Assembly: GCA_029288485.1 (NCBI GenBank)
Contig: JARIHC010000003.1
Coordinates: 1 to 36,818 of the forward strand
Direction of reading: 5' to 3'
DNA length: 36,818 nucleotides
From: Candidatus Saccharimonadota bacterium
GTDB lineage: Bacteria; Patescibacteriota; Saccharimonadia; Saccharimonadales; UBA4665
The notes under the pieces were generated by a model. That model worked only from the letters and a program-made list of their open reading frames with translations, was not told where the DNA came from and ran no database searches. The position numbers were made by a program, and so were the translations under genes. Positions 1 through 36,818 of the stretch are shown here, piece after piece; the stretch's first letter is position 1; the number at the start of each line of letters is the position of its first letter.

Positions 1-126
1 AACGTAACCTTGCCAAAAACCTTCGTGGCTACCTCTTATTTCCACACCGGTCATGTCGCGCAGCGGCAATGGCTCTTCACTGGGAGTGCGCTGGTGAGGT
101 AGTTCTAGCTGATCCGGTCTATTCAT
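1..126 (-). CDS. N-terminal fragment of an unidentified protein, cut by the window edge
   Basis: An open minus-strand frame runs from an ATG at 126 off the left edge of the window (42 codons visible, beginning MNRPDQLELPHQRTP). A TATATA box lies 5 nt upstream of the ATG, matching the leaderless promoter spacing seen for many genes here, which supports this start. There is no Shine-Dalgarno sequence. The visible part is hydrophilic with no signal peptide or recognisable motif. No function can be assigned. Confidence 0.45.
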   Translation of the reverse strand, partial: MNRPDQLELPHQRTPSEEPLPLRDMTGVEIRGSHEGFWQGYV

Positions 127-251
127 ATGTTTATATATGAGACGAAGTCCTCATATCCGTAGAGTCCCAAGCCTCCGATAGCTAACAATAGTACAACTCT
201 ACACCTATTTTACAATTTGTAAAGGCGCTTTTTGCAAGCATAAGCGTACAG

Positions 252-280
252 ATGACAAAACCGCTGGAATAGGCTATAAT
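252..280 (+). promoter_or_regulatory. sigma70-type promoter for tRNA-Gln
   Basis: An ATGACA -35 box (252-257) and a TATAAT -10 box (275-280) are separated by exactly 17 bp. The predicted start is about 16 nt upstream of the mature tRNA. The short motif TGCAAGCATAAGCG lies just upstream at 233-246 and resembles copies elsewhere in the window. Confidence 0.75.
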
Positions 281-303
281 CTTCCCCTGTATTACACCGT
301 CAA

Positions 304-377
304 TGGGGATTGGCCAAGTGGTAAGGCAACGGGTTCTGGTCCCGTGATCGGGGGTTCGAATCCCTCATCCCCAGCCA
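304..377 (+). tRNA. tRNA-Gln (anticodon CTG)
   Basis: The acceptor arms TGGGGAT (304-310) and ATCCCCA (367-373) pair fully. The anticodon stem ACGGG/CCCGT holds the loop TTCTGGT with anticodon CTG, reading CAG. The T-arm carries GGTTCGAAT-type sequence. Discriminator G374 is followed by an encoded CCA at 375-377. It is transcribed from its own promoter and lies just upstream of the DUF1801-like gene. Confidence 0.95.
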
Positions 378-418
378 AGGTTACGGCAATTAGTCTTTTA
401 AAGGATCGGCAGCATATT

Positions 419-763
419 ATGTCAGTAATTGATGACTATCTAGTCAAATTAGAAGGCGTCGATAAAACTATTATCGAAACTATGTATGCGATTACCCGTG
501 AAATGGTACCTAGCGCCACAGAAGAGTTAAGTTATGGTATGCCAGCGTTTAAGTACAAAGGTAAAGGCTTAATAGCCGTTATGGCTAATAAAAAATTTTT
601 AAGCCTCTACCCTTTTGGCTCAGTTAAAAAGCTAAACCTAGACCTTTCGGCTTACGAATGCACCCCCGGCAGCATACATTTTAGCGCCAATCATCCGATA
701 CCTGATGATTTACTGCGCAAGATTATTACTATGCGGGTTCAGCAGATTGAGGCATCAAGTTAG
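419..763 (+). CDS. DUF1801/YdhG-like small domain protein
   Basis: This is a 114-residue cytosolic protein. The pattern of an N-terminal helix (VIDDYLVKLEGV), an EELSYGMPAFKYKGKGLIAV segment, a FLSLYPFG strand and a helix ending the protein is typical of the DUF1801 (YdhG-like) family of small alpha/beta proteins, members of which include putative iron chaperones in Bacillus. The frame is open upstream into tRNA-Gln, but the ATG at 419 (MSVIDDYL) is the sensible start because the earlier codons encode the tRNA 3' half. An AAGGA lies 13 nt upstream, a weak Shine-Dalgarno site. The biochemical role is unknown; the family assignment is from sequence feel only. Confidence 0.75.
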   Translation: MSVIDDYLVKLEGVDKTIIETMYAITREMVPSATEELSYGMPAFKYKGKGLIAVMANKKFLSLYPFGSVKKLNLDLSAYECTPGSIHFSANHPIPDDLLRKIITMRVQQIEASS

Positions 764-848
764 TTATAACTTAGCGACAGTAGCCCAACCAAACATAAGC
801 ACTAAATGAATGTTTGCTTTATTGCTGTCCATAGGATATCTTTAGCCC

Positions 849-1088
849 ATGAGTGAAAGCCAACCATCAGACCTCCAAGCACAACTAATCGAGCAACAGA
901 TAAAGTGGGAAGCGAGCCGTGCCGCTAACGAGTTACAGTGGATGGGCGAAGCTCGATACGGAAATTTTTTGCGCACTCTGATATGGACCGCACTACACGG
1001 TTATCTTCATCACGGTGTCACCCCACAGGCAATAATGCAGGCAGAAGCCATTGAGATGAACAGGCAATACGACCTCAAACACTCATGA
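849..1088 (+). CDS. small hypothetical protein (79 aa)
   Basis: A short soluble, Gln/Glu-rich protein (starts MSESQPSDLQAQLIEQQIKW) predicted to be mostly helical, with an aromatic central segment (YGNFLRTLIWTALHGYLHHG). No family recognised. A TATCTT box ends 6 nt before the ATG, the leaderless geometry used by many genes in this window; an AGGAT 12 nt upstream is a poorer alternative. It ends with TGA. Codon use matches its neighbours, so it is probably real although small. Confidence 0.55.
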   Translation: MSESQPSDLQAQLIEQQIKWEASRAANELQWMGEARYGNFLRTLIWTALHGYLHHGVTPQAIMQAEAIEMNRQYDLKHS

Positions 1089-1119
1089 TATATGCTTTAT
1101 CTAAACCGTCGATGTACAG

Positions 1120-1164
1120 TCGATTTTGCAAACTTTAATTACGCGACTATCCTGCAAAAATCGA
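1120..1164. terminator. imperfect inverted repeat between convergent genes
   Basis: TCGATTTTGCA (1120-1130) pairs with TGCAAAAATCGA (1153-1164) with one bulged base and a 22-nt loop. It sits between the convergent 79-aa gene and the receiver gene, so a bidirectional transcription end is plausible. It is AT-rich and lacks a clean U-tract, so the call is weak. Confidence 0.3.
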
Positions 1165-1192
1165 GCTAAGTATTGCGATAATCTATGCGGGT

Positions 1193-1648
1193 CTATTGAT
1201 CAAGCGGTGGGGTATTAGGGTTTTCTGTTTCCAGCGATACGTCTTCTGTCTGGTCTTCGGGCTTTAAGATTTGGTCTACTACGTGATCGATCTGGTCGTT
1301 TGTTAGATTAGCTTTTACCAGATAGTCTTCTATGCCTTTATCGCGCAAGCCAGCCGGCGCGTCAACTTCGTTAAGGTTAGATATAATGACAACTTTTATA
1401 TCTTTGCCCCATTCGCTGGCGCGCATTCTTTCCAATATTTGGTCGCCAGCAATTTTGGGCAGCATAAGGTCTAGTAGAACCAGATTTGGTCTTTCTCGTT
1501 CTATAACTTCCAGAGCCTGTTGACCGTCGTAAGCCGGAAAACACTTGTATCCCAGCAGCTCTAGCCTAGTCTTATATATATCGACTAAGCTAGCGTTGTC
1601 GTCAACTATCACTATCTTTTGCGGCGTAATGTCTGCATCCGGATTCAT
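1193..1648 (-). CDS. single-domain response regulator (CheY-like receiver)
   Basis: A 151-residue receiver domain with no output domain. The acidic pocket is VDDN (D16, D17), the phospho-acceptor is D60 in LVLLDLMLP, the switch residue is S90 (VVIISN) and the conserved lysine is K112 (YLVKA). After residue ~130 there is an acidic tail (EDQTEDVSLETEN). It would accept phosphate from a histidine kinase and act by protein contact. No kinase is in the same operon; the kinase at 4592 lacks a dedicated regulator and is a candidate partner. A TAGAAT box 7 nt before the ATG suggests a leaderless transcript. Confidence 0.92.
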   Translation of the reverse strand: MNPDADITPQKIVIVDDNASLVDIYKTRLELLGYKCFPAYDGQQALEVIERERPNLVLLDLMLPKIAGDQILERMRASEWGKDIKVVIISNLNEVDAPAGLRDKGIEDYLVKANLTNDQIDHVVDQILKPEDQTEDVSLETENPNTPPLDQ

Positions 1649-1700
1649 ATGATAAATTCTAGTGCATTAAAACTCATAATGCTACTAGGGCTTTATGCTC

Positions 1701-1790
1701 CTAGGTTGCCAACGCCAGAGCCAAAGCCCCAAGCGCAATATAAAACCACTTGGATCGTTTCTTTTGCTCGCGGCCTTTATCCTTCTCCAT
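1701..1790 (-). CDS. possible 29-residue single-span membrane peptide
   Basis: The frame encodes a basic, charged N-terminus (MEKDKGREQKKRSKW) followed by a short hydrophobic stretch (FYIALGALALALAT), a classic N-in single-pass peptide. A perfect TATAAT (1797-1802, minus) ends exactly 6 nt before the ATG, the same geometry as annotated genes around it. Both features argue for a real gene in a gap that otherwise has none. No function can be given. It could instead be chance. Confidence 0.4.
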   Translation of the reverse strand: MEKDKGREQKKRSKWFYIALGALALALAT

Positions 1791-1796
1791 ATGTGT

Positions 1797-1802
1797 ATTA
1801 TA
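1797..1802 (-). promoter_or_regulatory. TATAAT -10 box, leaderless spacing
   Basis: A perfect -10 hexamer 6 nt upstream of the ATG of the 29-codon frame. No convincing -35 box was found 17 bp upstream. Confidence 0.45.
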
Positions 1803-1834
1803 GGTGCTTGTTCCCCTCCATGCTGTTAGGAATC

Positions 1835-2257
1835 TCACGCGCTGTCGTCAGAGGCGATATTCATCATCCAGTTCACGCCGTATTTGTCGGTTAGGCTGCC
1901 GAATGTGTCACCCCAAAACTCTTTTTTTAGTTCGGAATGTACTTTGCCGCCTTCACCCAAAGCTTTAAAAATTTCTCGCATCTGAGTTTCGTCTTTTACT
2001 GTGCCGCCGAGCGATAGGTCAACCTTAGCAGCCGCTGCGCTGGCTTTATCAGTATCGCTAGCCATTAGTTTAATATCACCGCCTTCTAAGCGAGCATGCA
2101 TCAGCCAATCTTTTTTGCTTGCGTCCTTATCCATGCCTGGTACGTCAGCATAAGTTTGAACTGTTATTTCGCCACCAAAGACGCTTTTATAAAATTCCAT
2201 AGCCTCGCGGCACTGACCTTTGAAATAAAGATACACATCTAACTTAATATCGCTCAT
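1835..2257 (-). CDS. VOC-family protein, PhnB/glyoxalase-like
   Basis: A 140-residue cytosolic protein of the vicinal-oxygen-chelate fold. The start (DVYLYFKGQCREAMEFYKSVFGG) and the GGDIKLMASD, LSLGG and GDTFGSLTDKYGVNWMMNI segments are the hallmarks of the PhnB-like subgroup (often annotated as 3-demethylubiquinone methyltransferase-like). Real substrates in this subgroup are mostly unknown, so no enzyme activity is claimed. A good GGAGGG Shine-Dalgarno site precedes the ATG by about 6 nt, unlike the leaderless genes nearby. Confidence 0.88.
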   Translation of the reverse strand: MSDIKLDVYLYFKGQCREAMEFYKSVFGGEITVQTYADVPGMDKDASKKDWLMHARLEGGDIKLMASDTDKASAAAAKVDLSLGGTVKDETQMREIFKALGEGGKVHSELKKEFWGDTFGSLTDKYGVNWMMNIASDDSA

Positions 2258-2345
2258 ATAGCCCTCCTACTATTTAGCATCTCACTAATTATAACCAAAA
2301 TTTTACTAAGCTACCCTCAGACTAACAGGCATTCTTGCGAATCAT

Positions 2346-3059
2346 TTAATGAGAGCTGGTAGCTTTAGTTGTGGCAACTGCTCGGTGCGGCCACAACAAT
2401 ACAGAGGTCATCACAGTAAAAAATGCTAAATCGAAAATAGCTGATTTGGGTGTAATAACTTGGCCCGCCAGGATTTCTATCCCGCCGGTAAAAAACCCTA
2501 CGCCAACATATACGAGTCCGAGCGTTAGTGAGGTTAAAATGGCTTTGGTATGGCTTTGCTGAGCCGCTGAGCGCAAAAAATAGATGCCTACAGGTATAAA
2601 TAGACTCATTAAAATAACACCGATGACAGCGGTAGAAAAAAACGGATCGCGGTAGTTAATGAAATTATTAGTAAGCTCTAACGTCGAGCGCGGCACAGCA
2701 TATATCCAAGACACTAGGCCAATTATTGCGATAGGGATAGTGGCGGCAAACACCGAAACTTTAGCTCGTAAAACCAGACACCATAATACAGCGGACTGAG
2801 CCACGGCACTGCTATATATGAACACTTCAGCAATTAAATAAGTGGTGCGCAGGGTTTCTAGGTCAGCCGTGAAAAAGCTGGGTAGCGCCAAAACAGCCTG
2901 ACCGACACCCATTAATAAACCAAACCAGCCCAGATACCTAGACAGTTCATTCTTGGAGACTCTATAGTTTGTGTAGCTTCTGTAAAAGAGCAACAAACAT
3001 GCAGCCGAGCCGACGAGCCATGTATACGAGTTGAACGGTACTTCTGATAATGGCACCAT
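2346..3059 (-). CDS. 7-TM membrane protein, paralogue A
   Basis: A 237-residue integral membrane protein with about seven hydrophobic helices (roughly residues 10-27, 42-62, 75-95, 100-122, 145-165, 175-195 and 205-230). It aligns by eye along its length with the protein at 6276-6974: both begin with a P-[IF]-N-x-x-TW segment, then a YR..R/S.N.L.R loop and an LR.TY..A[ED].F helix. The start MVPLSE is chosen because a perfect TATAAT (3066-3071) ends 6 nt before this ATG; the open frame extends 27 codons further upstream across that promoter. The layout resembles 7-TM sensor modules fused to kinases in other bacteria, but no output domain is present. Function unknown. Confidence 0.8.
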   Translation of the reverse strand: MVPLSEVPFNSYTWLVGSAACLLLFYRSYTNYRVSKNELSRYLGWFGLLMGVGQAVLALPSFFTADLETLRTTYLIAEVFIYSSAVAQSAVLWCLVLRAKVSVFAATIPIAIIGLVSWIYAVPRSTLELTNNFINYRDPFFSTAVIGVILMSLFIPVGIYFLRSAAQQSHTKAILTSLTLGLVYVGVGFFTGGIEILAGQVITPKSAIFDLAFFTVMTSVLLWPHRAVATTKATSSH

Positions 3060-3065
3060 GTAAAC

Positions 3066-3071
3066 ATTATA
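3066..3071 (-). promoter_or_regulatory. TATAAT -10 box of 7-TM gene A, leaderless spacing
   Basis: A perfect hexamer on the minus strand, 6 nt before the ATG at 3059. It shares a 66-bp intergenic region with the divergent YHYH gene, whose own -10-like TATATT lies at 3110-3115 on the plus strand. Confidence 0.65.
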
Positions 3072-3125
3072 TAACCAGGGAGCAAGTATGTAGCTGTTTG
3101 AAGTAATGATATATTGGTAGTTAAT

Positions 3126-4196
3126 ATGGAAGGCGCCCAATCTCCGAGCCCGCCAACACCTTCACTGGCTCCCATTAAGCCAGACAAGCTGTCTTTTTGG
3201 CGACGGCATAGAACGCTGCTGGTGGTACTGTTTATAATCTTGATAGCTGGCGGCGGCACATTGGTATACTTACTGCTCAAGCCCGCGCCTCAACCAGTGA
3301 ACGAAGCAGCGGCTCAAGCAAAAATTAAATCAGTCACCAACCATAATCATTGGAAGAATTCGGTTGACCCAACTGCCATTCCTCTGGGTGACGGCAAACT
3401 ATCTACTACACCGCAAACTGGCAATGTCGATACATGCACAACTAACTTGAAGAGCGGCGGCGCTCAGCACGCAGGCTCGTGGATCAATAGCGCTAACAAT
3501 ACCTGGAATTCCAAAACCAAAGTCAATGTGGAGGGGGCTGTCACCTGGCCAGCTGCCAACCACACTGAAAAAGTTAGCGGCACCACCCGAGCAATTACCA
3601 CTAACGATTTGCCCAAAGGGTTCACTACTGGTATCTTCCCTATTGCTCGAAGCGACCCAGCTTATCAGTATGATCGTAACCCTAACAGCATAGGCACACA
3701 AGCACTAACTTACGAGTTACCATTTAATCCTACCGCCGCGGCTGCGCCGCACTGTGTAGGTCTAGGACCAATCGGCGTACTCAATAACGGAGTAGCGTTA
3801 TTTAACGCGCTAGACGCTGGCGGGCGTGACGCGGTAGCGCACGAAACTCAAGATAGCTGCAACGGCCATCCTGACGGAGATGACATGTATCATTACCATG
3901 ACGTTCCGATATGTCTGCGCAATGAAGCTAAGGGCGAATCGACCTTGGCGGGATACGCCCTTGATGGTTACGGAATTTACGTGGAACGGGATTCCAAGGG
4001 TAATTTGCCCACTAACGCCGACCTAGATGAATGCCATGGACGTACGAGCCAGGTATTATGGAACGGTAAAAAGACGAACATATACCATTATGACGCTACT
4101 CTTGAGTACCCCTACACAGTTGGCTGCTACCACGGTACGCCGATTTCAGTTAGCGGAGCGCCCAAAGCAGGCAGCGCACCTGCCAAACATCGCTAG
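3126..4196 (+). CDS. membrane-anchored YHYH-domain protein
   Basis: A 356-residue protein with a Pro-rich cytosolic N-terminus, a basic RRHR stop-transfer signal, one hydrophobic helix (about residues 30-52, LLVVLFIILIAGGGTLVYLL) and a long extracytoplasmic domain. The domain contains the defining Y255-H-Y-H258 motif after DGDDM, a later IYHYDATLEYPYTVGCYHG segment and several Cys that could form disulfides (CTTN, HCVG, SCNGH, PICLR, ECHG, GCYHG). The YHYH family is of unknown biochemistry; clustered His suggests metal binding (inference). ATG 3126 was preferred to an in-frame TTG 12 nt upstream. It is divergent from 7-TM gene A. Confidence 0.88.
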   Translation: MEGAQSPSPPTPSLAPIKPDKLSFWRRHRTLLVVLFIILIAGGGTLVYLLLKPAPQPVNEAAAQAKIKSVTNHNHWKNSVDPTAIPLGDGKLSTTPQTGNVDTCTTNLKSGGAQHAGSWINSANNTWNSKTKVNVEGAVTWPAANHTEKVSGTTRAITTNDLPKGFTTGIFPIARSDPAYQYDRNPNSIGTQALTYELPFNPTAAAAPHCVGLGPIGVLNNGVALFNALDAGGRDAVAHETQDSCNGHPDGDDMYHYHDVPICLRNEAKGESTLAGYALDGYGIYVERDSKGNLPTNADLDECHGRTSQVLWNGKKTNIYHYDATLEYPYTVGCYHGTPISVSGAPKAGSAPAKHR

Positions 4197-4202
4197 CACT
4201 TT

Positions 4203-4487
4203 TTAATCTTGGCCGACAACGATATGGCTTTCCGGTGCACCCTCACCAGCAAGCCGCTCGTAGCCAGAGGGTATGCCCCTTATTTCTGCCTTAGCGCCAG
4301 CGGCATCAAGCGCCACAATCCCAGCACGCCACCCTGGAGGAGGACCATCAAGTAGTTCCCGCTCCCTTAATTCTTCCTCGCTGAGCGGCTCCCCACCAGA
4401 GGAAGTACGCCCTATAGTATCTGCCGCGTCGGCTTCGCCCGCGTCACCCTCTTCCGTATTAGTTTGTTTTCCTGATTCTGCAAACAT
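4203..4487 (-). CDS. acidic hypothetical protein (94 aa)
   Basis: The protein is rich in Glu, Asp, Ala and Gly (MFAESGKQTNTEEGDAGEAD..., then PLSEEELRERELLDGPPPGW) and probably largely disordered apart from a C-terminal GIVALDAAGAKAEIRG segment. A TATAAT box (4495-4500, minus) ends 7 nt before the ATG at 4487, favouring this start over an ATG three codons upstream that overlaps the -10 box. An overlapping plus-strand frame was judged the shadow because it lacks start signals. No function recognised. It converges on the YHYH gene with 6 bp between. Confidence 0.6.
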   Translation of the reverse strand: MFAESGKQTNTEEGDAGEADAADTIGRTSSGGEPLSEEELRERELLDGPPPGWRAGIVALDAAGAKAEIRGIPSGYERLAGEGAPESHIVVGQD

Positions 4488-4494
4488 AGATTCC

Positions 4495-4500
4495 ATTATA
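4495..4500 (-). promoter_or_regulatory. TATAAT -10 box of the acidic protein gene
   Basis: A perfect hexamer on the minus strand, 7 nt before the ATG at 4487; it decides the start codon. Confidence 0.55.
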
Positions 4501-4591
4501 CATACCCGCCCACATTGTATTAAGTAATATATCTTACTATCAGCCGCAAACCATTAGATACACATAAGCATTTTGTTATAATTTTAAGGTA

Positions 4592-6274
4592 GTGTCGTCA
4601 CATCGCGTAATAGCAAAACCTCAAGATCTTGTCGAACCACGAATCGCCAGTTATTTTAAGAGCAGCTGGTATGCTCGTTGGATCATTGTAGCTATTGTAG
4701 CTGGCAGTTTTTTGTTTATTTCAGGTTTGCATCGCCAAGTGGTGGAGATTCTATTAGTTTTAGCCACCGCATACAACGCTCTTCTATTGTTAGGCGCTAA
4801 GCAAAACTGGACAGCAGTTACTGACCAGAGATTAATGCTGGCTATAGATAGTGTATTGGCGTTAATCTTAGTAGTCTTTACCGGCGGCATATCCAGTCCT
4901 TACCTAATGGTGCTGGTATTGGTGGTCGTGTCGGGCGCCTTTTGGTACGGCATATGGGTTACTCTGGTCATTACCGTCTCACAAACACTAGTATTGTTGA
5001 CGGAAAAAGTTCAACAAACTCACAGCGGCGCATCGAAAACATTGATAGTCGAAATGCTTATTCTGGCTACAGTCGGCGCATACGTGGCGTGGTTGACAAG
5101 GTCTGAACGCACCGAACGCAATAAATTAATTGCTTTGGGGACCCAGACCGAGAACGAACGGCAACAACTTTTGGCGCTTATTAACAACATGCGCGACGCG
5201 GTCATAGTTGTCGATAACGATGATGAAATTATTATTTATAACCAAGCCGCCGTGGCGCTATCACACAGCTTAAATGATTTGCACAACGTGCCGCTTAATA
5301 AAGCCGTTCAATTTCTGGATGACAACGGCCATATAGTAGAGCTAAAAACAAAACGATCTAAAGCCGCCTCGGAACGTAAAGACCTGAATGCGAAAGCCGC
5401 CGACGGCAGTTTAATAAACGTTTCTGTTAGTACGGCGCCATACATAGTGGACCGCCAAAACCGCGGTCACGTGTTGATTATTCGAGACATCACACAAGAA
5501 AAAACCATCGAAAAAGAACGGGAAGAGTTTGTGGCCGTGGCTTCGCATGAGCTGCGCACACCGCTAACAATCGCCCAGGGCGATATTTCGTTCTTGCTAT
5601 CACCGCCTTATCTGCCAAAAGATAAGGAATCGGTCGGCATGCTAAACAGTGCTTTGAGCAGCTTGAAGCAGTTATCGCACATTATTAGCGACCTAACCAA
5701 CCTCTCCCAAGTTGAGAGCGAAGAACTTGACGTACAGCTTGAACCGCTTAATCCTGTGGCGCTGCTGCATGAATGCGAGGCGGATTATAGAGATCAAGCC
5801 AAAAGCAAAGGCTTGCAGCTCAATGTACAAATAGACCCTCATTTAAGTTCAGCCACTATTTTGACTAGCCGGTATGTGGTGCGGGAAATTTTGTCTATTT
5901 ATATTTCAAACGCTCTGAAATTTACGGATAAGGGCTCCATTACTCTGAGTTTAACGAATCCTCAAAAAGAAACTTCTGGCGTAACTTTCAGTATTCGCGA
6001 CACCGGGATAGGTATCTCCCAATCCGATCAGAAAAGAATATTTGAAAAATTCTTCCAATCAGAAGATTATGGCTCGAGAGTGCACGGCGGGACTGGCCTC
6101 GGACTTTATATTGCCCGCAGCCTAGCTAACCGCATTACAGCCAAAGTATGGTTTGAAACCGAGCTTGATAAGGGCAGTGCGTTTTATTTGTGGGTGCCGC
6201 CGTATAGCAAACATAAGCAAGACCGCGGCAAGGTAGCAGCCGCCGAAACCAAAGACTTCTTTAGCACCGTTTAA
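4592..6274 (+). CDS. membrane sensor histidine kinase with PAS domain
   Basis: A 560-residue kinase. About six hydrophobic helices lie in residues 26-170, followed by a coiled-coil linker (SERTERNKLIALGTQTENER), a PAS domain (about 195-305, starting LINNMRDAVIVVDNDDEIIIYN) and a HisKA dimerisation domain with the phospho-acceptor H319 in the H-box VASHELRTPLT. The catalytic ATPase domain shows the N-box SNALKFTDKG, G1 DTGIGIS, F-box FEKFFQ and G2 GGTGLGL. All catalytic elements are present. Translation starts at GTG 4592; AAGG 4586-4589 is close upstream and TATAAT is at 4577-4582. It probably senses an envelope or membrane signal. No cognate regulator is adjacent; the receiver at 1193 and the regulator at 7200 are candidates. 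Confidence 0.95.
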   Translation: MSSHRVIAKPQDLVEPRIASYFKSSWYARWIIVAIVAGSFLFISGLHRQVVEILLVLATAYNALLLLGAKQNWTAVTDQRLMLAIDSVLALILVVFTGGISSPYLMVLVLVVVSGAFWYGIWVTLVITVSQTLVLLTEKVQQTHSGASKTLIVEMLILATVGAYVAWLTRSERTERNKLIALGTQTENERQQLLALINNMRDAVIVVDNDDEIIIYNQAAVALSHSLNDLHNVPLNKAVQFLDDNGHIVELKTKRSKAASERKDLNAKAADGSLINVSVSTAPYIVDRQNRGHVLIIRDITQEKTIEKEREEFVAVASHELRTPLTIAQGDISFLLSPPYLPKDKESVGMLNSALSSLKQLSHIISDLTNLSQVESEELDVQLEPLNPVALLHECEADYRDQAKSKGLQLNVQIDPHLSSATILTSRYVVREILSIYISNALKFTDKGSITLSLTNPQKETSGVTFSIRDTGIGISQSDQKRIFEKFFQSEDYGSRVHGGTGLGLYIARSLANRITAKVWFETELDKGSAFYLWVPPYSKHKQDRGKVAAAETKDFFSTV

Positions 6275-6275
6275 T

Positions 6276-6974
6276 TTATTGCCGGTCTGGAGCGTGAGCA
6301 GTAGGACGAAGCAACTGAACCAGCAAAAAAATAGTAAAGAAAACGCCTATTACAGCAGCTGATTGCTGAGTATCGCTGCCCTTATCAAAAATATTATTGT
6401 AAGTAGCGGCTACGCCGACGATAATAAATGTCAAACCGCTAACTAGAGTCTTTAATTTAGCCGATGAAACTGCTTGATTAGGTACTTGGCGTATCAAAAA
6501 GTAGCCGATTGGCATTGCGAGGCCCATATAGATTATTGATTTGAGTATTAAAACTGCAGGCTTGTCGACATACGTTATTAGATACGGAGACGAGGTTAAG
6601 CCAACGTGTGAGGTTAGAGCTTGCAGGGTCATTAGAACTGTAGAAAACGGTATTGTTACTAGGTAGAGGTAATCCAGTCTGATTCGATTTCGCATACCCA
6701 AAAACCATAAAATCCATACCTGCACCTGTAAAGAAATTTGAACGAAAAGGTCAGCTAAGAAATAAGTGACACGCAATATATGCAGGTTTTGTGTCAGTAG
6801 ACCCGGCACACCGTAAAAGAAAAGCGCTGTACCAAAGGTTAAGCCAAGCGCACAGTACATACGAGCCAACGGGTTTTTAGTCCGTCGATAGCTGCGCCAA
6901 CTTTTAAGGCCAAACACGTATAGGCCAGCGGCGCCTAAAGACCATGTAATTGCATTAATTGGGACGTGTATCAT
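6276..6974 (-). CDS. 7-TM membrane protein, paralogue B
   Basis: A 232-residue integral membrane protein with about seven helices and the same helix spacing and N-terminal pattern (MIHVPINAITWSLGAAGLYV) as the protein at 2346-3059. The pair flanks the YHYH gene and the histidine kinase. The start MIHVP matches the start of the paralogue and has a TACGAT box (6981-6986, minus) 6 nt upstream; the open frame could begin 15 codons earlier at 7019. It converges on the kinase gene with a single base between the stops. Function unknown; a sensor or partner role with the kinase is an inference from position. Confidence 0.78.
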   Translation of the reverse strand: MIHVPINAITWSLGAAGLYVFGLKSWRSYRRTKNPLARMYCALGLTFGTALFFYGVPGLLTQNLHILRVTYFLADLFVQISLQVQVWILWFLGMRNRIRLDYLYLVTIPFSTVLMTLQALTSHVGLTSSPYLITYVDKPAVLILKSIIYMGLAMPIGYFLIRQVPNQAVSSAKLKTLVSGLTFIIVGVAATYNNIFDKGSDTQQSAAVIGVFFTIFLLVQLLRPTAHAPDRQ

Positions 6975-7199
6975 AGACAAATCGTATACGCTTACTAGCC
7001 AGTATATACTTATATGCATGAAAAAGCTGCCGCCTTATAGCTTCTATATTCATCTTAGCTGTGCGCTCGACAGCTCATACGGATCACATCAAACCCCTTA
7101 AAAATTAAATTTTATAAATAATATTTGCTTTTTTAGCAATTTTTTAATAAAAATTTAAGATTTGCTTGGTAATAATAGCGTGGTGCAGAAAGGAGCATC

Positions 7200-7907
7200 A
7201 TGAAGTTACTGCTAATAGAAGACGACCGGGAGATTGCCGCCGCCCTATGCCAGGTCTTAGCTGCGTTTTACTCGGTCACCTTAGTGGGTAGAGGTAAAAG
7301 CGGTCTGGAGCAAGCTAAAACTAACCGTTACGGCTTAATTATTCTAGACCTTAATTTGCCAGACGTTAGCGGCTTAGAAGTTTGTCAGATTCTAAGAGCC
7401 GAGGGTTATCAAACTCCTATACTGATTTTAACTGGACAAACAAAAGTTATGGACAAGATACAGCTTCTAGATGCTGGAGCAGACGACTACCTCACCAAAC
7501 CGTTCAGTCTAGGAGAATTAAAGGCGCGCCTCAGGGTACTGCAACGACGCGGCCAGCAAGCTGACAAGGTCGCCGATTTTTTGTCTGTCGGACAACTTAA
7601 GCTGGATAGAACCAAGTATCAAGTTCGACGCGACGGCCAAGTTATATCTTTGCGCCGTAAAGAGTTTTCGCTATTAGAGTGTTTAATGCTACATGCCGGC
7701 ACAGTTGTTAGCCGCACTATTTTAGGCAACTATGCCTGGCAAACCGGCGACAAACCTTGGACTAATACCATTGATGTACACATTAAACATCTTCGAGACA
7801 AGATTGACCGTCCTTTTAAGCGGCCTTACATCCGTACCATTCACGGCCTGGGATATAAACTCGACGTTACGCAAACACCACAAAAGCCGGAAGCGGAGAA
7901 CCAATGA
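7200..7907 (+). CDS. OmpR/PhoB-family response regulator
   Basis: A 235-residue two-domain regulator. The receiver has E7-D8-D9, phospho-acceptor D50 (LIILDLNLP), switch T78 (ILILTGQ) and K100 (DDYLTKPF). The C-terminal winged helix (about 130-227) contains the typical LRRKEFSLLECLMLHAG, TNTIDVHIKHLRDKID and IRTIHGLGYKL segments. It would bind DNA as a phosphorylated dimer. A strong AAAGGAG Shine-Dalgarno site lies 6 nt before the ATG. Its last bases overlap the next gene, a soluble kinase (ATGA junction), so the two form a translationally coupled two-component pair. Confidence 0.96.
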   Translation: MKLLLIEDDREIAAALCQVLAAFYSVTLVGRGKSGLEQAKTNRYGLIILDLNLPDVSGLEVCQILRAEGYQTPILILTGQTKVMDKIQLLDAGADDYLTKPFSLGELKARLRVLQRRGQQADKVADFLSVGQLKLDRTKYQVRRDGQVISLRRKEFSLLECLMLHAGTVVSRTILGNYAWQTGDKPWTNTIDVHIKHLRDKIDRPFKRPYIRTIHGLGYKLDVTQTPQKPEAENQ

Positions 7908-8674
7908 TTACGGTTGAGCTCGCCTTTCACGCACCGGCAGCTAGTAGATTGATAGCGGAAATAAGCGCCGAGCGGTTGCGTGAGTTGCAACGTTTCGCTG
8001 AACTTGGACGAGTTAGCGCCGGGCTGATTCACGATATTAGCAGCCCGTTGACAGCCGCTATACTGCACCTTGAGCAAGAAGAAAATCGCGGATTGCACAG
8101 TGTCAGGCATGCGCGCCGCAGTATTCGCATGCTGGAGAGATATGTAGAATCAGCCCGGCAGCAGCTTAGACAAGAGAATCAAACTGCTAACTTCTGGGTT
8201 AAAGGCCAGCTGCGCCAAGTAAAAAGAGTAGTTGAGCTGCCGGCCAGTAAGCGCCAAGTTGATTTATGTTTTGCCGTCGATAAAAATTACAGCCTAATTG
8301 GTAATCCCATTAAATTCCAACAAATTATGATTAACTTAATTAATAATTCTATCGATTCCTACGACAATCAGAGCTGCCGGAAAAATAAACCAATAGTGCA
8401 AGTTACAGCCAATGCCTGCTGCCAGTGGCTACAAGTCCAGGTTCAAGATTGGGGTAGCGGCATAGCAAGCGATGAGCTACTTCACCTGTTTGAACCGTTT
8501 TATACAACTAAACAAACTAGCTCAATTGGCGGTCTGGGCATAGGTCTGTCAATCGTGAAACGTTACGTAGAAGATGATTTTGGCGGTAAAGTTGTCGTGA
8601 GCAGCATACCGGGCGATGGCACTGTCGTCAATATTAAATTGCGGCGTGTCTCACCGAAGTCGTACAGTTGTTAG
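7904..8674 (+). CDS. soluble sensor histidine kinase
   Basis: A 256-residue kinase with no membrane segment. It starts with a short helical region, then an H-box variant GLIHDISSPLTA with phospho-acceptor H43, and an ATPase domain with N-box NLINNSIDSYD, G1 DWGSGI, F-box FEPFYTTK and G2 GLGIGLSIV. The HDISSPL sequence resembles the NtrB-like HDLRNPL form rather than HELRTPL. The ATG overlaps the TGA of the upstream regulator by 4 nt (ATGA). With no sensor domain it may read a cytosolic signal or a partner membrane protein such as the 7-TM proteins nearby (inference). Confidence 0.93.
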   Translation: MITVELAFHAPAASRLIAEISAERLRELQRFAELGRVSAGLIHDISSPLTAAILHLEQEENRGLHSVRHARRSIRMLERYVESARQQLRQENQTANFWVKGQLRQVKRVVELPASKRQVDLCFAVDKNYSLIGNPIKFQQIMINLINNSIDSYDNQSCRKNKPIVQVTANACCQWLQVQVQDWGSGIASDELLHLFEPFYTTKQTSSIGGLGIGLSIVKRYVEDDFGGKVVVSSIPGDGTVVNIKLRRVSPKSYSC

Positions 8675-8704
8675 ATTATTAACAGCCGCGTCGACCACTG
8701 ATGC

Positions 8705-8710
8705 TATAAT
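8705..8710 (+). promoter_or_regulatory. TATAAT -10 box upstream of the secreted protein gene
   Basis: A perfect TATAAT 41 nt before the ATG at 8752, followed by a purine-rich AAAGGGAGG at about 8726-8734. The Shine-Dalgarno-like block is 17 nt from the ATG, longer than usual, so the leader may fold or the start may be misplaced. I see no better in-frame start. Confidence 0.45.
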
Positions 8711-8751
8711 TTTATATAACAACCAAAGGGAGGTTCGAAAAAAGCCGCTGT

Positions 8752-9192
8752 ATGAACCACACTAAACAAGACAATATGCGTAAAACAGTAATTGGTGCCC
8801 CGCTTTTACTAACACTAGTTTTCTGTTTTAGTTTTCTGATGTTTCACCCCGGTACTAGCGGCGTGGCCCGATCGTCAAGCGAATCATCGGAAAGCCCTAA
8901 AAAATCTTCGGAGACGCAAGCATCAGCTAATAAACTATCCCCTTTGCCCGCGGCTCACACTGACCTGCAGCCGTTAGATCATGCAACACCTAGCGGCAGC
9001 CCTGAAGTCTCTTACACTGCTTCGCCGCAAAACACCAACATTGCTAATCCTCAGTCATCTGCTTTGCAGCGTACCGGTAGTAACTCAGCCGGTATGACAG
9101 GTTACGTTTCAGGCGGTAGCGGTTCACCCTCTAACAATCTCAACAGCAGCCTTTTGCAAACTACATTACATAATCTCTTAAAGCTATACTGA
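8752..9192 (+). CDS. secreted Ser/Thr-rich low-complexity protein
   Basis: A 146-residue protein with an N-terminal basic segment (residues ~5-11), a hydrophobic helix (about 14-31, GAPLLLTLVFCFSFLMF) and a long Ser/Thr/Pro/Asn-rich region (SSSESSESPKKSSETQAS...). The C-terminus has a short amphipathic helix (LLQTTLHNLLKLY). It is probably exported or anchored and largely disordered, like glycosylated cell-surface stalk proteins, but that is an inference. No family recognised. It lies between the two-component pair and the MarR efflux operon. Confidence 0.65.
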   Translation: MNHTKQDNMRKTVIGAPLLLTLVFCFSFLMFHPGTSGVARSSSESSESPKKSSETQASANKLSPLPAAHTDLQPLDHATPSGSPEVSYTASPQNTNIANPQSSALQRTGSNSAGMTGYVSGGSGSPSNNLNSSLLQTTLHNLLKLY

Positions 9193-9236
9193 CTTAATTT
9201 ATTTTATATAATTTTACTTTTTATAATTATCTTTAG

Positions 9237-9269
9237 TTATTTACTTAGGTTAAGTAAATAATATATAAT
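9237..9269 (+). promoter_or_regulatory. MarR operator palindrome overlapping the operon promoter
   Basis: TTATTTACTTA (9237-9247) and TAAGTAAATAA (9251-9261) form a perfect 11-bp inverted repeat around GGT. A perfect TATAAT -10 box (9264-9269) begins 3 nt later and ends 6 nt before the ATG of the MarR gene. The palindrome covers the -35/spacer region, so bound repressor would block polymerase. Autoregulation by the encoded MarR protein is the expected arrangement in this family. Confidence 0.8.
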
Positions 9270-9275
9270 GAATGT

Positions 9276-9770
9276 ATGAATAAGCCAGAAAACGATCTCG
9301 AAATACTAGACAACGCTATGCGTGTCTTCTTTCAAGTTGTGAAACGTCCGCAACATTGGAGCCGTATAACCCAGCGATCTAACGTTACTATAGATAGACC
9401 CTCGGCTATAATTTTAAAACTGCTCAACAGCCAAGGTCCCTGCCACGTTCAGGATTTGGCTGATCATTTGGGAATTGAAGCACCCTCTATTACCCGCAAA
9501 ACTCAAGAATTAGAGCAAGCCGGCTATCTAAGCCGCTCGCCCGGAAAAGAAGACCGCCGAGCTGTGGATCTACGTATTACAGCCAGCGGCCGCTCTATCG
9601 CCAGACGACTATCAGACGCTCAGCGCGAGGTAATTGCCGAAGCCTTGCGCGATTGGCTGCCAAGCGAACGGCGACAATTTGCCGGCTTGTTTAAACGCTT
9701 TAGCGATGACCTATCCGGCACATCTCATACACCAGATAATCAAAAAAAGGATAAAGTTGCCCGTGTCTAA
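9276..9770 (+). CDS. MarR-family transcriptional regulator
   Basis: A 164-residue winged-helix regulator. The DNA-binding core is GPCHVQDLADHLGIEAPSITRKTQELEQAG followed by the wing SRSPGKEDRRAVDLRITASG with the conserved D-R-R. Long N- and C-terminal helices would form the dimer. The ATG is probably the first base of the transcript (TATAAT ends 6 nt upstream). It overlaps the efflux gene at its 3' end, so it most likely represses its own operon and is released by a small ligand, as typical for MarR/efflux pairs. Confidence 0.93.
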   Translation: MNKPENDLEILDNAMRVFFQVVKRPQHWSRITQRSNVTIDRPSAIILKLLNSQGPCHVQDLADHLGIEAPSITRKTQELEQAGYLSRSPGKEDRRAVDLRITASGRSIARRLSDAQREVIAEALRDWLPSERRQFAGLFKRFSDDLSGTSHTPDNQKKDKVARV

Positions 9771-11310
9771 TATAGCCGAAGAACGAAATCACGGAGAGAT
9801 TATGGTGATAATGACAGCCTTAATGATGGCTATGCTGTTAGCGGCATTAGACCAAACTATTGTCTCGACTGCTTTGCCAAAAATTGCCAGCGATCTGCAC
9901 GGTCTTAGTAAATACTCTTGGGTAGCAACGGCATACCTTTTAACCAGCGCCGTATCGACACCCTTGTACGGCAAAGTCAGCGACATGTACGGCCGGAAAA
10001 AAATTTTTCAAGGGGCTATTATTATATTTTTAATTGGTTCGGCTCTGTGCGGTCTGAGTCAAAATATGACACAGCTGATTTTTTTCCGCGGTTTACAGGG
10101 TATCGGTGCCGGCGGATTGATGACTCTAGTGTTAGCTGTGGTCGGTGATGTTGTGCCACCTCGCCAGCGAGGAAGGTATCAAGGATACTTTGGTGGCGTG
10201 TTTGCTGTTGCCAGCGTGATCGGACCCCTGCTAGGAGGATTATTTACAGATCATCTTAGTTGGCGCTGGGTATTTTATGTTAACTTGCCTCTCGGCATTT
10301 TAGCCTTAGCAGCTATTGCCTCGCGCTTGCACCTGCCGGTTAAACGCACTCCTCACCGAGTCGACTACGCCGGTGCCGGACTACTAGCAATCAGTGTAGT
10401 TAGTTTGCTACTGGCAACCGTGTGGGGCGGCGTCGACTATCCTTGGGGATCAACACAGATAATTGGTTTGTTTGTCGGAAGTTTAGCGAGTGCATTATTA
10501 TTCATCTGGCGCGAGACCAAAGCCGCCGAACCAATTTTGCCTTTAAGGTTATTTAGAAACGATATATTTAGAGTTTCCGTACTGCTTAGTATGCTAGTTG
10601 GTGTGGTCATGTTTGGCGCTATTATTTTCTTGCCGGAATATCAACAACTTGTACGCGGCGATTCAGCCACCAAATCTGGTCTTATGTTGTTACCTCTAGT
10701 GCTAGGCGTAGTTGGTGGCTCTATGGGCTCCGGCCGGACTATTACTAAGCTTGGGCGCTACCGTATGTTTCCTATTATCGGTACAGTTTTGCTGACCATT
10801 AGTTTTTACCTCTTCAGCCACTTAGCTTTTGCTACTAATCGTGTAGTTATTGGGGTTTGGATGTTTATTTTAGGCCTCGGCGTAGGTATGGTGATGCCTG
10901 TGTTGACTTTGGCTGTTCAAAACGGTGTTGACCGCAAAGACTTAGGAACAGCCACATCTTCTGTAACTTTTTTCCGTAGTATAGGCGCGTCTTTAGGTAC
11001 GGCATTTTTTGGCGCTATAGTTATTAACCGCTTGACTTACCATTTGCAGCAAGCCTTGCCAGCTCCCGAGGCGAGCAAGATCGCAAGCGGTCTAAACCAT
11101 AGCACTGCCGGTTTGCAGGCCTTACCGCCTCAACAAGTACATGTAGTTCTCTCAGCTTTCGCAGCAGCATTTGGCGATGTGTTTTTGATCGGTATACCAT
11201 TTGCTGCAGTAGCTTTTATCGTAACTTTATTCTTAAAAGAAGCCCCGCTTAGCGCTACAACCCGTTCCGTGGCCGAAGGCGAAGGGTTCGAGATCCATCC
11301 CAAAGACTAA
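9763..11310 (+). CDS. DHA2-type MFS multidrug efflux transporter
   Basis: A 515-residue, 14-helix proton-driven exporter of the EmrB/QacA (DHA2) class. Diagnostic motifs are LDQTIVSTALP in helix 1, GKVSDMYGRKK (motif A) in the first cytosolic loop, RGLQGIGAGG in helix 4 and GGVFAVASVIGPLLGG (motif C) in helix 5. The GTG at 9763 overlaps the MarR stop and has AAAAAGG about 12 nt upstream; an alternative ATG at 9802 has a closer GGAG site but would leave almost nothing ahead of helix 1. It ends inside trmD (4-nt convergent overlap). Substrate unknown. Confidence 0.93.
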   Translation: MSNIAEERNHGEIMVIMTALMMAMLLAALDQTIVSTALPKIASDLHGLSKYSWVATAYLLTSAVSTPLYGKVSDMYGRKKIFQGAIIIFLIGSALCGLSQNMTQLIFFRGLQGIGAGGLMTLVLAVVGDVVPPRQRGRYQGYFGGVFAVASVIGPLLGGLFTDHLSWRWVFYVNLPLGILALAAIASRLHLPVKRTPHRVDYAGAGLLAISVVSLLLATVWGGVDYPWGSTQIIGLFVGSLASALLFIWRETKAAEPILPLRLFRNDIFRVSVLLSMLVGVVMFGAIIFLPEYQQLVRGDSATKSGLMLLPLVLGVVGGSMGSGRTITKLGRYRMFPIIGTVLLTISFYLFSHLAFATNRVVIGVWMFILGLGVGMVMPVLTLAVQNGVDRKDLGTATSSVTFFRSIGASLGTAFFGAIVINRLTYHLQQALPAPEASKIASGLNHSTAGLQALPPQQVHVVLSAFAAAFGDVFLIGIPFAAVAFIVTLFLKEAPLSATTRSVAEGEGFEIHPKD

Positions 11311-11951
11311 CGGCTATTTTCTCGCCGCCACTTTTCTATTTGGGCATGATGGCCGCTAAGCAAAACTTCCGGCACTTTAAGGTCGCGAAACTCCTCCGGC
11401 CTGGTATATTGCGGAAATTCAATATTTTTATCATCCTCTTGAAACGATTCAATCTCAGCGGAGGTTTCACCACCTAGAACACCGGGCAATAATCTAACTA
11501 CCGAGTCTATCATGATCATAGCCGGCAGCTCACCACCAGTTAATATGTAATTGCCAATGCAGTATTGTTCGTCCACCCACTCGCTAATACGTTCGTCGTA
11601 ACCTTCGTAGCGAGGACACACAATGATTAAATCTTCTTTTTTAGCGGCTAAGCGTTTGGCGTCTGACTGTTTGTAGGTTTTGCCGCGTGGTGTCGGCAGC
11701 AAGACTCTAGCTTTTGGCGAGACTTGCTTGGCTTTTTCTATTGCCGCCACTATCGGCTCAGGTTTTAGCAGCATGCCATCGCCGCCCCCATAGGGCGTGT
11801 CATCTACCTGCTGATGCGCACCAAGGCCAAAATCGCGTAAATTAATTAGTTGGTACTCGGCGATGCCTCGATCTTGCGCTTTCCATAGCATGCTGCTGCC
11901 AAGCACTTTTTCAAACATTTCCGGGAATAACGTAATAATCTGTATCTTCAT
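11307..11951 (-). CDS. trmD: tRNA (guanine-37-N1)-methyltransferase
   Basis: TrmD methylates G37 of tRNAs reading CNN codons and prevents +1 frameshifting. The knotted SPOUT domain is clear: YGGGDGMLLKPEPI, CPRYEGYDERI and GNYILTGGELPAMIMIDSVVRLLPGVLG. At 214 residues it is shorter than the E. coli enzyme (255), with a reduced C-terminal domain that still ends in LKVPEVLLSGHHAQIEKWRRE. There is no nearby Shine-Dalgarno site; an AAAGGAG lies about 37 nt upstream. It follows the KH and rpsP genes in the common rpsP-KH-trmD order, although a terminator hairpin separates it from the KH gene. Confidence 0.96.
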   Translation of the reverse strand: MKIQIITLFPEMFEKVLGSSMLWKAQDRGIAEYQLINLRDFGLGAHQQVDDTPYGGGDGMLLKPEPIVAAIEKAKQVSPKARVLLPTPRGKTYKQSDAKRLAAKKEDLIIVCPRYEGYDERISEWVDEQYCIGNYILTGGELPAMIMIDSVVRLLPGVLGGETSAEIESFQEDDKNIEFPQYTRPEEFRDLKVPEVLLSGHHAQIEKWRRENSR

Positions 11952-12026
11952 GGATATAAGTGTATCAGTTTTTGATTTTACTCCTTTGGTCTTGTAAGAT
12001 TCAAATCATATTTAAGGTGCGAATAA

Positions 12027-12064
12027 ATAAAACGACCCCAGGGGGTTACCGGAGGTCGTTTTAT
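12027..12064. terminator. bidirectional hairpin terminator between KH gene and trmD
   Basis: ATAAAACGACC (12027-12037) pairs perfectly with GGTCGTTTTAT (12054-12064) around a 16-nt loop. The U-rich arms make it terminator-like in both directions. It lies between the KH gene and trmD on the minus strand, so it would reduce read-through into trmD. Confidence 0.75.
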
Positions 12065-12082
12065 CACATAAAGCTCTCAAAC

Positions 12083-12553
12083 TTATAGGTCTAGGTCGTC
12101 AAGATCGGCCAACTCTTTGCGAGTTTTGGCAAAGCGATCACTTGATTCCTCGTCTTCATCGTCTTTGTTGTCTTCCTGAGCCGCTTCTTCCTCTGCCTCA
12201 GCATCTTCTTCTGCGTCAGCAGCAGGTTCTTCGGCCGGCTCTTCATTGGCTACATCTTGATCGCTTTTCTCTTTTGACTCGCTAGAAGACTTGCTAGGTC
12301 TCTCTTCGCCGTTATCGACAATTTTTAGATTATAGCGAGCGTCGTTTTTAGTGCCAAGAGCCCGAAGCAGCGTACGCAGAGATTGAGCAGTGGCACCGCG
12401 CTTGCCGATAACCCGTCCGAGATCCTCAGGATCAACAGTCAGTTCAAGTAACACTCCTTTTTCATCAATAGTACGCTTAACCTGAACTGCATCCGGTTTG
12501 CCTACCAACGATTTGACGACAAATTCTATAAATTGCTGATCGATTTCACTCAT
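12083..12553 (-). CDS. khpA: KH-domain RNA-binding protein with acidic tail
   Basis: Residues 1-78 form a single KH domain with the GKRG loop (G50-G53) inside GRVIGKRGATAQSLRTLL, matching KhpA, which sits between rpsP and trmD in many bacteria and binds small RNAs and ribosomal components. KhpA is normally about 75-80 residues; here ~78 further residues follow, dominated by Glu, Asp and Ala (EEPAEEPAADAEEDAEAEEE) and ending in a short helix (FAKTRKELADLDDLDL). A strong GGGAGGT Shine-Dalgarno site is 7 nt from the ATG and an extended -10 (TGCTATAAT) lies further upstream. Confidence 0.92.
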   Translation of the reverse strand: MSEIDQQFIEFVVKSLVGKPDAVQVKRTIDEKGVLLELTVDPEDLGRVIGKRGATAQSLRTLLRALGTKNDARYNLKIVDNGEERPSKSSSESKEKSDQDVANEEPAEEPAADAEEDAEAEEEAAQEDNKDDEDEESSDRFAKTRKELADLDDLDL

Positions 12554-12647
12554 GAGACTGACCTCCCGACTCTCTGTTAAAGCTGCTTTGTGTTACTAAT
12601 TATAGCAAACCAAACAAGCCCTGCTGTAAGTTTTTTGGGTCTATTCT

Positions 12648-13232
12648 TCAGTTTTTTTCTTTGCCTGCGTCAGCTTCATTAGAAGCTTCATCGGCCGGTT
12701 CTTCGGCTGGTTTTTGTTCATTTTTTGCCTTGGTCTCGGCTTCGTCAGGAGCTGATGGTTCTTCTTTGGTGTCCTCTTTAGCAGCTACTTCTTCTGCTTT
12801 GACAGCCGCCTCTTCTGCCGGAGTTTCGTTTGATGCTTCTTCGGCAGGGGTATCGTCGGCAGGGGTCTCGGCTGGTTTTTGTTCTGTTGGCTGATCAGCT
12901 TCGGCTGCCTCTGGCTCGTCTGGCCGGGTGCTGCGACGCTTGTCTGGATTACGAACTTTGCCTTCCTGCTTATCCGGAGTCTGCACCCACTTAGGTAGCT
13001 TTACACCCTCTTTTTTCAACAGCAGGACTGCCCGGCCTGTCGGCTGAGCACCGTGCTCGAGATAAAAGCCAGCTTTCTCTTTGTCTAGCGTTAAGGACTT
13101 AGTGTGAGGATCGTAACTGCCCAGTTGGGCAACAACTTTACCGGAAGTCGGAGTACGCCTAGAATCCTGCACAATCATGCGAAACATAGCGTGTCCTTTG
13201 CGACCAGTTCGTTGCATGCGAATAGCTAACAT
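12648..13232 (-). CDS. rpsP: 30S ribosomal protein S16 with long acidic C-terminal tail
   Basis: Residues 1-85 are a standard bS16 core (MLAIRMQRTGRKGHAMFRMIV, GSYDPHTK, GAQPTGRAVLLLKKEGV). Normal bS16 is about 80-90 residues; this one is 194. The extra ~105 residues are an imperfect repeat of Ala, Glu, Pro, Lys and Thr (ETPADDTPAEEASNETPAEE and similar). Such a tail would project from the small subunit where S16 sits on the body. The start codon follows a consensus promoter (13290-13318) and a modest AAGAGAGA ribosome site. Confidence 0.95.
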   Translation of the reverse strand: MLAIRMQRTGRKGHAMFRMIVQDSRRTPTSGKVVAQLGSYDPHTKSLTLDKEKAGFYLEHGAQPTGRAVLLLKKEGVKLPKWVQTPDKQEGKVRNPDKRRSTRPDEPEAAEADQPTEQKPAETPADDTPAEEASNETPAEEAAVKAEEVAAKEDTKEEPSAPDEAETKAKNEQKPAEEPADEASNEADAGKEKN

Positions 13233-13289
13233 GTATTGATTAAATCTCTCTTCTTTCTTGCTTTATGCTTGGTAAAGATAATCCTTGCT

Positions 13290-13318
13290 ATTCTACAGAT
13301 AACCGCCCCTGTTGTCAA
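13290..13318 (-). promoter_or_regulatory. consensus promoter for rpsP
   Basis: On the minus strand a perfect TTGACA -35 box (13313-13318) is followed after exactly 17 bp by TAGAAT (13290-13295). The leader to the rpsP ATG is about 50 nt. It is back-to-back with the plus-strand promoter at 13363. Confidence 0.85.
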
Positions 13319-13362
13319 CTGATTGTTTCTTCTGTCCAATTGATGCTGCATTCTACAAGCCC

Positions 13363-13422
13363 TTGACACAAACCAAAAATACCTATATATTAGTAAGTGT
13401 AATGATAACACTAAGTTATCAT
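13363..13422 (+). promoter_or_regulatory. consensus promoter followed by an operator-like inverted repeat
   Basis: TTGACA (13363-13368) and TATATT (13386-13391) are separated by 17 bp. Starting about +4, ATGATAAC (13402-13409) and GTTATCAT (13415-13422) form a perfect 8-bp inverted repeat with a 5-nt spacer. The position just downstream of the transcription start suits a repressor operator; a short leader hairpin is the alternative. It drives the gene at 13448. Confidence 0.75.
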
Positions 13423-13447
13423 ATACGCTATTGAATAGGAGGTCATT

Positions 13448-14077
13448 ATGACCCAGCAAAAAGAAGTAATCAACCCAGAAGCCATACAGAATATGTTGCG
13501 ACCGATCAATCTGGATGGATTAACTGTGCCTGATGTCAACACTAAATTAGGGGTCATGGCCGCGAGTTTTGATGCTAACGTCAATCGTTTGCTGAAAGAT
13601 GAGACAGGTTCTTTAGAGCTCTGCACGCCGGAAGCGACCCTGAGCATATCTAGCAGGTGGCGAAATACTTTGGAAGGTTTTGGCTGGGTTGGACCGCCAA
13701 GTCCCTGGTATGAGGATACTTATGTGCTCGAGATAGCCCACTTCGAGGAACCCGAGGAATACCCGGACGAAAAACTAAAACAATTCCTCAAATTCGTTTC
13801 GTCATCAATCTTGATGCCGAGACAAGAAAAGACACGCAGTCGAACTGTCAGCCTGGAATTCGGCACGCAGGCTATCATTCCTACTGCCCCGGAAATGTGC
13901 GCCGCGTTTGGTATCCCCTCCCCAAAGGATAAGAAAGTTAAGTCGTACAGGGTCGAGGAAGCTGCCGACCAAGTAGAAATTAAAAGGCGCATGGATCTTA
14001 AGCAGGCGTTCGGTATCGGAGTAGTGATCTTAGAGGCGCTCGACCCCAAGACCGTACGGAAGCTTAAAAATAAATAA
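13448..14077 (+). CDS. hypothetical protein (209 aa) under a strong regulated promoter
   Basis: A soluble protein with no signal peptide or membrane segment. It begins MTQQKEVINPEAIQNMLRP, has an aromatic-rich middle (SRWRNTLEGFGWVGPPSPWYEDTY) and a Lys-rich end. No known family was recognised. It has the best expression signals in the window: TTGACA-17-TATATT, an inverted repeat near +1, and a perfect AGGAGGT Shine-Dalgarno site 5 nt before the ATG. It is the only plus-strand gene inside the minus-strand translation cluster and converges on rnc with 4 bp between. That setting suggests a high-output, switchable gene. Confidence 0.8.
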   Translation: MTQQKEVINPEAIQNMLRPINLDGLTVPDVNTKLGVMAASFDANVNRLLKDETGSLELCTPEATLSISSRWRNTLEGFGWVGPPSPWYEDTYVLEIAHFEEPEEYPDEKLKQFLKFVSSSILMPRQEKTRSRTVSLEFGTQAIIPTAPEMCAAFGIPSPKDKKVKSYRVEEAADQVEIKRRMDLKQAFGIGVVILEALDPKTVRKLKNK

Positions 14078-14081
14078 AAGG

Positions 14082-14777
14082 TTAATTTTTGTAATGCTTC
14101 AAGGCGGCCTCGGCAGCTTGCTGTTGAGCTGCCTGCTTGCTAGGACCAACACCCTGGCCCTTAAGGCTTCCGTCTACATATACCCCGACCGTGAAAGTTT
14201 TGTCGTGATCTGGGCCTTCTTCTTGAATAACCTTGTAGATTGGCGTAGCTGCGTCTTGACTCTGGGCTAGTTCTTGCAGGTGTGATTTAGGGTCCATCCA
14301 GGAACCGCTCGCTAAAATGTCTTTAAAGGTGCTGAGGATGCTTTCTGTAATAAATTTCTTGGCCACATTGTAGCCCTGATCTAGGTAGATAGCACCAACA
14401 ACAGCTTCATACGTATTAGCGAGTATTTGGGCGCGGGCGCGGGCACTGCCTTGCTTTTCGCCGCGGCTTAAACGCAAAAGCTCCTCGAAATCTAGTTTGT
14501 GTCCGGCAGCACTAATGCTTTCTGTGCGCACTAGGCTGCTACGCCAGTTAGTTAATACGCCTTCAGGTTCGGAGTAATTACCGTACAGATATTCAGTAAC
14601 TACGAGCTCTAGAACAGCGTCGCCGAGAAACTCTAAACGCTCGTTATGTTCTTTCACGACCTTTCGATGCTCATTTAAATAAGACCTATGAGTAAAAGCC
14701 GTGATTAATAGATTTATATCATTAAACTCTATGTGCAGCTTTTCTTTGGCGAATAGCTTATATGAAGAAACGTCCAT
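14082..14777 (-). CDS. rnc: ribonuclease III
   Basis: A 231-residue double-stranded RNA endonuclease that processes rRNA precursors and structured mRNAs. The nuclease signature ERLEFLGDAVLELVV and the second acidic site in NTYEAVVGAIYLDQG supply the metal ligands. The C-terminal dsRNA-binding domain (about 155-228) has the DPKSHLQELAQ start and the GPSKQAAQQQAAEAAL helix. Length is normal. It lies 3 bp downstream of the Nudix gene, so it is probably co-transcribed with Nudix, nusB and rpmF. Confidence 0.96.
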   Translation of the reverse strand: MDVSSYKLFAKEKLHIEFNDINLLITAFTHRSYLNEHRKVVKEHNERLEFLGDAVLELVVTEYLYGNYSEPEGVLTNWRSSLVRTESISAAGHKLDFEELLRLSRGEKQGSARARAQILANTYEAVVGAIYLDQGYNVAKKFITESILSTFKDILASGSWMDPKSHLQELAQSQDAATPIYKVIQEEGPDHDKTFTVGVYVDGSLKGQGVGPSKQAAQQQAAEAALKHYKN

Positions 14778-14780
14778 TGT

Positions 14781-15284
14781 CTACAGCTTACCTGTCCGGA
14801 TCTTTTTCATGCCTATTAGGATTAATTTGCCTATGTCGTCATAGGCGATCTTGTCGACAGCATCGTTAGCTGACAACCATTTTATGTCGTTAAGCCAACC
14901 CTCCGGATGCAGCTTATTAGTATTGCCTTGGCCTTCAACTAAGTAAATGTGCATTGTCATGAGAACCAAGGTGTGTTCGCGGCGGTAGCGAAAGTTAACC
15001 TTGCCAAGCCAACTGAAGACTTCCATATCGTTGAGGCCTGTTTCCTCGCGGATTTCGCGTTCAGCAGTTGCGCCTGGGTCTTCGCCCGGTTCGACATGGC
15101 CTTTAGGAATAGTCCAACGATTTTTGGCATCTTGAATAAGTAAGATCTCTACGCCGCCCTTTTTATTGTGACGGAAAACGACGCCGCCCGAAGTAGTTTC
15201 ACGGACCACTTCGTCAATAACCGGTCTCCGTTTGTTGACCAGTTTACGTATACCTTTCATAGGTTTTGGGCGTTTAACTGACAT
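14781..15284 (-). CDS. Nudix hydrolase
   Basis: A 167-residue enzyme of the MutT/Nudix class. The 23-residue Nudix box is intact at residues 62-84: G62, E68, R76-E77, E80-E81 and G83, matching GX5EX7REUXEEXGU. The preceding TTSGGVVFR and NRWTIPKGHV segments are typical of diadenosine-polyphosphate or 8-oxo-dGTP type enzymes, but the substrate cannot be told. A basic N-terminus (KRPKPMKGIRKLVNKRRP) may bind RNA (inference). AAAGG precedes the ATG. It sits between nusB and rnc on the minus strand. Confidence 0.94.
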   Translation of the reverse strand: MSVKRPKPMKGIRKLVNKRRPVIDEVVRETTSGGVVFRHNKKGGVEILLIQDAKNRWTIPKGHVEPGEDPGATAEREIREETGLNDMEVFSWLGKVNFRYRREHTLVLMTMHIYLVEGQGNTNKLHPEGWLNDIKWLSANDAVDKIAYDDIGKLILIGMKKIRTGKL

Positions 15285-15296
15285 ATTTTTATACCT

Positions 15297-15773
15297 TTAC
15301 TTGGCTTTCTTAGGTTTGGCGGCTGTTTTAGCCGGTTTTTTGGCGCTTGCTTCTTGCTCTCTTAGCAGTGTGCCTAGTACACCGTTCACGAACTTGGAAG
15401 AATTGTCACCGCCAAAGGCCTTAGCCAGCTCGACAGCCTCGTTGATGACTACCTTAGGCGGCACATCGTCTTCACTTTCCAGTTCATACAAACCCATCCT
15501 AAGGACTAAACGGTCCATACGGGCAATCTGGTCTATAGGCCATTCCGGCGCTACCGGCTGTAGCCGCTTATCCAGATCGGAAGCCTGCTTAGTAACTCCG
15601 GCTACCAGTTGTTTAATAAACTCGACATCATCGAGCATATCTTGGTAACGGGCAATGTTGCGCTCTAGCACCTTGGCAACATCAAAAGTTTTGTCATCCG
15701 CGTCTTGGCGGAGCTCTTGTTCATAGAGCGTTTGCAGAGCTATGATGCGACCAAGATGTCGATTGGAAGCCAT
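15297..15773 (-). CDS. nusB: transcription antitermination factor NusB
   Basis: A 158-residue all-helical NusB. Recognisable elements are the N-terminal RHLGRIIALQTLYEQEL helix and the conserved ARMDRLVLRMGLYEL, PKVVINEAVELAKAFGGDNSSKFVNGVLG region. NusB pairs with S10 on boxA RNA in rRNA antitermination. The last ~20 residues are an added Lys/Ala/Pro tail (ASAKKPAKTAAKPKKAK), absent from most NusB proteins. An AAGAAGGGA Shine-Dalgarno site precedes the ATG. It follows rpmF closely and precedes the Nudix and rnc genes. Confidence 0.96.
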   Translation of the reverse strand: MASNRHLGRIIALQTLYEQELRQDADDKTFDVAKVLERNIARYQDMLDDVEFIKQLVAGVTKQASDLDKRLQPVAPEWPIDQIARMDRLVLRMGLYELESEDDVPPKVVINEAVELAKAFGGDNSSKFVNGVLGTLLREQEASAKKPAKTAAKPKKAK

Positions 15774-15804
15774 ATTGTTAATCCCTTCTTAAGGCGAAAC
15801 GCGT

Positions 15805-15948
15805 CTAGGCGGTTTTGCTGCTCTGGCGGGCCGTGGTCCGAACCTTGACCGGTGATTTAGCATTAACCCGGCGAGCTAATTTAAGCCGCAAGTGGCTGCG
15901 GCGCATGCCTGACTTAGTTGAACTGGTTCGCTTTTTGGGCTGTCCCAT
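15805..15948 (-). CDS. rpmF: 50S ribosomal protein L32
   Basis: A 47-residue basic protein, starting MGQPKKRTSSTKSGMRRSHLRLKL-like (residues 1-24), which matches bL32 (typical M-x-V/x-PKRRTSKS...RMRRSH). It lacks the C-terminal zinc-binding Cys seen in many L32 proteins, so it is a Cys-free form. It is about 10 residues shorter than common L32. The gene is followed after 31 bp by nusB and is preceded by an AAAGAAAGG stretch about 20 nt upstream of the ATG. Confidence 0.9.
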   Translation of the reverse strand: MGQPKKRTSSTKSGMRRSHLRLKLARRVNAKSPVKVRTTARQSSKTA

Positions 15949-16018
15949 ACTGAGAAAGCTATACCTTTCTTTAGATTGACAAAACTTAACTATATATTAA
16001 CGGATTGCGGGCTTTTTC

Positions 16019-18493
16019 TCAAGAGGTGCTAATAACGAAATTAATGAGCTTGTCCGGTACGTAAATAGTTTTTTTGATGTCCTTGCCGCTAAGATAACTA
16101 GCTATTTTATCGTCACTTCTAGCAGCTTCGATAGCCCTAGCCTCGTCGGCGCCACTTTCAATCTGCAGTTGTCCGCGCAGCTTACCGTTGATCTGCACAA
16201 CGATCGTTACCTTATCTTCCACAAGGTATTTTTCATCGTATTTAGGCCAAGTGTCAGCATGAATACTGGTGCTATGCCCTAACTGCTGCCAGAGCTCTTC
16301 AGCGACGTGCGGCGCAAATGGGGCCATACAGGCTACTAAGTTCTCTGTAGATTCTTTCCAAACTTCATTCTTGCTAATCGATTTAGCTTTAATTTTATAA
16401 AGGCTATTTGTGCATTCCATTAGCGATGCGATGGCAGTGTTATAGCGGTTGTTTTCAATATCCTCGGTAACTTTCTTGATCATTCTGTGGGTAGTTCTGA
16501 GCAGTTCGTCTGCTATAGGGGTATTGAGCGATCCTTCACTGGCTTCATTGTATTCTTGAACAAGTGTCCAAACACGGCTAATAAATTTGAAGGTACCTGG
16601 CACACCTCCTGGATCCCAGCGCGCCCATATTTCCAGCGGCGCAGCAAACATCAGATAAGTACGCAAAGCATCAGCACCATAACCCTGATCAATAATATCC
16701 AGCGGATCTACACCGTTACCTTTGCTTTTGCTAAACATTGTGCCATCTTTGGCGGTAACTTTACCGTTGAACAGGAACTGCTTGAAAGGCTCCGGCTCGT
16801 TAACTAGTCCTATTTTTGTAAAGAACCGGGCAATAAACCGAGCGTAGAGCAGATGAGCCGTAGCGTGGTCGGCACCGTTATAAAAATCTATTGGTTCCCA
16901 TTTTTTGACGATGTCTTTGTTAAAGATTGCGGACTGGTTATGCGGATCAAAGTAACGGTACATATACCAGCTGCTACATATATATGTGTCCAGCGTATCG
17001 GTTTCACGCTCTGCTGGACCGCCGCACTTAGGGCAACTGGTCTTTAGCCAATCAGTAGCGCGGGCTAGGGCGCTTCGGCCATCACCGCTTGGCTGGAAAT
17101 CAGTTAGCTCAGGCAAAACTACAGGCAAATCTTCGTCCGGTAGCAACACCTGCCCGCACTTAGGGCAATCAACTATAGGTATTGGTGCGCCCCAGTAACG
17201 TTGGCGGCTAACACTCCAGTCGCGCATTTTATAGTTAACTTTTTCTTTGGCTGCGCCCTTTTTTGTAAGCCAGGCAATAATTTTGTCGCGGGCCGCTTCA
17301 CTTCGCTGGCCGCTAAACTCACCTGAATCAACCAAGATACCTTCGCTGGTGTAGGCATATTCCTTATTCTTAACTTTTTCGGCCTCGACTTCATCTTCAG
17401 GCAGCACGGTGACTCGAGCGGATATGTCAAACTTATTAATAAATTCGAAGTCTCTTTCGTCATGGATATCACCAAAGACAGCACCCGTCCCGTAGCCAGC
17501 TAAAACAAAGTCACCAACCCAAATTGGTACTTCTTCGTTGTTAGCGGGGTTTATAGCATAGGTACCCGTAAAAACACCCGTCTTTTCTTTATCAGCTTGT
17601 CGTTCTATTTCGGACTTTTTCTCAGAAGCAGCAATGTAAGCCTCAACTTCTTTGCTCTGGTTGCTTGCTGTTAAGCTTTTGACTAGGTCAAGTTCTGGCG
17701 CAAGCACAATGAAAGCAGCGCTAAATATAGTGTCAGCGCGAGTTGTGAATACAGTAATTGATTTATCGTTATCTTTAACTTTGAAGGTGATTTCAGCGCC
17801 GGTACTTCTGCCGATCCAATTCTTTTGCGCTAGCTTGACGCTTTCGGTCCAATCTAAGCTATCGGTCGCCTCCAATAGCTCGTCAGCATACTCAGTAATC
17901 TTAAAGAACCACTGTTTAACTTCGCGTTTTTCGGCTGGCGGATCATCTGGACCATCGTGGCGCCAACATTTGCCATCAATCACCTGTTCGTTTGCGAGCA
18001 CAGTGTTGTCTATAGAGCACCACCACTGCATACGCACATCTTGATATGCCATGCCGTGCTTATGCATTTGGCTGAATATCCACTGGGTCCATTTGTAATA
18101 TTCGGGGAGATGCGTGGCGATTTCTTTTTCCCAATCATTACTCCAACCCATAGCACGGTACTGCTTGTGATAACCAGGTATGATTTTGGCCATACTTTCC
18201 TGGGGGGATACGCCAGCTTTAATGGCGTAATTTTCTGCCGGCAGCCCAAAGGCATCCCAGCCAACCGGATGATAACTCTCATAGCCTTGTTGCCGCTTGA
18301 AGCGTGCCTTTACATCGCTGATAGTGTAATTCATGGCGTGACCAATATGAATACCGGCCCCGCTTGGGTAGTTAAACATGCTCATAGCAATGTATTTGGG
18401 CTTATCGCTGGTTAGATTAGCAGTGTAAGTGCCGCTCTCTTGCCAAATCTTTTGCCATTTGGGCTCAATTTCTTTGGGGTTGTAACGCTTCAT
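16019..18493 (-). CDS. leuS: leucyl-tRNA synthetase
   Basis: An 824-residue class I synthetase that charges tRNA-Leu. Present are MFNYPSGAGIHIGHAMNY (HIGH), the editing domain with VFTTRADTIFSA and GTGAVFGDIHDERDFEF, two zinc-ribbon-like CPKCG pairs, and the signature loop read as MFSKSKGNGVDP, in which the usual KMSKS is MFSKS (the catalytic second Lys is kept). The anticodon-binding and C-terminal domains follow, ending in DKLINFVISTS. There is no Shine-Dalgarno site; a TACAAT box with an extended TG ends 10 nt before the ATG inside an inverted repeat. Confidence 0.97.
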   Translation of the reverse strand: MKRYNPKEIEPKWQKIWQESGTYTANLTSDKPKYIAMSMFNYPSGAGIHIGHAMNYTISDVKARFKRQQGYESYHPVGWDAFGLPAENYAIKAGVSPQESMAKIIPGYHKQYRAMGWSNDWEKEIATHLPEYYKWTQWIFSQMHKHGMAYQDVRMQWWCSIDNTVLANEQVIDGKCWRHDGPDDPPAEKREVKQWFFKITEYADELLEATDSLDWTESVKLAQKNWIGRSTGAEITFKVKDNDKSITVFTTRADTIFSAAFIVLAPELDLVKSLTASNQSKEVEAYIAASEKKSEIERQADKEKTGVFTGTYAINPANNEEVPIWVGDFVLAGYGTGAVFGDIHDERDFEFINKFDISARVTVLPEDEVEAEKVKNKEYAYTSEGILVDSGEFSGQRSEAARDKIIAWLTKKGAAKEKVNYKMRDWSVSRQRYWGAPIPIVDCPKCGQVLLPDEDLPVVLPELTDFQPSGDGRSALARATDWLKTSCPKCGGPAERETDTLDTYICSSWYMYRYFDPHNQSAIFNKDIVKKWEPIDFYNGADHATAHLLYARFIARFFTKIGLVNEPEPFKQFLFNGKVTAKDGTMFSKSKGNGVDPLDIIDQGYGADALRTYLMFAAPLEIWARWDPGGVPGTFKFISRVWTLVQEYNEASEGSLNTPIADELLRTTHRMIKKVTEDIENNRYNTAIASLMECTNSLYKIKAKSISKNEVWKESTENLVACMAPFAPHVAEELWQQLGHSTSIHADTWPKYDEKYLVEDKVTIVVQINGKLRGQLQIESGADEARAIEAARSDDKIASYLSGKDIKKTIYVPDKLINFVISTS

Positions 18494-18526
18494 AACAGGT
18501 TACATTGTAGCAGACATTAACCTGTT
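18494..18526 (-). promoter_or_regulatory. inverted repeat bracketing the leuS -10 box
   Basis: AACAGGTTA (18494-18502) and TAACCTGTT (18518-18526) are perfect 9-nt inverted repeats 15 nt apart. The spacer carries the leuS extended -10 (TGCTACAAT on the minus strand). The near arm touches the leuS ATG. It could be a repressor operator or an RNA hairpin next to the start codon; I cannot tell which. Confidence 0.6.
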
Positions 18527-18533
18527 GCCTTGT

Positions 18534-19121
18534 TTATTGTAGAACCGAGGCTATAACTTCTTTTTTAGTGCGAGAGTATATGGAATTTCGCGCCTTCTTT
18601 GCTTCTTTTTCTCCGCCAGACTTAATTTCTTTAGCTTTAGTTTGAGCCGCCTTTACGGTTTCTCTAGCTCTTGTTACAGCTGCGGTGCTCAATACACCTT
18701 CAGCTTTTTTTGCCGACGCATCGGTTTTTTCTTTGCCGGCAGTATCAGCTTCTGTCGTCGCGTCTACGCATCGTTCAACCATAGAAGCCACCCCGTCAGC
18801 TAATTTATCGGCGCGTTCAGCACAACCAATCATTCGTTTAGAGCCCACTTCCACCCGGGTAAACGATACTTCATAGGTTGTATCGTTATGAGGGTGCGGG
18901 TCCCACCAGCCACCTTCAGCTGTGTCAGTACTAACTTCAGCAGATAGACAGCAATTAGGATTGGGACAAGCCTTTCTAGCAGCGCTAACCAACTGTTCAA
19001 GTCCTTTTTCAACTCCGCCCATAACCGTGTTAACGGCTGTGATTTCTTGAGGCGCATCTTCAGGACCCCCGCGTTCAGGCTTTACTACACCAATTTCGAC
19101 TACATTACCGGATCGTTCCAT
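18534..19121 (-). CDS. hypothetical protein (195 aa), Ala/Lys-rich helical C-terminus
   Basis: A soluble protein. Residues 1-100 are mixed, with a Cys group (RKACPNPNCCLSAE) and an His/Trp patch (GGWWDPHPHNDTTYEV). Residues ~120-190 are Ala/Lys/Glu-rich and probably a long helix or coiled coil (KAAQTKAKEIKSGGEKEAKKAR). No family recognised. A TTGACA box lies about 30 nt upstream with weak -10 candidates and no Shine-Dalgarno site, so the start is less certain. It lies upstream of leuS on the same strand but leuS has its own promoter. Confidence 0.65.
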   Translation of the reverse strand: MERSGNVVEIGVVKPERGGPEDAPQEITAVNTVMGGVEKGLEQLVSAARKACPNPNCCLSAEVSTDTAEGGWWDPHPHNDTTYEVSFTRVEVGSKRMIGCAERADKLADGVASMVERCVDATTEADTAGKEKTDASAKKAEGVLSTAAVTRARETVKAAQTKAKEIKSGGEKEAKKARNSIYSRTKKEVIASVLQ

Positions 19122-19178
19122 AATGTTCTATCCCATATTTAATAATACTGTCAATTTTAGCTAATACCGAAGAGTTTA

Positions 19179-19197
19179 TGCAAGCATGAGCAGCTTA
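19179..19197 (+). repeat. 19-nt direct repeat, left copy
   Basis: TGCAAGCATGAGCAGCTTA; differs at one base from the copy at 20827-20845. It overlaps the stop codon of the HD-like gene. The two copies flank that gene exactly. Shorter related motifs occur at 233-246 and 32884-32898. Confidence 0.6.
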
Positions 19198-20796
19198 TGG
19201 CGCGTTCAGTACTAGCCGGCCAGCTTCTATAGCTGCTTGTTTAGAGCGCTCGGCGGCGGCATCAATCTGCCAGCGCAGTTGATCTCGGTCTAGGGGTGGC
19301 CGTTCAATTTTGGCTTCTTCGTTATTGCGCTGCACAACATCGTGTATTAGGTCTTCGTAAGCACTGCTAACTGCCAGGCGTACAGTCAAAGTCGAAGCAT
19401 GAATGCGAGCATGCTGATCTAGTAAACCGCTGTAGGTCTTGTTGATCCGACTTAAGGGCTTAGGGCCTTTTTCTGTCATCACCAGCGGATCAACATATCG
19501 ATTTTTCATTGGCTGTAAACCGTATTCCACGCCGCCACTATCGGTGTGAATCAGCTTAGCTGCGTTGGCCCGTACAGACGGCTTCCGGCGCAGCTTAGAT
19601 GAGGTAGGCGGCTTTACTTCAACCTCTACCGCCGAAGACGCCGGACCATACTCCATCATATGGCCGTTAAGCCAAGCCGATGGATAATCTTCGGCCTGCG
19701 GGTCAAGTAAAAAACGCTTAAACTGGTCTCTTTTGTACTCTACAAAGCGCCATCGCTCTTCTTTGCCGATTTGGCTAAGCAGCTGTGAAATGGCAAACAT
19801 AAAATCGTCTCTTTTATCGCGCGAAGTCCTAAGGGCATAGTCGAGATCCTGGTCAATAGCATAGGTATAGCTGCCAACAGCAGCCGTCTCACCGTTATCG
19901 TAATTATTCATTTCAGGCAACCGGCGGCTATAGACTGAATACTTAAATGCTTCTATTATTAAGTGCTCAATTACTCTATTAACCGGTTCATTCCAATCCT
20001 CAGTGCTAAGTAGCAAATACGATTTCGCAAATAACAGAGCAGCCTCTTCGTCTTTGAAAGCCAGCTCGGCGTTGGGTGTGATTGTTAATTGATCGAGGTC
20101 GTAAAGTGAATCGATAATTGCAGCAGCCTCAACATCTTCATCTGCCGACTCCATCCAAAGACGCATCTCTTCGGCAGTGTACTGAAATCTTTCAGAGCAG
20201 AGATTGGGAGCGTTAGATTCAACCCAAGAGGGTAAGTCATAGCCTTGAATGCCTCCCGTCTTATCGATTCTAACCTTGTGACTCTTAAGTACTTTATCGA
20301 TGCCGCCGTATTTCCACGCTTCTTGCGCTCTTTCTTGGTGAGCGTTTTCTTTACCGCCGTAGCCGCCTTCTATAATCATGTCGCTTAAATGCGAAGCTAT
20401 ACCGTGCGACAGATCATCCAGCATAACCGATAGACCCCATGACAGACGTTTTCGATCGGTAACCTTGCTAGGGTGGTCTTTGGCTAAGCGATTGACTATC
20501 TCGTAATTTCCTAGCACGTGTCCTGTACGATAAAAGTCATATATATTCGGGATTGGCGCATGGGGTTTAAGTTTAGAAAGCTGGGTGACGCTGAGCCCTC
20601 TTAGGCCTAGGGGAGACATTACAATGTCATGCAATAAAGCGGCCTCTGGCCGATCTCCGATAGCAAATGTACCCAAACCCGGGTCTTGCACTTCCATAAA
20701 TGCATCATGCTCAATCAATCGCCAGCCATGGTGGCCAACTGAGTACTGAGTCTCGTTGCTGTCGGGTGGTACCCACTGGCCGGTTTTCTCATGCAT
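19195..20796 (-). CDS. HD-superfamily-like phosphohydrolase
   Basis: A 533-residue soluble protein. A metal site of HD (dGTPase/SAMHD1-like) type can be traced: H93 in HVLGNYEIV, D127-D128 in MLDDLSHGIASH with H131 and H136, and a later YDLDQLTITPNAELAFKDEEAALLFAKSYL region like that of bacterial HD proteins. The His of the HD dyad is Asp here, which I believe also occurs in some relatives. Substrate may be a nucleotide, but this is unproven. The C-terminal ~150 residues are basic and unassigned. The gene is bracketed by near-identical 19-nt repeats. Confidence 0.7.
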   Translation of the reverse strand: MHEKTGQWVPPDSNETQYSVGHHGWRLIEHDAFMEVQDPGLGTFAIGDRPEAALLHDIVMSPLGLRGLSVTQLSKLKPHAPIPNIYDFYRTGHVLGNYEIVNRLAKDHPSKVTDRKRLSWGLSVMLDDLSHGIASHLSDMIIEGGYGGKENAHQERAQEAWKYGGIDKVLKSHKVRIDKTGGIQGYDLPSWVESNAPNLCSERFQYTAEEMRLWMESADEDVEAAAIIDSLYDLDQLTITPNAELAFKDEEAALLFAKSYLLLSTEDWNEPVNRVIEHLIIEAFKYSVYSRRLPEMNNYDNGETAAVGSYTYAIDQDLDYALRTSRDKRDDFMFAISQLLSQIGKEERWRFVEYKRDQFKRFLLDPQAEDYPSAWLNGHMMEYGPASSAVEVEVKPPTSSKLRRKPSVRANAAKLIHTDSGGVEYGLQPMKNRYVDPLVMTEKGPKPLSRINKTYSGLLDQHARIHASTLTVRLAVSSAYEDLIHDVVQRNNEEAKIERPPLDRDQLRWQIDAAAERSKQAAIEAGRLVLNAP

Positions 20797-20826
20797 AATA
20801 ATAAGTTAGCTATTATTGCAATGGTG

Positions 20827-20845
20827 TGCAAGCATGAGCAACTTA
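20827..20845 (+). repeat. 19-nt direct repeat, right copy
   Basis: TGCAAGCATGAGCAACTTA, 18 of 19 bases identical to 19179-19197. It lies in the gap between the divergent HD-like gene and ddl, just upstream of the ddl -10 box, so an activator or upstream promoter role is possible here. Confidence 0.6.
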
Positions 20846-20858
20846 CTAAAAGCAGCGT

Positions 20859-20864
20859 TATAAT
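20859..20864 (+). promoter_or_regulatory. TATAAT -10 box of ddl, leaderless spacing
   Basis: A perfect hexamer ending 6 nt before the ATG of ddl at 20871. There is no Shine-Dalgarno site. Confidence 0.65.
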
Positions 20865-20870
20865 TAAGCA

Positions 20871-21782
20871 ATGGCTACTGTAATTGTCTTGGCCGGCGGC
20901 ACATCTAATGAGCGTGAAATTTCATTGCGCTCCGGAGCAGCGGTGATGGAAGCGCTGCAGCAAAAGAACCATCAGGTGAAGATGCTTGATCCTGCTGACG
21001 GTTTGGATAACTTATCAGATGATTTAAAAAAGGTAGATGTTATTTTTCCGGCCTTACACGGTGAAGGTGGCGAAGATGGCATTTTGCAGCACTTCTTAGA
21101 AGACCATGGCATCAAATATGTCGGCCCTGACAGCCGCGCTTCTGCCTTATGCTTTGATAAGGTCCGTTACATTGAACTGCTAGAAAGCCAGGGCATAGTA
21201 GTGCCCCTGACCGAATTAGTAGACTTTGAGGAATATAGGAAATCCAGGCTAGCCGATAAGCCGTTTGCACTCAAGCCTAACGACGGCGGATCCAGTATTG
21301 ATACCTTTATTGTGCGCGATCTACAAAAGATCAATAACGCTTCTATTAAAGAGGCTTTCGCTCGTCACCGTAAACTCCTACTTCAGGAGTTAGTGGTGGG
21401 CGATGAAATTACTGTTGCTATGCTTGGCGACGAACCACTACCTGCTATAGAGATAGTTCCTCCAAAAGGCGGTGAATTCGATTACGAAAATAAATATAAC
21501 GGAAAAACGCGCGAGCTGTGTCCGCCTGAGCAAGTTAATCAAACGGCCCAAAAACAAGCTCAGGTATTGGCTCAACGGATCCACAGGCTCACTGGCTGCC
21601 GCGACATGTCTCGTACAGATATTATAGTCACCGCAAATAATGAACTTTATGTTTTAGAAACAAATACCATTCCAGGACTGACAGGCGAGAGTCTACTACC
21701 AAAAGCCGCAAGGGAAGCCGGATACGATATGCCTACACTATGCGACAAGCTCATACAGATGGCCTTAGAACACAATACTTAA
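20871..21782 (+). CDS. ddl: D-alanine--D-alanine ligase
   Basis: A 303-residue ATP-grasp enzyme joining two D-Ala for the peptidoglycan stem. Diagnostic parts are GGTSNEREISLRSG near the N-terminus, FPALHGEGGEDGILQHFLE, ALKPNDGGSSIDTF (ATP loop), KLLLQELVVGDEITVAMLG and ETNTIPGLTGESLLPKAA. Length is normal. The transcript is probably leaderless. The gene converges on murF, which uses its product, and the stop lies inside a shared 24-bp palindrome. Confidence 0.97.
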   Translation: MATVIVLAGGTSNEREISLRSGAAVMEALQQKNHQVKMLDPADGLDNLSDDLKKVDVIFPALHGEGGEDGILQHFLEDHGIKYVGPDSRASALCFDKVRYIELLESQGIVVPLTELVDFEEYRKSRLADKPFALKPNDGGSSIDTFIVRDLQKINNASIKEAFARHRKLLLQELVVGDEITVAMLGDEPLPAIEIVPPKGGEFDYENKYNGKTRELCPPEQVNQTAQKQAQVLAQRIHRLTGCRDMSRTDIIVTANNELYVLETNTIPGLTGESLLPKAAREAGYDMPTLCDKLIQMALEHNT

Positions 21783-21796
21783 CATGTTAAGTATTG
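21773..21796. terminator. perfect 24-bp palindrome over the ddl and murF stop codons
   Basis: CAATACTTAA, CATG and TTAAGTATTG form an uninterrupted palindrome that contains both convergent stop codons (21780-21782 plus, 21787-21789 minus). It could act as a bidirectional terminator, though it is AT-rich. Both genes spell the last codons of their proteins within it. Confidence 0.6.
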
Positions 21797-23064
21797 GCAG
21801 GGAACTGTTGTTTTTTACGCTTTAGCCAGTAACTCGACTGGCGGACTAGTTTGCGTGCTTGAGCAGGATTAGCTAGCAGTGGTTTTATAGCTTCTTCGGC
21901 AAAAACACCATCTTGCGAGCCTTTGGCTAGAACCACCACTCCTGTCTGTAACTGTTGAACTACATGCTCGCCTGCTTCATACGGACTGACAAAAGACTTT
22001 ACTATGCACCCCTGTTTTTCAGCCGCAGGGGAGATGTACTTAGCCGCTTCCCTGCCAACCGTTACGACTAAATCCAACTTTTTAGGATCGCAGTAGCCGC
22101 CAATTTCTCGGTGCATTTTTGGGCTGTCTGCACCTAGTTCGTTCATACTGCCTAAAATAGCTATGCGTCGTTTTGCGTCAGAGTCATACAATACATCTAA
22201 TGCTGCTTTAACGGCTACCGGACTAGCGTTATAGGTGTCATCGATTATTAGCGATCCCTGCTTTCCAGCCAAAATCTGCATTCGACCAGCAACTGGCGTG
22301 ACAGCTTTTAGGCCCTTATTAATTCCCTCTTCTGCTATACCTAGCAAATCGCCTACTGCCACTGCAGCTAAAGCGATCTTAGCGCCCTGCTCACCTAGCA
22401 CGGCGACTTCCGTATCTAAGCGCTTGCCACCTGGGAGCCTGAAAGACAATCTCAGCCCTTGCAGCGAACGGGCTGTTTTGCTGCCTATATAGTAGTCCGC
22501 TCCTTTACTTAAACTATAGCTGCTAAAAGCAGATTTTGGTCTATACTGCCCTGCTACATCATCAATATTTAATAAGACCTGCCGCGAGAATTCTACCGGC
22601 ACCATCTCCTCTTTAGCAACAGCTTCCAAAGTCTTGAACTGAGACATATGTTCGTCGGCCACCGCGGTGATAACGGTAACATCCGGCCTAAGGTAGCCGA
22701 ATTTACGCAGCTGCCCTGGCGCATCGGTTCCCAGTTCGACCACGGCAACATCGTATGGGTATCTTTGGCTCAGTTGTCTCTTATTTGCGCGCAAGATTTT
22801 GAACCAGGCAAGAACATTATAAATACCTGGTTCGATGTGTCCGAATAAAATTAGCGGAACTGTTAAGCGGTCATTATAATTGCCGTCCTGATAGATAACT
22901 TTTTTAGTGGCAGATAAGGTCTTAGCAATTGCCAGTTTAGTAGACGTCTTGCCGACGCTGCCTGACACAGCCACAAGCTTAAAATCATTATTTTGGCGCA
23001 ACTGCCGAACCTGTCTTTCCAGTAAGCTGCAGAGTAAACTTTTACCCATCTTTTTTAACGTCAT
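21787..23064 (-). CDS. murF: UDP-MurNAc-tripeptide--D-Ala-D-Ala ligase (MurF)
   Basis: A 425-residue Mur ligase adding the D-Ala-D-Ala dipeptide. Present are the P-loop VSGSVGKTSTK, GNYNDRLTVPL, VVELGTDAPGQL, the central IIDDTYNASPVAVKAAL and GSMNELGADSPKMHREIG, and the C-terminal domain to the end. The N-terminal substrate domain is short compared with E. coli MurF (452 residues). The start has a perfect TATAAT (23071-23076) exactly 6 nt upstream and no Shine-Dalgarno site. Confidence 0.95.
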   Translation of the reverse strand: MTLKKMGKSLLCSLLERQVRQLRQNNDFKLVAVSGSVGKTSTKLAIAKTLSATKKVIYQDGNYNDRLTVPLILFGHIEPGIYNVLAWFKILRANKRQLSQRYPYDVAVVELGTDAPGQLRKFGYLRPDVTVITAVADEHMSQFKTLEAVAKEEMVPVEFSRQVLLNIDDVAGQYRPKSAFSSYSLSKGADYYIGSKTARSLQGLRLSFRLPGGKRLDTEVAVLGEQGAKIALAAVAVGDLLGIAEEGINKGLKAVTPVAGRMQILAGKQGSLIIDDTYNASPVAVKAALDVLYDSDAKRRIAILGSMNELGADSPKMHREIGGYCDPKKLDLVVTVGREAAKYISPAAEKQGCIVKSFVSPYEAGEHVVQQLQTGVVVLAKGSQDGVFAEEAIKPLLANPAQARKLVRQSSYWLKRKKQQFPANT

Positions 23065-23070
23065 AGGGGT

Positions 23071-23076
23071 ATTATA
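23071..23076 (-). promoter_or_regulatory. TATAAT -10 box of murF, leaderless spacing
   Basis: A perfect hexamer on the minus strand ending 6 nt before the murF ATG at 23064. Confidence 0.65.
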
Positions 23077-23125
23077 ACGCGTCAGGTCTGGTCAAGTATT
23101 TTCATGATAGACTTATAGGGTGTTT

Positions 23126-23199
23126 GGCACGGTGGCCGAGGAGTTAGGCAAGGGTCTGCAAAACCCTGTACACGGGTGCAACTCCCGTCCGTGCCTCCA
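23126..23199 (+). tRNA. tRNA-Cys (anticodon GCA) with unusual T-loop
   Basis: Acceptor GGCACGG/CCGTGCC, anticodon stem AGGGT/ACCCT with loop CTGCAAA (anticodon GCA) and T-stem ACGGG/CCCGT are all paired; CCA is encoded. The T-loop is TGCAACT, so position 55 is G in place of the almost universal T (pseudouridine) of the TTC motif. Confidence 0.93.
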
Positions 23200-23207
23200 T
23201 ACACTTT

Positions 23208-23295
23208 GGGCGAGTGGCGGAACTGGTATACGCGACGGACTTAAAATCCGTTGCCTGAATAAGGCTTGTGGGTTCGAGTCCCACCTCGCCCACCA
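23208..23295 (+). tRNA. tRNA-Leu (anticodon TAA)
   Basis: Acceptor GGGCGAG/CTCGCCC, anticodon stem ACGGA/TCCGT with loop CTTAAAA (anticodon TAA, reading TTA), a long class II variable arm (about 17 nt) and a normal TTCGAGT T-loop. CCA is encoded at 23293-23295. It is 8 nt downstream of tRNA-Cys, so the two are probably one transcript. Confidence 0.95.
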
Positions 23296-23305
23296 AGCAG
23301 AGTGC

Positions 23306-23311
23306 TATAAT
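23306..23311 (+). promoter_or_regulatory. TATAAT -10 box upstream of the 264-aa gene
   Basis: A perfect TATAAT immediately after the tRNA-Leu 3' end, 25 nt before the ATG at 23337, with GAGGG 6 nt before that ATG. This gene therefore has a leader and a Shine-Dalgarno site. Confidence 0.55.
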
Positions 23312-23336
23312 TTCCATAATCAAACGAGGGCTGCGG

Positions 23337-24131
23337 ATGGAAGATTTATCTAAAGTAATCGGTGGAGTACAAGCAGCTGAAGCTGAAGCTAAGGCGACAG
23401 CGCAAAGCAAAAAAGACGAAGCGGTTGCCGCGTTAGAGGCAGCGCAAAGAAACATCGCTATTGCGGCTGAGACCACCGGCGATCCTTTGCGTGACGGAAT
23501 TATCGTATTATACGGCGGGAGACTGGCCGCAGAGCCTCAGGTAGTCCAGAACTACGAGGAAACTGCTGAAAATCTAAAAGGTAAAAGCGGCGAACTAGTG
23601 GTGCTAGTCCACCGATGGAGAGAGCGAGCGGGCCGCATCGGACGCTTTGTAGAGCCACAGTACAAAATTGTTAACTCTGTCACTGTCGGCACCTTATCGG
23701 GTGATGAACTTGAATTCAACCTTAACACAGATACCTGCTATCTGCCCACTTCCCGCTATGCTAGCTCGCGCAAGGCCCGCGCCTCTGAAGGTACCATTAA
23801 CGATGGCATGCTGCCAATAGCGTCACAGCCAAGCGGTTTTAGGTTTAGCAACAGACGGTTTGATTTGGGCTACGATCTTCACTACCCCGTCAACCAAGAC
23901 AGGTTAATCGAAATAGAAAACTTGTCTTATCAAGGTAGACGTGTAGATACGTTAACTTTAGCGATTGGGAGCAGTGGCATACAAGAATGGTTGTCGCAGG
24001 GAGAAAAGCCTTTCAATAGCATAAATAGCGAGTTTGCCGCTGCAAGAGACTTGTGCGACACGCTCGAAGTTCCTCAGATTGCTCCCGTTACCGAAGAACA
24101 AAAGCGATATTTAGGTCAAGTGTCGTTTTAG
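23337..24131 (+). CDS. hypothetical protein (264 aa)
   Basis: The start MEDLSKVIGG is chosen for its GAGGG Shine-Dalgarno site; the frame is open upstream only through tRNA-Leu. Residues ~8-45 form an Ala/Glu/Lys coiled coil (AAEAEAKATAQSKKDEAV). The rest looks like a folded beta-rich domain (FRFSNRRFDLGYDLHYPVNQDRLI) with no signal peptide. No family recognised. It converges on the flavoprotein gene. Confidence 0.7.
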   Translation: MEDLSKVIGGVQAAEAEAKATAQSKKDEAVAALEAAQRNIAIAAETTGDPLRDGIIVLYGGRLAAEPQVVQNYEETAENLKGKSGELVVLVHRWRERAGRIGRFVEPQYKIVNSVTVGTLSGDELEFNLNTDTCYLPTSRYASSRKARASEGTINDGMLPIASQPSGFRFSNRRFDLGYDLHYPVNQDRLIEIENLSYQGRRVDTLTLAIGSSGIQEWLSQGEKPFNSINSEFAAARDLCDTLEVPQIAPVTEEQKRYLGQVSF

Positions 24132-24135
24132 GAGG

Positions 24136-24150
24136 CCCTAATTGTTAGGG
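24136..24150. terminator. short hairpin between convergent genes
   Basis: CCCTAA (24136-24141) and TTAGGG (24145-24150) pair around TTG. The right arm includes the stop codon of the flavoprotein gene. Short and without a U-tract; a weak terminator at best. Confidence 0.4.
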
Positions 24151-26106
24151 TCGGCGCGATCCTTCGCTATAAACCATATTTGTAATCTCTTGTAATTCTA
24201 AGTCGCTGATGATCCGTTCTGCCACAGCTTCAGTACGAGGCGCATTAGCCCAGATTGAGGCTGTGTTTTCTTTGACTCCGTCGGCAAATCGACGTTGTTC
24301 GTCTCTACTAAGAGCACTCTGTGCAGCCGGACCTATTAAGAAAACATCCTGCTTAATTAAGGAGGCTTTGCCAATCTGCATATTTTCTCCCCTTACTCTG
24401 CCGAACAAAGGTCTAAAAGTTTCGTCGTCTAGTATGCTATCGGCACTTCCTACGGAGTTCGGTAAAGTTCTAGCATCTATAACGAAGTCAAAGCCAGCAT
24501 AAAAGCCGCCGTCTTCTCCGACGACACTTAGCTCGCCGTTAAGCGGATCGTATCTAATATCGAAGATTTTTTCGCTTCTAGCGGCAATAGTAAACGAATC
24601 TGAGTCCTCGGTCCCAGAAATAAATGAGGCTAATTGCTGATAACGAGGCCGGTTTGTGTCGCAGAACTCTTCGCGATCAGCAAATTCTGTGCCAAGCCAT
24701 CTAACAAAATCTGGACCGCCTAATTGAGTTACTGATCGTCCGTAAGCGGATGCTGGAGCCAAGCGAGCGAACAGCTCGGCGCAAACTCGACCCGTGTCGC
24801 CGCCACCGATAATAGCAACCCTTTTACCAGCGAATTTTTCCATTGGGAACGGTTCATCAGAATTAGCGAAGTGGCTAAGCAGCTGTTCGGCAGTCCACAT
24901 ATTGTCCGGCGTACCTCCTTGCGACCGCTCGCCTAAACCAGTCGCCATAGCAATAGTTTTGCCGGATATTTCATATTCCTCACCAGATTCGTCAACTACA
25001 ACCACTTTCTTTTCTTGAGGGCTAATTGAAATTACCTCTGCACCTAGCATAGTCTCGCCCGACAAATATTGGTTAATGGCAGCTGAATTGCCCAGTTCCA
25101 GGTTAGTTGGGTATGTCTCTGCAGCTATATCGGTAATATGTAGCGGTGCGCTTGAACCAAATGGGTTGAGGTTGCCGCTGCCACTAGGTAGGCCCGGCAC
25201 ATCATTGTCTTGCGGGCGGTGGTTACGACTATTGATATAAAAGACCGGGCGCTGACCGTATTTGCGGAACTGGCCGCCCAGAACCGCGGATTTATCGATA
25301 GTAATAATTCTGGCGTCAGGCCTCTCGGCGCGAACTTTAGAAGCCAATATAGAGCCATGTATACCGGCACCGACAATCACAACGTCGGCTTCCAGTTTTC
25401 CACCTTGCTCGCGAGCTTCAGCCTTTAGCTTGTCGGATTCCTCGGTAGCAGTAGCGTCTAATGCCTCCATCGTTCTGGTTCTTAGCTCTTCTGAACCTGT
25501 CATTAAGCCGCCAAATAATGCTGCTAAGTCGCGGTGCGTCTCTCCGTTATCTGCAGTGCCGCGCATCAGCGCACTGCGATTTGCCAAGAAGGGTTTAATG
25601 CTGGTGCGTAATTCAGGGTCTGAAGGAATGGACTCTATTAGCTCGCCTAGGGCGCCAGCATGCAGTCGTTCGCGGCGGTATTTACGTGCCTTGGCATATT
25701 TTTCACGGTTGGAAACTTGAGGGTCTAAAGCCGGCGATATAAAAGGTACTTCCGCTACAGAACTTAATGGATTATGTGGTTGGATGCCATCGCCAAAAGA
25801 GCTCAAGGCAGCCTCACCTATTAATTTTGAGATCATCGGAGACCGATACTTCTTTAGAATTGCTTCAAGGCTTTTAGTGGTCTCAGGGCTAATATACTCT
25901 TCGGTGCGAATTATGGGTTCGGGCTCCGGCATATACTTAGGCATATATTCCTCATACTCATATCGATCAGGGCTAGCAATATAATTATCTTCCAAACTAT
26001 CGTAATAGGGGGCTAGCGGCCTGATCCGATCGGGCTTAAAATCTTCAAACTTATTAAACTCATCGAATTCTATAATCTCGTTTTCATTTATTTTTTCGTT
26101 AGCCAT
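24145..26106 (-). CDS. FAD/NAD(P)-binding oxidoreductase with acidic N-terminal extension
   Basis: A 653-residue flavoprotein. The FAD-binding Rossmann motif VVIVGAGIHGSILASKV is at about residue 243, followed by IDKSAVLGGQFRKYG. A second dinucleotide motif, RVAIIGGGDTGRVCAELFA, is near residue 427. A late DFVIDARTLPNS and DVFLIGPAAQ give the usual FAD-contacting end. The layout matches two-dinucleotide-binding monooxygenase/reductase-type proteins. About 240 residues precede the flavin domain; the first ~80 are rich in Glu, Asp, Tyr and Pro, and no domain was recognised. It is coupled to the upstream 138-aa gene (1 bp between stop and start) with a GGGGAGG site. Substrate unknown. Confidence 0.85.
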   Translation of the reverse strand: MANEKINENEIIEFDEFNKFEDFKPDRIRPLAPYYDSLEDNYIASPDRYEYEEYMPKYMPEPEPIIRTEEYISPETTKSLEAILKKYRSPMISKLIGEAALSSFGDGIQPHNPLSSVAEVPFISPALDPQVSNREKYAKARKYRRERLHAGALGELIESIPSDPELRTSIKPFLANRSALMRGTADNGETHRDLAALFGGLMTGSEELRTRTMEALDATATEESDKLKAEAREQGGKLEADVVIVGAGIHGSILASKVRAERPDARIITIDKSAVLGGQFRKYGQRPVFYINSRNHRPQDNDVPGLPSGSGNLNPFGSSAPLHITDIAAETYPTNLELGNSAAINQYLSGETMLGAEVISISPQEKKVVVVDESGEEYEISGKTIAMATGLGERSQGGTPDNMWTAEQLLSHFANSDEPFPMEKFAGKRVAIIGGGDTGRVCAELFARLAPASAYGRSVTQLGGPDFVRWLGTEFADREEFCDTNRPRYQQLASFISGTEDSDSFTIAARSEKIFDIRYDPLNGELSVVGEDGGFYAGFDFVIDARTLPNSVGSADSILDDETFRPLFGRVRGENMQIGKASLIKQDVFLIGPAAQSALSRDEQRRFADGVKENTASIWANAPRTEAVAERIISDLELQEITNMVYSEGSRRP

Positions 26107-26107
26107 T

Positions 26108-26524
26108 TTACGCCTCCCCGCCTTCTGGAGAATCGCTTAATAGACTCTTTATATATGCAATATTAGCCACTCGTGCTAAAAGCAGGGTCTCGCGAGTAGT
26201 CAGCGGATACGATAAATCGTTGTCAGCCTCCATAACAGCTTCATCGCCCTCCAGTTTTATCCTAAAAGAGAAGTCGTGATATTGTTTGCGTTCAGAGGCT
26301 TCCTCTTCACCTTCCTGGTGCCAAGCTGTCACAATAAATAATGGTTCGCCTAGGTGTGCAGGGACAATTTCAACTTTTGAGGGGCCAGGAAGTGCTTCCT
26401 CGCCAAACTTTGCGTTGGCGGCATCATTAACCATGTCGCCGATTGTGCCAGCAAAATCGCCTAGCTGTTCTTCGGCGCCATCGTAGTCTTCACCTAGAAA
26501 TCTGATATGAGTCTCTGACGTCAT
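26108..26524 (-). CDS. small acidic hypothetical protein, partner of the flavoprotein
   Basis: A 138-residue acidic soluble protein. It begins MTSETHIRFLGEDYDGAEEQ and contains a beta-rich centre (KVEIVPAHLGEPLFIVTAWHQ) and an SYPLTTRETLLLARVANIAYIK helix. No family recognised. It is the first gene of a two-gene operon with the flavoprotein; translational coupling suggests that they work together. A TATACT box lies about 9 nt before the ATG. Confidence 0.7.
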   Translation of the reverse strand: MTSETHIRFLGEDYDGAEEQLGDFAGTIGDMVNDAANAKFGEEALPGPSKVEIVPAHLGEPLFIVTAWHQEGEEEASERKQYHDFSFRIKLEGDEAVMEADNDLSYPLTTRETLLLARVANIAYIKSLLSDSPEGGEA

Positions 26525-26588
26525 AACTTACATAGTATACACTATTTATATTAATAATGCAACTATTTATGATTTTTATAAACTTATC

Positions 26589-26617
26589 TTGCATATTTTG
26601 TAAAAAAGGTTTATAAT
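26589..26617 (+). promoter_or_regulatory. promoter of the SPFH-hammerhead unit
   Basis: TTGCAT (26589-26594) and a perfect TATAAT (26612-26617) are 17 bp apart. The predicted start near 26624 gives a leader of about 160 nt before the SPFH ATG, the longest leader in the window. The promoter lies in AT-rich DNA like the rest of the chromosome. Confidence 0.75.
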
Positions 26618-26650
26618 TAACATTTGAATATTCCTTTGGTTTATATACTT

Positions 26651-26757
26651 CGGGCGAGGGTGGAGTATGTAGACGAGAGGATTTTTCTCTCGCGGCAGGT
26701 GTGAATTTTACGCCTATTGGTAATTGTCGTTATACCCGGGATGCGGACGATCCGCAT
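26651..26757 (+). ncRNA. structured 5' leader RNA, class unknown
   Basis: Three perfect or near-perfect hairpins fill the leader: CGAGAG/CTCTCG (26674-26692, 7-nt loop), AGGTGT/ACGCCT (26697-26715, one G-T pair, 7-nt loop) and ATGCGGA/TCCGCAT (26741-26757, CGA loop). GGGT (26658-26661) can pair with ACCC (26734-26737) to close the first two into a three-way junction. The last hairpin ends about 18 nt before the AAGGAA ribosome site. It could be a regulatory leader or part of a larger RNA; it does not match a riboswitch I recognise. Confidence 0.5.
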
Positions 26758-26786
26758 AGTTGTTTTACGTCACAAAGGAAAGAGGC

Positions 26787-27863
26787 ATGCCAGAACGAGA
26801 GAATTCATTCTGGATCGATAGAAGTGGCCGTGTCGATAGACTCACTGGCAAGGCATGGTGCGTCATAGTCACTGCCGTGATCCTCGGCCTGTGGGGATTC
26901 ATTTTCGCTATCACCACGATTACCGAATATCGCAGCACCCCCGGTTCAGGCGAAGTCGGCGTCGTGCGTAACGGCAGCGACCCTTGGTGGCTGCCCGACT
27001 GGTTCGACAACCACCAGATCCGCGGCATCGTGGAAAATGGGTCCGGAAACACCGGAATCGGACTGGGTAGTGATATCCACTATTACCCTGTCTCGACTCA
27101 GCAGCGTTTCTTCACCATGAAGACCTGCTACTCGCATGACGACAAGGCTCATACGAATCCGGAAGTCTGCCCTGGTGCTGACGGTCTGGCTATCCAGGTG
27201 CCAACGTCTGACGGTGTCGAGGCCACGATTAGCGGCACCTTCTACCTGAACACCGTGTTCGATAACAGCGACGAAGGCAAGGAAAGTCTCGAAGATTTCG
27301 ACGAACAGTTCTCGACGAGGACCTTCGAAGGCAAGCATCCCTACAGCGGCACTCAAGGGTGGAAGAATTTCCTGGCTGCAATCGTTGAGCCGATCATCCA
27401 GAACAACATGCGGCAGACCGTTTCGGGCATCCAGTGCGCGGAACTCGTTTCATCATGTGCGCTGGTACAGAACAGTAGCGGAAAAACTGGTTTCGCAGCC
27501 ACCAAGGAAGGCGAAGCCAACGTTCAGCAGGTTGAGAACAACATCAACGAACACCTCAACTCTGACCTGGAAAGCACGCTTGGAAAGAAATACTTCCAGA
27601 ACGTGCAGTTCCGTCTCAGCAAGGTCGAGCTCCCCCTGAAGATCCAGGAGGCTATCGACGGCGCCCAGGCCGCATTCGCCCGCGTTTCTGAATCGCAGGC
27701 AGCAGTCAAGAAGTCCCAGTACGAAGCCAAGGCAAACTCAATCCGCCAGCAGGGCTACAACAAGTGCCCGACTTGCGCGGCCATTGACCAGACCAAGGCC
27801 ATTCCGCCGAACGTGCGCGTGTGGGCTCCTGGCTCGAAGGCAGCAATCGCTGTCGGCCGATAG
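26787..27863 (+). CDS. SPFH/band-7 domain membrane protein, foreign codon usage
   Basis: A 358-residue protein. A short charged N-terminus precedes one hydrophobic helix (about 18-43, VIVTAVILGLWGFIFAITTI), then an SPFH (stomatin/prohibitin) domain (about 45-275) entered by STPGSGEVGVVRNG and containing TSDGVEATISGTFYLNT. A coiled-coil stretch (AIDGAQAAFARVSESQAAVKK) and an end with CPTC and KAIPPNVRVWAPG follow; this last motif recalls actinobacterial and actinophage SPFH proteins as I remember them. SPFH proteins form membrane ring cages. ATG 26787 follows AAGGAA by 6 nt; an upstream TTG is less likely. Leu is CTG or CTC in 16 of 17 codons, never TTA or CTA, unlike its neighbours. Confidence 0.85.
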   Translation: MPERENSFWIDRSGRVDRLTGKAWCVIVTAVILGLWGFIFAITTITEYRSTPGSGEVGVVRNGSDPWWLPDWFDNHQIRGIVENGSGNTGIGLGSDIHYYPVSTQQRFFTMKTCYSHDDKAHTNPEVCPGADGLAIQVPTSDGVEATISGTFYLNTVFDNSDEGKESLEDFDEQFSTRTFEGKHPYSGTQGWKNFLAAIVEPIIQNNMRQTVSGIQCAELVSSCALVQNSSGKTGFAATKEGEANVQQVENNINEHLNSDLESTLGKKYFQNVQFRLSKVELPLKIQEAIDGAQAAFARVSESQAAVKKSQYEAKANSIRQQGYNKCPTCAAIDQTKAIPPNVRVWAPGSKAAIAVGR

Positions 27864-27869
27864 TGACAC

Positions 27870-28098
27870 TCTCCTGATTTAAGGAGATTAACAATTAAGG
27901 CAGTTTGAAGCCTCTAATTCAAGTGAAGACCTGGGGACAGGCCGGCGGGAAATCATCATTGAGCGACAGCTCACTGAAAACCCGCCGCGAAGACCGGTTG
28001 ATCCGTCGAGTCCGCTACAGGATTCCGCATCATTCCGTTTTCTTACAGAGGTAGGAAAATTCGTCGCAGCCTTTCGGCTCCGAATTATTCACTACCTT
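27870..28098 (+). ncRNA. highly structured 3' non-coding RNA of the SPFH unit
   Basis: Starting 6 nt after the SPFH stop, a series of perfect stems is visible: TCTCCT/AGGAGA (27870-27887); AATTA-AGGC/GCCT-TAATT (27893-27919, one bulge); CCTG/CAGG with a GGGA tetraloop (27930-27941); CGGCGGG (27943-27949) with CCCGCCG (27981-27987) enclosing TGAGC/GCTCA (27960-27973); and GAGGTAG (28048-28054) with CTACCTT (28092-28098) enclosing AATTCG/CGAATT (28058-28063, 28081-28086) and AGCC/GGCT. I found no coding frame with start signals. The hammerhead ribozyme begins 3 nt later. The RNA class is unknown to me. Confidence 0.7.
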
Positions 28099-28100
28099 CC

Positions 28101-28151
28101 GCACTCTACGAATGCGTGTTCGTACTGACGAGTCCAAAAGGACGAAAGTGC
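28101..28151 (+). ncRNA. type III hammerhead self-cleaving ribozyme
   Basis: All conserved parts are present and properly spaced. Stem III GCAC-T (28101-28105) pairs with A-GTGC (28147-28151); the cleavage triplet is CTC with H17 = C28106; stem I TACGAA/TTCGTA (28107-28112, 28119-28124) has loop TGCGTG; the core CTGACGA is 28125-28131; stem II GTCC/GGAC (28132-28135, 28140-28143) has loop AAAA; GAAA is 28144-28147. The open stem is III, so it is type III. Cleavage between 28106 and 28107 would leave a 2',3'-cyclic phosphate on the upstream RNA. The loops could make the usual stem I-II contact. Confidence 0.93.
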
Positions 28152-28169
28152 CAATTAGCTAACTTCTTT

Positions 28170-28207
28170 GATAAGCGTCGCTCAATGATGATTGTGCGAA
28201 TCTTATC
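28170..28207 (+). other. long hairpin closing the SPFH-hammerhead unit
   Basis: GATAAG (28170-28175) pairs with CTTATC (28202-28207) and encloses CGC-T-CAAT / ATTG-T-GCG (28179-28198) with a GATG loop. It ends 9 nt before the stop of the convergent ATPase gene, so it may terminate the unit; there is no strong U-tract. Confidence 0.5.
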
Positions 28208-28216
28208 TGTTAAATA

Positions 28217-30787
28217 TTAGCGTTTAAATATAGTATGTTCGGTTGGTTCGTTATTGTCGGCAATGCTGGTCGTATTTTTCTTACTGCGACGGCGACGGCG
28301 ACGCTTAGGCTTAATAATCTCTACCAACGAACCCACTGCTGCGTGCCCCATACCGTTGGCATGGTCAGCAGGGTCAGTTTTCTGCTGTTGCGCGTCTGGT
28401 TTCTGGGCCGCTGGTTTATTATGTGTCGTGGGTTTCCGCTCGCTTGCCTGTTTAGGCTTTTGTTTGGCAGCTCTGGGTTGATTATCCGGTTTGGCTTTCA
28501 GTTCATAGCGCTCATGGATATAATCTTCGGCAGCCTGGCGTTTAACAGCGTGCTGAGCCCGCGAGTGTTTAACTATATTAGCGGTCTCATCGTAGTGCTG
28601 CTCTGGCAGATCCAGCGTGGTAGCCGAGAACGCCGGTACCTTTTCGCCGCCGATAGTCATATTGATCACAAAATTACGATTGTCCATGTGTACTAAGTCG
28701 TACTCTTCAAATTTTGGCTCAAAGTAGCGCTGCATGCTGCGCGCGTCATCGGCACCCATCCGGAAAGCTACCATTGAACCAACATTGCCGAATACAGCGT
28801 CCTTAACATCCTGCGACATCTGGGCTATGTATTGGTTGGCTACTGTAAGATTTAGAGCATACTTGCGGGCCTCGCTCAAGATGGTAGCGAAACTGTCTGT
28901 TGCAAAGTTCTGGAATTCGTCAACATATAGATAGAACGGAATGCGCTCTTCGGCAGCGATGTTAGCGCGGCTCATGGCTGCCAACTGGATTTTGGTAACT
29001 AAAAGCGCACCAAGCAGCGCGGCGTTGTCTTCCCCAACCTGGCCGCGGCTAAGGTTCACTATTAAAATTTTGCGCTCGTCCATGATTTGACGAATATTGA
29101 AACTGCTCTTTGGCTGACCAATAATGTTGCGCACCAGCGGACTAGCCGTGAAGGCGCCAACTTTATTCAAGACCGGTGCTACTGCCTCGGCCGCAAACTT
29201 ATCATTCCAAGTAGCAAATTCTACTTCCCAGAACTGGCGCACAACAGGATCAGTAACGTATTGCATGACCGTTTTACGGAAAGCTTTATCGGTTAGCAAA
29301 CGAGTAATATCCAGCATGGTAGATTCCGGATATTCCAATAGTGCCAGCAGACTGTAGCGCAAAATATACTCTAGCCGAGGACCCCAGGACTCAAACATTC
29401 GCTTCAACACGCCTATGAGCTCAGAAGCAGTGTGAGTCCGCAGCATAGGGTCAGGCACTTCCATAGGGTTAAAAGCAATTGGAAACTCGGTGTCGGCCGG
29501 ATTAAAGTAAATCACATCTTGAGCTCGGTGGGCTGGTATGCGTTTTAGGGTGCTCATTGCATAGTCGCCGTGGGGGTCAATCACCGCAAAGCCGAATGGA
29601 CTATGGATATCGGATATGGTGAGAAGCTCCAAAAGGCCAGATTTACCGACACCAGTTTGACCCAGAATATATAAGTGGCGGCCACGGTCGACCCGTTGCA
29701 GCCCAAACGCCATGTTTTGGCCCCGGAAGTTAGTTGCGGCTATCGGGCTAATTTCTTGGCGGTTTTGTTCTGTAATAATTGGCAGATTAGCTGGCGGTTC
29801 GGCAGTCTGAGAGCGCGCCCACAGAATAAGCGGTGTTTCAACATTGGTGTGCGGCAAGTGGCACAGAGTAGCAACTTCTTCGATATTTAAAACAAAGGGT
29901 TTTTTACCCAGCTGACGGTGTTGATATTGAGTCAGCACAGCTGGATCCGATGCTACCCTTGCCTGCTCAAAACCGTTTAGATATGTAGTATTGAACTGTT
30001 TATAGCTAGCAACAATTGATTGGACCCTAAGAGCAGCTTGGTGGGACGAGGAGTTACCCCTATAAATAATGCGAAGAGTGGTTTCAAAGGCCAATTTATG
30101 GCTCTTTTCTTCTGCGCCGCTGGCGCGGGCTTGCTGGTATTCGCTAAGTTTAGGTGCCGGTGCGCCTTTGCTGTCTGCAGGCGGAGCCCACATTGCCTTT
30201 AAAATAGTACCCGGACCGGACCCAGATGCCCCGCCGCGCAGGCCGCTGACATAGCGCTCGCTTTTACGATGCCAATTCTGAGCGGCCGGTTGCATAACCA
30301 GCTGTATCCAGGCTTCCTCGTTTTCTTCAAACTTAGCAAGTGTAGCCGTAATAGCAGCTAGCGGATCTACCTCGAAACTCTGGAACGTCTTAATTGGCAG
30401 CGCAGAATTATTGACTAGTTTGAGTTCGGCAGCCAGCATTGACGTAGCCGCTGTCTCGTTGCTGCGCGAAAAATCGGTAACTTCAGAGATTTGCACACTT
30501 GGATATTGAGCGTATATTTGTTCTTCAACAAAATTTTTCAGATACTGGGGCACACATACGTAAAAGCCGATGCGCTTTTTCTGAACAGCAATCTCAAAAC
30601 TGATACGCACATGATGATGGACGGTTCCAAACCTTTTCTGGGTTGGCACCATAAGCAAACCATGCAACGAGGCAAACATCTGCTCGGCAGCCAGCTCCTT
30701 TTTGTCATTAGTGCGCGGCACCTGGAGCAGAAGCATGATAGTCTCGTTGTCTAGGTCTTCTTGTTCCTGTTTGGTTAGTTTTGACAT
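28217..30787 (-). CDS. HerA/TraD-like DNA-binding ATPase (type IV coupling-protein class)
   Basis: An 856-residue motor-ATPase protein of the type common in CPR genomes. The N-terminal ~360 residues include a helical, nuclease-free region. Walker A is GQTGVGKSG with K382; the downstream FAVIDPHGDYA and the Walker B FYLYVDEFQNFA with D623-E624 fit the FtsK/HerA/TraG superfamily; the ANQYIAQM motif resembles sensor motifs in this group. The last ~110 residues are basic and low in complexity (KPKRRRRRRSKKN), suited to nucleic-acid binding. No relaxase or mating-pair genes are adjacent. A TAAAAT box 6 nt before the ATG indicates a leaderless transcript. Confidence 0.85.
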   Translation of the reverse strand: MSKLTKQEQEDLDNETIMLLLQVPRTNDKKELAAEQMFASLHGLLMVPTQKRFGTVHHHVRISFEIAVQKKRIGFYVCVPQYLKNFVEEQIYAQYPSVQISEVTDFSRSNETAATSMLAAELKLVNNSALPIKTFQSFEVDPLAAITATLAKFEENEEAWIQLVMQPAAQNWHRKSERYVSGLRGGASGSGPGTILKAMWAPPADSKGAPAPKLSEYQQARASGAEEKSHKLAFETTLRIIYRGNSSSHQAALRVQSIVASYKQFNTTYLNGFEQARVASDPAVLTQYQHRQLGKKPFVLNIEEVATLCHLPHTNVETPLILWARSQTAEPPANLPIITEQNRQEISPIAATNFRGQNMAFGLQRVDRGRHLYILGQTGVGKSGLLELLTISDIHSPFGFAVIDPHGDYAMSTLKRIPAHRAQDVIYFNPADTEFPIAFNPMEVPDPMLRTHTASELIGVLKRMFESWGPRLEYILRYSLLALLEYPESTMLDITRLLTDKAFRKTVMQYVTDPVVRQFWEVEFATWNDKFAAEAVAPVLNKVGAFTASPLVRNIIGQPKSSFNIRQIMDERKILIVNLSRGQVGEDNAALLGALLVTKIQLAAMSRANIAAEERIPFYLYVDEFQNFATDSFATILSEARKYALNLTVANQYIAQMSQDVKDAVFGNVGSMVAFRMGADDARSMQRYFEPKFEEYDLVHMDNRNFVINMTIGGEKVPAFSATTLDLPEQHYDETANIVKHSRAQHAVKRQAAEDYIHERYELKAKPDNQPRAAKQKPKQASERKPTTHNKPAAQKPDAQQQKTDPADHANGMGHAAVGSLVEIIKPKRRRRRRSKKNTTSIADNNEPTEHTIFKR

Positions 30788-30793
30788 GGACTT

Positions 30794-30799
30794 ATTTTA
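30794..30799 (-). promoter_or_regulatory. TAAAAT -10 box of the ATPase gene, leaderless spacing
   Basis: A 5-of-6 match to TATAAT on the minus strand, ending 6 nt before the ATG at 30787; no Shine-Dalgarno site. Confidence 0.55.
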
Positions 30800-30895
30800 T
30801 CGTGTTTGACCACTCCCGTGAATAAACTAAAGCGGTTTATATGTCAAATTATACCAATTTTCGTAAAAAATTTCAAGGATATGGGTATTAGAGCA

Positions 30896-31687
30896 TTAGC
30901 TAAGCAGTGCCCCGCCATCAACTACAATTTGCTCACCAGTTATGTAGCTCGACATGTCACTGGCCAAAAACAGAGCCACCATGCCGATATCGTCAGGTTC
31001 TCCCATACGATGCATGGGTATTTTAGCCATGAAAGTCTCAGTTTGCGCCGCCATTTTCTCAGCCGAAGCCCCCTGGCTCATAGCAGCCACGCCGGGTGTA
31101 GCTATACCGCCAGGGGCGATAGCATTTACCCATATTTTATGCTCGGCGAGCTCTAAAGCTGAATTTTTAGTAAAGCCCCAGGCGCCGTGCTTGGAGGCAT
31201 CATAATGAGCGAGACCAACCATGGAAGGGTGCAGAGCGTCAATTGATGTGATGTTTATAATTTTGCCGCCGCCCTGTCCCTTCATAACTTCGGCAGAGTA
31301 CTTGGTAGCTAGAAAAATACTGCGCAAATTAACATGAAGTACTTTTTCGAATTGGTCTTTGGTCATCTGTGCTAGAGGAGCTGGCGGATAAATACCGGCG
31401 TTATTAATCAGGATATCTAGAGACCCGAATTTTTCATTACACGCAGCCACCATCTGCTTTATGTCATCTTCGTTCGACACATCAACCTTCATAGCTTCAA
31501 CACTCCAGCCCTGACTGCTCAGTTCCTGTGCGGTTTTTTGAGCAGCAATTTCGTCCGTATCGGCAATCAAAACTTTAGCGCCAGCCTCAGCCAGGCGATA
31601 GGCAATACCGTAGCCAATACCCTTTGCGCCTCCAGTCACAATGGCGGCTTTGCCCTCTAGATTCAGTAATTCACTTAACTGCTTCAT
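30896..31687 (-). CDS. short-chain dehydrogenase/reductase (SDR)
   Basis: A 263-residue classical SDR. The cofactor motif TGGAKGIG is at residues 18-25, NNAG at 95-98, and the catalytic S148, Y162 and K166 are in order (INITS, YDASKHG). The C-terminal GEQIVVDGGALLS is the usual SDR end. The D at residue ~43 (LIADTD) after beta-2 favours NAD over NADP. Substrate unknown; it resembles gluconate/3-oxoacyl-type reductases in layout. A TATATA box (31694-31699) ends 6 nt before the ATG. Confidence 0.94.
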   Translation of the reverse strand: MKQLSELLNLEGKAAIVTGGAKGIGYGIAYRLAEAGAKVLIADTDEIAAQKTAQELSSQGWSVEAMKVDVSNEDDIKQMVAACNEKFGSLDILINNAGIYPPAPLAQMTKDQFEKVLHVNLRSIFLATKYSAEVMKGQGGGKIINITSIDALHPSMVGLAHYDASKHGAWGFTKNSALELAEHKIWVNAIAPGGIATPGVAAMSQGASAEKMAAQTETFMAKIPMHRMGEPDDIGMVALFLASDMSSYITGEQIVVDGGALLS

Positions 31688-31767
31688 CTAATTTATATAC
31701 TACTCCTATACAAAAGAAGCTGCTATGACTTCCATCACAATTTTTGATTCTTAACGCCGCAACTATA

Positions 31768-32376
31768 TCAAGCGAACGAGCCGGTCTTAACCTCGCCGGC
31801 TCTTTTATAATTGGCGAAGATAACGCCTTTTGGCGTAGTTTTAGATTCAGTTAGTTCAAATGCCGCTGGCACTGCACCTTCAGCAAGCAGGCGCTTGCCT
31901 GAGCCAAGAATTACCGGAAATATTTTGAGCCAAAGTTCGTCAACAAGATCGTTTTTCAGCAAAGTTTGCACAAGATTACCGCTGCCATGCACTTGCAGCA
32001 TCGGCCCGGCTTGCTGCTTTAGTTCTTTTAATTTTTCCGCTACATCGCCATCAATAAGCACGGATTTTTCCCAGGTTAGTTCTGGCGATGAACCGGAAAC
32101 AACATATTTGGTAGCTTTATTAAATGGTTCGGCTACTGGATGTTTAGGATCTTGCTTGGGCCAATAGCCTGCAAATATGTCATAGGTTTTTCTGCCGAGC
32201 AGCAAATCAAACGCCATGCTCATTTGCTGGCCCATAAGTTTGCCCGAAAACTCATCAGAATAAGGGACGGTCCAGCCGCCATACTTAAAGCCGTCCGACG
32301 TGTCTTCTTCCGGACCACCCGGCGCCTGCATCACACCATCCAGACTAATAAAAGATAAAACGACTATTTTTCTCAT
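31768..32376 (-). CDS. dihydrofolate reductase-like (RibD C-terminal domain) protein
   Basis: A 202-residue protein of the RibD-C/DHFR-like family. Hallmarks are the start MRKIVVLSFISLDGVMQAPGG, the LLLGRKTYDIFAGYWP segment, the KYVVS strand, LQVHGSGNLVQTLL and LWLKIFPVILGSGKRL. Members are NADPH-dependent reductases, often of unknown substrate; it is not claimed to be the housekeeping folate enzyme. TAACAT ends 6 nt before the ATG, so initiation is likely leaderless. Confidence 0.92.
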   Translation of the reverse strand: MRKIVVLSFISLDGVMQAPGGPEEDTSDGFKYGGWTVPYSDEFSGKLMGQQMSMAFDLLLGRKTYDIFAGYWPKQDPKHPVAEPFNKATKYVVSGSSPELTWEKSVLIDGDVAEKLKELKQQAGPMLQVHGSGNLVQTLLKNDLVDELWLKIFPVILGSGKRLLAEGAVPAAFELTESKTTPKGVIFANYKRAGEVKTGSFA

Positions 32377-32423
32377 ACTTCTATGTTAGCAAATCCGCAC
32401 AAGTATTTGTGTTAAACAAATAG

Positions 32424-32852
32424 CTATCTTGTTTCTCTCAAGATAGAACTTACTTCATTGGCGTATTCATCGCCATAAGCCCTTAATGCTATGTAGTGTA
32501 ACCAGAAATTCACAAATATATTGGTTAGTTTTATTGGCTGCCGCTCTTTTATGTGCACATTTGTCTTAACCGATTTTCCGGCTACATTATCATACGCAAC
32601 TTCGGCAGCAGCAGTCACGAAATCTACAGGCTCAAAGTCTTTGTTGGGCTCGTCCCAAATCTCCTCGTCGCGCATATGCGCTAATAAGTGGTTGCCCATA
32701 TTTCGCAGCTCGTCGGTGCCTAAAAATGCATTTAAAGGACCGCCTGTTCTGCCCCTAAGAGCCGCCTCAAGCCCTATTTCTCTGGCTTCTTGAAATGCTT
32801 CTTCTAGGCGATCAGGCGTTCGCGGTATCTTTTCTCCACATTCTTCAGGCAT
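32424..32852 (-). CDS. hypothetical protein (142 aa)
   Basis: A soluble helical protein, beginning MPEECGEKIPRTPDRLEEA. A central NHLLAHMRDEEIWDEPNKDFEPVDF region and a C-terminal FVNFWLHYIALRAYGDEY helix are notable. No family recognised. TAGACT, a 4-of-6 match, ends 6 nt before the ATG. It lies divergent to the membrane protein at 32972, with the motif TGCAAGCACAAGCA at 32884 between them. Confidence 0.65.
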   Translation of the reverse strand: MPEECGEKIPRTPDRLEEAFQEAREIGLEAALRGRTGGPLNAFLGTDELRNMGNHLLAHMRDEEIWDEPNKDFEPVDFVTAAAEVAYDNVAGKSVKTNVHIKERQPIKLTNIFVNFWLHYIALRAYGDEYANEVSSILRETR

Positions 32853-32971
32853 GAACGTAGTCTAAGCCTCGCATATAGTTGCTTGCAAGCACAAGCAAAA
32901 ATAAAAACGCCTATGCGCTATAAATACTTCTTTCATTAAATAAGCAGCTTGCTAAACTATAATTAAGACTC

Positions 32972-33805
32972 ATGCCAGACAACAAATACTTCCGCGAACA
33001 GAGTATAGCCATAAGCTTAACGGTGGTGGTCTTTTGTGCGTTAGCTGCACTTTTGTGGCTAGAGGTTACAGCTGTCAATAAGTTTATAGATGAAAAAATT
33101 GTCATACAGCTTCATCCAGCGGACATTCTTATTGGTTTGACTATATATCTGAAGACATCTGTAGACTTCGTTATTTTTATAGGTAGACTAATGGATAAAA
33201 ATCCTGGCCTAAAAGGTCGGGTGGGAATTGAAATTGGCACGGCAATTGGTAACGGGGTAGGGACTTTCGCTATTGTACTAATCTGGGCTTTTCTAAAAGA
33301 AGTGAATATTTTGTTGGCGCTTATGATAGCGCTGGCGGCGTTGGTTTTGCTGCGTTTGGCACAGGATACCCTTGTTCATAATAAGGAAAGGTCGCGCCGC
33401 GATTGGCTTGAGGTAACTACTAGCTTTATAGAAAAACTGCTAAGCAAAATAAATTGGTTGTTTGATCCCCTGCTTGCGGTAATTCTACCTTCTAATTCGC
33501 TCAAGGTGGAGACAAAACGCAGTTTTGTGCCGTTACTTTTTATGGCTTTTACCGTCCCTTTTATTTTAGGGCTGGACGACTTCGCTGGCTATGTGCCTGT
33601 ATTTGACGTAATCAATGTATTTGGTTTTGCGATAGGTGTATTTGCGGGCCACATGATTTTAAATATTGCTTTGTATGTTTCGCCTGAAAATACAATTAGG
33701 CTCGTTAAAAATCGATTTGTTTCAGTACTCGGCAGCATCGCTTTTATTGGCTTAGCAATTTGGGGCTTTATAGAGACCTATAAATTATTATTTCTGCACA
33801 ATTAA
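32972..33805 (+). CDS. multi-span membrane protein of unknown function
   Basis: A 277-residue protein with six or more hydrophobic helices (about residues 10-35, 48-70, 85-108, 110-125, 188-205 and 218-270) and a charged loop in the middle. A GLDDFAGYVPVF motif near residue 200 and the VSPENTIRLVKN segment recall LysE/CadD-like transporters, but the match is too weak for a call. TATAAT (32958-32963) ends 8 nt before the ATG; no Shine-Dalgarno site. Confidence 0.75.
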   Translation: MPDNKYFREQSIAISLTVVVFCALAALLWLEVTAVNKFIDEKIVIQLHPADILIGLTIYLKTSVDFVIFIGRLMDKNPGLKGRVGIEIGTAIGNGVGTFAIVLIWAFLKEVNILLALMIALAALVLLRLAQDTLVHNKERSRRDWLEVTTSFIEKLLSKINWLFDPLLAVILPSNSLKVETKRSFVPLLFMAFTVPFILGLDDFAGYVPVFDVINVFGFAIGVFAGHMILNIALYVSPENTIRLVKNRFVSVLGSIAFIGLAIWGFIETYKLLFLHN

Positions 33806-33889
33806 AGACCTTAGCGAACGAGGTCAGCTAATTCGTGTCTAGATAGCAGCGCTTTTTATGTCCTTAGTGCGAAGAGAGGTAGTTTTAAG

Positions 33890-34270
33890 TTAGCTTTCAA
33901 CTGCCACTTCAAATCCACCGTATGCCATCTTCGTCATGTCCGTAGGCATTTCAAAATCAGCTTTATCTTTAAAGCTTTCGCTCATTTCTTCCATAACTTT
34001 TTTGTTTACCTCGTCTCTATGATCTTTTGACTCGAAAACAATAAACGAAAACCAGACATTTTCATCCTCGTTAGCGCCGGTCATTTCTTTAAAAGCTCGG
34101 GATTTTTGACCGCCCATTTCCTGTTGCTTTAGATCTTCGCCCCTGCACTCAAAGAATTGAAGCGCACCATGCTTCATCCAGGAATCTCGTCCCATTTTAG
34201 CCATTTCTTCATAATCAGCCTCTTTGCCCTTGGGCACTACCAGAACAAATCCATCAACATATTTAGCCAC
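33890..34270 (-). CDS. DUF1428 (YbaA-like) protein
   Basis: A 126-residue cytosolic protein. The start YVDGFVLVVPKGKEADYEEMA, the centre FFECRGEDL and FSFIVFESKDHRDEVN, and the ending MAYGGFEV are the complete DUF1428 pattern. The family has a ferredoxin-like alpha/beta fold and no known function. Translation begins at a GTG (34270) with a strong AAGGAGG site 8-10 nt upstream. Confidence 0.93.
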   Translation of the reverse strand: MAKYVDGFVLVVPKGKEADYEEMAKMGRDSWMKHGALQFFECRGEDLKQQEMGGQKSRAFKEMTGANEDENVWFSFIVFESKDHRDEVNKKVMEEMSESFKDKADFEMPTDMTKMAYGGFEVAVES

Positions 34271-34325
34271 TTTATCTCCTCCTTTTTAGTTGTGTCTATT
34301 TATAATTTTAGCACTTAAGGTAAAG

Positions 34326-34347
34326 CAAAAAGAGCGCCTAAGCGCTC
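34326..34347 (-). terminator. rho-independent terminator of tRNA-Gly
   Basis: On the minus strand GAGCGC, loop TTAG and GCGCTC form a perfect 6-bp hairpin followed by TTTTTGCTTT. It is 14 nt after the CCA end of tRNA-Gly. Confidence 0.8.
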
Positions 34348-34360
34348 GATAATTCCCATT

Positions 34361-34437
34361 TGGTGCGGGTGAGGGGACTCTAACCCCTGGCCTTCTGCAT
34401 GGCAAGCAGACGCTCTAAACAACTGAGCTACACCCGC
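34361..34437 (-). tRNA. tRNA-Gly (anticodon GCC)
   Basis: Acceptor GCGGGTG/CACCCGC pairs fully; the anticodon stem TCTGC/GCAGA holds loop TTGCCAT with GCC. CCA is encoded at 34361-34363 (reverse strand). Its own terminator follows. Confidence 0.95.
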
Positions 34438-34479
34438 GTATCAACTAAAAGATTGTAGCAAAAACCCCTGTTAAAAGCA

Positions 34480-34506
34480 AAGTGCGGACTACTGCAGTCC
34501 GCACTT
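34480..34506 (-). terminator. terminator of the beta-helix gene
   Basis: AAGTGCGGACT (34480-34490) and AGTCCGCACTT (34496-34506) form a perfect 11-bp stem with a 5-nt loop. On the minus strand it is followed by TGCTTTTAA. It lies 19 nt after the stop of the secreted beta-helix gene. Confidence 0.85.
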
Positions 34507-34525
34507 ATTACTTACCTACCCAGGA

Positions 34526-35728
34526 CTAATCGTCCCAGAAGTGTCCGCGATCTTTATCATCCCAGCCATGACCATGGTTGTGGTCATTGTAGTCATGATG
34601 ATCTCGGTCGTCGCTGCACTGACTGTGTAGGTTGGCAGACTTCAGCCATGGTTTGTAGTCTACGCCAGCGCTTACATGCGAACCAGAGCCGTTACCTGCA
34701 GCGCTCGGACCACTCTTGGCACCCCAATAGTTACAAGTGCCATCGGCACTGAGTGTCGAGAATTTGGCGGCTAGATTTGGTTCTACAGCAATGCCGAAGG
34801 CGCTCGAACCGACGGCCAGGTTGTTGCGATGCACGTCCGCCGTGAAGAAGAATTGGTTACTTTCAAACCACACCGCTGTCTTGTCTGCGCCAGCCGCGGT
34901 CAGATTGCTAACAGTGTTGTATTTGACTACCACGTTCGGCGTATCGCCTTCTAGACCTATAGCATGCGCCCAGGAGCCATTCAGATTAGCGATGTCGTTG
35001 TTGGTAATCTTAGCAGTGGTGTAACCGCGCGATGGCAGCGCTACGTTTGCGCCATTGTTCAACTGTATGCCGTATGCACCTTTAGTGCTAGTGATGTTAC
35101 TGATTGAATTATCATCCAGCACTATCCCTGTGCTTGGATTAGTTGAGGTGCTGTCGCCGACTAAAATACCTTGAGCAGACTTAACGCTCTGGAGATTATT
35201 GATCTTGTTGTCGGTAACTTTCACGTTATCAGGGCCCAGCTCTAGGTAAACCCCAACGGTAGTGTCAGGATACGGATTGCCAATACCGTCGACGATGTTA
35301 TTCTTTATCACGGCATTATTACCGGCAGTTTTTACGGTGATACCAATGCCGTGTGATGGATTAGTTACAGAAAAGCCATCGATAGTTACATTGGCTGCGT
35401 TGACAGTAAAGGCAGGTGTGTCGCTCACGCCTTTAACGGTTGATTCATGCGTGCTAGCAGCGCTACGATGATTAACATCAGAACCTGCTTTGGCGCCTTT
35501 TACTGTAACGCTGCGCGCAATAACAACGTTTTCATTATATGTACCTTGAGCTACCTTGACGGTGCTACAGCCAGCATCGTTAACTGCGGCTTGAATTGTT
35601 GCATAATCGCCTGGAACATTACAGGTCGGTCCGCCAACAGCAGCATCAGTTTTACCACCGCCGACTACTAACGCCCCGCCAGTTATAACAGCAGCGATAG
35701 CTACTAAACTTGCTAGTCTTCTTTTCAT
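34526..35728 (-). CDS. secreted right-handed parallel beta-helix protein
   Basis: A 400-residue exported protein. A signal peptide (MKRRLASLVAIAAVITGGAL, cleaved near TDA/AVGG) precedes a pectin-lyase-like repeat domain (about 35-340) of short strand-turn units such as VTIDGFSVTNPSHGIGI, VIKNNIVDGI, VKVTDNKINNL, IVLDDNSISNI and AKITNNDIANL. A CNYWG motif (CNYWGAKSGPS) closes the helix. The last ~35 residues are Asp/His-rich (DDRDHHDYNDHNHGHGWDD), suited to metal binding. It has a strong AAGGAGG site. Surface carbohydrate binding or cleavage is the usual role of the fold, but no catalytic residues could be identified. Confidence 0.88.
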   Translation of the reverse strand: MKRRLASLVAIAAVITGGALVVGGGKTDAAVGGPTCNVPGDYATIQAAVNDAGCSTVKVAQGTYNENVVIARSVTVKGAKAGSDVNHRSAASTHESTVKGVSDTPAFTVNAANVTIDGFSVTNPSHGIGITVKTAGNNAVIKNNIVDGIGNPYPDTTVGVYLELGPDNVKVTDNKINNLQSVKSAQGILVGDSTSTNPSTGIVLDDNSISNITSTKGAYGIQLNNGANVALPSRGYTTAKITNNDIANLNGSWAHAIGLEGDTPNVVVKYNTVSNLTAAGADKTAVWFESNQFFFTADVHRNNLAVGSSAFGIAVEPNLAAKFSTLSADGTCNYWGAKSGPSAAGNGSGSHVSAGVDYKPWLKSANLHSQCSDDRDHHDYNDHNHGHGWDDKDRGHFWDD

Positions 35729-35830
35729 AATTACCCCTCCTTGCCTACCCTTATTAGTAGTGCAAGTATACCATCATGGAGTTGACAAAATATTACATCC
35801 TGTTGAAAAGCTGTGGAAAAATAGAAATCT

Positions 35831-35906
35831 TGGTGGCTCCTCCCAGACTCGAACTGGGGACACAAGGCTCTTCAGGCCTCTGCTCTACCAACTGAGCTAA
35901 AGAGCC
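35831..35906 (-). tRNA. tRNA-Phe (anticodon GAA)
   Basis: Acceptor GGCTCTT/AGGAGCC (one wobble), anticodon loop CTGAAGA with GAA between GAGGC and GCCTT, and T-arm CCCAG-TTCGAGT-CTGGG. CCA is encoded. Confidence 0.95.
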
Positions 35907-35950
35907 ACAACCAGCCTATTTTAGCGCAAATAACAGATAGGGACAAGCTG

Positions 35951-36265
35951 TTAGGCTGGGACCATCTCCGCGGCCGCAGCAGATGCTTCTAGTTCAGGCA
36001 TTGGTACTGGTGCTGGCTGCTCAACAGCAGCCGTCTCTGCCACTACTTGCGCGGCAGCTCCTCGCGCCAACCCACTGCGCCTTTGTATGGCTAGCTCATC
36101 TAGCTGTTTGGGCGTGGCGCCTTCCGGAAAGCGCTGGCCGTCTAAAATCTGCTCGTAAAAGCGGCGTCCGTTTTTGTATTCTTCATACTGCCAAGTGCCT
36201 GCCCTAGGAATTATCTCTGGCCCCCTGGGAAAGTAAGGGATACCGCTGTGTTGTCTTTTCTTCAT
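35951..36265 (-). CDS. small hypothetical protein (104 aa) behind an attenuator-like leader
   Basis: A basic N-terminus (MKKRQHSGIPYFPRGPEIIPR), an aromatic helix (TWQYEEYKNGRRFYEQIL) and an Ala/Pro/Glu-rich end (AAAQVVAETAAVEQPAP). No family recognised; no membrane segment. An AGGAG site lies 7-8 nt before the ATG. The ribosome site is directly downstream of an intrinsic terminator, so the gene is likely controlled by transcription attenuation. Confidence 0.65.
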   Translation of the reverse strand: MKKRQHSGIPYFPRGPEIIPRAGTWQYEEYKNGRRFYEQILDGQRFPEGATPKQLDELAIQRRSGLARGAAAQVVAETAAVEQPAPVPMPELEASAAAAEMVPA

Positions 36266-36292
36266 ATTATTTCTCCTATATTGAAATTAAAA

Positions 36293-36315
36293 AAGCTCCC
36301 TGGTTGCGGGAGCTT
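36293..36315 (-). terminator. intrinsic terminator in the leader of the 104-aa gene
   Basis: On the minus strand AAGCTCCC, a 7-nt loop and GGGAGCTT form a perfect 8-bp hairpin followed by TTTTAATTTC. It lies 27 nt before the ATG of the downstream gene, ahead of its ribosome site. Confidence 0.8.
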
Positions 36316-36423
36316 GGTTTTTACAAAATTAAACAGCGCCCGCTATCGGGATTCGACGACCACCACGAGATTAAAAGCGCTTGTCATAGTGTACATTCTG
36401 GCATTTAGCCGTTTAGCTGTCAA
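36316..36423 (-). promoter_or_regulatory. candidate attenuator/riboswitch-like leader with promoter
   Basis: A TTGACA -35 (36418-36423) and CAGAAT -10 (36395-36400) are 17 bp apart on the minus strand, giving a start near 36388. The leader can fold as AGCGC (36377-36381) with GCGCT (36335-36339) around CCCG-ATAG-CGGG. Alternatively CGGGCGCT (36335-36342) can pair with AGCTCCCG (36307-36314), the 5' arm of the terminator, with one mismatch. The two folds exclude each other, as in an attenuator. The signal is unknown. Confidence 0.5.
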
Positions 36424-36432
36424 ACAATAATT

Positions 36433-36509
<77 letters not shown>

Positions 36510-36511
36510 CT

Positions 36512-36532
36512 AAACATGCCAGTGGCATGTTT
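36512..36532. terminator. hairpin between corA end and tRNA-Ala
   Basis: AAACATGCC and GGCATGTTT form a perfect 9-bp stem with a 3-nt loop. It lies 3 nt from the 5' end of tRNA-Ala and 110 nt after the corA-like stop. On the minus strand it lacks a U-tract. The rest of 36533-36641 contains no gene that I can see. Confidence 0.45.
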
Positions 36533-36641
36533 TGTAGACACGAGCGAAGCGTCTTAAAGTGAAACTACATCCAGAAGCGCTTCGATACCTCATATCACAG
36601 ACTCAAACATTCTAGCAGAACAGGGGTCAAATGCCAACTGT

Positions 36642-36818
36642 CTAGATAACGTGTTTTTTGCGGACAGTGTAGATCACCGAGCCAATCAGGGTGATATTTA
36701 TGGCGATAATCACCCAGAAGGTCCAGATGGAGTGCTGGAACGGCAATGGCAGGTTGAGGCTGTAAATGCCCATTGCCAGGCTCGGAATAGAGATCAGGAT
36801 AGTGGCGACGGTCAGGAT
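36642..36818 (-). CDS. C-terminal part of a CorA-like magnesium/cobalt transporter
   Basis: Only the last 58 codons are in the window. They encode the two C-terminal membrane helices of a CorA-type channel: TILISIPSLAMGIYSLNLPL, a short outer loop (PFQHSIWTFW), and VIIAINITLIGSVIYTVRKK. The signature GMN after helix 1 (GIYGMN in CorA) reads GIYSLN, so two of the three selectivity residues differ. A Lys-rich end matches the family. The visible codons are G/C-ending (Leu mostly CTG, no TTA), unlike most neighbours. The stop is TAG at 36642-36644. Confidence 0.8.
   Translation of the reverse strand: MLTVATILISIPSLAMGIYSLNLPLPFQHSIWTFWVIIAINITLIGSVIYTVRKKHVI

Follow-up and report, generated by a model that had tools for sequence, protein, structure and literature searches.

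Foreign-codon genes with structured RNA and hammerhead or terminator 3' ends in Saccharibacteria: candidate translation-gated messages for a host cell

We analyzed a 36,818-nucleotide stretch of a Saccharibacteria contig (the window) and found that a unit at positions 26589-28151 of its + strand belongs to a larger class. As judged from sequence, members of this class consist of a cargo gene or short operon with foreign codon usage, a stable 3' hairpin, and a defined 3' end, which is predicted to be made by a type III hammerhead ribozyme or, in some units, by an intrinsic terminator. In many units, a leader hairpin appears to compete with a RAGATH-10-like hairpin over the Shine-Dalgarno sequence, and the 5' and 3' ends carry a unit-specific complement. 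The architecture of the class is well supported. Its best explanation as a whole, to which we give a probability of about 45%, is that the units encode durable, translation-gated mRNAs for the host cell; this would entail transcription, cleavage and closing in vivo, gating, export, and translation in the host. We found no described gene class that joins foreign codons, a Shine-Dalgarno-switching leader, a panhandle, and a ribozyme or terminator 3' end. Searches of the open-access literature turned up no article that deals with hammerheads in either Saccharibacteria or CPR bacteria. An earlier note had described the window unit as an SPFH gene within a ribozyme-bearing RNA unit; that observation is confirmed as real, yet it is one example among many, and the interpretation attached to it is partly supported.

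The unit in the window

The features of the unit are as follows.

26589..26617, + strand: promoter-like site TTGCAT-N17-TATAAT (consensus match only)
26620..26786, + strand: structured 5' leader (fold z -3.2)
26631..26638, + strand: UUCCUUUG, possible anti-Shine-Dalgarno (minimum-energy fold pairing with 26773-26780)
26773..26785, + strand: Shine-Dalgarno region CAAAGGAAAGAGG (read from sequence)
26787..27863, + strand: cargo gene for an SPFH/Band 7 membrane protein of 358 aa, foreign codon usage (Pfam PF01145)
27864..28047, + strand: structured 3' UTR with several hairpins (27861-28215, z -5.2)
27951..27967, + strand: left arm of a 17-bp perfect inverted repeat
28048..28098, + strand: terminal hairpin 5' of the cleavage site, common to the LemA unit at C9:93.5k (fold)
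28101..28151, + strand: type III hammerhead (RF00008, 36.8 bits; family model R2, 74.1 bits; covariation in 116 relatives)
28101-28105/28147-28151, + strand: hammerhead stem III
between 28106 and 28107, + strand: predicted cleavage
28107-28112/28119-28124, + strand: hammerhead stem I
28125-28131 and 28144-28146, + strand: hammerhead core CUGACGA and GAA
28132-28135/28140-28143, + strand: hammerhead stem II
28177..28193, + strand: right arm of the inverted repeat, past the hammerhead

The 17-bp-spaced promoter read by the earlier note is present, with a weak -35 element (TTGCAT, 26589-26594) and a perfect -10 element (TATAAT, 26612-26617). The leader is folded, as the note had it: 26620-26790 reaches -55.7 kcal/mol (z -3.2, with 1 of 200 shuffles equally good), and in the minimum-energy fold the Shine-Dalgarno sequence CAAAGGAA (26773-26780) is paired with the leader start UUCCUUUG. 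This leader matches neither the canonical leader model described below (R3) nor, in an Rfam search, RAGATH-10 (RF03147), which sister units of other genera do match. The cargo is a membrane SPFH gene (Band_7 E 1.2e-9; 38.9 bits against a Pfam cut-off of 23.6), and its foreign codon usage is evident in a GC3 of 0.69 versus 0.46 in the neighbouring genes.

Behind the gene lies about 240 nt of strongly paired 3' RNA. The stretch 27861-28215 folds at -120.5 kcal/mol (z -5.2, with 0 of 100 shuffles as good), and this fold includes the last hairpin that the note had placed after the ribozyme. The hammerhead called complete there does have all of its core elements, namely, CUGANGA, GAA, a UH cleavage triplet, and three stems in type III order. 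Its Rfam RF00008 score (36.8 bits, E 7.6e-6) does not reach the gathering score of 48.5 bits, which is a search threshold and no chemical criterion; the copies in this genome score 28.7 to 38.8 bits, and covariation in the family (below) is decisive. From its sequence, 28101-28151 is a consensus type III hammerhead with predicted self-cleavage. It is located where a ribozyme that sets the 3' end of the SPFH mRNA, as the note had proposed, would be expected, and the parts are predicted to form one transcription unit. The 17-bp inverted repeat, which the note does not mention (nor does it mention the pairing of the leader start with the Shine-Dalgarno sequence), flanks the hammerhead and could control cleavage. 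An Rfam search of the unit found no retron, group I or II intron, or other RNA.

Both flanking genes, a 138-aa protein of unknown function (26108-26524) and a HerA/TrwB-like ATPase ending at 28217, are on the opposite strand, and a flavin oxidoreductase-like protein is also encoded in the neighbourhood. Among these neighbours there are no integrase, phage, or mobility genes. GC content shifts at the borders of the unit, as it would at a faulty assembly join or binning error. No such join is suggested, because further contigs of this genome carry sister units. Given six sister hammerheads elsewhere in the genome and dozens of independent genomes that show this architecture, the chance that the window unit is an artefact is practically negligible.

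A family of hammerhead units with varied cargo

The window genome (0.91 Mb, 9 contigs) holds partial copies of the hammerhead-flanking DNA elsewhere; for example, a 103-nt window stretch that includes the hammerhead is 83% identical to C9:93509-93614. Searches with RF00008 and our own model identified seven hammerheads, the window one and six sisters. Six of the seven each stand behind a different gene. For the seventh (C2:182.9 kb), the gene caller reported no ORF, although one is readable by eye. Sister cargo includes a pair that resembles TPM and LemA by eye without a Pfam match, one coiled-coil protein, and, in three cases, a small protein; membrane segments are present in two of these three. 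Six of the genome's own hammerhead copies share 37 invariant columns. A model built from the six best hammerheads (R1) found matches in 70 of 295 relatives, with up to 18 per genome.

We then aligned 116 hammerheads from fetched stretches (R2). Covariation in this alignment was 0.79, versus 0.27 when shuffled and at most 0.13 for slid structures; 97.4% of the pair cells held standard pairs, 554 cells were double changed versus 160 when shuffled, and compensatory changes occurred in all three stems. One further candidate, at locus L015, was a weak match only and was rejected. Among contigs of GTDB genomes, the core pattern was found in at least 116 stretches. Of the 80 matches listed, about 59 carried Patescibacteria names (Saccharibacteria and many Parcubacteria and Microgenomates groups), 10 belonged to other phyla, and 11 had no name.

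The association of a hammerhead with an SPFH gene was not repeated. When genome and viral contigs were scanned with patterns of the window's SPFH protein, no SPFH relatives emerged; none were found in phages, a plasmid collection gave one match, and the fetched loci contained no second SPFH-hammerhead unit. Measured against the refuting condition that the note itself set, the result is mixed. SPFH and hammerhead are no fixed pair. What recurs together, in more than 100 units with other cargo, is a hammerhead, a structured 3' end, and a foreign-codon gene. This recurrence points to a general expression cassette rather than an SPFH system.

The note's idea of a phage-derived module is borne out in part. 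Two strict hammerhead patterns gave no match in viral contigs, a looser one gave at least 120, and we rejected the notion that such hammerheads are absent from viruses. Some cargo is phage-like as well (Tad4, below). However, viral type III hammerheads stand about 30 nt after the stop codon, no canonical leader was found in their contigs, and the codon shift of the genes before them is small (+0.07, 10 of 15). In three viral contigs (L343 5991, L363 2871, and L390 9544), the gene in front of the hammerhead begins with MCVIIIKQ.GK, an arrangement that recurs in phages.

Three observations concern where units and hammerheads are found. Insertion of the window unit at a site that is empty elsewhere was considered and rejected: of about 28 relatives with an orthologue of the downstream ATPase, most have no unit beside it, but with rearranged neighbours, and with a different unit occupying this slot in one relative (G001), there is no clean empty site. 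Units of at least five genomes lie directly behind an apparent dprA end (L008 7685, L064 3856, L245, L248, and L260 13409), a possible preferred slot that is based only on reading the upstream sequence. In a Parcubacteria contig (L089, JANLIU010000041.1), ten type III hammerheads fall within 4 kb (2472-6531) around a helicase-like gene, spaced about 130 to 450 nt apart. A structured RNA is repeated between them, and most of the intervals lack a cargo ORF; this array is a different use of the type III hammerhead.

Codon usage sets the cargo apart from its surroundings. With a simple gene caller, a same-strand ORF was found just 5' of 105 of the 116 hammerheads, and its GC3 exceeded that of neighbouring genes in 101 of these 105 (mean, +0.22). 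Under a stricter coding score, cargo GC3 was higher in 87 of 89 (Wilcoxon 3e-16), while short native ORFs of the same loci were above in only 52%. The GTDB loci, which partly overlap with the first set and were read with a cruder gene caller, showed the shift in 55 of 70 (mean, +0.14). TTA makes up 1.2% of leucine codons in cargo versus 14.1% in native genes. In the window genome, pooled cargo (1764 codons) uses TTA, CTA, and ACA at 0.00, 0.01, and 0.00, versus 0.20, 0.19, and 0.21 in native genes; TTA and ACA do not occur once, and CTA and ATA are nearly absent. Twenty-three genes of its ribosomal-protein region show native codon usage without a shift, so high expression does not explain the shift in this genome, and we rejected expression-linked codon bias there on that test. 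The cargo fits a high-GC actinobacterial host only imperfectly, since AGG is not avoided (9.5% in cargo versus 6.8%) and GAA is still preferred in the cargo of the window genome. Cargo GC3 is also partly correlated with native GC3 (rho 0.43).

Most of the cargo belongs to no family. The families we recognized are Tad4 anti-Thoeris proteins, solo RNA polymerase alpha-CTD proteins, glycosyltransferases, a Nudix protein, and DUF2807, and one operon encodes a ThiF-like E1, a weak JAB match, and a ubiquitin-like protein. The alpha-CTD-like cargo is found in two genera (L246:4095-4508 and L051:4839-5300). Tad4 cargo is present at L051:10214-10549 and L236:3941-4348, the two strongest Tad4 matches among 290 relatives and both accompanied by hammerheads; L052 and L219, considered for the same family, were rejected. 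A HIT protein gene (L237) shows native codon usage and could stand beside its hammerhead by chance.

The main rival to the host-message explanation is that the cargo genes are accessory ones, taken up recently from hosts or their phages and translated in Saccharibacteria, with foreign codons as a donor relic and the hammerhead and hairpins as a standard 3'-end kit reused by cassettes. The window SPFH protein has its nearest match in the actinobacterium Nonomuraea (37% identity), Tad4 cargo is up to 54.5% identical to Bacillus phage proteins and is joined by other phage-type cargo, and cargo at one chromosomal slot differs between genera, as swapping would give. Against such a relic stand the lack of mobility genes beside the window unit and the codon shift in almost every unit across dozens of genera. 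Moreover, six cargo families common to different genomes (31 to 63% identity), DUF2807 among them, keep the device and lie above native GC3 in all members. DUF2807 occurs in only 3 of 290 relatives, and its three main copies, from three genera and 31 to 51% identical, all have a hammerhead behind them and keep the codon shift; a weak second homologue in G236 has no hammerhead and a native-like GC3. Old, vertically inherited cargo with foreign codon usage is thus partly seen. This persistence of shift and device argues against recent capture as the whole story, with repeated exchange possible, and we consider the donor relic possible but on balance improbable.

A possible leader switch, 3' hairpin, and panhandle

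Many units share a conserved leader hairpin, formed by CACAAGGUGAG and CUCACCUUGUG with an inner stem (covariation 0.55 versus 0.24). Its 3' strand is able to pair instead with the downstream Shine-Dalgarno sequence, and that alternative is Rfam RAGATH-10 (RF03147), matched by several units at up to 72.9 bits (G227) and more weakly elsewhere. The two pairings would act as a switch that covers or frees the Shine-Dalgarno sequence. A model of this leader (R3) has matches in 43 of 285 genomes; of the 42 leader genomes compared, 33 contain hammerheads as well (Fisher 4e-17). For 40 of 77 leader matches, the list has a same-strand hammerhead no more than 3 kb behind. Few loci outside Saccharibacteria carry the conserved leader.

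The hammerhead follows the stop codon at a median of 99 nt, and the stretch between them is strongly folded (median z -4.6 versus shuffles, 105 units). Many units have the motif GUCUGCUUGUCA just 5' of the cleavage site, and many leaders contain UGACAAGCAGAC. In addition, many units have in the 5' strand of the leader a unit-specific complement of 10 to 21 nt to the 3' end, which would close a panhandle, such as UGACAAGCAAGGAUAG with CUAUCCUUGCUUGUCA and AAUCAGGGAGAGAC with GUCUCUCCCUGAUU. A complement score of at least 10 was reached by 41 of 105 units, compared with 7.9% when pairs were swapped and 3% when sequences were shuffled. The panhandle and the local hairpin may compete, since they have a 3' strand in common. 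A nearly identical GC-rich hairpin, CCCCCTCAGGG...CCCTGAGGGG, occurs in the 3' UTRs of two L008 units (8568-8625 and 2672-2715) whose cargo is unrelated.

The window unit itself has neither the canonical leader nor a significant panhandle (best complement, 8.6 versus a shuffled 95% value of 11.3), which counts against the host-message explanation. Another unit of the same genome, at C2:254 kb, has both, the panhandle by a narrow margin (R3, 80.7 bits; complement, 11.3 versus 10.6).

Twenty fetched leader matches with no listed hammerhead behind them served as an independent check. Their unit-specific 3' complement scored at least 12 in 17 of 20 loci versus 5% of swapped pairs. A sensitive search placed a hammerhead behind the leader in one locus (L311), and in two (L309 and L319) hammerhead matches lay before it; an Rfam search found no other ribozyme in its place. 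In three of the 20 (L302, L307, and L320), a clear intrinsic terminator directly follows the panhandle, which suggests that having a defined end there outweighs how it is made.

A transcript that appears built for stability throughout, under a leader resembling an ordinary translational switch, could also be a stable, regulated native message used within the Saccharibacterial cell. Selection for RNA structure or durability, and not for a different ribosome, would then account for its GC-rich codons. We consider this unlikely: the bias is specific to particular codons (TTA, CTA, ACA, and ATA) and unlike that of highly expressed native genes, and the cargo types act on other cells. An RNA-mobilised element (a retrozyme or a viroid-like circular RNA) with DNA copies that bear different genes would likewise account for hammerheads with 5'-3' complementarity, which circular RNAs use, and for near-identical 3' modules recurring in a genome. 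However, each unit has a single hammerhead with a promoter 5' of it, the cargo differs in every unit, and some units have a terminator instead of a ribozyme; the window unit has one hammerhead and the 17-bp inverted repeat, with no tandem hammerheads or long terminal repeats. Such an origin is very improbable.

A possible path to the host cell, and known systems

In the host-message explanation, the promoter would be read inside the Saccharibacterial cell, and the transcript would cut itself after ACUC, leaving a hairpin-guarded 2',3'-cyclic-phosphate end. Pairing of the 5' and 3' ends would give a compact, nuclease-resistant closed loop, and the leader would bar or admit ribosomes depending on the message being whole and closed. 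Such durable, gated messages would pass to the host bacterium and be translated there, with codons suited to that cell. Placement of the SPFH membrane protein in the host would follow. The codon usage could also be donor inheritance, and to our knowledge no RNA export route has been described. We give export somewhat less than even odds, and marginally lower odds to full inter-bacterial mRNA delivery, in which closed-loop, gated mRNAs in host codon usage would be translated in the host into effectors, hypothetically anti-defence proteins, RNA polymerase alpha-CTD proteins, and membrane or surface proteins. Cargo such as Tad4, alpha-CTD, glycosyltransferases, and the ubiquitin-like operon, which are types that work within another bacterium or upon it, counts in favour of delivery.

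Cultivated Patescibacteria are obligate epibionts (PMC12206443). TM7x, for example, alters the phage sensitivity of its host. How such epibionts change their hosts, including phage sensitivity, is the question touched here, and the units supply candidate effectors that can be tested. Should the messages work in the host, one bacterium would express genes in another through RNA; if they do not, the foreign codon usage kept across dozens of genera still needs an answer.

With regard to known systems, the window cargo gene is a member of the SPFH/Band 7 proteins (PF01145), but it is one among many unrelated cargoes and not a defining part of the class. RAGATH RNAs are those associated with genes that are associated with twister and hammerhead ribozymes. 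The leaders of several units match RAGATH-10, whose main helix covers the Shine-Dalgarno sequence. The Rfam family, however, describes only this Shine-Dalgarno-hiding half, without the competing hairpin or the panhandle strand, and does not include the link to cargo, 3' end, and codon usage; the units thus give this orphan RNA a context and a candidate mechanism. Retrozymes, viroid-like circular RNAs, and Obelisks have type III hammerheads and strong self-pairing. The units described here share both features but, unlike those RNAs, are promoter-driven DNA genes with variable cargo and without tandem hammerheads or terminal repeats. Finally, bacterial and prophage hammerheads have been proposed to cut long phage transcripts into operon- or gene-length mRNAs, and cleavage in vivo was reported around the anti-restriction gene ardA (PMC3088659). 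Like the units here, they place a type III core after a gene. In contrast, our units are dispersed on the chromosome, the window one is not near integrases, and the class adds a stable 3' hairpin, a leader switch, a 5'-3' complement, and a codon shift.

Follow-up and report, generated by a model that had tools for sequence, protein, structure and literature searches.

The stretch of DNA analysed here (the window) comprises 36,818 nucleotides from a Candidatus Saccharimonadota bacterium, and Table 1 lists the features found around a hammerhead ribozyme in its last quarter. A gene for an SPFH/Band_7-domain protein is followed on the same strand by a structured 3' UTR, a terminal hairpin and the ribozyme, after which a HerA/TraG-like ATPase gene converges from the opposite strand. 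A sequence-only reading had described a complete type III hammerhead downstream of a gene in a probable Saccharibacteria chromosome. All of this holds: every core base and the three helices lie at the positions it gave, the gene upstream is the SPFH/Band_7 gene, and the assignment to Saccharibacteria is correct. Two of its other statements have to be revised. What it called a structured RNA upstream of the ribozyme is better read as the 3' UTR of the SPFH/Band_7 gene, with its final hairpin abutting the ribozyme. The location, which it regarded as unusual, is instead typical: our family model finds seven copies in the window's genome, and many other Patescibacteria genomes, as well as viral contigs, have copies too. 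A stand-alone structured RNA family upstream was also considered and rejected; Rfam yields no credible match besides the hammerhead, and the structure sits between stop codon and ribozyme.

Table 1. Features around the hammerhead ribozyme, in window coordinates
Feature	Position	Strand	Basis
SPFH/Band_7-domain protein gene, 358 aa, with 3' UTR bearing the hairpin-hammerhead	26787..27863	+	Pfam PF01145, E 1.3e-9
Structured 3' UTR with further predicted hairpins, from stop codon to terminal hairpin	27864..28047	+	Folding
Terminal hairpin GAGGUAG...CUACCUU adjoining the hammerhead	28048..28098	+	Folding
Predicted 8-nt single-stranded tail after the hairpin, post-cleavage	28099..28106	+	Hairpin end at 28098
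Type III hammerhead ribozyme	28099..28153 (core interval 28101-28151)	+	Sequence, covariance models, family covariation
Stem III 5' strand GCAC (28101-28104) and U16.1 (U28105)	28101..28105	+	Partners 28147-28151; sequence
Predicted cleavage site, after C28106 (H17)	28106..28107	+	Hammerhead rule N-U-H
Stem I, six pairs UACGAA (28107-28112)/UUCGUA (28119-28124), hexaloop UGCGUG (28113-28118)	28107..28124	+	Sequence
Core CUGACGA	28125..28131	+	Sequence
Stem II, four pairs GUCC (28132-28135)/GGAC (28140-28143), AAAA loop	28132..28143	+	Sequence
GAA and A15.1 (A28147; GAAA = 28144-28147), stem III 3' strand GUGC (28148-28151)	28144..28151	+	Sequence
Convergent HerA/TraG-like ATPase gene, stop codon 63 nt from the ribozyme	28217..30787	-	Homologue in 60/60 genomes searched

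The ribozyme and its surroundings in the window

The window copy has the full conserved core (C3-A9, G12-A14, A15.1-U16.1 and H17) and three helices, with loops closing stems I and II and with stem III open. Its cleavage triplet, CUC, is the commonest among the Saccharibacteria members (26 of 53). The Rfam hammerhead model RF00008 gives this copy 36.8 bits (E 1.7e-6 on a 411-base stretch). The earlier expectation that Rfam hammerhead models should score the interval is thereby borne out as regards significance, but the score stays below the curated gathering score of 48.5, which is a database threshold and not a biochemical criterion. Because of this cut-off a default Rfam scan of the window omits the hammerhead and reports tRNAs only. 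Applied to the 36.8 kb of the window, a covariance model built on 31 hammerheads, all of them from genomes other than that of the window, finds one site only, 28099-28153, with 70.4 bits and an E value of 5e-20. Chance is excluded. The fold stability of the isolated ribozyme piece (66 nt) is not unusual (z -1.3); the evidence for the hammerhead lies in core identity and covariation, not in folding energy. Judged by these it is genuine. Sequence and covariation fit an active hammerhead, whose actual cleavage is inferred.

The region between the stop codon of the SPFH/Band_7 gene and that of the ATPase gene folds very stably (27864-28217: -120.5 kcal/mol, z -5.1, with none of 100 shuffles as stable), and the part with the terminal hairpin (28046-28106) reaches -20.5 kcal/mol at a z of -3.5. 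The tail that would remain after cleavage, CCGCACUC, does not have the U-tract of an intrinsic terminator. Downstream of an unrelated gene, at G000:C9:93509-93614, we find a hairpin and hammerhead that are 83% identical to those of the window.

The SPFH/Band_7 gene itself is rare: a homologue (E<=1e-10) was obtained in one of 117 other relatives searched. This sole other homologue (G113, 33% identity) is without a hammerhead, which shows that the linkage between gene and module is not universal. By BLASTP the lipoprotein of genome G001 has no SPFH homology to the window gene.

Two genera have a hammerhead convergent at the 3' end of the conserved HerA/TraG-like ATPase gene, namely at G001:C4:79619-79675 and at the window site. 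In addition, a perfect 17-nt inverted repeat (AATCATCATTGAGCGAC, at 27951-27967 and 28177-28193) encloses the terminal hairpin and the ribozyme and does not recur in the loci fetched. Pairing of its two arms could bridge the ribozyme within the 3' UTR; alternatively, the repeat may mark an insertion. When 20 ATPase regions were compared for synteny and empty sites, no other neighbour from the window was seen nearby save one weak Mur-ligase match, and for this reason no insertion boundary can be drawn around the window. Only one tyrosine recombinase is encoded in the window's genome, and it lies on a different contig (C3). For the window genes that were tested close to the ribozyme, none of the Pfam matches is of phage type.

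A family of hairpin-hammerhead modules

Comparison of 39 aligned copies reveals changes on both sides in 15 of the 17 pairs. The number of cells changed on both sides amounts to 163 (against a shuffled mean of 46.6), and 92.6% of cells are paired. Sliding the partner strand by one to three positions lowers the covariation score at least five-fold. Across the family, pairing is 100% for stem II, 96.6% for stem I and 85% for stem III. Changes in the stems are overwhelmingly compensatory. A loop contact is known to speed hammerheads. The consensus of loop I, U-G-N-G-U-R in the Patescibacteria-dominated as well as the viral set, is consistent with such a contact, which is also discussed in Perreault et al. 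2011 (PMC3088659).

The usual order of elements is a gene's stop codon, a stable hairpin, the adjoining hammerhead and then mostly the next gene. According to the mechanical gene calls of this analysis, most copies follow an ORF on their own strand that ends no more than 400 nt before them. In the Patescibacteria-dominated set this holds for 108 out of 114 copies and in the viral set for 66 out of 69; the mirror control gives 72 and 36. Viral spacing is tight: the hammerhead lies about 25-40 nt after the stop, and the next start about 20-25 nt further on. For Saccharibacteria the mean folding z is -4.35 in the 100 nt 5' of the ribozyme and -0.58 in the 100 nt 3' of it; for the wider set the two values are -3.61 and -1.42. 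The 3' UTRs of neighbouring genes are also hairpin-prone (mean z -1.55). In three sets the gap between hairpin and ribozyme is at most 6 nt in 83%, 84% and 97% of cases, with a median of 0-1 nt. Hairpins of Saccharibacteria measure approximately 45-105 nt and are branched or bulged with internal loops, and many other members have simple stems of 18-30 nt. The tail between the hairpin and the cut has a median length of 9, 8 and 6 nt in these sets (8 nt in the window), and the 8 nt after the hairpin show no U-tract (U fractions of 0.42, 0.37 and 0.30).

A simple scan finds terminator-like sites downstream of only about 5-10% of the genomic copies. Locus L092 has a terminator-like hairpin after the ribozyme. 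In L090 two convergent genes each end in a hairpin-hammerhead (7242-7296 on the plus and 7326-7382 on the minus strand), and a terminator-like hairpin common to both lies between them. From the arrangement of these two loci, transcription seems to continue past the ribozyme in some cases. Parcubacteria-type loci (L113, L114, L142, L143, L152 and L158) share a GTTCTTT-like motif a short distance behind the ribozyme; it may be a leader of the following gene or a signal for the start of its transcription.

Copies are present in 18 of 54 genomes of the same family (at least 90% complete), but very unevenly: G001 has 28 and its four congeners none, G011 has 8, and G044 and G065 have 7 each. Throughout Patescibacteria at least 40 of 380 genomes yield a match at E<=1e-6, which is a lower bound because only 15 candidates were scored per genome. 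The exact core pattern, searched over 84,980 species genomes, gives at least 111 loci that parse as hammerheads. Among the matches listed, only three loci come from named non-Patescibacteria; most belong to named candidate-phyla bacteria and about a quarter have no informative name. Phylum specificity rests on this core-pattern scan, and the pattern was derived from Saccharibacteria copies and may favour close relatives. The three loci are L130 (7277-7299 and 7547-7569, a Polynucleobacter MAG), L114 (a Phycisphaerales MAG) and L222 (Smithella SCADC); they could be binning errors or real transfers. In viral contigs 80 stretches carry the core pattern, and 74 of 84 pattern matches parse as full hammerheads. 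Direct DNA relatives were found neither in named phages nor in named plasmids. In nine loci, Rfam lists no copy at the RF00008 gathering threshold, and since this threshold excludes members, the family is easily missed. Overall, the hairpin-hammerhead family is spread across Patescibacteria and phages and is largely unnoticed.

The genes that end in the module

A set of 99 hammerhead-linked proteins matches only 19 Pfam families in total; 99 neighbours of matching length, taken from the same loci, match 97. The genes with the module are accessory orphans, and their functions are unrelated to one another. Two of the gene families are informative about inheritance. Of 344 genomes of the order, three from two families have a DUF2807 gene (Pfam), with 51% and 30% identity to the query; hairpin and hammerhead follow it in all three. 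A predicted lipoprotein gene occurs in 2 of the 344 genomes, from different families and at 45% identity; both genes have the module, with identical stem I bases. These two gene families show that the module can stay with sparse genes across genera, down to 30-51% protein identity.

In some genomes (G001:C6, G266:C16) the copies form tandem same-strand arrays with one to few genes between them, in which orphan genes each end in a module; G266 has 6 copies on one contig. Near-identical intergenic modules also occur beside unrelated genes (172 bp, 96.5%). Within the G266:C16 locus (L387), 5' leader modules that are 98% identical over 164 bp precede different orphan genes without a hammerhead (15937-16100 and 17492-17654; also 16842-16966), and they match the leader after two hammerheads at 1699-1785 and 4307-4392. 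The array region of L047 has little DNA similarity to four congeners except for a tRNA region. The sparse, patchy cargo suggests gene mobility of some kind.

Three small hammerhead-linked proteins (L085:3230-3826, L047:7654-8082 and L099:13409-13723) have a weak, below-cut-off similarity to the Nfu_N domain. A cargo protein family of this type was rejected: a profile made from several seeds gained only one duplicate of one of them, and the Pfam matches remain below cut-off.

A proposed ribozyme-made mRNA end and its alternatives

A concrete role for the hammerhead is suggested by three things together: the hairpin next to it, its fixed place behind a stop codon and its joint inheritance with sparse genes. 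We consider it probable that gene, hairpin and hammerhead are transcribed as one RNA, and that self-cleavage provides the mRNA with a hairpin end without termination. Once RNA polymerase has cleared the ribozyme, the RNA would fold and cut itself after H17 (C28106 in the window). The upstream product would be an mRNA with a stable hairpin and a tail of about 6-9 nt bearing a 2',3'-cyclic phosphate. Such an end would resemble the product of an intrinsic terminator, though made without a termination event, and from general RNA biochemistry it should resist 3' exonucleases. The downstream product, a ribozyme remnant with a 5'-OH, would become the leader of the next gene or be discarded. Because the module is attached to, and can stay with, sparse and poorly conserved accessory genes, its purpose may be to give a newly arrived gene a 3' end that is independent of the host. 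Making 3' ends without termination would also fit the phage layout, where the next start comes about 20 nt later, and the convergent pair of L090 with its common terminator-like hairpin.

Alternatively, the module could be a mobility site, that is, an integron-like or other cassette element in which array order and shuffling depend on the intergenic module and the ribozyme is incidental or secondary. The tandem arrays, the near-identical modules beside unrelated genes, the orphan cargo and the extreme patchiness (28 copies against none in four congeners) are in line with it. Nevertheless we regard it as unlikely. Most genomes tested, including G266 and the 28-copy G001, have one tyrosine recombinase and no dedicated integrase, which makes a dedicated integron-type system improbable. 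Also, the hairpins (listed and read by eye) display no visible common recombination core or end motif, neither the window nor the L047 comparison revealed an empty site, and paired changes preserve an RNA catalyst that a DNA recombination site would not need. The same arrays contain single genes flanked by same-strand hammerheads, and the multiple diverged copies per genome might likewise point to a circular-RNA or retrozyme-like element, whose flanking hammerheads would release an RNA of unit length for ligation and, perhaps, for reverse transcription into new sites. However, many copies are solitary, no retrozyme-type unit repeats were seen, and the RtcB ligase is absent from G000, G001, G011, G044 and G065, and only 2 of the 54 genomes of the family encode it. 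As RtcB is absent from most of these genomes, circles that depend on it are unlikely, and the idea as a whole is very improbable. A combination, in which gene-hairpin-hammerhead units move laterally as cassettes through Patescibacteria and their phages while the ribozyme both aids their spread (through an RNA or RNA-circle intermediate) and ends the mRNA, has in our view only a slim chance of being correct.

The large and elaborate hairpins of Saccharibacteria (about 45-105 nt, with internal loops) could speak for a regulated ribozyme, in which cleavage is switched by the variable hairpin itself or by a ligand or protein that binds it, so as to control the gene. Yet no aptamer-like core common to the hairpins can be seen. 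They vary widely from copy to copy, many members outside Saccharibacteria have simple stems of 18-30 nt, and the functions of the cargo genes are unrelated; regulation of this kind is accordingly quite doubtful. Finally, a hammerhead-like motif without function, arisen by chance or dead, would agree with the Rfam score below the gathering threshold and with the ordinary stability of the isolated piece. Given the E value of 5e-20 with an independent model, the covariation, and the strand- and position-specific placement in more than 200 copies, this is scarcely credible, and as an account of the whole family it is refuted.

Cleavage that ends the mRNA is the reading we prefer, and it can be set beside several known systems. 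With Rfam RF00008 type III hammerheads the family shares the CUGANGA...GAAA core, U16.1-A15.1, H17 and three stems with stem III open; different are the short stem II with an AAAA-type tetraloop, the UGNGUR loop I and the hairpin fused directly 5'. Compared to an intrinsic (Rho-independent) terminator, a stable hairpin and short tail are likewise found at the mRNA 3' end, but there is no U-tract (U fraction 0.30-0.42) and the end would come from self-cleavage. As in integron gene cassettes (gene plus attC), orphan genes each have a structured element and are sometimes arranged in tandem same-strand arrays; here, however, there is no dedicated integrase, no attC-type core is visible by eye, and what follows the gene is a catalytic RNA. 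Retrozymes and viroid-like circular RNAs (PMC4918200, PMC7761336) also have type III hammerheads in several genomic copies, whereas we find a single ribozyme per 3' UTR, protein-coding cargo and mostly no RtcB. A retrozyme has two hammerheads bounding a non-coding, retrotransposed unit; most of our loci have one hammerhead per unit.

Perreault et al. 2011 (PMC3088659) found bacterial hammerheads by the hundreds, many of them in prophages or close to integrases and sometimes flanking genes, and suggested that they process (phage) transcripts. The clustered hammerheads of that paper flank single genes or small gene blocks, as ours do. In contrast, the passages found there describe hairpin loops only within the ribozyme, with no abutting 5' hairpin, and the present family has many copies in Patescibacteria genomes that are tied to sparse accessory genes. 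The prophage or near-integrase setting given there does not apply to the window, though related modules do occur in viral contigs. A 2017 review (PMC6155905) considers the roles of bacterial hammerheads open and mentions small non-conserved ORFs that adjoin them. In the open-access literature we found no link of hammerheads to Saccharibacteria, Patescibacteria, Parcubacteria or CPR bacteria (subscription papers were mostly, and bioRxiv wholly, outside the scope of this search). Within that literature three features appear to be new, namely the hairpin next to the ribozyme, the spread throughout Patescibacteria and the linkage to genes; this does not establish priority.

If our reading is true, the module would offer a compact, host-independent part for genetic engineering. 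For the organisms themselves it would mean that a very large bacterial group has a ribozyme-based way of ending mRNAs.
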